Source: Cladocopium goreaui
Taxonomy: Eukaryota > Sar > Dinophyceae > Suessiales > Symbiodiniaceae
NCBI GenBank assembly: GCA_947184155.2
Contig: CAMXCT020000515.1
Location: 78,501 to 142,500 of the forward strand
Direction: 5' to 3'
DNA length: 64,000 nucleotides
The translations under genes and the position numbers were made by a program. Positions 1-64,000 of this stretch are shown here, piece by piece. The notes below the pieces were generated by a model that was not told the DNA's origin, did not search any database, and saw only the letters and a program-made list of their open reading frames with translations. How positions within the stretch are numbered: position 1 is the first letter of the stretch; the number at the start of each line of letters is the position of its first letter.

Positions 1-700
1 GTTGGGGAAGTGCAAGCCTCGATCTGCAATGGCTCATTCACGCTTCATAAGCCAATTTCGGACTGCAGGGAACTTACAGTAGCTTATTAAAGCATCACGG
101 GTCTTGTGTAGCCGTGGGTAGGCAACGCCATGCCTCTGAATACCGGGATGACATGTTCAATTTGCACAATCAGATGAATTACGGCACAAACATCTTTGGA
201 CTTGCTGCGAAATGCAAAAACATGTTGTCGCACATATTTTGCCATGGGTTTGCATGTTGTTGCAATGTGTGTCATCATACCATTGTTGTCTAAGCATGTC
301 CGTGCATTCTCGGCCAACATGGTACATTGAGGAATCCAGGAAGTCTTTATTGCAACAAAGGCAGTGGACAAAAGAGGCTGCCTGATTTGCTCCTCAAGTA
401 AAGTGGAGGAGGGATGTCAATTTCTTCGTATAGAGCCTACCATATTGCATCTTCTTCGATAATACCACACAACTGCATGAAACAACTCCTACAGACTCAT
501 GGAGAGGGAAATGAAACAGACTCAGCACAGTGAAAGTATGGCCATGCGAGTACAAGATTTAAAAAAATCGCCATCCGTCGGCTCATGGAATATTAATTAG
601 CATGTCCATCTCACAAACGCATTAGATCAAAATGCAAGAACCTCAAACGTTGTCAGACCAACAGAACACAAGCATTTCGACCAAGATGGTTTGATATGGC
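1..700. other. no supported gene
   Basis: This is the 3' side of duplication copy A. A 94-codon open frame on the minus strand (87-371) has an ordinary composition, but I found no conserved counterpart in copy B and no clear splice sites. I see no RNA gene or repeat. Confidence 0.4.
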
Positions 701-710
701 CTCAGAGAAA

Positions 711-755
711 GCCAAGCTGCTCTGCTTCATCCTTCAATTCCTGCACCGTCTCGTG
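711..755 (-). CDS. ubiquitin-like domain exon, second part (copy A)
   Basis: The minus strand reads HETVQELKDEAEQLG. Copy B (21857-21901) reads HETVQDLKEEAERLG. Nine of 45 bases differ; six changes are synonymous and the other three are E/D, D/E and Q/R. This is the pattern of a coding exon under purifying selection. The peptide resembles the helix of a ubiquitin-like fold (TV-x-x-LK-x-x-A), and the exon 400 bp upstream in the sense direction (1111-1146) resembles the first strand. The Ubl assignment is inference from a short match. Exon ends were not fixed. Confidence 0.5.
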
Positions 756-1110
756 ATAAGAACTATAAGAACTACCTGAGTGTCATAGTTGCTTGCATTC
801 CCAGGTTGCACATAACAGCCACTCATGAACAGTTCAGGTTTGACGGAAAATATCAGAAACGTTGATGTGTGGCACCCAACAAACCGTACAGCCTTTTATG
901 TCTGCAGGTCGTATCAAGTGAAAAAGTCACTCACCTCATGCATCTTTTGAGCACTTCAATTGCTTGGTTCTCTTCAAATTCTACACATTGCCAATCCAGA
1001 TAACCCTGAAACACCCTACATGACTGGCAAAAGATTGCGACGAATTACGGCACTAAAGTACCTGTCCACCATTTACCCACTGCAAATTTCGGAGCAGCCG
1101 AGGCACATTT

Positions 1111-1146
1111 GCAGCTCCGGCCACTGAGAAGGGCCACAAATACCTC
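1111..1146 (-). CDS. ubiquitin-like domain exon, first part (copy A)
   Basis: The minus strand reads EVFVALLSGRSC, identical in copy B (22237-22272). The VxVxLLSGRxC pattern resembles the first strand and turn of ubiquitin-like domains at the N-terminus of many dinoflagellate proteins (recalled knowledge, not searched). It lies just 3' of the last ankyrin exon on the same strand, so it probably starts the next gene of a head-to-tail series. The exact exon ends and the start codon are not resolved. Confidence 0.4.
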
Positions 1147-1252
1147 ACAAAAGAATGGCAACGCATCGGAGTCAATTCGAGCGCATGACAGCTTCACAAC
1201 ATCAGGATTGCAACGACCCAATAAGAACCACCGTCTTTTCTTCATCATGTTC

Positions 1253-1380
1253 CTATAGCCCACATGTGCCGAAGCCCTGGTCCACCAAGGGATGTTCATC
1301 CCAGCGCCAAGGGACCGGGTCCAGCACACCCATCACCTTCTGGCGGCCCATTTTCTTGGCGTAGTCGTACGGCGTCTTGC
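1253..1380 (-). CDS. last ankyrin exon, copy A
   Basis: The exon opens in phase 1 with G-KTPYDYAKKMGRQKVMGVLD, a degenerate last ankyrin helix pair, followed by a Trp/Pro-rich tail and a TAG stop at 1253. Copy B (22379-22506) has the same 128-nt length, splice site and stop position, so the tail and stop are conserved. The acceptor reads CGCAAG/GC on the minus strand. Confidence 0.7.
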
Positions 1381-2027
1381 CTTGCGATACGCAGCTGGAA
1401 GTGCGAGGGCCCGGTGTAGACGGATGTGGGGCTGAGTTTGGCCCCAAAATCCAGATACCAGTAGTATCCAGTAGTATCATTTAGATTCATCTAGTGTCAT
1501 TGCTTTTCAAGTTGTTTTACGGATGCTTCACGTTGATGTCTGGAGGACGTACTAGCATATTTCCTACATATCATATCACCCACTTTCACCCCCTATATAT
1601 AACCTTATCGTTGGTATCCTAATCGCTGTTTCCAAAATCATATCATTCTTAACAAGTTCTTACTGTGCCAGTGGATGCCACTGTCTTCTGTGGCTGGTGT
1701 CGGCGTGTCACCCCATGTTGACACTTGCCAAACATCCCACCACGACAGCGCCAAAAAAAAAAGCAATCTCCACAGCCTGAAACAAACTCAGAATACGTTC
1801 ATGTTTCTGGCTTTGCTGGTGCAGTGCATGCACTTGAGAAGATTCAAAAAAAACAATTCCATCTACCGCAAATAGCACCTATTAGTTTTATCCTGCCACA
1901 GCTCTGTGCACATGGCGCATTCAAAATCATCAAACAACTTTAAACCGAGTTTGTTCTTTCACTCACTCTGCATCAGATCATCCCTCCACTCCATTCCCTG
2001 TCGTCCCCACCGGCCGTTTCCGGGGAC

Positions 2028-2132
2028 CCTGGCCTTCGCTGTCCAAAGCATCCACGGCGGCGCCCGCGGCGAGGAGCTGCTCCACAGCGGCGGTGTGGCC
2101 GTTGAGAGCCGCGTAGTGCAGCGGTGTCGCAC
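2028..2132 (-). CDS. ankyrin repeat exon A7 (GT donor class)
   Basis: The exon encodes one repeat with the core ATPLHYAALNGHTAAVEQLL followed by AAGAAVDALDSEGQ, a near-canonical 33-residue ankyrin motif. It is 105 nt and phase 1 at both ends, with acceptor CTGAG/GT and donor G/GTCCCC. Confidence 0.8.
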
Positions 2133-2869
2133 CTCAGGCGCCGAAGGGCTCGGAGACGTCAACGGCTGGAGGGCTCCACCCCGTGGCTCTCCACCGCCCA
2201 CCCCACTGCAGTGGGAGAAACTGCAATCTGTGGAGTGAAGTCCGTGAGTTTCATCTTTTACAAAATCGTATAGCGAGCTGGCTCAATGGCAGCCACTATC
2301 GTTGCTGGTGTTGTGAAGATCACCAAGACTACCAACTGATGGAACCGTCCACAACAGAAAATCCGAAAAAGGGAAAACAGTTTTCTTACGACTAACTTAT
2401 CTCAACATATCTCAAGCATTTTCAAGCGCTCTTTCACACCCATACAGTAGGCCCATACGAGTAGCAAATGTGCAAGAGTTCTTCTCTCTCAAGATGTTTT
2501 ATGATGTCTTGTTGTGTTTCACATCGATGTCTTACCATCGTCATGCAGGGAATGTTTTGTCAAAGGTGGACATGGCGTGTGGACAATTCGTGTTATATCA
2601 TGTTATATCCCTGCAGTGATGGGGCACCCCAAAGATACCAGTGGATGCCACTGTGTTCTTGTCACTTGCCAAAATACCTCACCATGGCGTATGAGAAGAT
2701 TCAAAAAATCCTAATCCCACCTAATTGACACCAATCCTGTCACAGCTCTGTGTACATGGCGCATTCAAAATCATCAAGCAACTTGTCACCGAGTTGTTCT
2801 TTCACTCACTCTGCATCAGATCATCCCTCCACTCCACCCCCGTCGTCCCCACTGGCCGTTTCCGGGGAC

Positions 2870-2974
2870 CTCGGCCATCGCTGTCCACAGCATCCACAGT
2901 GGCGCCCGCGGCGAGGAGCTGCTCCACGACGGCGGTGTGGCCGTTGCTAGCCGCGCGGTGCAGCGGTGTGTCGC
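2870..2974 (-). CDS. ankyrin repeat exon A6 (GT donor class)
   Basis: The repeat core is DTPLHRAASNGHTAVVEQLL. It is 105 nt, phase 1 at both ends, with acceptor CTGAG/GC and donor G/GTCCCC. Exon and flanks are very close to exon A5, so this is a recent exon-plus-intron duplication. Confidence 0.8.
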
Positions 2975-3709
2975 CTCAGGCGCCGAAGGGCTCGGAGACG
3001 TCAACGGCTGGAGGGCTCCACCCCGTTGCTCTCCACCGCCCACCCCCACTGCAGTGGAAGAAACTGCAATCTGTGGAGTGAAGTCCGTGAGTTTCATCAT
3101 GTTTCATCTTTTACAAAATTGTATAGCGAGCTGGCTCAATGGCAGCCACTATCGTTGCTTTTGTTTGTGAAGATCGCCAAGACTACGAACTGATGAAACC
3201 GTCCACAACAGAAAATCCGAAAAAGGGAAAACCGTTTTCAAGCGCTCTTTCACACCCATACAGTAGGCCCATACGAGTAGCAAATGTGCAAGAGTTCTTC
3301 TCTCTCAAGATGTTTTATGATGTCTTGTTGTGTTTCACATTGATGTCTTACCATCGTCATGCAGGGAATGTTTTGTCAAAGGTGGACATGGCCTGTGGAC
3401 AATTCGTGTTATATCATGTTATATCCCTGCAGTGATGGGGCACCACAAAGATACCAGTGGATGCCACTGTGTTCTGTCGCTTTGTCACCTCATGTATTGT
3501 CACTTGCCAAAATAACTCACCATGGCGTATGAGAAGATTCAAAAAAATCCTAATCCCACCTAATTGACACCAATCCTGTCACAGCTCTGTGTACATGGCG
3601 CATTCAAAATCATCAAGCAACTTGTCACCGAGTTGTTCTTTCACTCACTCTGCATCAGATCATCCCTCCACTCCACCCCCTGTCGTCCCCACCGGCCGTT
3701 TCCGGGGAC

Positions 3710-3814
3710 CCTGGCCTCCTTTGTCCACAGCATCCACGGTGGCGCCCGCGGCGAGGAGCTGCTCCACGACGGCGGTGTGGCCGTTGCCAGCCGCGCGGTG
3801 CAGCGGTGTGTCGC
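3710..3814 (-). CDS. ankyrin repeat exon A5 (GT donor class)
   Basis: The repeat core is DTPLHRAAGNGHTAVVEQLL. It is 105 nt, phase 1 at both ends, with a GT donor. It differs from A6 at few bases, and flanking intron sequence of several hundred bases is shared. Confidence 0.8.
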
Positions 3815-4713
3815 CTCAGGCGCCGAAGGGCTCGGAGACGTCAACGGCTGGAGGGCTCCACCCCGTTGCTCTCCACCGCCCACCCCCACTGCAGTGGAAG
3901 AAACTGCAATCTGTGGAGTGAAGTCCGTGAGTTTCATCTTTTTTTTAATTGTATAGCGAGCTGGTTCAATGGCAGCCACTAGGTTCAATGGCAGCCACTA
4001 TCGCTGCTGGTGTTATTAAGATCACCAAGACTACGTACTGGTGGAACCTTCCACAACAGAAAATCCGAAAAAGGGAAAACCATGGAAAACCGTTTTCTTA
4101 CGCCTAACAAAACTTATCTCAACATAATATAATCCAATTGCATCCATCTGCCATAATTAATAATCCTAGACCCCCAAAATGTCCCCTAAACTTGACTCAA
4201 CCACCCGAACCACTGTGTGACATACCCGCAACACAAACTTGCAACTGCTGTCTACTGGTAGTTGACTTCTCAACATGGAGTTTCATCCTTTTCAAAATTG
4301 TGTGGCAAGCTGGCTCAATGGCAGCCACTATCGTTGCTGGTGTTTGTGAAGATCAACAAGACTACGACTACGACCTGATCATACCTTCCAAAGCTGAAAC
4401 TCGGAAAAGCGAAACCGAACTGATTGTATGTCTGATAAAACATCATAAAACCTTATGTATCAGGCTCTTTTACACCCATAAAGGGTTAATCAAGGTTGCA
4501 CATGTGCGAGATCACCTCTCAGAAGCTGTGCATCCCAGCAGGGACAACTTCATGACTTCATGTGCCTGATTTCCTTCTAATTGTCCACCCTGTGGCTCTC
4601 ACCTGGGTTCATCTCCAGCTAAGGTGGCAAACACCATCGAATTTCATCCTGAAATCCGTGGCACCGCCTTCCCACCACGTCCGTCCTGTCGCATCCGTCC
4701 CGTCTCTGGGGGC

Positions 4714-4818
4714 CGCTGCCGTTGCTACCCTTCGCCTCCATGGAGGCGCTGGCGGCGAGCAGCGCCTGGACCACCTCCGGGTGGCCGTTTATAGCCGCCA
4801 GGTGCAGCGGCTCGTTGC
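4714..4818 (-). CDS. ankyrin repeat exon A4 (GC donor class)
   Basis: The repeat core is NEPLHLAAINGHPEVVQALL followed by AASASMEAKGSNGS. It is 105 nt and phase 1. The phase and length rule places the donor at G/GCCCCC; no GT lies at the expected end. Non-GT donors (GC, GA) are known in symbiodiniacean genomes. Confidence 0.75.
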
Positions 4819-5373
4819 CTCGGTCCGGGGGGCGCCGCTGGAGATGGCGACGAGACGTGCCAAGTCACATGAGTTGCTTCGGAGGATTTCGGAGGATTTC
4901 GGGGCTGAAAAATGGGAGTTTGGTCATGTTTGGTCCACCATTTCAAATTGAGACATGCATCACTGCCCATCAAAATCAAGATCAACTGATTGGGAAGTCA
5001 CACCTCTGCAGTGCCATACACTGCAAACCAGATCAAAGATTCACAATAACACACTACAATCTAAGCAAGAAATCATTAGATCCATTTGCATCCATCTGCC
5101 ATAATTAACAATTACTAGACCCGCAAAATGTCTCCTCAACTTGACTCAACCACCCGAACCACTCTGAATAATATTGTCAAACTTGTAACTGGTGTCTACT
5201 GGTACTTGACTTCTCAACATGCACAATCACGTAAAGTCCACTGAAGATTCCTGGAACAAAGTTCCCAAAACTGGCAGCAAATTCGATGTCGTGTCGCGTC
5301 TCTTCCGCTTTTTGCCTGTTGCACCGCCTTCCCACCACGTCCGTCCTGTCGCATCCGTCCCGTCTCTGGGGGC

Positions 5374-5478
5374 CGCAGCGGTTGTCGTTCTTCGCCTCGA
5401 CGGAGGCGCCCGCGGCCAGCAGCGCCTCGACCACCTCCAGGTGGCCTTCCTGAGCCGCAAAGTGCAACGGCCCGTTGC
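5374..5478 (-). CDS. ankyrin repeat exon A3 (GC donor class)
   Basis: The repeat core is NGPLHFAAQEGHLEVVEALL followed by AAGASVEAKNDNRC. It is 105 nt and phase 1, with predicted donor G/GCCCCC and acceptor CCGAG/GC. Confidence 0.75.
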
Positions 5479-5848
5479 CTCGGTCCGGAGGGTGCCGCTG
5501 GAGATGGCAACGATTTCGGAGGATTTCGGATCTGAAAAACTGGGAGTTTGGTCATGTTAGGTCCAGCATTTCAAATTGAGACATTTATCACTGCCCATCA
5601 AAATCAAGATCAACTGATTGGGAAGTCACACCTCTGCAGTGACATACACTGCAAACCAGATCAAAGATTCACAATAACACACTACAATCTAAGCAAGAAA
5701 TCATTAGATTCCATTTGCATCCATCTGCCATAATTAACAATTACTAGACCCGCAAAATGTCTCCTCAACTTGACTCAACCACCAGAACCACTCCGAGTCA
5801 TAATGTCAACTGTGACATACCCGCAACATCCCGCAACACAAACTTGCA

Positions 5849-5885
5849 TCTGCTGTATACTGGTAGTTGACTTCTCAACATGGAA
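5849..5885. repeat. 37-bp direct repeat, left side of the 4.2-kb insertion
   Basis: This stretch matches 10061-10097 with one mismatch. The sequence on its left continues the repeated intron unit, while the sequence on its right (5886 onward) does not. Confidence 0.6.
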
Positions 5886-8800
5886 CCTGAGAAGGGGTGG
5901 AACGAAAGCCAGCGCTTGCTTTTTGACTCGCGCGGGGGCGCGTGAAACTCCACCTCATCCATATGGCATGGCTCAAGCATGAAGCGCCCCAACATCAACA
6001 ATTGCTATCGGGTCATAATTTTCCAATCATTAAATGGACCTTTTTAGGGTAAACTCCACGATTTTGTAACTTCTATATCCAAATATGTGTCCTACAATGT
6101 ACTGCGGCATTGTGAAAAGTTCTATCTCAAGTTCCGTAAATCCGCCTTTGGTTGCTCATTTATCTTAAAACAGCGCAAGTTTGCTCCCACCTATTGTAGA
6201 TAAATAATACCCGTTTTTTTGTGTGAACAGTGGTCATGTGACTTCTCAAAGTCTAAATTGTTTTCTCCCCAGAATCGTGGTCCATGCTTCTCCGCGAAGT
6301 TCCGCAACATTTTGGCCGTACGGTGAGAAATCAAAACATAGCTCTACTCGCAAAATGGGCAGTGCAAACCCAAGACAATATAACATACGTAAGAAAGGGT
6401 ATAAGAACGAATGAAAATCGAGGAAAACAATGCAAAACCCACGGGAAATATAGAACAGTGGCGAACATGCAGTCCAAATCAAAAGTATGTATATTTAGGC
6501 CATTTACAGACCTGGGTACCCCCCCAACCCCCCCCACCCCCCAAGGGTCTGGAAAATAGGTATTTTACAGGAAATGTCGCGGAATAGCATCATCCCTGAC
6601 ATCGATCGATAGAGATAATTGTTTGGCATTCCGGAAAATCTTCTCAGCTATCACACTCGCCAAACATCCCTTTTTAAAAGGCACACATACTATCACGGAC
6701 GTACAGATGCGTATCATTCCCGTCATTGCCATTAGAAGATTCAAATTCTTTCTCGATGTTTTAGTACAAGATTCACTTTTAGTTCTGTTTCAGCCTTCTC
6801 AGTACGGCCTCTTACAATGATATTACAGCATTTGTCTCCTAACCTAGGTGGCTCCTGGGCGCAATCTTCATTCCAATGCTTTGTGACAATAACCAGATGC
6901 CTGGAGCCTATGCATCACTTGACAGTCGACTCAGTTCTAAACCGGAAAGACTATTCCTTCCGTTTACCAGTAGATCGTTTTTGTAGTTCTTATCACAAAA
7001 CTACCAGAATCAGGGAGGCACCAAAAAACGTCAAACAGCTTTAAGCATTATTATAAATACTCTAATCTGCAGATTGTATTTATTTTTCTTACACTGTGAA
7101 CGAAATCACAGTTTTCTAACTTCACACAGATTACCATGAAACCAATTTTCCCATGCAACTCCTCAAATCTTACAACTCATACATCTTTTTTCCTATACCA
7201 TCCGCATCTTGCTCCAAGGTTTCATGGCAATGTCTTGTACGCGAGTCAGCCACTATTTCCTATCACCAAACTACATTGCTCATCATCTAACATTATCTAC
7301 AGAAACCAAATCGGATTTCCTGCTCAACTTTTCCGCTCGTTAACATTGTCTTGGTTTTCACTATATTTTTAAAGCATCTTTAGTTATAACATGTTCCTAG
7401 GTTTTCACTGTATTTTTCTAACATGTTACATGCCTCCTAGCATGTTCACGCGTGTCCTCCATGTTGTACTGTTTTCTACATCGTTTCCTCTAGTTGTTAC
7501 AAGCATTTCCTAGCTTGTACACCGTTTTCCTAATATTGTCACAACTTTTCTTCCAGTTTCCACTGCGTTTTCTACCGTTTCCTGTGGTTACTTTCTTCTC
7601 TTTTGTAAGTTTTCACTGTGTTTTGTCCAGTTTTTTTAATTACATGCTTCCTACCATTTTCACCGCTTTCCTCTATGGCTTTTTGTACCATTTCCTCTCG
7701 TTTCCTGCATTTCATGCATTTTCAATATATTTTTTCCAAGAGTTTTACCCGTCTCCTTCAGTTTCCGATCGTTTTTGCACCATTTCCTCTGGTTGTTATC
7801 GCATTTTCCTGCACTTTCACTGTATTTTTCCAGCATGTTTACTGCATCGTCATAGTTTGTTCCTAGCAGTCACTCCGGTTTCCTCCATGTTCCAACAGAT
7901 TTTGCATGGTTTGTTCCTAGCATTTTCCTCTGATCGTTATCATGCTTTCCTCAAGTTTCATTGTATTTTCCAATACATCCTCTTCGTGGGGTTTCAATAT
8001 GTTTTATCCAGGTGATCTATCAGTTCTTTCACACCTTGGAAAGACGTCCCATTCACCAATCAAACGGAGGTACAGTCATCCGATCTGCTGCTCTCCAACA
8101 CATCTCTTACTTTCATTCGGTACCATGATCACTCCACTTCTCCAACCCTCTAGCTTTTAACGTTCTCCACTTGCACTCGTCGCAATACATTTTCCTAGCG
8201 TTCTCAACACTTCTGCCACTACTTTCGAAACCCGGGGGGGAAGCAGGTCTGTAAGTTGCTATATTTTTGTCCACCAATTTCCAACACTTTTCCTCTTTTT
8301 TAACGTCGTTTTCGCAGATTTTCCTGCGCGCCACTGGTCTTTCCATCGTTTCCGCTCGTTAACATTGTCTTGGTTTTCACTATATTTTTTAAAGCATTTT
8401 TAGATATAACATTTTCCTTGGTTTTCACTGTATTTTTCTAACATGCTACATGCCTCCTAGCATGTTCACGCGTGTCCTCCATGTTGTACTGTTTTCTACA
8501 TCGTTTCCTCTAGTTGTTACAAGCATTTCCTAGCTTGTACACCGTTTTCCTAATATTGTCACAACTTTTCTTCCAGTTTCCACTGCTTTTTCTACCGTTT
8601 CCTGTGGTTACTTTCTTCTCTTTTGTAGGTTTTCACTGTGTTTTGTCCAACTTTTTTTATTACATGCTTCCTACCATTTTCACCGCTTTCCTCTATGGTT
8701 TTTTGTACCATTTCCTCTCGTTTCCTGCATTTCATGCATTTTCAATATATTTTTCCAAGAGTTTTACCCGTCTCCTTCAGTTTCCAATCGTTTTTGCACC

Positions 8801-10060
8801 ATTTCCTCTGGTTGTTATCGCATTTTCCTGCACTTTCACTGTATTTTTCCAGCATGTTTACTGCATCGTCGTTTGTTCCTAGCAGTCGCTCCGGTTTCCT
8901 CCATGTTCCAACGGATTTTGCACCCTTTATTCTGGTTGTTATCACATTTTCCTGCCAGGTTGTTATCACATGTTCCTTCACTGTATCTTTCCAGCATTTT
9001 CCAGTGGATTTTGCACGATTTCCTCTGATTGTTATCATGTTTTCCTGCAGTTTCTATATCCTCTTCGTGGGTTTTCAGTCTATTCATGCATTTTTAATCT
9101 AGTTTTCCAAGATTTTTACCCGTCTCCTTTTTGCACCATTTCCTCTGGTTTGCTACATTTTCAATGTATTGTTCCAAGAGTTTTACCCGTCTCCTTCATT
9201 TTTCCGATCGTCTTTGCACCATTTCCTCTGGTTGTTATCGCATTTTCCTGCACTTTCACTGTCTTTTTCCAACATGTTTACTGCATCGTCATAGTTTGTT
9301 CCTAGCAGTCACTCCGGTTTCCTCCATGTTCCAACAGATTTTGCATGGTTTGTTCCAAGCATTTTCCTCTGATCGTTATCATGCTTTCCTCAAGCTTCAT
9401 TGTATTTTCCAATACATCCTCTTCGTGAGGTTTCAATATGTTTTGTCCAGCATTTTTTTACTACATGTTTCCTATCATTTTCACCTCTTTCCTCCATAGG
9501 TTTTTGCACCATTTCCTCTGGCTTCCTGCATTTTCATACCTTTTCAATATTAATATTAATCCAAGAGTTTTACCTGTCTCCTTCATTTTCCGATCCTTTT
9601 TGCACCATTTCCTCTCGTTGTTATCACATTTTCCTGCACTTTCACTGTATTTTTCCAGCATGTTTAGTGCATCGTCATGGTTTGCGCCTAGCATTCGCTC
9701 CGGTTTCCTCCATTTTCCAAGGGATTTTCCATGGTTTGTTCCTCGCATTCGCTCCGTTTTCGTCCGTTTTCCAGGGGACTTTGCACGATTTCCTCTGATC
9801 GTTATCATGTTCTCCTGCAGTTTCATTGTATTTTCCAATACATCCTCATGGTCTCTCCGGCCACCAAAAAGGCGGACCTAGGGGGAATCGATACCCCACC
9901 GTCAGCAAATTGCCTAGTGGTACATAATCCAGCGTTTTCTCGCGCTCAACACAGGGGCACGGCGAGATTTCGTTCCCTTTCGGCAACCCCCCCCCCACAC
10001 CCCCTATTCTCACTTCGTTCGCAAACAGCAACTAGCCAGCTAGCTGGCTTTCGTAATAAA
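5886..10060. mobile_element. 4.2-kb insertion in ankyrin intron, copy A
   Basis: The repeated intron unit seen elsewhere in both copies breaks off at 5886 and resumes after 10060, with a 37-bp near-perfect direct repeat at the joins. The insert has no recognisable coding domain. It holds about 1.4 kb of unremarkable sequence (6.0-7.3 kb), a T-rich repeat array (7331-9448) and two C-rich runs near 6519-6545 and 9988-10005. The long joins could be a target duplication or could come from recombination between intron units. Confidence 0.5.
7331..9448. repeat. T-rich tandem repeat, about 1-kb period
   Basis: Block 7331-7905 is repeated at about 8350-8925 (offset 1,019), and block 7734-8008 is repeated again at about 9172-9448. 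Short motifs such as CACCATTTCCTCTGGTTGTT recur inside each block. Plus-strand ORFs here are Phe/Ser-rich artefacts of the composition. Confidence 0.8.
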
Positions 10061-10097
10061 TCTGCAGTATACTGGTAGTTGACTTCTCAACATGGAA
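10061..10097. repeat. 37-bp direct repeat, right side of the 4.2-kb insertion
   Basis: This is the partner of 5849-5885 with one mismatch. The repeated intron unit continues on its right side toward exon A2. Confidence 0.6.
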
Positions 10098-10242
10098 TAT
10101 GAATAATGTAAAGTACACTGTTCCTGGAACGAAGTTCCCAAAACTGGCAGCAAACTCAATTTCGTGTCGCATCTCTGTCACATTTCACCTGTTGCACTGC
10201 CTTCCCACACCGTCCTGTCACATCCGTCCTGTCTCTGGGGGC

Positions 10243-10347
10243 CGCAGCCAATGTCGTTCTTCGCCTCGACAGAGGCGCCCGCGGCCAGCAGCACCTGGAC
10301 CACCTCCAGGTGGCCTTCCTGAGCCGCAAAGTGCAACGGCCCGTCGC
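10243..10347 (-). CDS. ankyrin repeat exon A2 (GC donor class)
   Basis: The repeat core is DGPLHFAAQEGHLEVVQVLL followed by AAGASVEAKNDIGC. It is 105 nt and phase 1, with predicted donor G/GCCCCC. The next exon in sense is across the 4.2-kb insertion. Confidence 0.75.
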
Positions 10348-10501
10348 CTCAGGCTCCGCTGATGATGGCGACACCACGCGCAAAGTCACAGGTCGGTCAT
10401 GTTCCGACTGAAACCCGTATCAGCAACGGATTGGGAAGTCACAGCTGCGCACCTATAACAACCTCCTCAACCTTCAAGCCTATCCCTTCTCAGGTGTCCG
10501 C

Positions 10502-10600
10502 CATCTTCGTCGACTTGCTCCAGGCTCTGGGGGTCCACCTGCAGCAAGCGTCGGACAGCTCCGACGTTGCCTTCTTTCGCAGCCTGCAGGATGTCTCCGC
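10502..10600 (-). CDS. first ankyrin repeat exon, copy A
   Basis: The exon encodes GGDILQAAKEGNVGAVRRLL and then QVDPQSLEQVDED, the typical shape of an N-terminal capping ankyrin repeat. It is 99 nt, phase 1 at both ends, with acceptor TTGAG/GC and predicted donor G/GCGGAC. Copy B (28107-28205) has the same length and nearly the same sequence. Confidence 0.75.
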
Positions 10601-12674
10601 CTCAAAGCGGAAACTCTGGATGTCTGGCAGTGTTTGGCAGTCCAAGGTTTATTCAAAATATACCAGTGGATCGGTCATAATGTCATAATAGTATTCATAT
10701 AATGTATAGTTTTTGCGGCTTGTGCGTTCCTGAACTTGGTTCATTCGACTACTAACAAATATTAACAAACGATTGTCATGCACTGGCAGCACCCAGAGTG
10801 CAAAAGCATATTTAAACACATTTAATAAAGGCATCTTTCAAAGCCCAATGTCACATGTCATTGAGCATGGATCCTCAAGCATGTGGAATCCTCAAGTCTG
10901 AGATCTCAGCAGTTTTCGATTTCAGTTTTATCTGCCTGGAAAGCAAAGCACGACATTTTGGACTACCAAAAAATTAAGCGAAAAGAGATCTTAGAGATTC
11001 AGCTCTAGTTTTTTCTGTCGCAGAAAAGGCGTGGAAAATATGATGCCTGCATTGGGTTGGTCTGAGATTGAAACCCGAAATCTAAGGAATGCTTGGAGGT
11101 CACCCAGTGAGGGACATGTGCCGCAGACAGGACGAATTATGGAAATCATCGAGGTGGATACAATATGATACAATATCAAAACAAAAAATGTAGATCCCAA
11201 CAAAGCAAGATAAAGCCAGTCAAATCAGTCAATACGACCTACCGCGCCAACACGTCCTCGTGAATACTTCTCAACTCTGTGAAACTTTGTCCCCTGTGGA
11301 TCCCAATGGAAACAACTTCCCCCAGATCGCCAGTCCTCCGCTTCCACCTTGGAACCTCAGGATTTGACGTGTTTTCGTGGTGAGTCCTCATGGAAAGCCA
11401 AGTTGTTCATCTACCACCATTGGACTTGGAAGAACCTGCGACCCGCATCAACTGTGGACTGTCCACCGTCATCAACATCAACCATCTATGCTTACTCCAG
11501 ATGCTGACACTCATGACTTGTCAAAAGCCGTCTTCGACGCGACACCCTTGTCGAATATGACGCGGTGCCCTGTCATTGGACGGACCCGGTGAGAAAGGCC
11601 AAATCAAGTTCCTTTCGGGTGAAGTTGGATGGAATAAGTCTGCCACCTTCCCGTCGGATGTTCTCATTGCTTTCTTTATGAAAAATCCATCTGAGTCATC
11701 AACTTCAAAGTAAGGTCTGACTGCTGACTTTCAAGGCATTGGAAGGGTCTAAGTCTAAAGATGTCTCAAGACCTCAACATCCTCAACGGAGCTGCGCCAA
11801 GAGACCAAGGTCATTCGGCTCTGAGATGTTGAGCTCTGTCTGAACATCTTGCCTGGCTGATCCACATGGATCAGGGCGATGAAAAACTCGGGAAGGAACG
11901 AAGACTTCACAGCGATCATCGAAATGCCCACAAAGTGGCTTGAAACCACAGCCAATTGTTCAGCCTATTGTCCTGTTTTATGTTTACATGTGTTTACCAT
12001 ATCATGACAACCTTGGCAGTTCTGGCCGAAGGACGGTAATCATTCTGGCAAGATGCGATGAAACATCGGCTTGATGACCACTCTCAGAGTTGGATGCTGG
12101 TGCGAAAATCCACCGCAGGAAGTGCGAGTAGGGAACTCGTTGGTCTTGAAACATCTCCTTAACACAGCCCACTGACCTTCGACTTCCTTGCCATCTTTCA
12201 ATGTGTTCCGCAAAAACATCGGACAAGTCTTGTCTGAGTGCGACAGAAAATCACCCCACAGCTGAAACTTGAAAGTCAAGAGTGACGACCTGAATCTGAT
12301 CCAGTGGAAACTCAATCTAGGTCCTAGGTCCTAATTAGATATCCAAAGATTTCTGTATGAAACGTGTATCAAACCAAGCATCTGTGGTTTGAAGCAAGGC
12401 TAACCTTGGCGAATGAAGCACCACATTGCAGCTGTGTCTTGGTGGTTTAGTGATCCCTGATCTTAGTAAGATGAATGGTAAAGAGGTAGTTCCATCTAAT
12501 CGCAAAAACGGCTGAAGTTTTCAAATGATACAAGTGTATGTCTACAATTCATCCAGGGATATGTCTACAATTCATCCAGGGACGGGGGCGTTTCTCCATT
12601 TCTGACTTTTGGATACCTTTGGCAGTTCAGGTCCTGTCATTCTGATGCGGACATGGCGACATGACAAGGTGAGC
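10601..12674. other. intron or intergenic sequence with small conserved stretches (copy A)
   Basis: This aligns in patches with 28.2-30.1 kb. One patch upstream of an AG acceptor at 11355 (minus strand) reads VPRWKRRTGDL, against VVRWNQRTGNL at 29164. Another near 11800-11830 reads PNDLGLLAQL, against PDGFGPLAQF near 29460. These may be short exons, but I could not fix their ends. Confidence 0.35.
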
Positions 12675-12749
12675 CAGGCAGCTCTTGATCAGAAACACCA
12701 AGGCCAGAGAGGATGGACAGCAGCTCCTCCTTCCCGAGCGTTCCACTTC
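12675..12749 (-). CDS. EF-hand-like exon, copy A
   Basis: The exon is 75 nt, phase 1 at both ends, and reads GSGTLGKEELLSILSGLGVS followed by DQELPG. GSGTLxKEEL is the second half of an EF-hand calcium loop and its exiting helix; the first loop Asp residues would come from the preceding exon. The copy B exon (30096-30170) has the same length. At the donor position copy A reads G/GC and copy B reads G/GT. Confidence 0.6.
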
Positions 12750-13376
12750 CTGAGTCCCATCACCAAGTCCAACGACACGAACCCAGGAGCAGATCGCATC
12801 AAAAACGCACAGCAGATCCCAAAACTGTTGCAGTTGAGAGTCCGGTGGGATCCAAGTGCTGGAAAATTGCTTCGACACCAGCATAGTCTGCCTGGCGCGC
12901 TAGACAGGAACTTCAGAAGTTGGGTGTTTCTGAAGTGAGGGCCCAACAAGAATCCACCATGGACCATTTCGTTGCCTTTGTTGGGAAATGCAACAGTTTG
13001 GGGATTGGGATGCCTCCCTGTTTTTTGGGACATCCCTAAGGTGCATCAACAGCCTTGGCCCTCACTGACGGTTTCGGACTTATCACCCTAGAATTGCATT
13101 AATTTGCATAGATTTGCCGCTTCTTGGCGTGGATGTCAACGATATGGAGTGTTAACTCGGAAATAAAACTTAGACCAACCAACTACTAAAAACAAAGCCG
13201 GTGAGAAGCTGAAACGACGCAGCTGGACATCCGCAAACACATCCATGAAAGGGGAAATAGTTCCTACAGCATAGACTACAGTATAGAAATCTAAAAAACA
13301 TCATATACATCCCTGTTGGAATTCGGACCAAACCTGGGGGTTCAATTCTATCGGGACTAAATCGAAGACCCAGGTC
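12750..13376. other. no supported gene
   Basis: This is sequence between the EF-hand-like exon and the tandem array. Open frames here overlap on both strands and have no domain that I recognise. Confidence 0.4.
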
Positions 13377-15010
13377 GACGAGGGGGGATTTTCCCTATAA
13401 AATGGAAACCCTGCCAAGTTAACAGCCGCCTGCCACTCCTATAAAATGAAAATCCAGCTTCACACTGGCCGCCACGTTGAACAAATTCTCCACTATAGAA
13501 TGAAAAACTGAGTCTAGGTGATTAAGAGACAGACCCCCTATAGAATAGAAAACTGGGTGTGCAAGGCTAAAAGTTTGGTTTCACTTTTTGGATCTGGGCT
13601 GGCACCATTCCATCAAAGAACATACTTGGGGACTATTTTATAGAGGGGAGGTTAGATTTCCATTTTATAGGAGCTGATCCAAGAGGAGCCGTGCTTCAGC
13701 ATGGCCAGGCTCAGAAACATTCATATATCATATAAGCATGTAATTATATATATATAACTAATTAAATAAATAATTACTTAATTAATTAAAATATATATAT
13801 ATGTACATGTGTATTGTTTTGTTTATTCATTTCACTCTGATAGTTTATTAATTTAGATACACGCACCACTGCACCACTATTTTCAATTGTTCACATCACT
13901 TCACACACAAGTATTTGTGCTTCACTTGGATCAACATACTGTTTGACGTGATTTGAGCTTATTGGATAACACTGTTGATTACTTATTTGGTTGCAGTATG
14001 TTTCAATCTGTTACAATATTTACACTATTATGTTGCCTACTGACAAGCCCCCCTGCCACTCCTATAAAATGAAAACCAAGCCTGACACTGACAAACCATT
14101 ATATAAATAAATAAATACAATAAATACATAATATATACACTATAGAATAAAACACTGGGTCCCAGTGATCAAGAAAAAGACCCCCTACTGAATAGAAAAC
14201 GTTGTTTCCAAGGCCCAAAATGTGGTTCACGTTTGGATCTGGGCTGGCACCTTTCAAGCAAAAAAATCTTTGGGACAATTTTTTAGAAGAGTGGTTGGAT
14301 TTCCATTTTATAGGAGCAGCCCTGCTAAAAGCTGATTCGTTAACAGTGTTGATTACTTTTTCTGTTACGGTATTTAATTTGCACTATCATTGTCCACTGA
14401 CAAGCCCCCCTGCCACTCCTACAAAATGAAAACCCGGCCGGACACTGACCACCACTTCTAACAGATTACCCACCAAACAATAAAACACTGAGTCCCAGTG
14501 ATCAGGAAAAAGACCCCCTACTGAATAGAAAATGCTTTTTCCAAGGCCCAAAGTTTGGTTTCACGTTTGGATCTCGGCTGGCACCTTTCAAGCAAAAAAA
14601 TCCTTGGGAACCATTTTTGAGAAGAGCGGTTGGATCTCCATTTTAAAGGAGCAGCCCTGCACAAAACTGATTGGGTAACAGTGTTGATTACTTATTCGTT
14701 TACAGTATGTTTCAATATTTTGCAGTATCATACAGTATTTACAATATTATTGCCCACTGACACCTCCCCTCCCACTCCTATAAAATGAAAACCCAGCCTC
14801 ATACTGGCCACCGCTTCTAACAAATAATCCACTATAGAATGAACAACTGGGTCCCAGTGATTAGGAAAAAGACCCCTATAGAATAGAAAACTGGGTTTGC
14901 AAGGCCTTAAGTTTGGTGTCACTTTTGGATACGTTTTTTTTCCCAAACCGGCTGGGCACAAGCCAGGTACCATTCTATAGTAAAACCTGGCCTACCAACT
15001 AGCCCCCTAT
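13377..15010. repeat. tandem array of about 357-bp units with inverted ends
   Basis: CCACTCCTATAAAATGAAAA or a close variant occurs at about 13433, 14058, 14414 and 14771 (the last two spacings are 356 and 357). Most units end with the inverted counterpart, such as GGATTTCCATTTTATAGGAG near 13655 and 14305. Within each unit the phrases CTATAGAAT and GTCCCAGTGATCAGGAAAAA recur. A segment rich in TA runs lies at 13740-13800. No coding sequence is apparent. Confidence 0.75.
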
Positions 15011-16140
15011 AGAATCGTATGCCCAGGTTCTGTATTCTATATGGTTTATTCCAAGGAGGATTCATATACCATGATATACCACTTGAACTTGCGAGACAAT
15101 CCTTCTGTAACCACAACTTGTTTTTGCAGTGTCAACTGAGATGATTAGAGAAACCTAGGTCAATCGGTGAAAACCTGCAAGAAGTTGAAACAAATGCCCC
15201 GGACATTCGTAAACAGAACGGTAAAATTAAAAGTGGAAATCTTTGGACCCGATTCGTCAAGGAAGCGGGTGAGAACCAGCCCTGACTTGATCCCAACAAG
15301 TTTGTTGTTTTCACATGTTTTCATCATATCAGCTTCCAACGTTAGAACAGCGTGGATCCCGAAGTTGGAGGTCTCACATCTGGGATGCCCTGCCGAGGTA
15401 TCTGGGCCATCCTTTGCCATGAAGGTGGAATTCCCTAGGGGAAATTCCGCAAGGATGGTGAAACTCCGCAAGAAATGTGGTGAAAACATGAAAACTTCTG
15501 GTTCCAAGTTCCAAGTCGATCACCTGTTGAAACTCTGGAGGTCTGGCAATCCATTGATTTCAAACCAGGACAGGCTCTGGAACGGAATAAGAGCCATTTC
15601 TCGCCAAGGGTAAGCAACAAGCCGGGTCTGGATTGCACCAGATTCACTAAAGATTCATATGTGGTCAAATCTAGGTTAGTCATGGTGTGATGTCTCTGCA
15701 ATCCTGAAGGTCAATGAACTCTGGGTGAAAAAAGTGTAAGCTGAGCCGAGAACTACAGGAATTCGAACCTTTAGTATAATGTGCACATGAATCACCTTCA
15801 AATTACTGTATTTCTCCCATGCCATGTCCATGTCTCAACAAATACCTACGTCCTGTCACTGCCTGAAGCAAACGTCCGAAGGTTTTGCGACTTGGCGCAT
15901 GCTCAGTTGCAAGGCTTTTTCAGGTTCCTCTACCTTGAGAGTAGCAGGAACTTTTAGCCCCATGTTCTAGATGTTTTGAATGTCTCACTTCGGGTGAACT
16001 CTTCTGATCGTTAAGGATGATCTGCCTGTTACTTGACCTAATTTAATCCGGAATCACAAAGGATCGCACCATCGGAGGGTGGAATCCGGCAGCAGTACGC
16101 TTTGATTTCCGCCACATTCTTCGATTTTTTTTGACTTTGC
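15011..16140. other. sequence shared with 30.4-31.4 kb, no firm gene
   Basis: Patches match copy B, for example CTGGGATGCCCTGCCGAGGT at 15382 against CTGGGACGCCCTGCCGAGGT near 30594. A 148-codon plus-strand frame (15167-15613) is not conserved in copy B, so I do not call it a gene. Confidence 0.4.
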
Positions 16141-16555
16141 CTAATTGGCAAAGATGCCACTGCTGGTAACAGAATCCGCAATCTGGTCGGCAGCGCCTTC
16201 GGCATTGTTCATCTGCCGATCATCTACAAACACAAGGCCATTCTTAAACACCAGGCGATTTTGAAAAGTGCCTCTTTCATTGTTTTGTGGCGCAGGTGGC
16301 CACTGCTCACACAGCCTAATGGGGAATATATACAAATTGTTGTCGTGTGCATATTCCAATTCATGGAAGGTTTCGTAGCCAGCACCAGTATAGGCGCCGT
16401 ACTCCGAAGTGCAGAAGGCCACCATGCCTTTGGCACGGCCCAATCCTATCCGCGTCAGCTCGGCAAAACTTTGGCCGACCTGAGCTTGCACCATATATAC
16501 AGGTATTCGTCTCTCTTCCAAGCGCCTCTTCACCGCTTTCATGTAGTCGATGACC
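16141..16555 (-). CDS. TIR-like domain, last exon (copy A)
   Basis: After an AG acceptor (CTGAG/G) the exon reads about 137 codons to a TAG at 16141. The order fits a TIR fold: helix (VKRRLEE), strand (IPVYMV), helix (GQSFAELTRIGLGRAKG), strand (MVAFCTSEYG), then ETFHELEYAHDN and strand LYIFPIRL. The Glu of HELEYA sits where TIR NADases carry the catalytic Glu; catalysis is inference. The first strand must lie in an upstream exon. Copy B (31424-31841) is about 85% identical by eye with the same stop, so both look maintained. Confidence 0.65.
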
Positions 16556-17597
16556 CTCAGTGGCCGACAGTCCGCCGAGCATCCAGAATGAAACTTAAGA
16601 AAAGATTAAACACGGTTCACAGATGCAGGATCAAACTTCAACAACATGATTCAACTATGTTCAAGTGACATTTTTTCTTCCCCAACCTTCGACAAGAATC
16701 GTATCACTGTTGAAGCGGCCGCTCAGCAACAGGTGACCTCTCTCTGGCCGCTCCTGTGCCTGAGCGGTCTGTCACAGGAGCTGGATCCAATCATGGATCT
16801 CGTCGGTTTCCGATTTCTGAAATTTTTGAAGGACAAGCATTCTTGTTCTATGAAAATGTGTGTGTGTGTTGCGATTCTGGATCTCATCCAAAAATGCGCA
16901 TAAAACATCATAAAACCATATAAAACCAGTAATACGCAGTGCCGACCATCTGATTTACCGGGCAGAAGGCAAGGTCCCACTGTAAATTCCCATTCGGCTC
17001 TTCTGTTTCAATCTTCCACTTTTCTTAACTTATTGTTCGCACCCCATCAACTGTTTTAACTTCTATCAAATCTAACTAGTATAGATTCTGATGAATATTC
17101 TAAAAAATTATCAAATATTATCCATTTGAAGAATTCGACAATTCCAACCCCAAAATCTCCAAGGCTTCGGCCGCCACAGTTGACGTTGCAGCCACCGTTG
17201 GATCACCGTTGGTGCCGAGTAGCCATCGGCACGTCTGAGGTCATCGCGGCCGCGGGCATCGCCTGCCCAGGTCCCGTGGAGCCAATGGCAACTTTTGAAT
17301 GGGGAAATCTGGGGAAAGTTAGGAAACCCGTGGAAAACCTCAGACAATAGGGTGAAAATTCGGTGTTAGCATCAAATTTTGGAGTTGTCCCATAATTATG
17401 GCCATTTTGAGTGGGGAACATGTTGGAAAAGGATGTTTTTGTCGACCATGACCGTGTTTCATGGGGAATTACCCATCAAATCTTGGGGTTCTCCCGTGAA
17501 TGTGCAAACATACCCAAATATAAAGCACGTGTGGATGCACCTGTGGATGCACCTGGAAAAGGCAGTGAGATGACTTTGGGGGTTCGATGTTTGATGT
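16556..17597. other. upstream part of TIR gene copy A, exons unresolved
   Basis: A minus-strand segment at about 17220-17275 (reading QAMPAAAMTSDV) matches 32530-32590 in copy B (QAMPSAVVTSEV). In copy A the frame soon stops. No other exon could be supported. Confidence 0.35.
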
Positions 17598-18121
17598 TTA
17601 CCACGCAACCCCACTCCACTGCGCCTGTGAGGTCGTTGGAGCTGACTGGAGATCCGATGCTGTTGGGTTTGAAGCTGTTGCATTCGTGGCTGCCTCTGAC
17701 CGAAGTTCTTCGAACTGATGGTCATCCCCTTCAATTTCGACACTGAAGTGGCTTGCAGAGTCAGCCACAAGTTTCCGGGAAATCTGTGGCATTCGGTGGA
17801 ACCTGACTCTCATGTTCATCGCTTCTTGCCCTTGACGGAGCTGCAGGACTTCGTCGTGGCGATACGTTCCCAGCGGTACGCTGGGACCGCATTTCTTGAA
17901 GGATCCCAACATGTCAGCATCGGAGCACAGCTGCTCCAAACTGTTCTGACACGACTCGCACGCCACGTGTAGCAATGCGACTTTGCCGTTTGCACCGTGT
18001 GGATCGATGAATCCCACAGCTTTCAGGCCACATGGCCCTGTGGCCACAACATCACAAAAGTGGCTCAGTGCCACCACCACTCGGCCATCGCTGAATTTCG
18101 CACCCAGTAGTCGTTCCCAGC
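17598..18121 (-). CDS. probable last exon of an unknown gene
   Basis: After acceptor GCCGCAG/GC (phase 1) the exon reads about 175 codons to a TAA at 17598. It begins GWERLLGAKFSDGRVVVALS, has a Cys pair in VACESCQNSLEQLC, and ends in an acidic then Ala/Thr/Ser-rich tail. I do not recognise the family. It has no counterpart in copy B, so it marks the edge of the duplication. Its composition and even codon use support coding. Confidence 0.5.
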
Positions 18122-18473
18122 CTGCGGCCGGGAAACCGAACCAAGAAGCAACAATTGGGTGAGACCAAACGTAAAACCACACCGTGCAAAACCGAACCGG
18201 CATGAAGAATTGGAAACCGAACCACGGTTCAGGTTCCTTACCAACTCACATTTTTGTCTGTGAAAGTCTTGGATCAGGCCAACCTGAAAACAACTGCTGG
18301 TATCGAGTTTCAACAATAATTAATTACATGGTCAAAAGGTATAGACTACCACCCCTGAATCAATAGGTACCCACCACCGAAATCAGTTCTATAACTAGCC
18401 CAGTTCAACCCAAACCGCAACTGGCCACCCTGCCTGTGGCTGATGATCTCCAAACAGATTCCGCACCAACACA

Positions 18474-19690
18474 TAATGGCATCTCAACCTGACGGAGGTT
18501 TCGAAAGTTTTACGTTGTCAAAGAACCCGAATCGTCATGGTATTGGTATTACGCGTCAAGACCCATATTTTGAGGTTGGCGCATTCATGGATCTTGCACG
18601 TGTTTCACAAAACAAAATCTTGAACATATCTTGAACATATCTTGAACATCAATTTACGTATGGCTGTAGCGTGCATGACACCAGATCGGACAAGCTATGC
18701 TTTCCTTTTCCTTTGCCTTTTGTATCTTCTCCCAAGGATCTGGAAGAACTGTGCTTTTCTGCATTGGGGGAGTCTTTCCAAGGCCATAGAAAAGGAGCCC
18801 CTTTTGAATCGTTTAAGCTCCCTGTCCGGATTGAATGTCAACTACGTAATTACTTCAGTTGCCTGCGCATGGCATCCATCGGTTCCATTTTCGTGGCACG
18901 AAACTTCTTTGGGCACAGGCGAAATGGATCAAAAGGGTATTAGTATATAGCCTTTGAACGCCTTTGCCCCCCTGCCTCCACTGGCTTTGGAAACGTGACG
19001 TCTTCCGGACTGAGACGCACCAGTTGGCTCAGTGCCACGTGTCCGGGAGGGAGCACCTGAAGTTGCAAAAGCTACAAATCAAAACCGACGCGCCCACAAG
19101 CACGATCATAGTGACCATATTGAAGATAACAGGGTGTAAAACGTGTTTGTGCAACAAACAAACTGCAATGCAGATTCCGGAGTCATGGAGCCATGGTATG
19201 ATCCACGTCTCCTGCTGACATGAACACTTCAGTCATCTCATGAAAATGTTTCAACGCAAAAGGTGTTTTGCCTCAGAAACTTGCTCAGGAGAGTACGGGT
19301 ATCTGAATACACAGCTGGGGCAAGGAATTTCTGGGTCCAATCTGGATCATCAACTACGTGTATATATATACACACATATTATACATTTATTTTTACTTAT
19401 TTATTTATTTATTTATTTATTCATCTATTAATATATTTATTTATTGAATTCATTTATTTATTTGTTTATTTAATATATTTAAGTTTAGTTTATTTATTTA
19501 TATTGCATGTATCCACCCTATCAACGAGGAATCTTTTTTGGGAACTTCTGCCCAAGTTTCATATTTGCATATTTTGGCACAAGAATTGCTGAAATCTCAA
19601 ATTTATGCCGACGATGTCCAATTCTGCCGCAACGGAGTTGTCATTGGTCGACATTCTGATACCGAGAAAACCAGGAACGGGAAGGTCATG
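18474..19690 (+). CDS. possible plus-strand multi-exon gene
   Basis: Four plus-strand stretches look protein-like: from ATG 18474 (MASQPDGGFESFTLSKNPNR), about 18735-18940 (PKDLEELCFSALGESFQGHR and onward), about 18985-19080 (WKRDVFRTETHQLAQCHVSG) and about 19573-19682 (ELLKSQIYADDVQFCRNGVV). If real, this is the only plus-strand gene in the window. I could not confirm splice sites or a family, and the YADD in the last piece is not enough to call reverse transcriptase. Confidence 0.3.
19377..19505. repeat. ATTT microsatellite
   Basis: Tandem TTTA/ATTT units with interruptions. Confidence 0.85.
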
Positions 19691-19699
19691 TTTTCTGTC

Positions 19700-20088
19700 T
19701 TGATCTTGGGAAGGGTATGTGTATGTGTGTATGAGATAAAGTTTATCTACTGTAGCACACTAAATGTACATAAATGTACATTGTGCAATGGGATGTCATG
19801 CAATTCAATGCGTTGTATTTCCTGTCCTGTACTAAATATAGATCGGGCGTAGCAAAATCATTCAAAATCAATGAATCAATACTATGATTCAGGTGTCACA
19901 GCTTGGCAGACCCCCACAACGCAGAGACCCTGTGAACAAAAGTACATGCTTTCCGCCACAAAACAGCTGGTATTTTGGTACTGCATATCATGGCTCGAAG
20001 TCAATGACACCCAAAATGATATCAAACCTTCAGTATTAATACATATTATCCTTCACCGCCCAAGCATCGGCTGGTTTGCGGACGAGAC
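19700..20088. other. no supported gene
   Basis: AT-rich sequence with no conserved frame; nothing recognised. Confidence 0.4.
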
Positions 20089-20225
20089 ACTTCCTCCAAG
20101 GAGGATGGATCCTTCAGATCCTTCCAGTCTGCAAGCACTTCCATCCTGGGCCCGTACTCATCGAAAACGGATTGCGCCGTCTTCATCGAAATCCCATGGC
20201 CGAAGTCCTTCAGCACCACAGGGTC
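20089..20225 (-). CDS. single exon of an unknown gene
   Basis: After acceptor TCGCCAG/GA the minus strand reads DPVVLKDFGHGISMKTAQSV, FDEYGPRMEVLADWKDLKD and PSSLEE, followed by a GT. The regular mix of charged and hydrophobic residues and the splice context support coding. No family is recognised. It lies between the two duplication copies. Confidence 0.5.
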
Positions 20226-21856
20226 CTGGCGACAACGAAATCAACGGACTGCCTAGCCGCCTGGCATGAGAAATCCTGTCGTAAAAAGTCACTTCCTACA
20301 CATGGTGCCGCACGATGCCGCATGTCTAAACGAATGTCTTTGCACACATATGTAGTTTTCTGCCAAACACTTTAGTAGCAAAACCAATGTTGCTCCAATA
20401 AACGATACAAACGCGCAAAACAGGACACATCTATAAATATGTGTGGCTTTCAAAATTGATAATACAAATGCGTACTTCGATTTGTCCGAAGTCTTGTGTC
20501 CAATGCTTTTTCTATCAGAGTCACTAGGACGGCCGTCAGGGTGTTTCCAGGCAGAATGTTGGTTTCTTGCAGAGTCATCGCTCCATTCCTGGACCAAGCT
20601 CCAGCCCACCATTTTGGGGAGACCACAGTGACTTGTCAAATCAAGGCTGATGCCGTTGATGCACTCGCTTCATGGGCTCCAAGAGAAATCAAGTTGATCG
20701 ATTTGTGATTGAGGTTCAAGGAGAAAACTTACGGTGTCTCCAGAAGGATATAGAGGTGGCTACATTCTCAAGAGACTTCTAATAATTCGATATGTTGCTT
20801 ATTATCATCTTTGTATTCGTGGCTGAGTCGGCTATTGGGTCAGTACTTACACTTCTTCAAGATGTTGGTGTGTCAGGGGTGCAGCAGGAACTCCTATCCC
20901 AGTTGCAGCATGCAGAGAGGACTTTGTCGTATAAAATCACGTCCACGAGTCACAGTTTCACCACAATGCCAAAGTCTAGATAGTCTATGTTCACCGAAAC
21001 ACCGTGCCCTTTTTCCAGGCTGCATTCTACAACACTACAGGGCACCCCAAGAAATAATGAGTTCTAGCAGTGAACCAACTCATGAGCTCTAAATCAGTTG
21101 GAGAATACCCATTAGCAGCGTCCATGCCGCATCAACTGTGCCAAGCAGCAGCGGCTGCATGTCGGGGCCAATGAGATGCTCGATAGTCGTTCCCAACTTG
21201 CGCCTCGGATCCACAATCGACAGATGTGGCACGTGTAGCAATGTAGCACGGCTTCTGTTGAAAGCATCGCTAGGTGCAAAGGAAATGTGGAAATGTTATT
21301 AAGATGTCATCAGGAATATGTAACAGGGGAGCGAATCCATCTAAAAAGGGAAGTTAATGAAACGATTGAAACAAAAAGCGTCTTACATGAGTGGCTGGGG
21401 TATGCTCTGCCTCTATTTGCCAGGGCCAACAAGTGCTGGTTGCACCCATTTTGAACATCCTTGCTACAATTCACGGTCGCAGAAATGTTCTTGCATGGTG
21501 GTGCCGCGATGTCTTCCTTCACATTTCTTGACAGAATTTGTTGGAGAATTCTCAGGCAACATTCATGAAGGAAGTCTGCAAGCACTGTGCACAAAAGAGG
21601 TTGCTGTGATTGGCCCTGTCGTTGAAATCGGAGTAATGAAATCGATCAATCACTTCAGAACCCACCATATGTCTGTTTCTACTTCATAGTTATAAGAGAA
21701 ATGCAATGGCAAGGCTCTTACGGAAGGAAAGTAGGAAAAGAAACACATCATCTACGCATTTCACAAGCTTTCACACGTGTTGACTACAGGAAGGCTGTCA
21801 ACAAGGAAAACCTGGGCACGCCAAAGCTGGCCCAAAGAAGCTTACACTGTAAGGAT
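20226..21856. other. intergenic or intron sequence, weak exon candidates
   Basis: A minus-strand frame near 20510-20590 (MTLQETNILPGNTLTAVLVT) and one near 21370-21594 (FLHECCLRILQQILSRNVKE) look protein-like but lack clear splice sites on both sides. Confidence 0.3.
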
Positions 21857-21901
21857 GCCAAGCCGCTCCGCTTCCTCCTTCAAGTCTTGTACAGTTTCAT
21901 G
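21857..21901 (-). CDS. ubiquitin-like domain exon, second part (copy B)
   Basis: The minus strand reads HETVQDLKEEAERLG, the counterpart of 711-755 with mostly synonymous differences. Confidence 0.5.
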
Positions 21902-22236
21902 CGCAGAGTTGCCTCGGTGTTTTCCACTGGTAGAGGTTTCCAAAACCAAGTTATAGACAGCATGGCTACATGATCTTTATCTTATACTGCGATAGGTTTG
22001 GGAAGAAATTCTACCACATGGCTGCGGATCACAGTTTTTCTCGCCAGCTCAAGACAAACCCATCTCTTCGCAATTCATGTCAAGTATACGAAGTGTAGAG
22101 TCACTTGAATCAAATCTACTGGTATCATCTCACATCATGCATCATTGCATTTTTTTACAATTGCTGTAGTATCTGCATCAAAGTTGTTTGTGTTTCGCAA
22201 GGCTTCCGCTGCTTTCCGACCAGCCGAGGCACATCT

Positions 22237-22272
22237 GCAGCTCCGGCCACTGAGAAGGGCCACAAATACCTC
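22237..22272 (-). CDS. ubiquitin-like domain exon, first part (copy B)
   Basis: The minus strand reads EVFVALLSGRSC, as in copy A. The open frame continues CASAGRKAAEALR in this copy. Exon ends are unresolved. Confidence 0.4.
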
Positions 22273-22378
22273 ACCCAAAGAAAGGCAACGCATCGGAGTC
22301 AATTCGAGCGCATGACAGCTTAACAACATCAGGATTGCAACGACCCAATAAGAGCCACTGTCATTTCCTGGTGAGTTC

Positions 22379-22506
22379 CTAAAGCCTACGTGTGCCAAAG
22401 CCCTGGTCCACCAAGGGATGTTCATCCCAGCGCCAAGGGACCGGGTCCAGGACACCCATCACCTTCCGGCGGCCATACTGCTTGGCGTAGTCGTACGGCG
22501 TCTTGC
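22379..22506 (-). CDS. last ankyrin exon, copy B
   Basis: This is 128 nt, phase 1 start, reading G-KTPYDYAKQYGRRKVMGVLD, a Trp/Pro-rich tail and TAG at 22379. Acceptor, length and stop match copy A. Confidence 0.7.
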
Positions 22507-23121
22507 CTTGCAATACGCAGCTGGAAGTGCCAAGTTCCGGTTTAGACGGATGTGGGGCTGAGTGTGGTCCCAAAATCCAGATAGTATCATTTAGATTCAT
22601 TTAGTGTCATTGCTTTTCAAGTTGTTTTACGGATGCTTTACGTTGATGTCTGGAAGACCTATACTAGCACATTTCCTACATATCACCCACTATATATAAC
22701 CTTATTGTTGGTATCCTAATCGCTGTTTCCAATATCATATCATTCTTAATAAGTTCTTACTGTGCCAGTGGATGCCACTGTCTTCTGTGGTTTGTGTCGG
22801 TTTGTCACCCCATGTTGACACTTGCCAAACATCCCACCATGAAAGCGCCAAAACAAAACAATTCCCACAGCCTGAAACAAACCCAGAATACGTTCATGTG
22901 TCTGGCTTCGCTGGTGCAGTGCATGTACTTTAGAAGATTCACAAAATCCTAATCCCACCTACAGCAAATACCACCTATCAGTTTTATCCTGCCACAGCTC
23001 TGTGCACATGATGCATTCAAAATCACCAAACAACTTGTCACCGAGTTTGTTCTTTCACTCACTGTGTATCAGATCATCCCTCCACTCCACCCCCTGTCGC
23101 CACCGGCCGTTTCTGGGGGAC

Positions 23122-23226
23122 CCTGGCCTTCGCTGTCCACAGCATCCACGGCGGCGCCCGCGGCGAGGAGCCGCTCCACAGCGGCGGCGCGGCCGTTGCG
23201 GGCCGCCCCGTGCAGCGGTGTCCGAC
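23122..23226 (-). CDS. ankyrin repeat exon B7 (GT donor class)
   Basis: The repeat core is RTPLHGAARNGRAAAVERLL followed by AAGAAVDAVDSEGQ. It is 105 nt, phase 1, acceptor CTGAG/GT, donor G/GTCCCC. Confidence 0.8.
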
Positions 23227-24379
23227 CTCAGGCGCCGAAGGGCTCGGAGACGTCAACGGCTGGAGGACTCCACCCGTGGCTCTCCACCGCCCACCCCCCA
23301 CACTTGACTGGAGAGGCTCGAATCTACGGAGTGAAGTCCGTGAGTTTCATCTTTTCCAAAATTGTACAGCGAACTGTCTCAATGGCAGCCACTATCGTTG
23401 CTGGTGTTTGTGAAGATCACCAAGACTACGAACTGATGGAACCTTCCACAACAGAAAATCCGAAAAAGAGACAACCGTTTTATGATGTTTTATGCCTAAC
23501 AAATTAAGTTTTGTCTCAACATATCTTGAGCATTCGCAAGCTCTCTTTCACATCCACAGTAGGCCCATACAGGTAGCAAATGTGCAAGAGTTCTTCTCTC
23601 TGATGATTCTGATGACTTATTGTGTTTCACATCGATGTCTTACCATCGTGTTATATTCCTACAGTGATGGGGCACCCCAAAGATGCCAGTGGATGCCTCT
23701 GTGTTCTGTCGCTTTATCACCTCATGTAGTGTCACTTGCCAAATATCTCACCATGGCGTTTGAGAAGATTCATAAAATCCCAATCCCACCTAAGTTATAA
23801 GTACCATCTCGTAGTATGAAACTGGTCCCCGCACTCGCAGTCCAACAGGCAAACAAGCCTTTTACACAGCGCGTATGGCTCAAAAGGGCCCTACGATCCG
23901 ATACAGCAGCGGACAAATGTGTCAACGGCTATACACATGAGTGGAAAACACAGTAGAATTCACAAGTAGTTTTATCCTGCCACAGCTCTGTGCATACCTG
24001 GATAATCCACCTATGCAGAATTGTCGCTCGAAATCCAAAACAGCTATAATTATCGCCAGTTGCCTAAATGTTCGCCGTTTCCAGTTTTTTTTGCCGTTTT
24101 GGTTGTCATATTTTGGGCTCTTGATTTTTTTTCGCCGTTTCAAAACCAGCAAACACATGTATAAAAGCACAAAAATACAAAAAATGCTCGCAAGCAGAAA
24201 AAATTGCCGAGAGCAATCATTCTTGAAAAGGCAACAATCTTGCATACATTGGAAGACGCAGGTATGGCACATTAAAAGTCATCAAACAACTTGTCACCGA
24301 GGCTGTTCTTTCACTCACTCTGCATCAGCTCATCCGTCCCCCCCACCCCCTGTCGTCCCCACCAGCCGTTTCCAGGGAC

Positions 24380-24484
24380 CCCGGCCACTGCTGTCCACAG
24401 CATCCACGGCGGCGCCCGCGGCGAGGAGCTCCTCCACCACGGCGGTGTGGCTCCACTCAGCCGCCACGAGCAGCGGTGTCAAAC
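24380..24484 (-). CDS. ankyrin repeat exon B6 (GT donor class)
   Basis: The repeat core is LTPLLVAAEWSHTAVVEELL followed by AAGAAVDAVDSSGR. It is 105 nt, phase 1, donor G/GTCCC. The TPLH of the consensus is TPLL here. Confidence 0.75.
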
Positions 24485-25314
24485 CTCAGGTCCCGAAGGG
24501 CTCGGAGACGTCAATGGCTGGAGGGCTCCACCCCGTGGCTCTCGACCGCCCACCCCCACTGCAGTGGGAGAAACTGCAAACTGTGGAGTGAAGTCCGTGA
24601 GTTTCATCTTTTTCAAATTGGCCGCCACTGTCTGTTGCGGGTGTTTGTGAAGATCACCAAGACTACGAACTGATGGAACCTTCCACAACAGAAAATCCGG
24701 AAAAGGGAAAACCGTTTTCTTACGCCTAACAAAACTTATCTCAACATATATTCTCAAGCATTCTCAAGCCCTCTTTTGCATCTGTAACGTTGCCTACAAT
24801 TATACTAGACCCTCAAAATGTCCCCTAAGCTTGACTCAATCACCCGAACCACTGTGTGACATACCCGCAACACAAACTTGCAACTGCGGTCTATTGGTAG
24901 TTGACTTCTCAACATGGAGTTTCATCCTTTTCAAAATTGTGTGGCAAGCTGGCTCAATGGCAGCCACTATCGTTGCTGGTGTTTGTGAAGATCACCAGAC
25001 TACGACTACGACCTGATCAGACCTTCCATGATAAAACATCATAAAACCTCAAGTATCAGGCTCTTTTACACCCATAAAGGGTTGATCAAGGTTGCACATG
25101 TGCAAGATCACCTCTCCGAAGCTGTGCATCCCAGCAGGGACAACTTCATGACTTCATGTGCCTGATTTCCTTCAAAGAATCCACCCTGTGGCTCTCACCT
25201 GCTGGAGGTTCATCTCCAGCTAAGGTGGCGAACACCATCGAATTTCATCCTGAAATCCGTGGCACCGCCTTCCCACCACGTCCGTCCTGTCGCGTCCGTC
25301 CCGTCTCTGAGGGC

Positions 25315-25419
25315 CGGGACCGCTGCTATCCTTCGCCTCGACGGAGGCGCCGGCGGCCAGCAGCGCCTGGACCACCTCCGGCTGGTCTCCCATGGCCGCC
25401 ACGTGCAGCGGCCCGTTGC
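25315..25419 (-). CDS. ankyrin repeat exon B5 (GC donor class)
   Basis: The repeat core is NGPLHVAAMGDQPEVVQALL followed by AAGASVEAKDSSGP. It is 105 nt, phase 1, predicted donor G/GCCCTC. Confidence 0.75.
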
Positions 25420-25818
25420 CTCGGTCCGGAGGGCGCCGCTGGAGAGGCGACGGCGCGCCAAATCACATGAGTTGCTTCGGAGGATTTCGGAGGATTTCGG
25501 GTCTGAAAAATTGAGAGTTTGGTCCAGCATTTCAAATTGAGACGTCACTGCCCATCGAAATCAGGATCAACTGATTGGGAAGTCACACCTCTGCCGTGCC
25601 GTACACTGCAAACCAGATCAAAGACTCACAATAACACAGTACAATCTAAGCAAGAAATTTTTCGAAAATGTCTCCTCAACTTGACTCAACCACAGGAACC
25701 ACTCCAAGTCACAATGTCAAGTGTGAGATACCCCCAACATCCCGCAACACAAACTTGCAACTGCTGTCTACTGTCTACATAAAGTACACTGAAGATTCCT
25801 GGAACGAAGTTCCCAAAC

Positions 25819-26765
25819 GGCATCCTTTCTTAGCCACATAATTTTTCCAGGATTCTCAGGATTCTCTAGCCACGTAATTCCTTTTTTTTGCCACGAAATA
25901 AAAGCTAGCTGCGTAAGAGCTTTACCCACGTAATACACGTAATCCATCCTTTTTTTATTTTTTGTCCTCTCTCTTTCTCCTTGTTTTTCTTTTTTTTCTC
26001 TCTCTTTCTCCTTGTTTTTTTTTTCTCTCTCTTTCTTTCTTTTTTTTTGTTTTTTTTCTCTCTTTCTCCTTTTTTTGTCTTTTTTTTCTCTCTCTTTCTT
26101 TTGTTTTTTTCTTTTTTTCTCTCTTTCTCTCTTTCTTTCTTTTTTTTGTTTTGTTTTCTCTCTTTCTCTCTTTCTTTCTTTTTTTTGTTTTTTTTCTCTC
26201 TTTCTCTCTTTCTTTCTTTTTTTGTCTTTTATCTCTCTTTCTCCTTTTTTTTCTTTTGTTTTCTCTCTCTTTCTTCTTTTTTTTTCTCTCTGTCTCTCTT
26301 TCTTTCTTTTTTGTCTTTTTTTCTCTCTTTCTCTTTTTCTTTTTTTTCTTTTTTCTCTCTTTCTCCTTTTTTTCTTTTTTTTGTCATTCATTTTATCTCT
26401 TTCTTTCTTTTTTTTGTATTTTTTTCTCTCTCTTTCTTTCTTTTTTTGTATTTGTTTTTCTCTTTTTCTCTCTTTCTTTCTTTTTTTGTCTTTTTTTCTC
26501 TCTTTCTTTCTTTTTTGTTGTCTTTTTTTTCTCTCTCTTTCTTTCTTTTTTTTTCTTTTGTTCTCTCTTTCTCTCTTTCTTTCTTTTTCTTTGTCTTTTA
26601 TTCTGTCGTATTCTATTTTTATTTTTACTTTTTATTTCAGATTTTTTTTCAAGGCTAGAATCTTGATTTTTCGTGGCTAAACCTATTTACGTGGCTAAAA
26701 AAAAACCTTTTCAAGGCTAAAGTTTTTTTTTTTTTCGGGGCTAAAAATCGGTCCCGTTCCCAAAC
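25819..26765. mobile_element. polypyrimidine insertion element with 10-bp target duplication
   Basis: GTTCCCAAAC occurs at 25809-25818 and again at 26756-26765. Between them lies a roughly 640-bp run of T and C (25960-26600), flanked by A/T-rich ends that carry AGCCACGTAA at 25868-25877 and its inverse TTACGTGGCT at 26687-26696, with further degenerate copies. The same intron position in three paralogous units (near 5270, 10135 and 27725) has GTTCCCAAA followed directly by a purine-rich continuation, that is, an empty site. Minus-strand Lys/Arg/Glu and plus-strand Phe/Ser/Leu ORFs across the run are composition artefacts. This looks like a small non-autonomous element. Confidence 0.75.
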
Positions 26766-26867
26766 TTGCAGCAAACTCAATGTCGTGTCGCATCTCTGTC
26801 ACATTTCACCTGTTGCACCGCCTTCCCACCACGTCCGTCCTGTCGCGTCCGTCCCGTCTCTGAGGGC

Positions 26868-26972
26868 CGCAGCCGTTGTCGTTCTTCGCCTCGACGGAGG
26901 CGCCGGCGGCCAGCAGCACCTGGACCACCTCCAGGTGGCCATCGAAGGCCGCAAGCGCCAGGGGCTCGTCGC
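26868..26972 (-). CDS. ankyrin repeat exon B4 (GC donor class)
   Basis: The repeat core is DEPLALAAFDGHLEVVQVLL followed by AAGASVEAKNDNGC. It is 105 nt, phase 1, predicted donor G/GCCCTC. Confidence 0.75.
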
Positions 26973-27160
26973 CTCGGTCCGGAGGACGCCGCTGATGATG
27001 GCGACACCACGCGCAATTTCACAGGTCGATCATGTTCCGACTGAAACACATATCAGCAACATCTCTCAAAACCAAAAATCAGTCTCAACTGGATTGGGAA
27101 GTCAAAGCTGCGCACCTATAACAACCTGCTCATCCTGTCACTTCTCTCCGTCTCCGAGGC

Positions 27161-27265
27161 CGCGGCCGTTTTGGTTCTTCGCCTCTACGGAGGCACCGGC
27201 AGCCAGCAGCACCTGGACCACCTCCAGGTGGCCGCCCCGAGCCGCAAAGCGCAGCGGCCCGTCGC
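27161..27265 (-). CDS. ankyrin repeat exon B3 (GC donor class)
   Basis: The repeat core is DGPLRFAARGGHLEVVQVLL followed by AAGASVEAKNQNGR. It is 105 nt, phase 1, predicted donor G/GCCTCG. Confidence 0.75.
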
Positions 27266-27846
27266 CTCGGTCCGGAAGGCTCCGTTGATGATGGCGACGG
27301 CACGCGCAAAGTCACAGGTTGATCATGTTCCGACTGAAACACGTACCGGTTACCAGCAACATGTCTCATAAACATCTCAAAACCCAACATCAGTCCCAAC
27401 TGTATTGGGAAGTCACATCTCTGCCGTGCTATCCACTGCAAACCAGATCAAAGATTCACAATAACACAGTACAATCTAAGCAAGAAATCATTCGAAAATA
27501 TGAGGAATCCATTTGCATCCATCTGCCATTATACTAGACTAGACCCGCAAAATGTCTCCTCAACTTGACTCAACCACCGGAACCACTCCCAGTAATAATG
27601 AGTTACTGAGTAATAATGTCAAGTGTGACATACCCGCAACACAAACTTGCAACTGCTGTCCACTGGTAGTTGACTGCTCAACATGGAACCACGTAAAGTC
27701 CACTGAAGATGCCTGGAACGAAGTTCCCAAACTTGCAGCAAACTCAATGTCATGTTGCATCTCTTCCACTTTTTGCCTGTTGCACCGCCTTCCCACAACG
27801 TCCATCCTGCCATTTCTGTCCTGTCACTTCTCTCCGTCTCTGAGGC

Positions 27847-27942
27847 CGCTGCTGTAGCTATCCTTCGCCGCGCCGGCGGCCAACAGCGCCTCGACCACCT
27901 TCAAATGGCCGTTATAAGCTGCCCAGTGCAGCGGCTCCATGC
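27847..27942 (-). CDS. ankyrin repeat exon B2 with 9-nt deletion
   Basis: The repeat core is MEPLHWAAYNGHLKVVEALL followed by AAGAAKDSYSS. It is 96 nt instead of 105, with an in-frame loss of three residues between the second helix and the loop. Acceptor and predicted GC donor are preserved. Confidence 0.7.
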
Positions 27943-28106
27943 CTCAGCCAGAGGGCTCCGCTGATGATAGTGATGGAACGTGCCAAGTCACAGGTAAATT
28001 ATGCTCCTTCTGAAACAAGTACTGCATCAACATGCGCCAGCAACATGTCTCAAAACCCAACATCAGTCCTAGCCAACTTCAAGCCTATCCCTTCTCAGGT
28101 GTCCGC

Positions 28107-28205
28107 CATCTTTGTCGACTTGCTCCAGGCTCTGGGGGTCCACCTGCAGCAAGCGCCGGACAGCTCCGACGTTGCCTTCTTTCGCAGCCTGCAGGATGTC
28201 TCCGC
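28107..28205 (-). CDS. first ankyrin repeat exon, copy B
   Basis: The exon reads GGDILQAAKEGNVGAVRRLL then QVDPQSLEQVDKD; 99 nt, phase 1. It is nearly identical to 10502-10600. Confidence 0.75.
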
Positions 28206-30095
28206 CTCAAAACGGCCGAAACTCTGGATGGCGGTCCAAGGGCCAAAACTCGGGATGTCTGGCAGTCCAAGGTTGATTTCTTAATATATTATGCCAGTGG
28301 ATCAGTCATAATGTCATAATAGTATATATTCTAAATTTTGCGTTGCTGAACTTGGTTCATTCGACTACTAACCAATATTAACTCATGATTGTCACAAAAG
28401 CATATTTAAACGCATTTAATAAACGCATCTTTAAAGCCTAATGTCACATGTCATTGAGCATGGATCCTCAAGCCTGAACATTGAGGAAACATATCCCGGA
28501 ATCCTCAACTCTGAGATCTTCACAATTTTCGATTTCAATTTCATCTGCCTGGAAAGCAAAGCACGACATCTTGGACAACAACAGTTGCGAAAAGAGATAA
28601 TTACCACAGATTCAACTCAAGTTTTTCTGTTCCACAAAGGCGTGGAAAATACGTTTCCTGCATAGGGTTGTTTTGCAATCGGATACCGAAATCTGAGGGA
28701 TACTTGGAGGTCATCCAGTGAGAGGAAGGACATTTGCCGCAGCAGGACGAATTATGTAGGGAATTCTAAGAAAATCATCAAGGTGGATACACTAACATCG
28801 AAAAAATGTAAATTTGAACTATATTTGGGTGGGGAAAAATGTTTGCGCAGTGACAAGTTGTAAGGACCCAACATCTCATCAAATAGCAAAGCAAGATAAA
28901 GCAAGTCAATCCGACCTACTACCGTGCCAACATCTCCTCATCAATACTTCTCAACTTTGTCAAACTTTGTCCCCTGTGGATCACAGTGGAATCAACTTCT
29001 GATGAGTTGTAATGACCTCGACATCTCAGCAAATGGCAGAGCAAGCGGAAATGAAGTGAAATAAATTAACTGCACCAACATGTCCTCCTAACCACTTTTG
29101 GGACTAGTCTCCAACCCACACCAACGACCCTCAGATTGCCAGTCCTCTGGTTCCACCTCACAACCTCAGCATTCAACATGTTTCCGTGGTAAATCCCTGC
29201 CAGAAGGCCAATGCTTTCATCTACCAGCATATCATAAAGTCCCTGTCAATTCTGATGCGGTCCCGCTTTCGTGTGACAGCCTCAATGAGTGGAGCGCAAC
29301 CAAATTCCTTTGCAGTTGCATTGAGTCTGCCACATTACCTTCCCATGTTGGTTTCTTCAGATTTCCCAATCAACTGTAAGGCAGGGAGTGGTCTCTGGTT
29401 TTCAAGGCATCGAGTCGTCTTGACCTCCCTCCAGCATGTTGCCAGAACTGGGCCAAGGGGCCAAAGCCATCTGGCACTGAGGCATTGGGCTGGGTCCTTT
29501 GCCTGTGGGCCAAACTCGGCAACAAAAATGAATCAGCTGGGATCATCGCAGCCCAAAAGGATAAGAAAAATAGTACAGAGCCAAATCGTCCAGATATCCT
29601 GTTTCATGCTTTACATATGAGTTCCATGCCAGAAGTGTGCTTAAATTTTGTCAAGATGCGATGAGACCCCAGCTTGATGACCACTCTCAGGACTTGATGC
29701 TGGTGCGAAAACCCACCGTAGAAAGTCTGAATAGTGGATGCTTTGATCTCGACAGGCATCCTCAAATTGAACGTGTTAGTCCAGTGATCAATTTTCTGGC
29801 CAGGTCGTCAATGTGTTTCACAAAAAACATGCAGTAAATTGTGCGGTCAAAATGGCTGGTATCAACAGAGCTTGAAATCAAAAACTAGTCTGGACCTGAA
29901 CCTGGACCACAACAGTATGAATCGAACGCCTTAAGCCGTCCATTATCAAACCAAGCATCTGTAGTTTTAAGCATTGCTGCCAGCCTTGGCCGATGAATGA
30001 AACAATGCACGTTGCAGAGGGGTGACAACAGGGTGCATTTCTGCCTTGTGGAAGAGTGGCTGTTTGGAATGCCGAAACGGGTAAACTCTGCAGAC
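28206..30095. other. intron or intergenic sequence, counterpart of 10.6-12.7 kb
   Basis: Conserved patches occur near 29120-29164 and 29440-29475 (see copy A). No complete exon could be fixed. Confidence 0.35.
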
Positions 30096-30170
30096 CAGGC
30101 AGCTCTCGATCAGTGATTCCAATGTCCGAAAGAATAGACAGCAGCTCTTCCTTCTGGAGCGTGCCATGTC
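30096..30170 (-). CDS. EF-hand-like exon, copy B
   Basis: The exon is 75 nt, phase 1 at both ends, and reads GHGTLQKEELLSILSDIGIT then DRELPG. Acceptor CTCAG/GA is as in copy A; the donor is G/GTCTGC where copy A has G/GCTCAC. Confidence 0.6.
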
Positions 30171-31423
30171 CTGAGCAAAAGGAGACCATCTATACGATCT
30201 CCCTAAACTGCGGAGTTCATCGCAGCCCAGCTGCACAAGCAACTTTGCAGCTGAGAGTCCCGTAGGATCCCACTGCTGGAAAATTGCTCTGACGTTTGCA
30301 TGGTCTGCCTTGACATTGGTCGCTTGGTCACTCCCAAAGCTGGCAAACTGTTGTGTTCATAGACTATAGCATAAGCTATGCCCAGTGTCAACTTGAATGA
30401 TAAGAAACAGTTGGATCACCCAGTGAAAAGTGGAAACCATGGTTATTCGCTAAAGACATCTGAAAAAGTTGAAACCCCTGGAGATGATATGCCAAGAAAC
30501 TCTGTGAAACACTCCAAGAGTCCAACATCTTTGTTGCTTTCCACCATATCAACTTCCAACCGCTTTGGTGGAGTCAATTCCACGTCTCAGATCTGGGACG
30601 CCCTGCCGAGGTATCGCGACCATCGCTGTTTTCGGCCATGTCGCTGATGAGAATACCCCAATTTCCGGAAGCGTGGTGAAACTCTCTGAAATTGCGGCCA
30701 AAACTTGAGGGAACGATCTGGTTTCACCTTTTCAAACTCTGGAGTTCTGGCAATCCGTGAATTTCCAAGCTAAGCACTCCTGCAGGCAACAAGGTTGGTT
30801 GGCAAAACCAGGTGTGGGATGATGCTGATATTTTGCCAGCATTGATTCATGTTGAAATGGTCAGAGCTGCGTTGGTTCTGGTGTGTGTCTCTTCAACCCT
30901 CAACATCAACGAACTGCTGGTGATGAGGTGCTAGCTGAGACGAGAACTTCAGGAAATCCAACCTTTGCTACAATGTGCAACAGAATTACCGCAAAATATG
31001 TGCGGTTTTTCCATTATCATTCAATTTGCATGTTGCCAGGGGCATCTACTGTCACACAATGCTTGAACCTAACATCCAAAAGAGTAACACTATGCAACAA
31101 TCTGGGAACGCTTCCAAATCAGAGGTCATAGTTCCATCCAGATTTTCAGCCCTGCTTGCATGCTAGGTTGAAATATATAATCAGCTCAACCGACCTTCCA
31201 TGCCTAGCACGGTGCGGTTGCCTTTTTTGGGGCAAATTGGGATGTCTCGCTTCACAGATACATTCCTGTGATCTTTTTGGGTCGGAGAACTACTTGTTAC
31301 TTGTTGCTTCCTCAAATTCATCCAAATTTAGTCAAGCGGGAGCAGAGCACACCATGGGAAGCCGGAATGCGGCAGTTGTCAGTTTTCATTTCCGCCACAT
31401 CTTCGCAATTTGTTGGCCTTCGC
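30171..31423. other. sequence shared with 12.8-16.1 kb, no firm gene
   Basis: Patches near 30420-30750 match 15.2-15.6 kb. No conserved open frame was found. Confidence 0.4.
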
Positions 31424-31841
31424 CTAATTTGAAAAGATGCCGCCAGGGCTAGTCACAGAATCCGCAATCTGATCAGCAGTGCCTTCGGCATTGTTCATCT
31501 GCCGATCATCTACATACACTAGGCCGTTCTTGAACACGAATTCATTTTGAAAAGTGCCTCTTGGATTGTCTTGCGGCGCTGGTGGCCACTCTTTGCAGAG
31601 CCTAATGGGAAAGATTTGCAACTTGTTGTCGTGTGCATATTCCAATTCATGGAAGGTTTCGTAACCAACATCTGTATAGGCGCCGTAGTCCGACGTGCAG
31701 AAGGCCACCATGCCTTTGGCACGGGCCAATCCTATCCGCGTCAGCTCGGCAAAACTTTGGCCGACCTGGGCTTGGACCATAAAGACTGGAACTTTTCTCT
31801 CTTCCAGACGCCTTTTCACCGTTCTCATGTAGTTCATCGTC
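31424..31841 (-). CDS. TIR-like domain, last exon (copy B)
   Basis: After acceptor CCGAG/G the exon reads about 138 codons to TAG at 31424. It has the same strand and helix order as copy A (VKRRLEERKVPVFMVQAQVG, MVAFCTSDYG, ETFHELEYAHDN, LQIFPIRL) and keeps the candidate Glu in HELEYA. Differences from copy A are mostly conservative (S/T, I/V, N/K), and neither copy has an internal stop. It is followed by sequence matching 16.56-16.75 kb. Confidence 0.65.
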
Positions 31842-32449
31842 CTCGGTGGCCAGAAAGTCCACATGGCAGGGAGGATGCAACCAATTGTCACTTGAAAAAG
31901 TAAGGATCGAAATTCAACAACAATATTTGGACCTAACTCCCAAAATGCCGCCAATCAATCTATGCCAATCTCAGATCAGAAACCTTTCACTGTTGAACCG
32001 GCCACTCAGCAGCAAATGGCATCGCTCTGGACGTGGCACCTCAGACAGCTTGATCCACAGATCCACGTTGGATCCAACCCTTGGATCCAACCCTTGGATC
32101 CCATCTTCTCACGATATCACGAGCTCCGCTATCGATATTCGATTCGAAAGTATGCATTATTGATCATTGTACATTGATGTACATTGTACATGTTCAAAAA
32201 TCCGGTGTCAACATGTGTCAACCCATCTGATTTGCATGATCCAAGCAATGGCACGTTTCAAAAAACCAGGTGGGCTCTGCTGTTTTCACACCTTCCAATT
32301 CTACTCCCATCCACTACTTGACATGTCGTGCTTTCTTGTAATTTCACACCTTCTGCGTCTTAGATCGTCTTAGTGCTTTTCTGAACCGTGCACAAATGGG
32401 GTGTGCTTGAAGGTGGTGTGCCAAGAACCATGAAAAGGGCTCTCAGCCA

Positions 32450-32600
32450 TTGATTTTAGTGCCTTTCTCAGCCTTGCAATTTTGTGTGCTCCTAGTCTTG
32501 AAATCACAGATGAGATCCGCATCTTGGATTCTGCTGGATCTGCCGACACTTCTGAGGTCACAACTGCAGAAGGCATCGCCTGCCAGGTGCTGTGAGAGGT
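32450..32600 (-). CDS. possible upstream exon of TIR gene copy B
   Basis: The minus strand reads QAMPSAVVTSEVSADPAESK then MRISSVISRLGAHKIARLRK, open for more than 100 codons in a frame at 32370-32783. Part of it is conserved at about 17220-17275. Splice ends are not resolved. Confidence 0.3.
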
Positions 32601-32944
32601 TGTACGTGTTTCTCTGAAAGAAATTCGTGAGCATGTCGCTGCATGACCCCGATTTGGCCCGAACCTCGTCGTCAACTTGGGGTTCATCCGGCTCCATGGC
32701 AGCACGCGGCTTCTGACCTGATGGTGGGAATCGCTAAGAACACTACACTCACTACACCATGTGTGAGATTCTCCACATGTCATGTTGTGATACCTTCATG
32801 CCACCTACTGCTGGATGTCCGATGCATCAGTCAAGATAGGGCTCACCTGTCTCGATTTGAAATGCAACATGAACTGGATGTAAACATATACTGTACGATA
32901 TTATATGATACAAAATGATAATAATATGTCTAAGTATACATCTA

Positions 32945-33001
32945 CGTGTATAATCAATATATATATATATATAATACATATATATATATATACATACATA
33001 C

Positions 33002-33032
<31 letters not shown>

Positions 33033-33076
33033 AAAGTACATATATATACATACATACATACATACATATATATACA

Positions 33077-33110
<34 letters not shown>

Positions 33111-33146
33111 CATATATATATATACATATATAATATATATATATGT
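32945..33146. repeat. TA/TACA microsatellite next to the retroelement end
   Basis: About 200 bp of TA and CATA units. It abuts the outer end of the 50-bp terminal sequence B2, so the retroelement ends in or beside a microsatellite. Confidence 0.9.
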
Positions 33147-33196
33147 GTGTTCCCGAATAGAATTCAAAATGACAGAAACGGAACAAAGCAACTGCA
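33147..33196 (-). repeat. 50-bp terminal sequence B2
   Basis: This matches 37352-37401 with one mismatch (C for G at 33165). It includes the last codons and the TGA stop of the RT ORF and borders the TA microsatellite. Confidence 0.85.
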
Positions 33197-35818
33197 AGGG
33201 CAGGGCTGGATCTGGGGGTTGTGAAGCAGCTGGAGGAGAAGCTTTGCAAAGGATCGTATGAGCTTGCCGGGCTTCCCTGAGGTAGTCGTCGCGGATTTCC
33301 ATGCCCAAAATGGCTGAAGAAAAGGGCGACTGAGGGGCCAAGCTGCCGTTGCCCAATTTAATCGTCCCAGTGCTCTCTCAATCTCCTTCACCGTGAAGGT
33401 GTTGCCCGCAGCGATGGTCTGAAGGAGTGCCTCAAGTGTCTTCCTCTTATCTGGAGGGAAGTCGACCACGGGTCCGCATGGATTGACCTGGAAACCTAAC
33501 CAGGTGTTGACCTCAGATAACACCGTCTTGTGCCAACTGAGGGGGCATCCCATGGCTGCTAAGGAGAGAAGTAGTTTTGCCGTATCCTCAGTGGCGGAGT
33601 CCGTCCTGAGGAGCCAACAAAAATCGTCCACGAACACAAAGCCCCAGTCTATGTGTGGAAACATCATGTAGCATAGTCTGAGGAGGAGTGCCGCCATTCT
33701 GCCCCAATAAAGTTGGGCGCTGGCCATACCATAGGTACCCACCTTGTTTATCCACCATTCACCATCAAGTTGTGCTACCTGGTAGCGCCATTCGTTGGAT
33801 TGGACCTTGATGCGGCGGTGTGCTTTTGAAACATCTGCTTTCAAAAGTGCCCAGGTGGTTTGTTTGTGTGGAGGTTGCCAAGCCAGGTCGGTGCAAGACG
33901 CTACCGTCCCAGATGTCTTCTCCTTCGTGGTGGTTAGCCAGTGAATGGCTTGAACACAGTCCATCACTGTGGGTGCAGTGGTCTTCTCAACTGTGTTTTG
34001 TTGGATGTGTGAGTTTGCATGGCCCCAGCTTCCGTCGTAGATTGTGCGGATTTTAACTCCTTCGTCAATTGCCGCCAGGGGCCCTGGGCAGAGTTCATCT
34101 GGGGTGCATCCACAGCGGAGTGCAGCCTCCTCCTGTGTGAGTGGGCCCTCAACCATACCCATATCTACCTCTTCCACGAAGGTCTGTCGAACCTGAGAGG
34201 AGAAATCTTTTGCCGAGGGGTAGTTGTCCCTGCCCATGGGTATTAGGAGGTCCTCCCACAGAGGGGATTCTCCTTTGAGTTCTTCCTTGGTAGGCCATAT
34301 ACCTGGTGACGTCCAGGTGGGTGTGGTGACACCTAAGGGGACTCCCTTGGCAACCCTTGTGGGGTAGGCTGCATCTGCATCTCCACCAGCTTCCGCTAAG
34401 GCTGAGATGAGGTTCAGATAGAACGGCTGGCCTGGCTCCATCTCCTCAGCAATTTGGTAGTCCAGCCCGATCCCTTGGGCAATGGCCCGTCGTGTCTCCT
34501 GAAGAAGTTCCTTCGGGAACGGATGTTTTCTTTCACCCCTGTTGATGGACCGTTGGACGTCCTGTGCACATCCTTTTGCCAGGTGGCTAATGGAGTCTCC
34601 AATGTGCTTGATCTTGGACTGAGGTCTGAGCGGGGGAGGTCGTCTCCCGGCTGAGGGCTTACCTCCTCCATCCCGTAGAGGTCTAGTCTTGAAGCCTGAT
34701 TGAACGATGATCGGGTCGTCATCCAAAGTCATCGTCTGGGAGAGGGGTACCGATGAGGAGCGGTCTGTCCGACCTGGAGGCTCCCCTTCCTGTTGGCACC
34801 CGGTGGGTTGATGTCCTGTGGTTGGAATGCTCTGGATGATTGCTGCTGCTAGCCCTGCCATCAGTGCTGGCGGGTATCTGCTGAGGTCCCGGGAGGTCAT
34901 CTCCATTGGCCTCAAATGTTCAGAGTGGTTGCACTGGAGGCCTTGCCAATGGTGAATTGGAAGGTCCGTTGAGAAGGTCGTACTCTTCTGTGCCCTTTGT
35001 CCCAGTCTGCACTGGTCCAGGTGGATCTGGCAGTGATTTACCTCTTTGGCCCACTCCTGGTAGACTCTAGTGGCCCATATCGATGAACATTTTGCCGCCG
35101 TTGGTGCTCGACTACACTCAGCTGGATCACGAGGGTGTTCCAAGAACGAGTGGAATCCTTGGTTTTGCCTGGCTTTTGAGGCTAGGGCAGTGATGACCAG
35201 TTGCCGGAGCAGAAGGATACTGTCCTTGTCTGTGTCCAACTGTTCTTCCAGGGAATTTGAGTCAAGGCCCCATGTCTGGGAGGGATCACGCCCTCGTACT
35301 GGCCTGGGCGCTCCAGGCTTTGGAAACCATCGTAGGATGCTCCAGGTCCGGCAGTTGGGGCCGCCCCCCACAAATGACAACTGGCCCCTCGCGGCGGCGC
35401 AGCAGAGAGTTGAGTAAAACTCATCATCCAATATGTCGTTTGGGCCCTTTTCTGGTGGCCTCAGGATATCCACGGCAAGGAGCCTGGGGGCCAGGTCCTG
35501 GTGTTGTTGGATGAGTATGTCATCCAAGGCTCCTCCGTCACTCCTGCCAGTGTAGAGGAGTAGTATGTCCCTCCCTTGGAGACTACCCGTGGGTTGTGTG
35601 GTCCATACAAGGCGTTCCAACAGCCTGTTCGGAACCGATGAGAGCCATGGACAGTGCCCAAGCAGGGACTGTCCATTCATGATCATCGTTGTATCAAGTG
35701 GTCGGCCCACTGCCTCTTGTTGTGAATGTGGTGTGCTTGTGTCGTTGGGGTAACCTGGGGGAGACTCCCCCGGTTCCGTTGTTGCTTGGTTTTTGATAGG
35801 TGTTGGGGTGTCCATCAA
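33164..35818 (-). CDS. reverse transcriptase polyprotein with methyltransferase-like N-terminus
   Basis: An 884-codon ORF from ATG 35818. The RT palm has motif A ([13 protein letters not shown], about 658-670), motif B ([15 protein letters not shown], about 694-708), the catalytic FVFVDD (727-732), then GCPLSWHKT and WLGF, and a thumb-like [18 protein letters not shown] (817-834). Residues about 110-330 resemble the DNA-methyltransferase-like domain of other dinoflagellate retroelements: [10 protein letters not shown] at 151-160, LEHPRDP at 226-232, [13 protein letters not shown] at 311-323. Whether it is active is unknown. No RNase H follows: the ORF ends 50 codons after the thumb, and its last codons lie in repeat B2. 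The frame is open upstream of the ATG to a TGA near 35867, so it may be made by frameshift from gag. Confidence 0.92.
33889..33906 (-). repeat. 18-nt VASCT motif, in RT ORF
   Basis: Minus strand CGGTAGCGTCTTGCACCG, in frame as V-A-S-C-T (residues 639-643 of the RT ORF). Identical to 35833-35850. Confidence 0.85.
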
Positions 35819-35832
35819 CCCTGGTGGGTGAT

Positions 35833-35850
35833 CGGTGCAAGACGCTACCG
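35833..35850 (-). repeat. 18-nt VASCT motif at the gag/RT junction
   Basis: Minus strand CGGTAGCGTCTTGCACCG. The gag stop TAG is inside the motif (CGG TAG), while in the RT frame it reads V-A-S-C-T, 10 codons before the RT ATG. Confidence 0.85.
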
Positions 35851-37206
35851 GATCCGCCAGGAGTCAACGGTGTGGGCATTGCTCTGGGGTGTGTTCTGAG
35901 GGTGCGGCGTTGCATACCCAGCCATTCTTAGGACCGGACAGTTGTGGGAGCGTCCGCAGTTCCCGGGACATTTCTTCTTGAGGAAGTGGTCACGGCAGTA
36001 CTGTACTCCCTTGGGTGAGATCTTAGCCCAGTTTGAAGGCCATTCAGAGTCCTTCCCTTTTCCGGATCCCATGGCCCCTTTGGCCTTACCCCCTTTGGGT
36101 GACCCTTTTTGTTTGTTCCATTGTGGCTGAGTTGGTGACCACGAAGGTTGGCGTCCCTTTGACTTGGCTGGTCGTGTTGGGGAGTCAGGCCCGGAGCCTT
36201 TGTTGCCTTTCTGCCGGGCGACAGACTCATAGACCTCTCTGGTCCAAAACAGGGTGTCCTGACGTAGTTGGGCCATGGCCTCCTTGAGACCCAGTCCCCC
36301 GTAGACCAAGTTGTGGATCTCCCTCCATGCGTTCCTTTCAGCGTAGAGGAGAACCTGTTCACTGGGCGGCGGTCTCCTGTCCGCAATGTCTTTCCCCCAG
36401 AACCATCGGTACCAGTCCTCTAGGTCCCTGTGGGTGATGTTCAACTTCGGCATGCTGGGAAAGGAGAGGATGGCCATGAGGAGGTTGGTTCGAAAGACCA
36501 GGTGCATGTGCTCCAACTGACGCCTCGTAGTTGGGAGTTTCCGTGTCTCCTCCTCTTCTTCCTTTTCCCATCCATCGACCGTCACCTTCTTGGTGGTCTT
36601 GATAGGCCGCTCATCCTGGTCTGGTAGGGCTGATATGATGTACTTGCTGGCAATCCAGCCAACTTCTCCTTGCGCACAGAGTTTGAACTGTTTCTTCAAC
36701 AAGGCATCCGAGCCTTGATCCTCCAATCGTGGGAGTGGTAGCTGGACGACCACCGTCCATGTCTGCAGGAGCTGGCGTCGATCACACAGGGCATCCAGTG
36801 AGGGCGCCGCCTGTGACGTCGTCGGTAGTAGCCCTGCGGGTCCCACTCGGCCCTGGTTCAGGCCCCCAGTGCCCAGCAACTGTTGTGCTTGACGGACACA
36901 TTGTGAGATGCGCATGGCCAAGTGATTCGTCTTCTCTTGTGTGATCAAAGCTCCCCCACGGTCTGTGTGACGGAACTGGAGGTCTGCTGGGGAGTTGTTC
37001 CGGGCCTCCGTGATGGTGGGCCATCGATCGGCAAGGTCCTCCACCGAGCGGTAGCCATCTGATGCCATCCTTGCCATGATGAAGTATGGGATCTCCTTGG
37101 ACTGGAAGATAGTCAGGACTTGTTGGTGAAGCAGATCCACCTGATCCTTATATTGCTCGGGCACCACATCAGGTGGGGAATCCAATACATCAGGCACCGC
37201 CGCCAT
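35845..37206 (-). CDS. gag-like ORF with CCCH/zinc-knuckle-like motif
   Basis: 453 codons from ATG 37206, which lies 30 nt after leader A2; the frame is open further upstream but without an ATG. A helical middle region includes WYRWFWGKDIADRRP and YGGLGLKEAMAQLRQDTLFW. A basic Gly/Lys/Pro-rich stretch follows, then C-RDHFLKKK-C-PGN-C-GRS-H (C-x8-C-x3-C-x3-H) near the C-terminus, a plausible nucleic-acid-binding motif. Position ahead of RT, a basic region and a Cys/His motif all suit gag. No family match is claimed. Confidence 0.8.
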   Translation of the reverse strand: MAAVPDVLDSPPDVVPEQYKDQVDLLHQQVLTIFQSKEIPYFIMARMASDGYRSVEDLADRWPTITEARNNSPADLQFRHTDRGGALITQEKTNHLAMRISQCVRQAQQLLGTGGLNQGRVGPAGLLPTTSQAAPSLDALCDRRQLLQTWTVVVQLPLPRLEDQGSDALLKKQFKLCAQGEVGWIASKYIISALPDQDERPIKTTKKVTVDGWEKEEEEETRKLPTTRRQLEHMHLVFRTNLLMAILSFPSMPKLNITHRDLEDWYRWFWGKDIADRRPPPSEQVLLYAERNAWREIHNLVYGGLGLKEAMAQLRQDTLFWTREVYESVARQKGNKGSGPDSPTRPAKSKGRQPSWSPTQPQWNKQKGSPKGGKAKGAMGSGKGKDSEWPSNWAKISPKGVQYCRDHFLKKKCPGNCGRSHNCPVLRMAGYATPHPQNTPQSNAHTVDSWRIR

Positions 37207-37235
37207 GTTCGAAAAGTAGGGCAGTGGTGGGTGGG

Positions 37236-37351
37236 TTTTCGAAAGTATTGGATCGCAGGGGGAACAGCTTGAGCCAAAATGGCATAGCCATTTTGGCAAC
37301 TATATCGTCAACACATTACTTGCTCTCCACAAGTTCCAAGCAAAGAAACAA
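37236..37351 (-). repeat. 116-bp leader A2
   Basis: Identical base for base to 43669-43784. It starts directly at the end of B1 and ends 30 nt before the gag ATG. Confidence 0.95.
37268..37297 (-). promoter_or_regulatory. spliced-leader-like 16-mer and palindrome in A2
   Basis: Minus strand 37283-37268 reads GCCATTTTGGCTCAAG, the last 16 of the 22 nt of the dinoflagellate spliced leader. It overlaps a perfect inverted repeat at 37273-37297: GCCAAAATGGC, 3-nt loop, GCCATTTTGGC. An out-of-frame upstream ATG (ATGGCTATG) begins inside it and overlaps the gag start. Confidence 0.75.
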
Positions 37352-37401
37352 GTGTTCCCGAATAGAATTGAAAATGACAGAAACGGAACAAAGCAACTGC
37401 A
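37352..37401 (-). repeat. 50-bp sequence B1
   Basis: End of the recombinase module; matches B2 with one mismatch and abuts A2. Confidence 0.9.
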
Positions 37402-37506
37402 TCGGTCAGTCAGCACCTTTTGTTATGCAGTTGGCTTTGCGGCTGTGTTTCTGTCAGATGCCAATCGCATCAATCACAAATGGTTTCACAGAAACTCTGA
37501 ACTGCA

Positions 37507-37562
37507 GTGGTGGTGTCACACGTCAAAATCCACCCACACCGAAGGTCGGGTGACACCACCAC
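37507..37562. repeat. 13-bp perfect inverted repeat after the recombinase ORF
   Basis: GTGGTGGTGTCAC (37507-37519) and GTGACACCACCAC (37550-37562) with a 30-nt loop. It lies between the recombinase stop and B1 and could form an RNA hairpin or serve as a recombinase site. Confidence 0.7.
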
Positions 37563-37607
37563 GCCAAACCGAAGGATGGAGCCCGACCAAAGGTAGGACC
37601 CCTCCCT

Positions 37608-37626
37608 CGGTGCCAGAAGCTAACCG
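37608..37626 (-). repeat. VASGT motif variant, 3' of recombinase ORF
   Basis: Minus strand CGGTTAGCTTCTGGCACCG: the 18-nt motif plus one inserted T, 25 nt after the recombinase stop, so not translated. Confidence 0.7.
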
Positions 37627-37650
37627 TGGAAAGAGGGCCCCCTCAATTGT

Positions 37651-39681
37651 CTACCTGACTAAGGTCCCAGCTGGGAGCTTATCATCATCCGACGCTGTGT
37701 CATTGGCATCATCTGAGAAGAGGTCTGAGCTCAGTGCGTCGGAGTCCGAATCTGAGGTGCTGGCCGGTTCAACCTGGTGTATGTTCCCCCAGCCTGATGG
37801 AAAATCATGCGACTTGAAGCACCTGGTACACTTTGCATATCTGTGAGGTTCTTGCCTGTAGTCTTCCGGATTCAGGTCAAGAGCTTTTGACGCTGATGGT
37901 TGCCATCCACAACCCACCGCCTTCCCATCCTGGTTTAGGAGGTGGATGTTCATGAGTCCAGTGGATCGATTGACCTTCGAGGCACTGACCACTCGGAGGG
38001 AGCCCCCCCGTGGTGTAGATTCCGGGAGGCCCGGGGACCATGATAACTTCTGCCAGCTCCCTGTCGAGGAGTCTGGAGAGGCCGCCTGCTTCTCGGCAAG
38101 GGCCTGCCTCCTGGATTTGAGTGGAGGCGATCCTGACTTGTCTGGACTGTCCCTCGGGGGCGATGGGTCCAATTCGAGGATCTCCGTGTCCCAGTCTTTG
38201 TGGTCCAGGTCAATGGGGACTGTCTTGGCCCCCGTCAAGTCGAGCTTCCCCAGTTTGTCTGCCACGGCAGTCCAAGCTCTCTGGACAACCTTCCGTTTTT
38301 CTCGGGTGTAAATGTCTGCAGTGCTCTCGGTCGTCCAGTTTCCAAGGTATTGACGTTGATCACGTGGCATACCCAGTTGGTATGCACAGTCCGGGATGAA
38401 GACCCGGAAACTGTGCCAACTCAGGGGTCTGAATGCCGAGCTCTCCAGTGTACCTTGACGATGAAGGGCATCCTTCAACCATCGGAGAGTCCGATCTGCC
38501 TGTCCCGGTCGGGGAATTAGGCCCGTGAAGTCAGAGCTGACTGTTGGGATGAGGTAGTCCATGTCCTTGAACTTGTCCTGGGCAATCAAGCGGTCCCAGG
38601 CTTGGGGGAGTATGGACCACCAGTCCAAACCTGTGAAGGAATAGAGTGGTGCAATCAATGGCACCGGGTTCTTCTTGATCCGGAATGCACTGACCGTTTT
38701 GGTCTGCCAGGCTTGAAGTTCCAGGGTGGCCTCGGTGAGTTTGTAACCCCCCGGACTGGTATGCTGGAGGTCATTGAACCTGGCACTGCAGGCAACTTGA
38801 AATCTGGCCATAGCGCAGATATATCTGTCCAGGACAAACTTGGGAGAGGATGATGAGCCCGTGGCGGTGGTGAGACCCCCTCCCGCGGCTATCTTCTCCA
38901 ACATCATGATGACCTCTTTGGATGGGAGCTGAGCCTTGCGCTGAGGCTTGATGTTGGTTTCCACCAGGCCTTCCTGGATGGTTTTCCTCTTCGCCTTGAG
39001 GCGTTCCAGGCTATCCGGGTCGAGGAGGCCAAACCTGGCCGAGAACCATCTTAGGGTATTCCATATCCCTTGGAGTTTGTGTGGTGTGATCTCCTGGTCC
39101 CTCAGGGTGTTCAGAAGAGATCTAATATCGCTTTCTTTCCAAGGAATTGTGTTGAAGCCCAATTTCTGGATGCTCTCGAAGCAAAGGCAATGAATACGCA
39201 AGGTCCTGAACCTGGTGTCTCCCAGAAGGTCCAAGTACTCTTGGTGAACATTGTCCCCGTGGACCGCATGCAGGTAAGGGATGTCTTTGGCAAAGGGCAG
39301 AAGGAGCCCAATGATCCTTTCTGCCCAGCGGTCTCTGAGGTGGAGTTCTAACTTCCTTTGGGTTGTAGCCGACTCTTCCTTGAGTCGCCCAGGCTTCCAG
39401 TGCCTCCATTTGGCCTCCACAATGGCCATTATGGGAGGCCGTGCATGAAAGGCTCGCCATCTAGCCCGGTCCATGCTTTCCTGTTGCTGTTGAAGGGGTG
39501 TGTGGAAGGCTGAATCTGGTGCGCCCGCAATCAAAGTGAAGAGGCTAAAACATGCATCATAGGTCCTATCTCTCTCTTCTGGGGGCGCTGGTTGTGGCAC
39601 CCGGTTCATGCAGTCTGCCACAAAGTCTTCCATCCAGGGCGTGGTAGCCACCATCATGGAGTTACTGTGAGCCACGTTCAT
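37651..39681 (-). CDS. tyrosine recombinase
   Basis: 676 codons from ATG 39681. The full catalytic set is visible: Arg301 (CSARFNDLQ), Lys328 (AWQTKTVS), His423 and Arg426 (SWHSFR), Trp449 (YLGNW) and the nucleophile Tyr458 (TADIYTREK). Such enzymes insert DIRS-type DNA without target duplications. A basic stretch follows the catalytic domain. The C-terminal 100 residues have CxGW, a C-x2-C (YAKCTRCFK, 618-621) and an acidic Ser/Asp tail (641-668). The start ATG overlaps the stop of an upstream 74-codon ORF as ATGA. Confidence 0.93.
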   Translation of the reverse strand: MNVAHSNSMMVATTPWMEDFVADCMNRVPQPAPPEERDRTYDACFSLFTLIAGAPDSAFHTPLQQQQESMDRARWRAFHARPPIMAIVEAKWRHWKPGRLKEESATTQRKLELHLRDRWAERIIGLLLPFAKDIPYLHAVHGDNVHQEYLDLLGDTRFRTLRIHCLCFESIQKLGFNTIPWKESDIRSLLNTLRDQEITPHKLQGIWNTLRWFSARFGLLDPDSLERLKAKRKTIQEGLVETNIKPQRKAQLPSKEVIMMLEKIAAGGGLTTATGSSSSPKFVLDRYICAMARFQVACSARFNDLQHTSPGGYKLTEATLELQAWQTKTVSAFRIKKNPVPLIAPLYSFTGLDWWSILPQAWDRLIAQDKFKDMDYLIPTVSSDFTGLIPRPGQADRTLRWLKDALHRQGTLESSAFRPLSWHSFRVFIPDCAYQLGMPRDQRQYLGNWTTESTADIYTREKRKVVQRAWTAVADKLGKLDLTGAKTVPIDLDHKDWDTEILELDPSPPRDSPDKSGSPPLKSRRQALAEKQAASPDSSTGSWQKLSWSPGLPESTPRGGSLRVVSASKVNRSTGLMNIHLLNQDGKAVGCGWQPSASKALDLNPEDYRQEPHRYAKCTRCFKSHDFPSGWGNIHQVEPASTSDSDSDALSSDLFSDDANDTASDDDKLPAGTLVR

Positions 39682-39902
39682 AGGGTCGATGTCATTGCTG
39701 GGGTGTACCCGAGAGGTCCAGGTTCCCCATCCATGGCCTCCGGATGGTCCGGTGGCACTTGTTGCATGCAGAGCTGCATGAACAACTCCCCCTCCGTTTG
39801 TGTGGGGAAAATTCCATGGTCCAGCAGGCTGTCTCGCATGTGTTCAGGAAGCCGAACCATTGCCAGGCCAAAAGGTGTTCTACGCACAAGATCGGGTTCC
39901 AT
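39678..39902 (-). CDS. small ORF overlapping the recombinase start
   Basis: 74 codons starting MEPDLVRRTPFGLAMVRLPE and ending at a TGA that overlaps the recombinase ATG by two bases (ATGA). The composition is protein-like and Pro/acidic. It could be a separate reading frame coupled by reinitiation, or the N-terminus of the recombinase reached by a one-base frame change. Two other frames are also open here, so coding is not certain. Confidence 0.45.
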   Translation of the reverse strand: MEPDLVRRTPFGLAMVRLPEHMRDSLLDHGIFPTQTEGELFMQLCMQQVPPDHPEAMDGEPGPLGYTPAMTSTL

Positions 39903-40320
39903 GATGTCCCGACTCTACTATGGCCAAGCCTGGCCCAAAAGAGGGTACTGCGGGTGTGCGGAGCACTAACACGTGAAAAGAGCAAGCTGGAATAACAACA
40001 CAGAAAGCCTAGGAAAAACCATCAGAGTTGCAACAGGACAGAACTGAGTGCAAGCCACATTGGACAACAGTCACATCAGCGTAATGGGCGAAGCCCGAAA
40101 GGATACCAATAACATCAACCAAGGTAAAACATGGTAAACTCAGAATGTTCAAAAAGCAACATGCTGTAAATGACTCTGAGGCAGCCACATGCAGGTTTCC
40201 CTTTTCACTGTGTGAGCTGGCATCCCAGCGGTCTGGCCCCTGTCTTGGCCCTTGTCGTGGTGCGCAACCAATGCTATTCATACAAAAAGGAAGGTGTCTG
40301 CAGAACCGAGTGGTGACGTT

Positions 40321-40336
40321 GGTGCAAGACGCTACC
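40321..40336 (-). repeat. VASCT motif, 3' of the large ORF
   Basis: Minus strand GGTAGCGTCTTGCACC, 45 nt after the stop of the 1,086-aa ORF; same core as in the RT ORF. Confidence 0.8.
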
Positions 40337-40380
40337 AGGCCACCAGGTCAGTAAAACAGCCCTTCGCAAAAACTCCGCTC

Positions 40381-43300
40381 TCAGGCAGGCCGGACTCTGC
40401 TCGCTGCCAGCGCGTTGATCTTCTGAAGGCCCTCGAGGTCCGGATTGCTCAGAAGGACCGACCAAATGGCGTTGGAAACATTGGCATTGCCATTCTGGCA
40501 AGAAAACTTCAAGCGTTGGGTGTGGTCAGGGTCCACATGCAATGCCACATCTCGCGGGGCCGCAGTCGGCTCCACCCTCTTGTAATACTCAAGCCTGGAC
40601 TTCACCCAGCTGTTGTACAGCTGTTGAGGTGGCTCGTCCAAAATCAGTTGGAGGTTGACTTTGACTCCCCGGTGCTCTCCAAGCAATTGGACAAAGCGGG
40701 AAGCTCCTTTCCCTTGTCTCCAAAAGCCCTGGCAGGCCTTGCAGACCCAGCCTCCACGAGTCACTCCAGCCTCTTTCGTCTTCAGTTCCCAGGGACTGAT
40801 ACTGCTGAGGATGAGCCCGCAATCAGTGCGGCCCCAAAAGGCATGGACTCCACGGTGGCCATAGTGCTCCCGCTTGTACTTGGGGCTGCATATGGAGACC
40901 ACATTTTCCAAGGAGAGCTCGGGGTACTTACCGGTGCCCGAAGCTACCGTAGTCGCCCGCAGAGCCTCCGGCTCCAGTGCAGTCTTCAGGAAGCCATCAA
41001 TCTCTGCCTGGGAGTAGCCCAGACGGCAATAAAAGCTCTCCGCCTTCTCATGGGGAACCAGGGCAACCCACCATAGCTCACAGTTGCACCGCCAGGCAAC
41101 TTGCACTTGCACCATGCTGTGGGCCCCCAGAGTGGCTGACAGCGCCTGGAAAACGTCCGGGAGCTGCCTGAAAGCATCCAAGGGCAAGGTGATGCGCTCA
41201 TCACAAACCGCTCGAAAACGGAGCTGCTCCTTTGTGTCCTGGATGTCCTGCTCGGGCAAGTCCAAGACCACCGCTGGGGTTCTGGCTAAGAAAACCGAAG
41301 CAGCCAAAAAGCTGCCAATTTCCTTGTAGAGCAGCTTGATCTCATGTTGTGATTGGGGAAACCGGAGGCCCACACTGGTGAGGAAGGACTTGATCTCTGA
41401 AGTCCTCTGCCGGTGTGCCGCCAACTCTGCCACCTTCTTCTGGCGGATGCCTTCCCCATGCCCTCTGCGCATCGGTTTGATGATCAGCGGCATGCCACAC
41501 CAAGCCTGGTAGATCTCCTTGAACGTCCAGGACTGTCCAAGCATCGTGATCATGGAGGGAAGGTCCCATGATTGCACCCTTCGAACCAGGTGGGTATCGT
41601 CGGTGCCAGAAGCTACCGCCGTCCCCGGGGCCCAAAAGAAGCCAATGATCTTGTCCAGGTCGGGTCGCTTGCCATCGGCAATCTGTTGCAGGACCACCTG
41701 TTCGGTGTAGGTTTTGGGCGTGTAGAAGGAGGTGCCTAGCGGGTTTGTCCTGAGTTCCAAAGCCAAGACCTCAGTCGTAGGTGCCGGTTTTGCCCAGGCA
41801 GGTGCCGTGAGCGGGCCCTGTCGCAGCTCCCACTCTCCGCCCCAGGCTCTGACTTCACCTTTGTGGTACTGCAAGATGGAGTCAAGGATTGCGTACTTGC
41901 GTTCAAGGCTGTCAGGCGGGAGGAGTCGTGCTAACTGGGCCTCTTGGGAAGATATCATCTCCGTCCCCGTGGTGTACATGTCGAGTTGAGTTTTAGGGAA
42001 CTCCGTCATGAGGCGGTCCTGGGAAAGCGGAGGCTTGTTATCCTTGATGAGCTCCTTCATTCGAAGGTATGGTTGCTTGAGTGCCTCCATGTCAAATTGT
42101 TCGGGTCCCTGCGGTCCCATGGCCGGCGCGAAGAGATTGTTCTGCCACGCCTCTTGCAGAGCCGGGGTCCAAAGTGAAAAGGACGCCACTTCAATGGGCT
42201 TGAGGGCCTTGCGACGGTCTCTGAATTCTGTGTCCAGGGCCTTGTTGGCGGCCGCCGCTTTCTCCTGTGTGGTCTGTGCTGCCACCAAAGCCTCGTAAGA
42301 GGAAGTGAGGCCACTTTCTTCATGTTTTCTTTTGAGGTAGGACCGAAACTGCTGGAGGTCAGCGTGGCGAAGCATCTTGGCACTGACCGGATTCTGGGTT
42401 TCCTGTGCACCCTGCTGGATGGCAGTCAGTGTATGCAGCTCATCTTCCATCGCCACAGTCTCTTGCTGATGCTGAATCTCCTTCTTCCTCCTCTTGGCCT
42501 CCTGTGCCGCTTCTGTGAGCTCTTCTTCTGGTGTTGCCAGCAAGTCAACCTTGAAGCGCATCAGTTCAATGGTCTTCGGATGAAAGATCACCGCAGTTTG
42601 AGTAGAGTCTCGATCATCCATAGTGGGGGGGCGTTCGCCATCTGGATGAAAGATCTCGTCCTGCCCGAAGGCCACCACGTGCTGCTGCAGTGTCATGCGC
42701 TGGGAGGCAGGAACTTGCTCCGAAAAGCTGACCAGCCCCGTACCGGCGCCCGAAGCTGCCGCAGGGGGAGGTCGGCCAAGATCTCCCACTTCCACAAAGC
42801 CTGAGGCCTTAGTAACCTTAGTATCTGTGGGAACCCAAGTCGGTCCCGCCTCAGTAAGCCTAAGTTGCCAGGACTGGCCGGCCACCTCAATCACTGACAA
42901 AGGTGTCATTGACAGGTCAACAGGCTGAGAGCCTTGACAAAGCAAACATTTGGATAACTGCCCCCACGGTGCATTGCAATCAGAACAAACTAATTGCGGA
43001 GAAGTTCCAGGGTCCTTCTCTTTCAAATTCACCATGGATCCCCCACGCTGCGTGGTGTGCCGGAGTTTCAACATCTGTGTGTGGACAGCCTCGCGCTTCG
43101 AGATGTGGTAAACCTCTGCGATCTTGACCACCAAGGATGCCGTCCACGGAGAACTGCGGAAAGCGTCCAATAGGGAACGCAACTCACCATGCGTAATGTC
43201 TCTGAAGTACTTGGCAGCAGAGTGAGGCAGGGCCGGGATCAAGGATGCCCAGCCTTCGATGGTGAAGGTCTCTGTGGTCGGATCCATGTGGAGCGTCAAC

Positions 43301-43641
43301 GTCTCCTTCTCTAAGACCCGTAGTGTCTGGGTCGGAGTCTGTGCCTCTGCATGGACGAAACCCGACGGGGGTTGCCCACTTGACGCTTCTACACTCGTCT
43401 CCGGCTTGGGTTCCAAGCCCAAGTTTGCCATCACTTTCTCCATCTCATGGAGCTGCGAAGCCAGTGTCTCCTTGGTGATGGCGGGATCATCTTCAAACTC
43501 TGTCGTAACCTCGGCCGGCGCAGCCTCGGTCACCTGGATGGAAAGCACCATGTAATCATCCCCTGCGTCCATATCTGTCCCAATCAGCGAGAAGGAGCCC
43601 ACGGTGCCAGTCTCACTAGCAACTGGACTAGAAGCCGCCAT
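40381..43641 (-). CDS. large unknown ORF of the retroelement (1,086 aa)
   Basis: Open for 1,086 codons from ATG 43641, 28 nt after leader A1. Like gag it starts Met-Ala-Ala. I do not recognise the family. Visible features: a zinc-ribbon-like C-x2-C-x9-C-x2-C (CSDCNAPWGQLSKCLLCQ) at about 219-235; a Lys/Glu/Gln-rich coiled-coil-like stretch in the middle; a second Cys pair, CKACQGFW, near the C-terminus; three in-frame VASGT-type motifs. The lack of stops over 3.3 kb and the shared leader show that it belongs to the element. Possible roles are a second structural protein or an accessory DNA/RNA-binding protein; neither is shown. Confidence 0.85.
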   Translation of the reverse strand: MAASSPVASETGTVGSFSLIGTDMDAGDDYMVLSIQVTEAAPAEVTTEFEDDPAITKETLASQLHEMEKVMANLGLEPKPETSVEASSGQPPSGFVHAEAQTPTQTLRVLEKETLTLHMDPTTETFTIEGWASLIPALPHSAAKYFRDITHGELRSLLDAFRSSPWTASLVVKIAEVYHISKREAVHTQMLKLRHTTQRGGSMVNLKEKDPGTSPQLVCSDCNAPWGQLSKCLLCQGSQPVDLSMTPLSVIEVAGQSWQLRLTEAGPTWVPTDTKVTKASGFVEVGDLGRPPPAAASGAGTGLVSFSEQVPASQRMTLQQHVVAFGQDEIFHPDGERPPTMDDRDSTQTAVIFHPKTIELMRFKVDLLATPEEELTEAAQEAKRRKKEIQHQQETVAMEDELHTLTAIQQGAQETQNPVSAKMLRHADLQQFRSYLKRKHEESGLTSSYEALVAAQTTQEKAAAANKALDTEFRDRRKALKPIEVASFSLWTPALQEAWQNNLFAPAMGPQGPEQFDMEALKQPYLRMKELIKDNKPPLSQDRLMTEFPKTQLDMYTTGTEMISSQEAQLARLLPPDSLERKYAILDSILQYHKGEVRAWGGEWELRQGPLTAPAWAKPAPTTEVLALELRTNPLGTSFYTPKTYTEQVVLQQIADGKRPDLDKIIGFFWAPGTAVASGTDDTHLVRRVQSWDLPSMITMLGQSWTFKEIYQAWCGMPLIIKPMRRGHGEGIRQKKVAELAAHRQRTSEIKSFLTSVGLRFPQSQHEIKLLYKEIGSFLAASVFLARTPAVVLDLPEQDIQDTKEQLRFRAVCDERITLPLDAFRQLPDVFQALSATLGAHSMVQVQVAWRCNCELWWVALVPHEKAESFYCRLGYSQAEIDGFLKTALEPEALRATTVASGTGKYPELSLENVVSICSPKYKREHYGHRGVHAFWGRTDCGLILSSISPWELKTKEAGVTRGGWVCKACQGFWRQGKGASRFVQLLGEHRGVKVNLQLILDEPPQQLYNSWVKSRLEYYKRVEPTAAPRDVALHVDPDHTQRLKFSCQNGNANVSNAIWSVLLSNPDLEGLQKINALAASRVRPA
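40932..40949 (-). repeat. 18-nt VASGT motif, large ORF copy 3
   Basis: Minus strand CGGTAGCTTCGGGCACCG, read in frame as V-A-S-G-T. Confidence 0.8.
41601..41618 (-). repeat. 18-nt VASGT motif, large ORF copy 2
   Basis: Minus strand CGGTAGCTTCTGGCACCG, read in frame as V-A-S-G-T; GACG occurs on both sides. Confidence 0.8.
42744..42761 (-). repeat. 18-nt motif, large ORF copy 1 (AASGA)
   Basis: Minus strand CGGCAGCTTCGGGCGCCG, read in frame as A-A-S-G-A. The two substitutions are both T/C or A/G transitions from copy 3. Confidence 0.75.
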
Positions 43642-43668
43642 AGGCAGAACAAGAAGATCGGAACGTGT

Positions 43669-43784
43669 TTTTCGAAAGTATTGGATCGCAGGGGGAACAG
43701 CTTGAGCCAAAATGGCATAGCCATTTTGGCAACTATATCGTCAACACATTACTTGCTCTCCACAAGTTCCAAGCAAAGAAACAA
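43669..43784 (-). repeat. 116-bp leader A1
   Basis: Identical to A2. It is the outer 5' end of the element; sequence at 43785 and beyond is unrelated to B. Confidence 0.95.
43701..43730 (-). promoter_or_regulatory. spliced-leader-like 16-mer and palindrome in A1
   Basis: Same as in A2: 16-mer at 43716-43701 and palindrome at 43706-43730. The upstream ATG pair is also present and its frame overlaps the large ORF start. Confidence 0.75.
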
Positions 43785-43825
43785 ATTCTCACAGAATCTC
43801 ACAGAGTTCTTGTTCTTCTCTGCAC

Positions 43826-43919
43826 CTCATGGCTCGGTTTTGTGCAGCCTCTGCTGAATCGGCCGCTGCAGCTGCTGCAGCTGCAGCTCTCTGGGCTGCT
43901 TTTGCGGCCTGTTGGGCTC
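43826..43919 (-). CDS. Ala-rich coiled-coil host exon beside the retroelement
   Basis: 94 nt between acceptor TGTTAG/GA and donor GAG/GTGCAG, reading AQQAAKAAQRAAAAAAAAAD then SAEAAQNRAMR. The retroelement begins about 40 bp into the following intron. Confidence 0.45.
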
Positions 43920-44110
43920 CTAACAGCGTCGTATGGCACCGCACGGCACTGATGACACAGGGTGCAAGATGGTACAAGTAGCACAGCACCCTAACTTTCC
44001 ACCATCTCAGACATCCCAACTCATCTCAAACATCTCAGACCAACCAATAGCATACCCTTTCGCTGGATAATGCAAAATGATGCAAAATGCACATGTCACA
44101 GGTCTCACGT

Positions 44111-44226
44111 CTCAATCCCAGCCTGCTGCGGCCTGTGCAAGTGCCTCTCGCTCTGCGCGTAGGGACTCGCTGCCGCTAAAATCTGTTAGGCTGCCATCTG
44201 CATTCACCGAGATGGCTTCTTGCTTC
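44111..44226 (-). CDS. host exon, possibly next to the Ala-rich exon
   Basis: After acceptor CGTGCAG/GA it reads KQEAISVNADGSLTDFSGSE then SLRAEREALAQAAAGWD and reaches a TGA at 44111; a non-GT donor just before the stop is also possible. The Ala-rich helical end resembles the 43826-43919 exon, so they may be consecutive. Confidence 0.4.
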
Positions 44227-44299
44227 CTGCACGATCAAATGTTTCATCCACAGCATACCCACACACCATCGCACAGCATGGCGGCATACCATTAGACAT

Positions 44300-45105
44300 G
44301 AGCAAAACTATGTCATTCACAAAGGATTACATGCAAAAAAAAACATTTCTGGGAGTCAACAGGCAAACACGGCAAAACTGACTCCAGGTTTCACCCACTC
44401 TCCTGTGAGCAATGCTCTGCTCTGTTGCCTGAAGGGGGAGAAAGTCGAGCGGCGGATTCTATTGAACTCAGCTAGTTGAAGCCTGACTAAAAGCACCGCG
44501 CCAAGGGGCTGAAATCGGCACAGAAAGAGTTCGCGTTGCGGTGGCAGCAAGGATCAAACATCGAAGCCACAATCCTTGGACAACAAAACCCGGAGGCAAC
44601 TCAACTGCTTGACAACATTTGGGTCCCATTTGAAACTGCCCACAGGTCATTCAAAGTTAGATGGGTCAGGTCGGTTTCTGCAGACCCTTGCAGCAAAGCC
44701 CTTTCAAAATCTGGTTCATCTTATGTAGTCTCCTAGTATCATCTGGCTTGCAAGCTAGAGTCCTGACATCAGGATCGTCATAATATGAAATGCCTAGAAC
44801 TGCCCACTTTGGGGCAGAACAATGCTGACTTAGGAAGCCATGGGCAGAGCCAATAGCAGCTGCAGGTAGGGCAGGTAGCGCAGGTAGGCAGGTAGGGCAG
44901 ACTATCCCATTCCATAAACAGCCTGCCCATTTTTTATATGGGCTGCATACAGAGTTCACAAGCCCTTCAACACAAACCCCTCTTACATCATGACTCTCGT
45001 AAGTAGAATTAGGAAAAAGGGGTGGAAATCTCAAAGTCAAATCTCAAAAGGGAAAGCTTGGAAGGCATAGTTTCCCTCAATTGATTTGACAACCCTGAAT
45101 CTCAC
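44300..45105. other. intron or intergenic, no supported gene
   Basis: A short GCAGGTAGG-type repeat lies at 44862-44900. Open frames are short and unconvincing. Confidence 0.4.
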
Positions 45106-45364
45106 GGTTGACATCCCGGCGCCAAAAGCCCATGATTTTCTTCCCTTCTTCCCTTCTTCCCTGTCGCTTCACATGCTTCGCTGTGCTCGCTGGTTTAGGC
45201 TTGGGCGGATGCCGCGGATGCGGAGGCCGCCGCTCTGAAAGTTCTGAAAGTTCTGACCGCTCTGACCGCTCTGAGTGAGCCGACAGGGTGATCATCTCAT
45301 CGCCAAGCCCCACAAGGATACCGCGGGCTTCGAAAATCTCCCGCTCACGCCGCCCAAGCTCGTC
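45106..45364 (-). CDS. charged host exon of unknown gene
   Basis: 259 nt between acceptor TCGACAG/GA and donor ACC/GTGAG. It reads DELGRREREIFEARGILVGL, then a Ser/Glu/Arg repeat (SERSERSELSELSERR), Pro/His/Lys-rich sequence and EGKKIMGFWRRDVN. No family recognised. Confidence 0.55.
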
Positions 45365-45499
45365 CTGTCGAAAACTCGAAGCAATCAGGGAAGGTGAAAA
45401 TATTTGATGATCCTTGTGGAATCTTGTGGATATGGATGGTGTTAGGTTTTTTTAAGGGCACCTAAAATTATGACCGTATACAAGATACAAGTTATTTGT

Positions 45500-45720
45500 A
45501 AACGTTTGGAGTTCATCTTGGAGGGAGCATGTGCCTTGGATGAGTTAGAAGTTAGAGGCTTGCCCCGTGCACACGCTGCTGTCTCTGCTTTCAGTGAGAG
45601 CCCGCTCATGCTGCAACATCTGCAACTGTATCCAAGTGACTTTGCAATTGACTTGCAGCAACAGTATCCGGCGAATATCGATAATTTCTTGCCGAGTTTG
45701 CACCTAACAGCACCCTGTCG
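45500..45720 (-). CDS. possible exon, frame uncertain
   Basis: Two minus-strand frames are open: one starting VQTRQEIIDIRRILLLQVNC and one reading NSARNYRYSPDTVAASQLQS to a stop. An AG acceptor (TGTTAG) precedes both. I cannot choose. Confidence 0.25.
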
Positions 45721-45738
45721 CCCTTTTGGCAGCTTAGA

Positions 45739-46330
45739 TTCATAGATAGATAGATATAGATATAGATATAGATATAGATAAAGATATAGATAGAGATAGA
45801 GATAGAGATATAGATAGATATAGATAGATATAGATAGATATAGATAGATATAGATAGATATAGATAGATATAGATAGATATAGATAGATATAGATAGATA
45901 TAGATAGATATAGATAGATATAGATAGATATAGACAGACCTAGATAGATATAGATAGATATAGATAGATATAGATAGATATAGATAGATATAGATAGATA
46001 TAGATAGATATAGATATATATAGATAGATATAGATAGATATAGATAGATATAGATAGATATAGATAGATATAGATAGATATAGATAGATAGATAGATAGA
46101 TATAGATAGATAGATAGATAGACAGACAAGATAAGATAAGATAAGATAAGATAAGGTAAGGTAAGGTAAGGTAAGATAAGATAAGATAGATAAGATAGAT
46201 AAGATAGATAAGATAGATAAGATAGATAAGATAGATAGGATAGGATAGGATTAGATTAGATTAGATTAGATTAAGAGTAGATTAGATTAGATTAGATTAG
46301 ATTAGATAGATAGATAGATAGATATATTAT
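45739..46330. repeat. GATA-family microsatellite
   Basis: About 590 bp of GATATA, GATA, GATAA, GGTAA and GATTA units in blocks. The 129-codon Tyr/Ile/Ser/Leu ORF across it is an artefact. Confidence 0.95.
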
Positions 46331-46419
46331 ATACATATATGTATATATATATGTATATATTATATTTTATATTGTATTTATTATATATTAAATATTATAT
46401 ATATATATATACATGATTG

Positions 46420-46534
46420 TCAATCAGAGCTGTCCTTCAACTCGTCGATGACATCGTTCTTCAGTGCCACTGCCTGGCGAAGCTTCGCCTCCACCAAGTT
46501 CATCCGCTGGAACTCGCCCAGGACGTGTTCAGCC
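46420..46534 (-). CDS. last exon of a coiled-coil gene
   Basis: After acceptor GCTAAG/G it reads AEHVLGEFQRMNLVEAKLRQ then AVALKNDVIDELKDSSD and a TGA at 46420. The heptad-like spacing suggests a coiled coil. Confidence 0.55.
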
Positions 46535-46873
46535 CTTAGCACAGAAACATGAAACACGCCGCACGACGCCGGATCCGCACGACAACTTTCACAACAACAC
46601 CATGTCGATCATGTTGCAGTGCTGCAGGGCTTGGAGACTTTGAAGATCTTTGAAGTCTCGTGGTGTGGCGAATTCGGCAGGAAAGGTGGAAATATTCTTG
46701 CTGGATCTTACTGGATCTTTGCTGGTGCATCTGCTCCTGTCACCTTGGGTTGTTCTGTCTGCTGTATTCATGGTCAAGGTCGAGGCCAAGCTCTGGCTCG
46801 CAGTTTGTTCTTTGTCTAGTCTAGTTACACACGGCGCGCACTCATGGGATCTCATTGGTCATTGGTATTTTAC

Positions 46874-46984
46874 ATAGATATTGTCATTGTGCAAGGTAGC
46901 ACGCATGTCTGCAGCAGTCGCATTCAGCTTCGCACCTCCAGCAATGGTGGGCCCTGGCACGTTCTTTTCTTTGGTATTGCTGAT
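46874..46984 (-). CDS. exon of the same coiled-coil gene
   Basis: 111 nt (37 codons), acceptor ACTCAG/AT, donor TAT/GTAAAA, phase 0. It reads ISNTKEKNVPGPTIAGGAKL and onward. Another possible exon lies at about 46745-46819. Confidence 0.5.
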
Positions 46985-47382
46985 CTGAGTCACTTGACAT
47001 GCTAGGAGAGAAGACTATTGGGCTTATCAGCCCAAGCTATCCCACGCTGGGATTGGCAAACACAAATTCCTTGCCACACTTTTGCATGAATTAGAGGCTG
47101 GGCCACTATGGATCTAGGATGATCTAGGCCAGCTATTGCCCTGAGACTGCAGTCATTGGCGCTTGGTGTGTCATGCGTCGCTCAGCCATTGTCAGCCGAA
47201 ACAGGTCTCACGCACGCACCACTGGCCGACGCCTTGTCTTGGGGCTCATTCCAAACTCCTTCAAATCTGAACGCTGGTCACCACTGTTGAGGCAGGTGGT
47301 CCATGCGTTCATGTCCAAAGCAGGGAGGCTGCTGCTAAGGTACTCGAACAGACCATCTAATTGACTTGTGGCTGAACTGTAC

Positions 47383-47500
47383 ATTGCCTGCAAGTGGCCG
47401 CCATTCTTGGCACGACCACCAGCCTCAGCTGCTGAAAGCTCGGCCTGCGGCAGGATGGGCGGATTGAAGCCCTTCCTCAGCTCATTCGGCCTCCAATATG
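47383..47500 (-). CDS. exon joined in phase to the Cys/Pro-rich exon
   Basis: Acceptor ATTGCAG/CA, phase 1, which fits the phase-1 end of 47599-48205. It reads AYWRPNELRKGFNPPILPQA then ELSAAEAGGRAKNGGHLQAM, with a possible GTACAG donor. The frame stays open to 47208, so the exon may be longer. Confidence 0.55.
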
Positions 47501-47598
47501 CTGCAATGAATCTGATACTGGCTTAATTGAACGTGAGCACATCGAATATCGGAGTTGTATAGGTTTGTGACATACAGTATGCTTATCCGCGCAGAAAC

Positions 47599-48205
47599 CA
47601 AACATTTCCAATAAATCTGTAGTAAAATAAGGGCCAAGATTCTCCCGTGGGGCTGGTCGAGCAGTGTCTCTGGCACGGTGCTCACGGTGATCCGAGTGAG
47701 ACACTCCGGTCCGTCCTCTCGAAGGAGGAGGTGGAGGGGGCGGCGGCTGAGAATTTGGCGAACCTAACCCCATGCGCCAGTCATCAGACATCCGCCGGGA
47801 AGGCGAGTGCGAAGCACTGGGAGGAGGAGGTGGGGGCAACGTACTTCCACGCTTTGCACCAGGATCTGGCATAGCATAGACAGCACCACCTGGAGGTCCA
47901 GACGGTCCAGACTGAGGATTCAAGGTCTTGGGTGGGACGTAGTTGCTTGCCACGGGAGCGTGGTCGCCGCAAATCATGCAACTCTCTTCTGTATTTGAGC
48001 ATGGTGGGCACAACGTCATAGAGGCATAGGTGCTGGTGATCTGCGTCCCGCACTTTTGGCACGGCCGCATCAGGGGATCGATCTTCTCCCGTTGTGCGGA
48101 GGTGAAGTGCCTCTGACAGAAGCGCGGTGCCACATCTGCCGGAGGTGGAGCTTGTGCCGCTCTGCCAGGAACACTTTCGAATTGCTCCTCCTCGTCATCT
48201 GAGTC
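47599..48205 (-). CDS. Cys-rich and polyproline exon of unknown gene
   Basis: 607 nt between acceptor GCGCAG/GA and donor G/GTTTCT. It begins DSDDEEEQFESVPGRAAQAP. It has two zinc-binding-like groups, RPCQKCGTQITSTYASMTLC with PPC, and CMICGDHAP, followed by two polyproline runs (PPPPPPPSAS and SQPPPPPPPPSR) and NLGPYFTTDLLEMF. The mix of a Cys-rich module and polyproline suggests a binding or scaffold protein; I do not recognise it. It is well supported as coding by length and splice fit to the next exon. Confidence 0.65.
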
Positions 48206-48797
48206 CTGCGCACGAAAGCCAACTATCAAAACAACTAAATGTTGATCTCCGGTCCAGAGGTGATTTTTTTTCCTAGATGTCAGTATGTGTCACTTGTTTT
48301 ATGTGAATTTATCATGTTTGTCCTTTTCTCTTGTTTTCTTATTCTGCGACATTAGGTTCCAAAAACAACAGCTCATGGGATGGCAAAGACGGAAATGAGA
48401 TGAACTGCACCTACGCTGTACACGTTATGACTGCCCTGCCATGGCAACTTAGCAACCAAACGTGGCCTTGTCCCTGAAATCTGAGCTGCTCTTCAGCATG
48501 GACTTATGAGGAACATCGTGATTGTTGAGGCCCACATGCACAGTGTCTGGTTTGGGTCCTTTCTCATCGCCTTGTTCATGGCCTTCATGGGGCTAAAACT
48601 AAAGTTCAGCACCACGTTCGTCGCAACAACCTCCACAGTTCCCATCCACCCCGGCGTCACAGTGATATTCCCAATCCTGGGTCAGGGGAAAGGCTTCTGT
48701 CGGAAAGATGCACACTGCAGCCAAAAACACAGAGAGAGAGAGGGAGGGAGAGAGAGAGAGATGACCGAGACAGAAACGCACAGGTCTCAGGTACTAC
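48206..48797. other. intron, no supported exon
   Basis: Contains a GA-rich run at about 48730-48760. Nothing else recognised. Confidence 0.4.
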
Positions 48798-48921
48798 CGC
48801 TGCGGGTCGCGGCATTGTGGGCCCTCTTTTGCCCAAGAATCCTCCCATCACTGAGGTCAAAAGGGAAGTTGCCAGATTCATCCAGCTCCTCTTGGATTCG
48901 TTTCTCCTTGAGCTTCAAGTC
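48798..48921 (-). CDS. upstream exon of the Cys/Pro-rich gene or its neighbour
   Basis: 124 nt, acceptor TTCCACAG/GA, donor G/GTAGTA, phase 1 at the end. It reads DLKLKEKRIQEELDESGNFP then FDLSDGRILGQKRAHNAATR. Phases do not match 47599-48205 directly, so at least one exon is missing between them. Confidence 0.55.
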
Positions 48922-49139
48922 CTGTGGAAAATCTATCGTGGGAGAAAAACTTATAGACACTAGTCACTAGACTATAGATATGCCATCTCAAACTTATTGC
49001 ATGCATATATGCCTACATGCAGAGGTACATTTGCAAATGCGTTCATGACTACAAATTCGGCATGTATGTATGTATCCCTCCCCCCCTGTGGACGGGGTAT
49101 GTGGGGGTATGTAGTATGTATCTAGGTAGGTGTATATAT

Positions 49140-49870
49140 ATGTGTGTGTGTATGTATGTATGTATGTATGTATGTATGTATGTATGTATGTATGTATGTA
49201 TGTATGTATGTGATGTGATGTGATGTGATGTGATGTGATGTGATGTGATGTGATGTGATGTGATGTGATGTGATGTGATGTGATGTGATGTGATGTGATG
49301 TGATGTGATGTGATGTGATGTAATGTAATGTAATGTTAATGTTAATGTTAATGTAATGTAATGTGTGTATGTGTGGGTATATTCCGTGGGTATATGGTGT
49401 ATATATATATATATATGTGTGTGTGTAAGTGTGTAAGTAAGTATGTATGTATGTATGTATGTATGTATGTATGTATGTATGTATGTATGTATGTATGTAT
49501 GTATGTATGTATGTGTGGATGTGTGGATGTGTGGATGTGTGGATGTGTGGATGTATGGATGTATGTATGTATGTATGTATGTATCTATGTATCTATGTAT
49601 CTATGTATCTATGTATCTATGTATCTATGTATCTATGTATCTATGTCTATCTATGTATCTATCTATGTATCTATGTATCTATGTATCTATGTATCTATGT
49701 ATCTATGTATCTATGTATCTATGTATCTATGTATCTATGTATCTATGTATCTATGTATCTATGTGTCTATGTATCTATGTATCTATGTATCTATGTATCT
49801 ATGTATCTATGTATCTATGTATCTATGTATCTATGTATCTATGTATGTAGGTAGGTAGGTAGGTATGTAT
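49140..49870. repeat. compound microsatellite GTAT / TGATG / TATC
   Basis: Blocks of GTAT (49150-49205), GTGAT (49206-49320), GTAT again (49438-49510), GGATGT and then ATGTATCT (49560-49850). Long Met/Cys/Tyr/Val ORFs in several frames are artefacts. Confidence 0.95.
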
Positions 49871-50460
49871 GTAGGTAGGTCTGCATATGTCTGTCTTTGT
49901 ATTTATGTAGGTAGGCGGGTATGTACGAAGGTATGTATACATGCAGGTAGGGATTTATGTATGTCTGTATGTCTGTATGTATGGAGGGGGGTGGGATATC
50001 ATGGAGGTTACCATGGGGGGTAGGTGGCCGGTGGATTGGATCATATATACATGTGTGTGTGTGTGGTGGGTGTGTGTATGTATGCGCGTATGCAAGGTAA
50101 CACAGTTTCATATAATATCGTGTCATGTCATGTGATGTAATGTAATGTGATGTGATGCGATGTAAGGTGATGCGATGCAATGTAATGCGGCGTGATGCGC
50201 TATATAGAACTTCACGGTATGGTATTTTGTGCTGGGTGCAGTGTGGTGTGGGGAGTGTAGGTACGCAATGCAATGTCATGCAACGCAATGGAATGCAATG
50301 TGCTGTACTGTACTGTATTGTAGCGCAATGCAATGCAATGGAATGCGATGTAATGCATTGTAAGGTTATGCAATGTAGTGTAAGGCAACGTAACGTACTC
50401 TAAGGTTATGTAAGGTAGTGCAAGGTCATGTACTGTAATGAAATGTAATAAATATAGTGT
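49871..50460. repeat. degenerate AATGC / ATGTA repeat tract
   Basis: Degenerate 5-nt units (AATGC, GATGT, AAGGT) from about 50105 to 50450, preceded by GT-rich sequence. Confidence 0.8.
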
Positions 50461-50692
50461 AGTACAATTTCATGTGTGTATATGTGTATACGTATGCGCA
50501 GTATAATCTGAATGCCTCGAGAGATACAATGAATGTTTGCTAGTTTGATTATTGCTTGTGCCAGCATGTGTTCCGTGCACATGTCCATACCTTTGCAAAC
50601 ATGCCATTGCCCTGTCACTAAAAAGTTGTCTTTCATTGTCTTTCGCTCAAATGAATGACGCTGTAATGTCATATTCTATATATTCTATCGTA

Positions 50693-50786
50693 CTAAGTTG
50701 AAAGGTGCTCCTTGAGTGTCATCGGGAAGCTCGCAGCATTGGCTCGATCCAAGCCTTCCACAAACTCCCCGAATGTTGACTCCAAC
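50693..50786 (-). CDS. last exon of a minus-strand gene
   Basis: After acceptor CCTCAG/G-TT it reads LESTFGEFVEGLDRANAASF then PMTLKEHLST and TAG at 50693. It may end the scramblase-linked gene or a separate gene. Confidence 0.5.
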
Positions 50787-50889
50787 CTGAGAACGTCAAT
50801 CGTTGGTCACACACTCAGATACAGCATGGACAGTACTGAGCACACTTGCGGAGGCACAAGCATATCATAGACGACGCTCTAGCTGACTA

Positions 50890-51003
50890 GATCTGAAGAG
50901 TGTCAAGAAGCATTCCGCGCAGTGCAGCCTCCATGATGGTAAGCCGGTCGCAGACTAAAAGGATCTGCTGCGGCCGAAACAGCTCCGCCGAAAGGGTTAT
51001 CAA
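50890..51003 (-). CDS. probable exon, ends uncertain
   Basis: Reads TLSAELFRPQQILLVCDRLT then IMEAALRGMLLDTLQ. The peptide is convincing, but I cannot fix either splice site. Confidence 0.4.
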
Positions 51004-51109
51004 TCAAATGCCATCCATCCAGTGCAGCACTCTATGTAGCTTTCCAGGGCTCATATCTAGTTTCTTACTTACTGACTTACTTCAAGCACCTCCGCCAATC
51101 AGGCAGTTC

Positions 51110-51283
51110 AAACAGATTCAACCCTTGTCTGTGCTCCAAGGTGCAAGTGTGACTCGGCATCGTTCAGGCGCAAGGCTAGCTGCTCTACCCGCACAATCTC
51201 AGCAAAGTGTGGGGCAACGGCTGCCTCTCCAGTGCACAAAATTCCTGCAGCATGTTGTGGAAACAGGTCAAGGCCTGGACAAA
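51110..51283 (-). CDS. probable exon or exons, frame unresolved
   Basis: From acceptor CTTCAG at 51283 one frame reads FVQALTCFHNMLQEFCALER to a TAG at 51185 and fits the phase-0 end of 51355-51527. From a second acceptor (CTGCAG) another frame reads ILCTGEAAVAPHFAEIVRVE then QLALRLNDAESHLHLGAQ. The first would end the scramblase-linked protein; the second would continue it. Confidence 0.4.
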
Positions 51284-51354
51284 CTGAAGACTGGCGGCAA
51301 GAACCCACTAGACATTGACTATGACTATAACTATAACATACTATAACCATCAAC

Positions 51355-51527
51355 CTCAAAGACCGCTGCTTCGGTGCTCTCCATGCAACTTGGCCCAGAT
51401 CTCCAGTGCACCGTGGAGTCCTTCGTCAGTTTGCATTGCTCGGTGAACGCGGCCTGGGGGTTCAGCTTGCGCTCTCTGCGCTTGTTGCTGTCGCTCCTCC
51501 AAACCATCACATGGACACCCGCAAGAC
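51355..51527 (-). CDS. extension exon 3 after scramblase domain
   Basis: 173 nt, acceptor GGTAG/GT, donor GAG/GTTGAT. It reads LAGVHVMVWRSDSNKRRERK then LNPQAAFTEQCKLTKDSTVH and ends STEAAVFE. Confidence 0.5.
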
Positions 51528-51659
51528 CTACCTTTTGGACCTACTTCATCATTGGAGCTCGGTTTAGTAAGTTTAGTACCAAGGATTGTGGATGCACCGT
51601 ACGTAGCGCATAGCTCACTAATGCTCACAGGAGCTCACTGATGCTCACCACACTCCTAC

Positions 51660-51768
51660 CCCCAAACGCGGGCCACAATTCAGCAGAGTCAAACAATGCA
51701 AATGGTGCTTGATCGTAGGATGTCATTTTGACCTGGTGGCTTGACCACAAGAGTCGCTGTCCACAGTT
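51660..51768 (-). CDS. extension exon 2 after scramblase domain
   Basis: 109 nt, acceptor TCTGAG/AA, donor G/GTAGGA, phase 0 in and phase 1 out. It reads NCGQRLLWSSHQVKMTSYDQ then APFALFDSAELWPAFG. Confidence 0.55.
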
Positions 51769-51861
51769 CTCAGACAATCTATAAATATTAAAAATGCAAA
51801 ACGCACAACAAGGATGAATCAAGAATGAAACTTAATGAAACAATGGCTTCCCGAGTCTCAC

Positions 51862-51962
51862 ATTAGGAGACTGCAAGGCTTGACAGAGCAGGAACGGAAG
51901 CTCTCGTGGGGTCTCGTTGAATCGAGATGTTTGATGTGATCTGTATTGATTGATGAATTGAT
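51862..51962 (-). CDS. extension exon 1 after scramblase domain
   Basis: 101 nt, acceptor TTGCAG/AT, donor AAT/GTGAGA. Joined to the scramblase exon in phase 1 it reads DQFINQYRSHQTSRFNETPR then ELPFLLCQALQSPN. Confidence 0.55.
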
Positions 51963-51999
51963 CTGCAATGCTCTCAGGTTTGGCTTTTGCTCTGGTGAC

Positions 52000-52833
52000 C
52001 TTCAAAGTAGACAAAGTCGATCAGGAAGGTGAGACCAAGCAAGCCGGCTTTGCGTTCAGCGCTGGAGCCTTGGGGGAAGACCACGGCAAAGGTGTCGGCT
52101 GTGGAGCAACACTCCTTCATCAAACCAGCCCAAACTTTGCGAATCTGCGGTGTGTTGGGATCATTGTACTGGCCTCCGATGACTTCATCCTTCTCACCAT
52201 GGAAGTAGAACGGAATGTAGACCAAGCCCTTGCCACTGCAGCAATCACATGCAACGCAGCAACCGCCGCAACAAGTTTCCGGCTTCACCATGTAAACCTG
52301 CTGTCCATTCTCATGGTAGGTGAACTTTGGCACAAAGCAATGCGCATCACAATGGTAGAGGGACTGGGAGTTCAGTGCTTGACCTTGAGGAGACATTGGC
52401 GTTAGGTTTGGCAAGCAGCAGCAGCATGGGCAATCCATTGATCCTCCATTCTCACTTTGAACTACGATGAATGCAGGGCAAGTGAGAGGCTTGTCGTAGT
52501 ACAGTACTTTCTCACCACCGGGTCCTCCCCCCTCTGAGATCTGCAATTGGAGTTGCGTCCTGCAGGATTGCAAACCCTGCAACAACAACTGGACTCCTCG
52601 GTGGCATACAATACATCTGGAACCGACATTGCCATGTCACTGACTCTGTAGCCATCCATCTGGTCCGCGCTGAAAGGTGCCACCTTGTACTCTGACTTGG
52701 CATCACAGCCCAAGCGTTCCTGAAGACAACCTCTCATGGTCTGCTTCACCAAAAGTGCCTCATGGGGTCCAAACGCGGCCTCAAGCTTCGACTCACTTCC
52801 CATGTCAATATCCATCTGCTTTGGTGCCTCCAT
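52000..52833 (-). CDS. phospholipid scramblase domain, with a frame break
   Basis: ATG at 52833 in good context (AGCCATGG). The first part reads LEAAFGPHEALLVKQTMRGC, then YKVAPFSADQMDGYRVSDMA and ATEESSCCCRVCNPAGR. The frame then shifts by one base near 52556-52566 and continues with Cys clusters (CPCCCCLP, CCGGCCVACDCC) and the typical C-terminal signature, VWAGLMKECCSTADTFAVVF followed by AGLLGLTFLIDFVYFE. Scramblases are membrane proteins that mix phospholipids between leaflets, often Ca-dependent, with palmitoylated Cys clusters and one C-terminal hydrophobic helix. Length about 277 aa fits the family. The shift may be an assembly error, a disabling indel or recoding; no room exists for an intron. 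Confidence 0.8.
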
Positions 52834-54499
52834 GGCTGAGGTCCAGCAAAGCTCTGGTGGCAGTGCGATCAACCTCTAAACTCACCTACACATTTACTGC
52901 GTATGCTTTGGGCCAAAATTCCGGACACAACAAGATCTCAAAGCATCTAAGATGCGAAGGTACAGTATATATATAATATCTGTGTACTTCTTTTGTGTAT
53001 GTGTATGCATTTAATGATGCGCCTATCTGATATTATCAGTCATGTTTGTCAAGGAATACTGACTCTGTATGTAAATATCTCTCTCTGTCATGCTTGATTC
53101 GGCTTATCCGCACTTCATGCTGATCCTCCTCAGCTGCTTCTGCTGTCACCTCATACAACGTCAGAACCTGTCAATGTGTCACATCCTGCTGTCGGACTGG
53201 AGTCCAAGAATCATAGGATGGACATGTTGCGAGGAGTCTTACCCTTGCAGGTTGAGGCAGAAAAATGCACGAGTAAAAATGAGAATGTCAAACCCGCATG
53301 TGTCCCAGATTTTTTGTACACCTGCACTGCCTTTGCAAAACTGATCATCCTGAGCACCCAGACCAAGAAAGAACGAAGACCTCATGGGCGCACGGGATTG
53401 CCGAATTCAGAAGCTGTGAGAAGACCCGTTTTGTTGCTTGAAGCTGCTTGAAGTCTTGAATGTCAAACTTGTGAAACATATAGAAACATCATTGTCATTT
53501 AGGCTTGTACCACAGTCAAGCGTTGCGATGTGTTTGTAATTATGTCAATTCGAAACGAAGCACTACATCCCAAGTGCTGCGCGATCCAGCTTCACACGAA
53601 GCTCTTTGGCTTCTGCTTCAGCAGCAACACGGCTGCGTGCCTTGCAGTGATGGCACATTGTGCCCTACAGAACCAACAATCTTCGTAGATCATGCGATGA
53701 TCATGCGATGATCATGCGATGATTGTTGGCACTGGCCGGCGCATGGAGCTGCAGAAGATCCATCGTCGTGCAGTGCTTACACTGCTCAGCTCTTGTAGTC
53801 ACCAGATGCGTTTCCCCAGCCCCAGCTTCCGGGAAATTTCCCACAACTCTCTTTCGCAACACTCGCTTTGAGACCCGTTTTGCAAAACTCTTTAGTCTTG
53901 TAGAACACTCTCTTGCATCCTTGTTCAATAGCTTGCATTAAGCTCTCTTTACAATCCCAATTCTAGAACTGTGGCAGCAACACTCTTTGCCAACGCATTT
54001 GAAAACTACACTCCGGCGATAGGATACGCTTCTTGAACATTTCTAGAGACAACTCTTGGCTTGTAACACACGCTGTCTGCGACACTCTTGTAGAACACTC
54101 CACAGCTCATTGGCAATCCTATCGTCAAACATCGTCAAACAGTCTTTTCACAGGAGGAGTTATGAAACTTGTGCCGGCAGTGCACTATTGTGCTGCACCT
54201 ACCCTTTTTTTAATCTTGCAACCCTATAGGCCCTATTCAGAGAATGGACAAAACAAAAACACACAAAAAAAAGAACATCAAAGAACGTCGCTTATGATTT
54301 TGATTGATTTTGCCATGGAATATTATGACATGTCATAGAATCACAACATGGGGGCTGAGTCACTTGGCGGTAGTATCGCACTAGTTGTGATGACACAGCC
54401 GAAAGCAGAAAACCGGAGCCACTTATAAACCCCACCACCCGACAATGCGTTGAGAAATCGGAATGGCCCAAGCTCCAAGCACAAAACACGTCAAAACAC
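52834..54499. other. no firmly supported gene
   Basis: A plus-strand frame near 53100-53450 (SHPAVGLESKNHRMDMLRGV) looks protein-like but has no confirmed splice sites. GATCATGCGAT repeats lie at 53690-53720 and ACACGTCAAA repeats at 54487-54515. Confidence 0.35.
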
Positions 54500-54602
54500 G
54501 TCAAAACACGTCCAAGAACACGTCCATGTCCGCCCGTCTGCCCACCTCCTGGGCCACTTCTACTGAGAGCCGGAAATGCTCACCCTCCAGGCGTGACAGG
54601 AC
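54500..54602 (-). CDS. probable exon, coiled-coil-like
   Basis: After acceptor TGCAAG/GT it reads VLSRLEGEHFRLSVEVAQEV then GRRADMDV and reaches a TGA near 54500. GT donors inside (GAG/GTGGGC, GAC/GTGTTC) are also possible. Confidence 0.45.
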
Positions 54603-54659
54603 CTTGCATTTGGAGAACTAGGAGACAGTTCAGGCCACCTCACGGTCATCTCAAGGCTA

Positions 54660-54712
54660 GATATGCTACAACATGCTACAACATGCTACAACATGCTACA
54701 ACATGCTACAAC
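54660..54712. repeat. ATGCTACAAC 10-bp tandem repeat
   Basis: Five near-exact copies in a row. Confidence 0.9.
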
Positions 54713-54981
54713 ACTTGCAAACATCGCAGATGCTCCTCCGAACCTCGTGAATTTGCTGGAATTCCTTCCTCCATCGTGTTCTCTTCTAACATCTTCGAAC
54801 ATCTCCCTACATCTCCCCGCCCTTGTTGCCACTTGTTGCCCATTTTTGTGGCCTCTGCAACTTGCTCTTCACGGCGCAATTCAAACGACGCTTTCACCTC
54901 GGAAAGGGCTAACATCCGTCGGGATTCTACGCTTGCTAGACCCACGACTAGACCCAAGCCGGCATGGCTGTTCTGGTCCAC
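54706..54981 (-). CDS. possible charged exon
   Basis: A 91-codon frame including ALSEVKASFELRREEQVAEA and SKMLEENTMEEG. Composition suggests a helix; splice sites unresolved. Confidence 0.3.
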   Translation of the reverse strand: MDQNSHAGLGLVVGLASVESRRMLALSEVKASFELRREEQVAEATKMGNKWQQGRGDVGRCSKMLEENTMEEGIPANSRGSEEHLRCLQVL

Positions 54982-55571
54982 TGCAACAGGACAAAAGGAC
55001 CACCACCAGTCAAGGGGATGCCCTTGTCAAAAAACGCGCTGGCCCTTCACATGATCCATGAACCTTAAGGAGTCTGCGTCACTGCAGAGCGTCTAGCAGT
55101 AACAGGACCACCAAAGAACTGACCTGCGTAAGATAACCTGATCTGGTCTTGCCTGGCAACTAAACATTTGGTCTTTTCCAGTACCCATGTTCGACTTCAA
55201 AATCGAAAAGGCTCCATCTAATTTTCTGTCTTTCGACTATGTAATTCTTACATTCCGCAATTAAGAGGTCATCTATGATCATCTTATGTACCACTCTTCT
55301 CTGTGGAAGACATTGCAGTGAAGAGGTATATAGAAGTCTCAGATGCAGCAGGAGAGCTGAACGTGCTGAACAATTTCAAGGCAGGAGGCTATGTGCCATG
55401 TAACCCATGTACACTGCTTTGATCCTCTCCTGAGACCCAGGCTGCTTCAATTTCGCCTCCGAAGCTGCTCCAAACTCTTGGGATCACTTGGGTCATAAGC
55501 TCGCTATGTGGCACACTTGAAACAGATATTAAGCGAATCTAGCAGCAATCAAACAGCAATCTAGCAGCAAT

Positions 55572-55706
55572 CTAACCGCAATCTGGCATTTCTTGCGGCT
55601 TGATTCCAAACTGAGTCAAGCTTCTGCCACGAGCCCAAGCCGAGCCACGCTGCAGTCCATCTTGTGCAGACTGCGCGTTTCTAGCAGCTTCCAATCGTGC
55701 AGAGGC
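55572..55706 (-). CDS. probable last exon, frame ambiguous
   Basis: After acceptor TTCTGAG two frames are open. One reads EASARLEAARNAQSAQDGLQ and stops at 55572; the other reads RPLHDWKLLETRSLHKMDCS and stops slightly earlier. TCTAGCAGCAA repeats lie just 3' (55535-55580). Confidence 0.4.
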   Translation of the reverse strand, partial: ASARLEAARNAQSAQDGLQRGSAWARGRSLTQFGIKPQEMPDCG

Positions 55707-55819
55707 CTCAGAACACCAAAGCCAGTCACAAACTTATATACCCATGACAAATGTACAGTTGAGTATGTATTCTATGCATGTTTCCATGCGCAGCGCTTGA
55801 AAGCTGGAGAATGGTGGAG

Positions 55820-55895
55820 TCACTTGGTGCTTGCCTTGATTCCCTCAAGATCCCTCAAGTTCCAGTCTGGAGGCAGAGCCAAAATGGACTCCAAC
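55820..55895 (-). CDS. probable last exon
   Basis: Reads LESILALPPDWNLRDLEGIK then ASTK and TGA at 55820. The acceptor is uncertain. A 12-nt spliced-leader-like match (CCATTTTGGCTC) falls inside this coding sequence and is taken as chance. Confidence 0.4.
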
Positions 55896-56143
55896 CAGCA
55901 TCTTGATTTACAAACAGACCACTGCAGTCAAAAGGACGAAAGGTTTTGACACAAAGTCTGCAAGGAACCTGGATCATGTCCCTTAGCATCAAACACAAAC
56001 ATGGATCTTGAACTTGAAAATGGTGGCTTGGAAAATCGGTTCTGATCTAACGGGAAAGAAGAATCTTTTCCTCAACTATATAACAGCATGAATTGATGGG
56101 TAGATGGAGGAACTAGAAGAGAAACGAGACAGGGTTGGGCCAC

Positions 56144-56211
56144 CTGACAGCCTCACATTGGGCCTCCTGTGCTCCTTCCATCACATGACGGAGGCGATCT
56201 GCCATGGAAGC
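56144..56211 (-). CDS. short coiled-coil-like exon
   Basis: 68 nt between acceptor TAGCAG/GC and donor CAG/GTGGCC, reading ASMADRLRHVMEGAQEAQCE then AV. It is probably part of the gene that continues to 55.6-55.8 kb. Confidence 0.5.
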
Positions 56212-56544
56212 CTGCTAACGCCACGAAGAAGTAGAAGCAAAAGGAAGCTGGAAATGTTCCAAGATCTAGAAAACATAGTAAAACATCTGGGAACATAGAG
56301 AAATGCAAAGGAAATGCCAACTGCAACGACGGCAACGACAATCGTTTCAATCTTTGACAAACGATCTCGACTGGAAGGCCATCGCCCTCGCCCAGCTGAT
56401 CCCCGAGTAGCAGCCAATAGCCTTCATAGCACTTCTTTTCTCTTGCAATTTGTTTATATAATGTTTATCTTCTGTATCTGTGTCATTCGATTTTGATTTG
56501 TTTAATTTGATTCACTTTATTTTACTTGATTAAAATGTGATTTA

Positions 56545-56662
56545 TTTGATATTAAGTATATTAAGTATATTAAGTATATTAAGTATATTAAGTATATTAA
56601 GTATATTAAGTATATTAAGTATATTAAGTATATTAAGTATATTAAGTATATTAAGTATATTA
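56545..56662. repeat. 9-bp tandem repeat (TTAAGTATA)
   Basis: About 13 exact 9-bp units. The minus-strand frame opening with an ATG at 56775 (MDLRRSELRQQEAAEAGSGS) runs into it and may be the start of a gene, but no donor is visible. Confidence 0.9.
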
Positions 56663-57537
56663 ATTTGTTTTTCGTTTTTTTGTTTCGTATTTTCGTATGG
56701 TTCGTGTTTCGTCGTGGAGCCAGAGCCCGCCTCGGCGGCTTCCTGCTGTCGCAGCTCCGATCTCCTGAGATCCATCAGCGCTGTGTTGTGCGTGTAGATG
56801 CACACGGCTATACAGGCTATACAGGCTATACACATATAAAAAACATAAATAAATATACATACATATACAGTACACATATATATATATACTTATACAATAT
56901 ATAATATATCATGTACGATGTATATATATTTTTTCTATATGTGTGCCATCTGTTTGGGTCCATTTTGTTGTCCATGCACATGTGTGCTCACACGTCACTA
57001 AACCCAGCACATAGAAAGTTATAGCATGCACATTCAATTTCAGTTGCATGCACACGAAGTTCAACGAATGTGTTTGGTGCGCCACAATGCATCAAGGTGC
57101 TGCTTCAAGCATGGAACAACGCGCAACAAACAAGGTTCCGCCACGTTGAACGCATTTCAGATTCAGCAGTTATCTGAGGAACATGCCAAGACTGAAGCGC
57201 TGCAGCCTGCACCAATCACACCAGAAGTCTTCAAACGATAATCCGATACTCAATACTGTCTTCAAGAAAATGCCCATCTGGCCACCCACTGCAGACGCTG
57301 GCCAACTTTATCTCTTCGGCAAGTGGTAGTATGTAGGTGGTGCTTCAACCCATGCAAGTAGCAAAGCAGGCAAAACAATGTAAAGTAACCACTGTGCATC
57401 TCACAAACTAAGATCAGCTTCACCAACACAAGTGTAGTCGTTTCCCAGATTGAACACATGAAAGGAGGCAACATACCCTCAGATGTGCATCAACGTCCCT
57501 CCAACATCAGCATCAACATCAACATCAACATCTCTAT

Positions 57538-57765
57538 CCATCCATCCATCCATCCGTCCATCCATCCATCCATCCATCCAAGCTCCATAATCTATCCATC
57601 TATCCATCTATCCATCTATCAATCTATCCATCTATCCATCTATCCATCTATCCCTCTATCTCTATATCTCTCTATCCCTATCTCTCTCTCTCTCTCTCTC
57701 TATCTGCCTATCTGTCTATCTGTCTATCTGCCTATCTGGCTATCTGTCTATCTGTCATTCTATTC
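57538..57765. repeat. ATCC / TATC microsatellite
   Basis: Blocks of ATCC, CTATCCAT, TCTC and TATCTG units. Confidence 0.95.
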
Positions 57766-57839
57766 TATTCTAGTTTAATCAAATCTAATCTGATCTATAT
57801 ATCCGTGGGTATGTGGTATATTCCGTGGGTATATGGTGT

Positions 57840-59086
57840 ATATATATGTATATATATGTGTGTGTAAGCGTGTAAGTGTGTAAGTGTGTAAGTGTGTAAG
57901 TGTGTAAGTGTGTATGTGTGTATGTGTGTATGTGTGTATGTGTGTATGTGTGTATGTGTGTATGTATGTATGTGTGTATGTATGTATGTATGTATGTATG
58001 TATGTATGTCTGTATGTCTGTATGTGTGTATGTATGTATGTATGTATGTATGTATGTATGTATGTATGTATGTATGTATGTATGTATGTATGTATGTGTG
58101 TGCGTATGTATGTGTGTGCGTATGTATGTGTGTGTGCGTATGTATGTGTGTGCGTATGTATGTGTGTGCGTATGTATGTGTGCGCATATGTATGTGTGCG
58201 CGTATGTATGTGTGCGCGTATGTATGTGTGTGCGTATGTATGTGTGTGCGTATGTATGTGTGTTTGCGTATGTATGTGTGCGCGTATGTATGTGTGCGCG
58301 TATGTATGTGTGTGCGTATGTATGCGTTTGCGTATGTATGTGTGCGCGTATGTATGTGTGCGCGTATGTATGTGTGTGCGTATGTATGTATGTATGTATG
58401 TATGTATGTCTGTGCTTATGTATGTGTGTGCGTATGTATGTATGTATGTATGTATGTATGCATGTATGCATGCATGCATGCATGCATGCATGTATGTATG
58501 TATGTATGTATGATATGTATGATATGTATGTATGATATGTATGTAGGAATGTATGTATGAATGTATGTATGTATGATATGTATGTATGTATGTATGTATG
58601 TATGATATGTATGATATGTATGTATGTATGTGTGTGCGTATGTATGTATGTATGTATGTATGCATGCATGCATGTATGTATGTATGTATGTATGTCTGTG
58701 TGTGTGTATGTATGCATGCATGCATGCATGCATGCATGCATGTATGTATGTGTGTGTGTGTCTGTATGTCTGTATGTCTGTATGTCTGTATGTCTGTATG
58801 CCTGTATGTCTGTATGTCTGTCTGTATGTATGTATATGTATGTATATGTATGTATATGTATGTATATGTATGTATATGTATGTATATGTATGTGTATGTG
58901 TATGAGTATGTGTATGTGTATACGTATGTATGCGTATGTATGCGTATGTATGCGTATGTATGATGTATGCATGTATGTATGTATGTATGCATGCATGCAT
59001 GCATGCATGTGGGTACGTATGTATGTATGTATGATATGTATGTACGTACGTACGTATGCATGCATGCATGCATGTATGTGTGTGTA

Positions 59087-59121
<35 letters not shown>

Positions 59122-59152
59122 ATGTATGTATGTATATGTATATGTATATGTA

Positions 59153-59189
<37 letters not shown>

Positions 59190-59263
59190 GCGTATGTATG
59201 CGTATGTATGCGTTTGTATGATGTATGCATGTATGCATGCATGCATGCATGCATGTGGGTATG

Positions 59264-59294
<31 letters not shown>

Positions 59295-59300
59295 GTATGT
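57840..59300. repeat. 1.45-kb compound GTAT/GTGT/GCAT microsatellite
   Basis: Tetranucleotide units with shifting composition: GTGTAAGT, GTGTAT, GTAT, GTGTGCGTAT, GCAT, GTCT, GTATAT. ORFs of up to 558 codons rich in Tyr/Ile/His/Thr on the minus strand and Cys/Val/Met/Tyr on the plus strand are artefacts. Confidence 0.97.
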
Positions 59301-59349
59301 ATGTGCATTCTTTTATTTATTTGTTTGTTCATATGTTTTTTATCTATGT

Positions 59350-59432
59350 ATGCAGTCCACTCAGTACTGACAGAACTATATTCGGCCTCATTGGCCCGCT
59401 GGACTGCCAACTCTTCCATAAATGTGCTGCGC
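59350..59432 (-). CDS. probable exon
   Basis: After acceptor GCTGAG/GC it reads RSTFMEELAVQRANEAEYSS then VSTEWTA; a GTTCTG donor is possible. A second candidate lies at about 59545-59640 (LKAQRPAAVTQPQGCEADSN). Confidence 0.4.
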
Positions 59433-60220
59433 CTCAGCAAGCAACAAGACTGGCATGCCAATGGATTTCATTTTGTTGCAAGGAGGATCCACCACAAAAA
59501 TACCTTGCACAAGTGCACCAAAGATTAGTTGTTAAATTTCATCCAAACTGTGCACTGCAACGTCAACGAGATCCAGGCATCGTTGCTATCTGCCTCGCAG
59601 CCTTGTGGCTGAGTCACAGCAGCTGGTCGTTGTGCTTTCAAGAGCATGACTATGACTATGGGAAGAAAAGTATTGGCTTCGGCCAAGACGTGGCAGCAAT
59701 TGGCCAGCGGCCACTCAAGAGAAAGAGGAGACGCATCATGCTTGGATTGAAATAAAGTTCGTTCAGGCTGAGAGCTATGCCATGATGTTGCATGCAACTC
59801 TACATACATGTATGTATATGTGCCTACCCGCTGTTCCTATTATGTGTATATATATATAATTATATATATATATATATATATACACACACCCACATACGCG
59901 CCTAAGTATTCTCCCCCCCTTTTTCCTCTCCCCTTTTGCTTTCCCTCTCCGTGTCCCTCTCCCTGTCTCTCTCCCTCTCTCGTTCGTTGTGTACAAAGAT
60001 TTCAGCGAAGGCTGAAAGCTCAGGTGGCTCAGCCGACCAACTAGTCACAGTCAGGGGCATGTGGTGCTGCTTCTTGTTTGTTCACCAAGGCCACTAAACT
60101 GGCAAGGTGAAAGAGAGAAGGGACGGGGGTCACATTCGCCCCTGAAAGAGGGTCACATTCGCCCCTGAACCAAAAGGGGTCACATTCGCCCCTGAACCAC
60201 AAAACTTTCAATGTGGTACT

Positions 60221-60760
60221 CAACCCTTTAGGGTTAAACCTGGGGACAACGGGACATTTAGGGGGACTGGGGAACCTTTAGGGGGGACTTGAGGGCATAT
60301 GGTAACTTGCCTCTCTATTCAATATGTTACTCAACCCTTTAGGGTTAAACCTGGGGACAAGGGGACATTTAGGGGGACTGGGGAACCTTTAGGGGGGACT
60401 TGGGGGCATATGGTAACTTGCCTCTCTGTTCAATATGTTACTCAACCCTTTAGGGTTAAACCTGGGGACAAGGGGACATTTAGGGGGACTGGGGAACCTT
60501 TAGGGGGGACTTGGGGGCATATGGTAACTTGCCTCTCTGTTCAATATGTTACTCAACCCTTTAGGGTTAAACCTGGGGACAAGGGGACATTTAGGGGGAC
60601 TGGGGAACCTTTAGGGGGGACTTGGGGGCAAATGGTAACTTGCCTCTCTACTCAATACGTTACTCGACCCTTTAGGGTTTACCCTGGGGTTAAGGGGACA
60701 TTTAGGGGGACTGGGGGACCTTTAGGGGCATCCAAACCGTCTTCGAAGGTGCTCGAAATG
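60221..60760. repeat. 111-bp tandem repeat with TTTAGGG motifs
   Basis: CAACCCTTTAGGGTTAAACC starts at 60221, 60332, 60443 and 60554, and a diverged copy (CGACCCTTTAGGGTTTACCC) at 60665, exactly 111 bp apart each time. Each unit has three TTTAGGG(G) motifs. Because 111 is a multiple of 3, a 158-codon plus-strand frame stays open, but I do not take it as a gene. Confidence 0.95.
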
Positions 60761-60764
60761 GATC

Positions 60765-61150
60765 TTACAACCTAGCATCCATAGTGTCCTGGAAGTTGAT
60801 TGAAATGGCTCTTGGAAGGAAACATCCAAAGCGTCTTCGAAGTTGCTCGAAATGGATGTTACAACGTAGCAATGGTAAACCGTAGCATCCATAGTGTCCT
60901 GGAAGTTTATTCAAATGGCTGTTGGAACGTAGCATCCGAAGCGTCTTCCAAGTTGCTCGAAATGGGTGTAGCATCCATAGCGTGCTGGAAGTTGATTGAA
61001 ATGGCTGTTGGAACGTAGCATCCAAAGCATCTTCGAAGTTGCTCGAAGTGGATGTTACAACGTAGCAATGGTACACCATAGCATCCATAGTGTCCTGGAA
61101 GTTAATTGAAATGGCTGTTGGAACGTCGCATAGCACGTGAATATGACTCT
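60765..61150. repeat. about 110-bp tandem repeat
   Basis: AGCATCCATAGTGTCCTGGA or a close variant recurs at about 60775, 60885, 60971 and 61081; the third unit is about 24 bp shorter. Inside each, two related halves (GAAGTTGATTGAAATGGCTG and GAAGTTGCTCGAAATGGATG) alternate. Confidence 0.9.
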
Positions 61151-61320
61151 CTAGGGTGGAAAAATCCTTTTGAGGCTCTGAAACTATTGCGCCTGCCACG
61201 CAAAAGCAGGGGTCACATTCGCCCCTGAACGAGGGTCACATTCGCCCCTGAACCCACTTCATCGCACTTCATTCAGGGGCAAGTGCGACCCAACATGGTT
61301 CAGGGGCAAATGCGACCCCC

Positions 61321-62429
61321 GTGCCAAGAGAGAAAGTCGAAAACACCATGTGCATAGATTGTGTCTGTGTATAATATGATAAAGGTGTTTTTATGCATAA
61401 CTCTACAGATTATACAGATAATTAGATATTGTATATAGATTAGATTCGATTGGATTGGACTAGATTCGGTTTGAATGGGTTAGAATGTGTTTATATATGT
61501 ATATATAGACTAAATAGATTAGACCCAAAACAGAGTGTAAACATACTTCCCGTAGGACAGGTACGAAGTGAGTACAGTTGGATATAGTTGAATATACAAG
61601 TCAGAGGATGTCAGAGGCATGGTTGCCCAAGAAACATGCACAAACACCTTGACACATTGAAAATAAATAAAAGAAAATCGCAATGCACCCCCATTGTACT
61701 GGTGGATCTGGAGTGTGTCTCTGCCATGAAATATGTATTTCAATGTTGAAGGCAACGCATGCTTCCGTGATTCATACTGGACTCCGGTTGTCCCATACTG
61801 ATGTGTGTTTTGTCTTTTCTTTGCGGTGTGAGAAACTAGGTGCAAAACTTTAGAGCAAGGGTGCGGAACGAAAGGTATGTTGTGATGAAACTAGTGATGA
61901 AAGGGAAAGTGCCAAACGTTCTTTTGGTTGGTTCTCGTCAGGATCGACACATCACATTTTTCTTGAAGGTGCAACATTAATGTGGTGTGGATTGAACTCG
62001 GGTAAACTACAGAGGCAATCAACTGGTAGCAGCAAGGTCCACAAACAAGCATGGAATTGAAAACTGCGACCATCTAGGGGGGCCCAAGTGGAAGCTCCTC
62101 GACTCCTCGACTAAAAAAATGTGTTGAAAACTCAGGTAGCTGACGCCACTTTTCGTGATATAGGCCAATATAGGCCACGTACACAGCTACACCTTCTTGA
62201 TAGCTTTGTAGTTCGTGTCACTCTTGGGTTTTGTTTGTCACTCTCTCTCTCTCTCTATCTCTCCATCCAGTAACCCACCTGGCCCTTCATCCATCTGCCG
62301 TCTATCATCTATCTGCCTATCTAATCCGATGTAGCCTAATTCAATCTACAGTAATCTAATCTCATCCTATCTAAGCTATCTATGCTATGCGCGTCTAAAT
62401 ACCTCTTCCATGGTTTCTAAACTCTAAAC
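61321..62429. other. no supported gene
   Basis: Contains ATTAGA-type degenerate repeats (61400-61530) and short TC/CT runs (62240-62360). No convincing exon. Confidence 0.4.
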
Positions 62430-62484
62430 TTGCTGGGGTCTCGGCAGCTGCTTGTTCAGACTTCACAGCAGCCTCACACACCTT
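62430..62484 (-). CDS. short probable exon
   Basis: 55 nt, acceptor GCTTCAG/AA, donor A/GTTTAG, reading KVCEAAVKSEQAAAETPA. Confidence 0.4.
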
Positions 62485-63125
62485 CTGAAGCCTGGGCGGC
62501 TTTTATGCAGCGATGTCAGCTCACAGAACCCAACTGATGTTCACACTGCTCAAACTCAAAAAAAGTGTTGAGAAGAACGTGCAAGGCCATCTTGTTTTTA
62601 AATCATGTTAAATTCATACACACGATTACTCCAACCACCCCTTATTAACTGTCGATAAACATAAGCACGATTGGCTCACAATAGGCCTTACAAAATGTGA
62701 CCCTAGGCATTGACCCATATATATTCTTGGAGCATGGCTGCCCGGAAAAACGAGGTAACCCAAAAAAAACAAAAGTCCATTTTGTAGAGGCATCTCCCAG
62801 TTCTGGGCAACCATGAAAACACGGACAATACAGCGCATCAAAATTTCACACGTTCAGAATGGCTGAATAGCCCCAGCAAGTTCTTACAAATTCAGCGTCA
62901 TATACCTACAACAATTCGTTTGTGATCCTGGGTGTGTTGAGGCACCTCCAGGAACTTTTATGATTTTGTGCAGTAGTGCCCTATTGTTCTGCCCGTTTTG
63001 AGGCAGTCAGAACGACCTGCTACGAGGCCATCGGCCCTGAAAGATGGCTACTCCTTGGTGCAGTTTGCAGTTCTTTGGAGTTCAGCAAACGAGGTTGAGG
63101 TGATGAAGCTGCAAAATGCCCTCAC

Positions 63126-63203
63126 TGTGGTGCTGCAGATGCTAACTGGAATCATTTCTTTTGGCAGTGTGCCGAAGCCGTTGGATCCATGCCCAGAGAT
63201 CCA
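63126..63203 (-). CDS. short probable exon
   Basis: 78 nt (26 codons), acceptor CTTGCAG/TG, donor ACA/GTGAGG, phase 0, reading WISGHGSNGFGTLPKEMIPV then SICSTT. Confidence 0.45.
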
Positions 63204-64000
63204 CTGCAAGCAAGATATGGTTGGCCTATCGGCCATGAGAATGACCTCAAGCTTCTGAATCAGATGGGTTGCCAAGTCCAGCGCTTGTGGAGTGCATGCT
63301 GGGCCCGAAATACTTAATTTCTTCCTCTGAGGCAATGCGGCCCTGGCCGTCGTGCCATGCTCTCTATGACTTGGCACGCATCAACCGATTCAACTTTTAT
63401 GATTTTACAATATTTTATAGGGAGGCATTGTTGGGGTCTTTTGAATGGGAGACTTCAAGCTGTGTTTTTTGTTTTGTAGGGATTGGTGTTGTCGAATTTC
63501 AGCCAATGTTTTGGATTTTGCGGAATGTTTTAACAACTGTGGTCTGGAGTATGGGCATTTACTTGCACTGAATGATTTCCGATGATTTCATGCAATTCAC
63601 CTCGTTTGGATGGATTCTCCAATTAGGACTTGGAGTTGACAGTTACGATTGGATAGATACATGCAGATACAAGTTATAAAAAGCCGGGAGGGAGGCCCTA
63701 CAAAATGCATCACATTATTTGGTATACTCAGATTGGACCCTCCGTTCCCTACAAAATGTCAGCTGTTGACCGAAACATTTCAGTGGATTTTTTTCATCTT
63801 GATCCAGCAAAACTCGCTACATAATGATAACCTGGACTCAAGACCTTCCAAGATTCAAATAGCCTGACTTAAAGGAGGTTGGCATTGGCTTGTGCCCCCA
63901 AAAGATGAGGTTTTGTAGGAGCTGTGCCAAAAACCAAGGAATCACGTCCAAAAATATAAAGAAATCTACGAGTACCTCAAAAAAATGGATTGGGCATCGC
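63204..64000. other. no supported gene
   Basis: Open frames are short and lack splice context. Nothing recognised up to the window end. Confidence 0.4.

Follow-up and report, generated by a model that had tools for sequence, protein, structure and literature searches.

A split-direct-repeat retrotransposon of Cladocopium goreaui with two gene pairs and a spliced-leader relic in its ends

Models underlie the current view of how tyrosine-recombinase (YR) retrotransposons rebuild their ends. Among the closest described systems, Kangaroo and nematode-form PAT elements carry internal repeats between MT and YR, as set out in the excerpted text of PMC4157794, and genes on either side of an internal repeat are therefore not new in themselves. 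The sequence of the dinoflagellate spliced leader (DinoSL) is given in the available portion of PMC2606063, and relics of it, reported as CCATTTTGGCTCAAG with TG as the likely acceptor, are widespread in dinoflagellate retrogenes according to the accessible part of PMC12014239. Here we describe, from a 64-kb window (the whole stretch of DNA analysed), a jumping gene of a single-celled alga whose genes lie in two blocks with common ends and normally move together.

On the minus strand, the window reads host DNA, A1-X-YR-B1, A2-gag-Pol-B2 and host DNA again (Table 1). The earlier note had described identical A units, a B1 that abuts A2, and four minus-strand open reading frames (ORFs), two on each side of the B1/A2 boundary, and all of this was borne out: A1 and A2 agree at 116/116 bp and start 6,433 bp apart, zero bases separate B1 from A2 at 37351/37352, and the ORFs span 1,119, 730, 484 and 899 aa from stop to stop. 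Its claim of two identical 50-bp B sequences held for the repeat itself, but not for identity (49/50, 98%) or for length (185 bp in other copies). B looks like 50 bp in the window copy because a deletion left only a remnant of the 185-bp 3′ end. About 855 bp of the Pol/B′ stretch is missing between 33196 and 33197; in the seven other copies first read, Pol extends 820-855 bp further before reaching B, and the host DNA after B differs among them. The YR ORF of other copies starts inside the 537-bp stretch that separates X from YR in the window copy. Seven copies of GGTAGCKTCKKGCACC are dispersed through the element, at 33890, 35834, 37609, 40321, 40933, 41602 and 42745.

Table 1. Features of the element copy, with positions counted from the first letter of the window
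Feature	Position	Strand	Basis
Whole element copy, from A1 to the B2 remnant	33147..43784	-	boundaries of A and B with host DNA
A1, 5′ terminal unit, 116 bp	43669..43784	-	identical to A2
DinoSL relic in A1, matching the final 16 nt of the leader	43701..43716	-	comparison with leader (PMC2606063, excerpt)
ORF X, 1,086 aa from first Met	40384..43641	-	no family match; dN/dS
537-bp stretch between X and YR stop-to-stop ORFs of window copy	39844..40380	-	ORF map
ORF YR, putative tyrosine recombinase, start region frameshifted in window copy	37651..39843	-	presumed from motif HSFR...Y
B′, common 3′ terminal unit, 185 bp in other copies, strong hairpin	37352..37536	-	comparison of copies and folding
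B1, 50-bp part named by earlier note	37352..37401	-	comparison with B2
A2, internal copy of A, abuts B1	37236..37351	-	sequence comparison with A1
DinoSL relic in A2	37268..37283	-	sequence match
gag ORF, first Met 37206, frameshift near end in window copy	35845..37299	-	ORF map
One GGTAGCKTCKKGCACC copy	35834..35849	-	repeat search within element
Pol ORF, MT-like N-terminus and RT (presumed from motifs), RNase H part lost in window copy	33197..35863	-	comparison of copies
B2 remnant left by Pol/B′ deletion	33147..33196	-	comparison with B1 and other copies

The ends are precise: A begins TTGTTTC and B finishes GGGAACAC, both directly against host DNA, with an A+T content of 74% across 21 distinct left flanks and 77% across 14 distinct right flanks. 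Left and right flank ends matched over 0-4 nt in all eight copies compared, each with A+T-rich flanks, and no target-site duplication is evident. B′ folds into a strong hairpin (z = -3.96, with none of 200 shuffles equally stable), and the hairpin of A is weak (z = -2.16; 7/200 shuffles). The palindrome GCCAAAATGGC-TAT-GCCATTTTGGC in A was considered as a recombinase site and rejected; it is absent from A2 of four copies (C4670, C1001, C4224 and C1546) and hence not essential. Rfam matches in the TA-rich flank, to microRNA families and under gathering scores, were dismissed.

This organization recurs across the host genome. A genome-wide count of B-A junctions, a check proposed in the earlier note, returned 53 matches to a 28-nt junction pattern (52 exact and one with a single mismatch, some loci being duplicates) and none to its reversed control, so the junction is not a product of chance. 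In the genome-wide pattern search, the gag-Pol module lay downstream of all 53 junctions and X of none. Furthermore, X precedes gag in 32/32 contigs with matches to both, YR precedes the junction in the copies read, and 37 of the 40 gag places have a junction just upstream. The X-YR-B1A2-gag-Pol layout extends to diverged families with genes 70-85% identical, including X at about 71% in C1123, C757 and C618, gag at 79-85% in C1123 and Pol at 79.5% in C1322. Nucleotides 1-84 of A are 98.8% identical in C1322 and C1824, and the end sequences are conserved beyond the genes.

All four ORFs are under purifying selection, with dN/dS of 0.06-0.08 for X in six of seven copies (L053, a close copy, gives 0.18), 0.04-0.12 for YR in 14 of 16 pieces, 0.03-0.04 for gag in 8/9 main-family copies, and 0.14-0.38 for Pol in nine copies (0.03 against the diverged L074). 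We take YR to be a tyrosine recombinase from its HSFR...Y motif and Pol to be an RT from FVDD and motif-A-like motifs; Pol presumably also carries an RNase-H-like motif and an MT-like N-terminus, the latter assumed from degenerate motifs that include LEHP. Searches of Pfam, PHROGs, NCBIfam and PDB, collections without DIRS reference proteins, yielded no usable match to RT or YR, and comparing Pol and YR profiles with solved structures brought nothing usable either. Pol had no Pfam match to MT or DNA_methylase, and no relatives emerged when viral contigs were scanned once with an RT piece or phage records searched once by tblastn with YR. X, a large protein under selection, matched nothing in any library searched. 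Overall, the fixed order at the junctions, the 32/32 contigs, the diverged families and purifying selection identify a single split-direct-repeat retrotransposon in the style of PAT/Ngaro, not normally a two-segment one. The earlier note's more conservative reading, a four-ORF PAT/Ngaro-type relative with a large unknown protein, is thereby supported.

Nucleotides 69-84 of A are the last 16 nt of DinoSL. TG precedes this relic in the A versions inspected except L069, which has TA; L067 carries a change inside it, and A versions differ in length precisely at the relic. One candidate trace of trans-splicing, C1322, in which A 1-84 is joined at the end of the relic to sequence running into Pol, was withdrawn: a second family was found in which A diverges just after nt 84, and C1322 is most simply its deleted member.

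Our favoured reading, which we hold to be probable, is a ~11.5-kb tyrosine-recombinase retrotransposon, A1-(X, YR)-B1A2-(gag, Pol)-B2, that would make two mRNAs and restore its own ends. From sequence we infer trans-splicing, the two mRNAs and a read-through RNA. A would be the 5′ end unit of both mRNAs, with the host adding its leader next to the relic; the mRNA from A1 would encode X(-YR) and that from A2 gag-(TGA)-Pol, and B′ with its hairpin would end each. The genome would be a read-through RNA from A1 to B2. Trans-splicing would cut roughly 68 nt from the start of A1 in this RNA, and the 3′ end may be lost too. Internal B1A2 would keep an intact, pre-joined copy of both ends, from which, as template or splint, they could be restored and a B-A circle junction formed; recombination by YR would then take place between the new B2-A1 junction and an A+T-rich site. 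B1A2 would thus play a dual role, splitting two spliced-leader mRNAs and storing the end sequence that trans-splicing removes. A circle with two equal B-A junctions should integrate in both orders, yet X is downstream of none of the junctions; this requires the model to suppose that integration goes exclusively through the B2-A1 junction that has just been formed.

The strongest competitor, to which we give a minority share of our confidence, is a split-direct-repeat element in which the DinoSL match is the fossil of one past retroposition, B1A2 has no mRNA role and gag-Pol comes from the A1 transcript. Relics are indeed common in dinoflagellate retrogenes (PMC12014239, accessible part), and the one in A may be only a fossil; its retention in A1, in A2 and in families with genes up to about 30% different argues otherwise, as does the position of the first ATG, which follows A at a distance of 27 nt for X and 29 nt for gag.

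The earlier note had also proposed a bipartite retroelement and a genome search for loci with one module. The bipartite state is not supported as the normal one, since the two modules almost always occur in joined form and no case of swapping was encountered, but solitary gag modules do occur. C2057 holds a gag-Pol module that is full length by spacing and has precise ends on host DNA, and C324 a second gag module on a host flank, known from its 5′ end only; the few candidate places read included no solitary X-YR module closed by a B end of its own. The genome contains 148 A starts; at least 42 of these, few of them read, must lie outside the 53 elements that bear a junction. A rather speculative extension of our reading is that replication uses the host spliced leader, with trans-splicing stripping the genomic RNA of its 5′ end and the internal B-A both storing and restoring that end and parting two leader-bearing mRNAs, while either module occasionally circularises and inserts alone, the element nearing or leaving a two-segment genome. 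We find it improbable that X-YR and gag-Pol each go through reverse transcription and insertion on their own by way of A and B, the joined form being a tandem insertion. The solitary modules, the unassigned A starts and the A and B′ borne by each module would fit; yet independent tandem insertion should give both orders, not one at 53/53 junctions, nearly every gag place is preceded by a junction, and deletion between the identical A1 and A2 can also yield solitary gag modules. Segment exchange, suggested by YR matches of 78% beside gag matches of 98%, was rejected by a profile along the element against seven copies, in which divergent patches are scattered inside both X and YR and the A/B ends show no break; the patches reflect a subfamily mosaic, not segment swapping. 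Finally, the reading that this locus alone carries a rearranged or composite insertion, with two elements adjacent by chance, can draw on the deletion and frameshifts of the window copy but is refuted by recurrence of the same layout at 53 junction-bearing contigs, with 21 distinct left flanks read, and in the diverged families, and its probability is negligible.

With a host spliced-leader relic in the ends and a junction dividing gene pairs, the single-unit element makes the question of end rebuilding testable, and it suggests a reason for an internal 5′-end copy in a trans-splicing host. The fixed order, with 0/53 junctions permuted, is a constraint on circle-based integration models.

PAT elements have the gene order gag-RT-RH-MT. 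YR follows their RT-MT block, whereas the present element opens with X and YR and closes with gag-Pol, a circular permutation of the PAT order with the ~1,090-aa ORF X in addition. The PAT/Ngaro order of gag-RT upstream of YR is accordingly not found, X being upstream of gag in all 32 contigs; the A1...B1A2...B2 split direct repeats of the PAT/Ngaro/VIPER type are present, and, as in that type, target-site duplication is not evident in 8/8 copies. Split direct repeats, YR, RT and RH, the last three presumed here from motifs, link the element to Ngaro. SymbioDIRS-Dnmt3 of Symbiodinium has a recognisable Dnmt3 in Pol, unlike the Pol here, which has no Pfam DNA_methylase match and only a presumed degenerate motif. 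As described in the excerpt of PMC5890265, SymbioDIRS-Dnmt3 runs A-coding region-B-A-B, with coding before the internal junction and not on both sides of it as in the two ORF pairs here, and that excerpt mentions no large extra ORF comparable to X. Ngaro, in the available text of PMC8547959, has the split direct repeats, YR, RT and RH in the arrangement A1-(ORFs)-B1A2B2, with its ORFs likewise before the internal junction. Nematode-form PAT1 and Kangaroo (DIRS order) share the A1-B1-A2-B2 split direct repeats and the internal repeats between gene blocks (PMC4157794, excerpt). DIRS1-like elements also show no target duplication and have internal copies of their ends that are believed to link the termini in a circle, but their terminal repeats are inverted where those here are split direct repeats (PMC3266345, as excerpted). 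Against this background, the unusual features are a junction that parts two ORF pairs, the recombinase pair placed first, an X without library match, and the 16-nt DinoSL end in each A.

The minus-strand element (window 33147-43784) reads A1-[X, YR]-B1A2-[gag, Pol]-B2, with A the 5' terminal unit, B the 3' unit, X a large ORF and YR a putative tyrosine recombinase ORF. Sequence comparison confirmed the repeat positions, the identity of the A copies and the direct B1/A2 contact described in the earlier note, and four long ORFs, all on the minus strand, lie between the repeats. The proposed B end held only in part: the 50 bp do occur twice, but in all seven other copies first read Pol extends 820-855 bp past the point where the window copy jumps to B2, and the 3' segment ending Pol in those copies is common to the X-YR module. 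Full-length copies read through B2 share a 3' end, B', of 185 bp, made up of the 50-bp B and 135 bp of 3' untranslated sequence, so that the apparent 50-bp B is the leftover of a longer end, the rest being missing at B2 of the window copy. Besides this damage, the window copy is frameshifted within gag and where YR begins.

Coordinates of repeats, motif sites and other ORFs in the window
Feature	Window position	Strand	Remark
A1	43669-43784	minus	116 bp, 100% identical to A2
A2	37236-37351	minus	116 bp, adjoins B1
B1	37352-37401	minus	50 bp, 98% identical to B2
B2	33147-33196	minus	50 bp
GGTAGCKTCKKGCACC sites	33890, 35834, 37609, 40321, 40933, 41602, 42745	minus	
ORF, TIR-domain match	31427-31954	minus	PF13676, E 1e-5; weak, just under curated cut-off
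ORF, Scramblase match	51977-52636	minus	PF03803, E 2.6e-12

The 1.17-Gb host genome was searched with DNA queries taken from A, X, YR, gag and Pol, and the best 40 or 41 matches of each together fell on 59 contigs. Among the matches listed, X lies upstream of gag in 32 of 32 contigs bearing both, some 6.1-6.5 kb away except in C5122 (4.8 kb) and C1229 (8.5 kb). A 28-nt pattern spanning B1A2 (at most one mismatch) occurred 53 times genome-wide, once per contig, and a control pattern not at all. The earlier note had called for counts of loci with adjacent modules and with B-A junctions. Module 2 (gag-Pol) proved to be downstream of the junction in every case: a gag match lies at the expected distance in 37, gag or Pol was seen beside A2 by direct reading in 13 more, and the last three (C4113, C5295 and C5981) have a Pol match downstream. 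X was downstream of none of the 53. Left flanks are common to C3810 and C3014 and to C4867 and C3607, which are duplicates or haplotypes, and the junctions are thus not all independent insertions.

The layout extends to diverged families. In C1123 a distance of 6.47 kb separates A1 with X (71%) from B-A with gag (79-85%), and the order of the window recurs in C4670, where X is at 76% over 242 bp, YR at 83% and B-A-gag at 85%. For C1322 (Pol at 79.5%) and for C1001, C1546 and C4224 (gag at 70-85%), the reading covers only the junction or what follows it. Nucleotides 1-84 of A and the last 24 of B stay nearly constant while the genes diverge, so the layout is old and its ends are under constraint. 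When other subfamilies are compared with that of the window, they differ in scattered patches within X and YR and hardly at all across B1A2. One YR patch (window 38585-38984) differs by ~10-20% between subfamilies, both sides being mostly 95-99% alike. Separately, copies on C5788 and C472 lack an identical 111 bp near the X 3' end, which may reflect shared ancestry or another cause. At the start of the stretch read from C757, another sequence, RT-like by eye, adjoins a run of N that neighbours a family-2 A; it may represent one more DIRS-like family.

The junction pattern was absent at three of the best 40 gag matches. Two of these, C4862 and C5122, have X upstream of gag, the junction region being examined by pattern search; the third, C2057, is a gag-Pol module between host DNA on both sides, full length by spacing with mid-Pol unread. 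In C324, found through A, a gag module begins at the host flank (identity to the window 83% across 69 bp; read at its 5' end). The start of A occurs 148 times, and junctions account for no more than 53 of these. Even granting each junction an A1 partner, at least 42 are left over, which must lie in other places or in elements whose junction has mutated. Of the first 100 listed, 27 fall on 26 junction-less contigs, ten of which were read at A: A runs into X in five (C247, C618, C757, C1692, C2445), into X-start-like sequence, by eye only, in three (C67, C519, C1824) and into gag in two (C2057, C324). Among contigs with X but no junction, C1692 and C3661 stop before or at the expected position, a run of N occupies it in C757, and in C2445 and C917 the ~1 kb around it holds no element sequence. 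Modules standing singly were found for gag-Pol in C2057 and, at the 5' end, for gag in C324. Among the junction-less X-bearing contigs read, none showed an isolated X-YR unit closed by a B of its own. Such a lone gag module may have inserted independently or may equally derive from deletion between A1 and A2.

In 26 of 43 matches X stays open, free of stops, for at least 1,090 residues. From counts of changes with the window copy as reference, X has a dN/dS of 0.06-0.08 in 6 of 7 copies, YR one of 0.04-0.12 in 14 of 16 pieces, and gag, within the main family, one of 0.03-0.04 in 8 of 9 copies. Pol gave 0.14-0.38 in nine copies and 0.03 against the diverged copy L074. In seven of nine module-2 copies gag and Pol are in frame with one TGA between them, and L042 and L058 carry the same TGA plus a frameshift on one side; this single in-frame stop suggests gag-Pol expression via readthrough. 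Searches of Pfam, PHROGs, NCBIfam and PDB yielded nothing usable for X, YR and Pol, nor did those of the first three for gag, weak matches below cut-off aside. From sequence motifs, Pol would contain an RT (FVDD) and a putative RNase H, YR would be a recombinase (HSFR...Y), and one stretch looks like a degenerate methyltransferase. The missing Pfam match of the RT fits the poor Pfam alignment of Symbiodinium DIRS RTs reported in PMC5890265.

The 16-nt motif GGTAGCKTCKKGCACC has seven sites in the element (at most two mismatches, all sense strand) and none elsewhere in the window at that threshold (0.15 expected). Sites lie shortly past the X, gag and YR stops and also inside X and RT, in phase with the neighbouring ORF by eye, and six of the seven recur in other copies read. 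The Scramblase ORF is probably a host exon.

A begins TTGTTTC and B finishes GGGAACAC, each directly on host DNA. Left flanks (21 distinct) are 74% A+T, 12 ending in TAT or TAA, and right flanks (14 distinct) 77%. In all eight copies compared at both flanks the flank ends match over 0-4 nt, little above the A+T-rich expectation, so no target duplication is evident. Nucleotides 69-84 of A equal the last 16 of the dinoflagellate spliced leader (leader sequence from PMC2606063), which points to a dinoflagellate host. Dinoflagellate retrogenes carry relics CCATTTTGGCTCAAG, with TG suggested as acceptor, according to PMC12014239; TG directly precedes the relic in A (TA in L069). Between GTTG and CCATTTTGG, families have nothing, CTATG or CCAAAATGGCTATG. 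B' folds as a long hairpin (z -3.96).

Alongside the anatomy, fixed order, selection and precise ends demonstrated here, we propose a cycle in which A1 and A2 would each give their own leader-bearing mRNA and full-length RNA would serve as genome. Internal B1A2 would restore the trimmed 5' end of A, perhaps also the 3' end of B, and YR would act on a B-A circle junction. Given no permuted copies, either the internal junction would be unused for integration or such copies would not persist.

In the open-licence literature searched, partly excerpts, we found no precedent for an internal junction that divides two pairs of ORFs and follows the recombinase pair, for the large ORF X, or for a spliced-leader relic within both A copies, and as far as these searches go those features are new. 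Split direct repeats are described in PAT, Ngaro and VIPER types (PMC4157794 and PMC8547959). Genes already flank the internal repeats on both sides in Kangaroo and nematode-form PAT, as here (PMC4157794), and a shuffled integrase/Pol order is already present in SymbioDIRS-Dnmt3 (PMC5890265).
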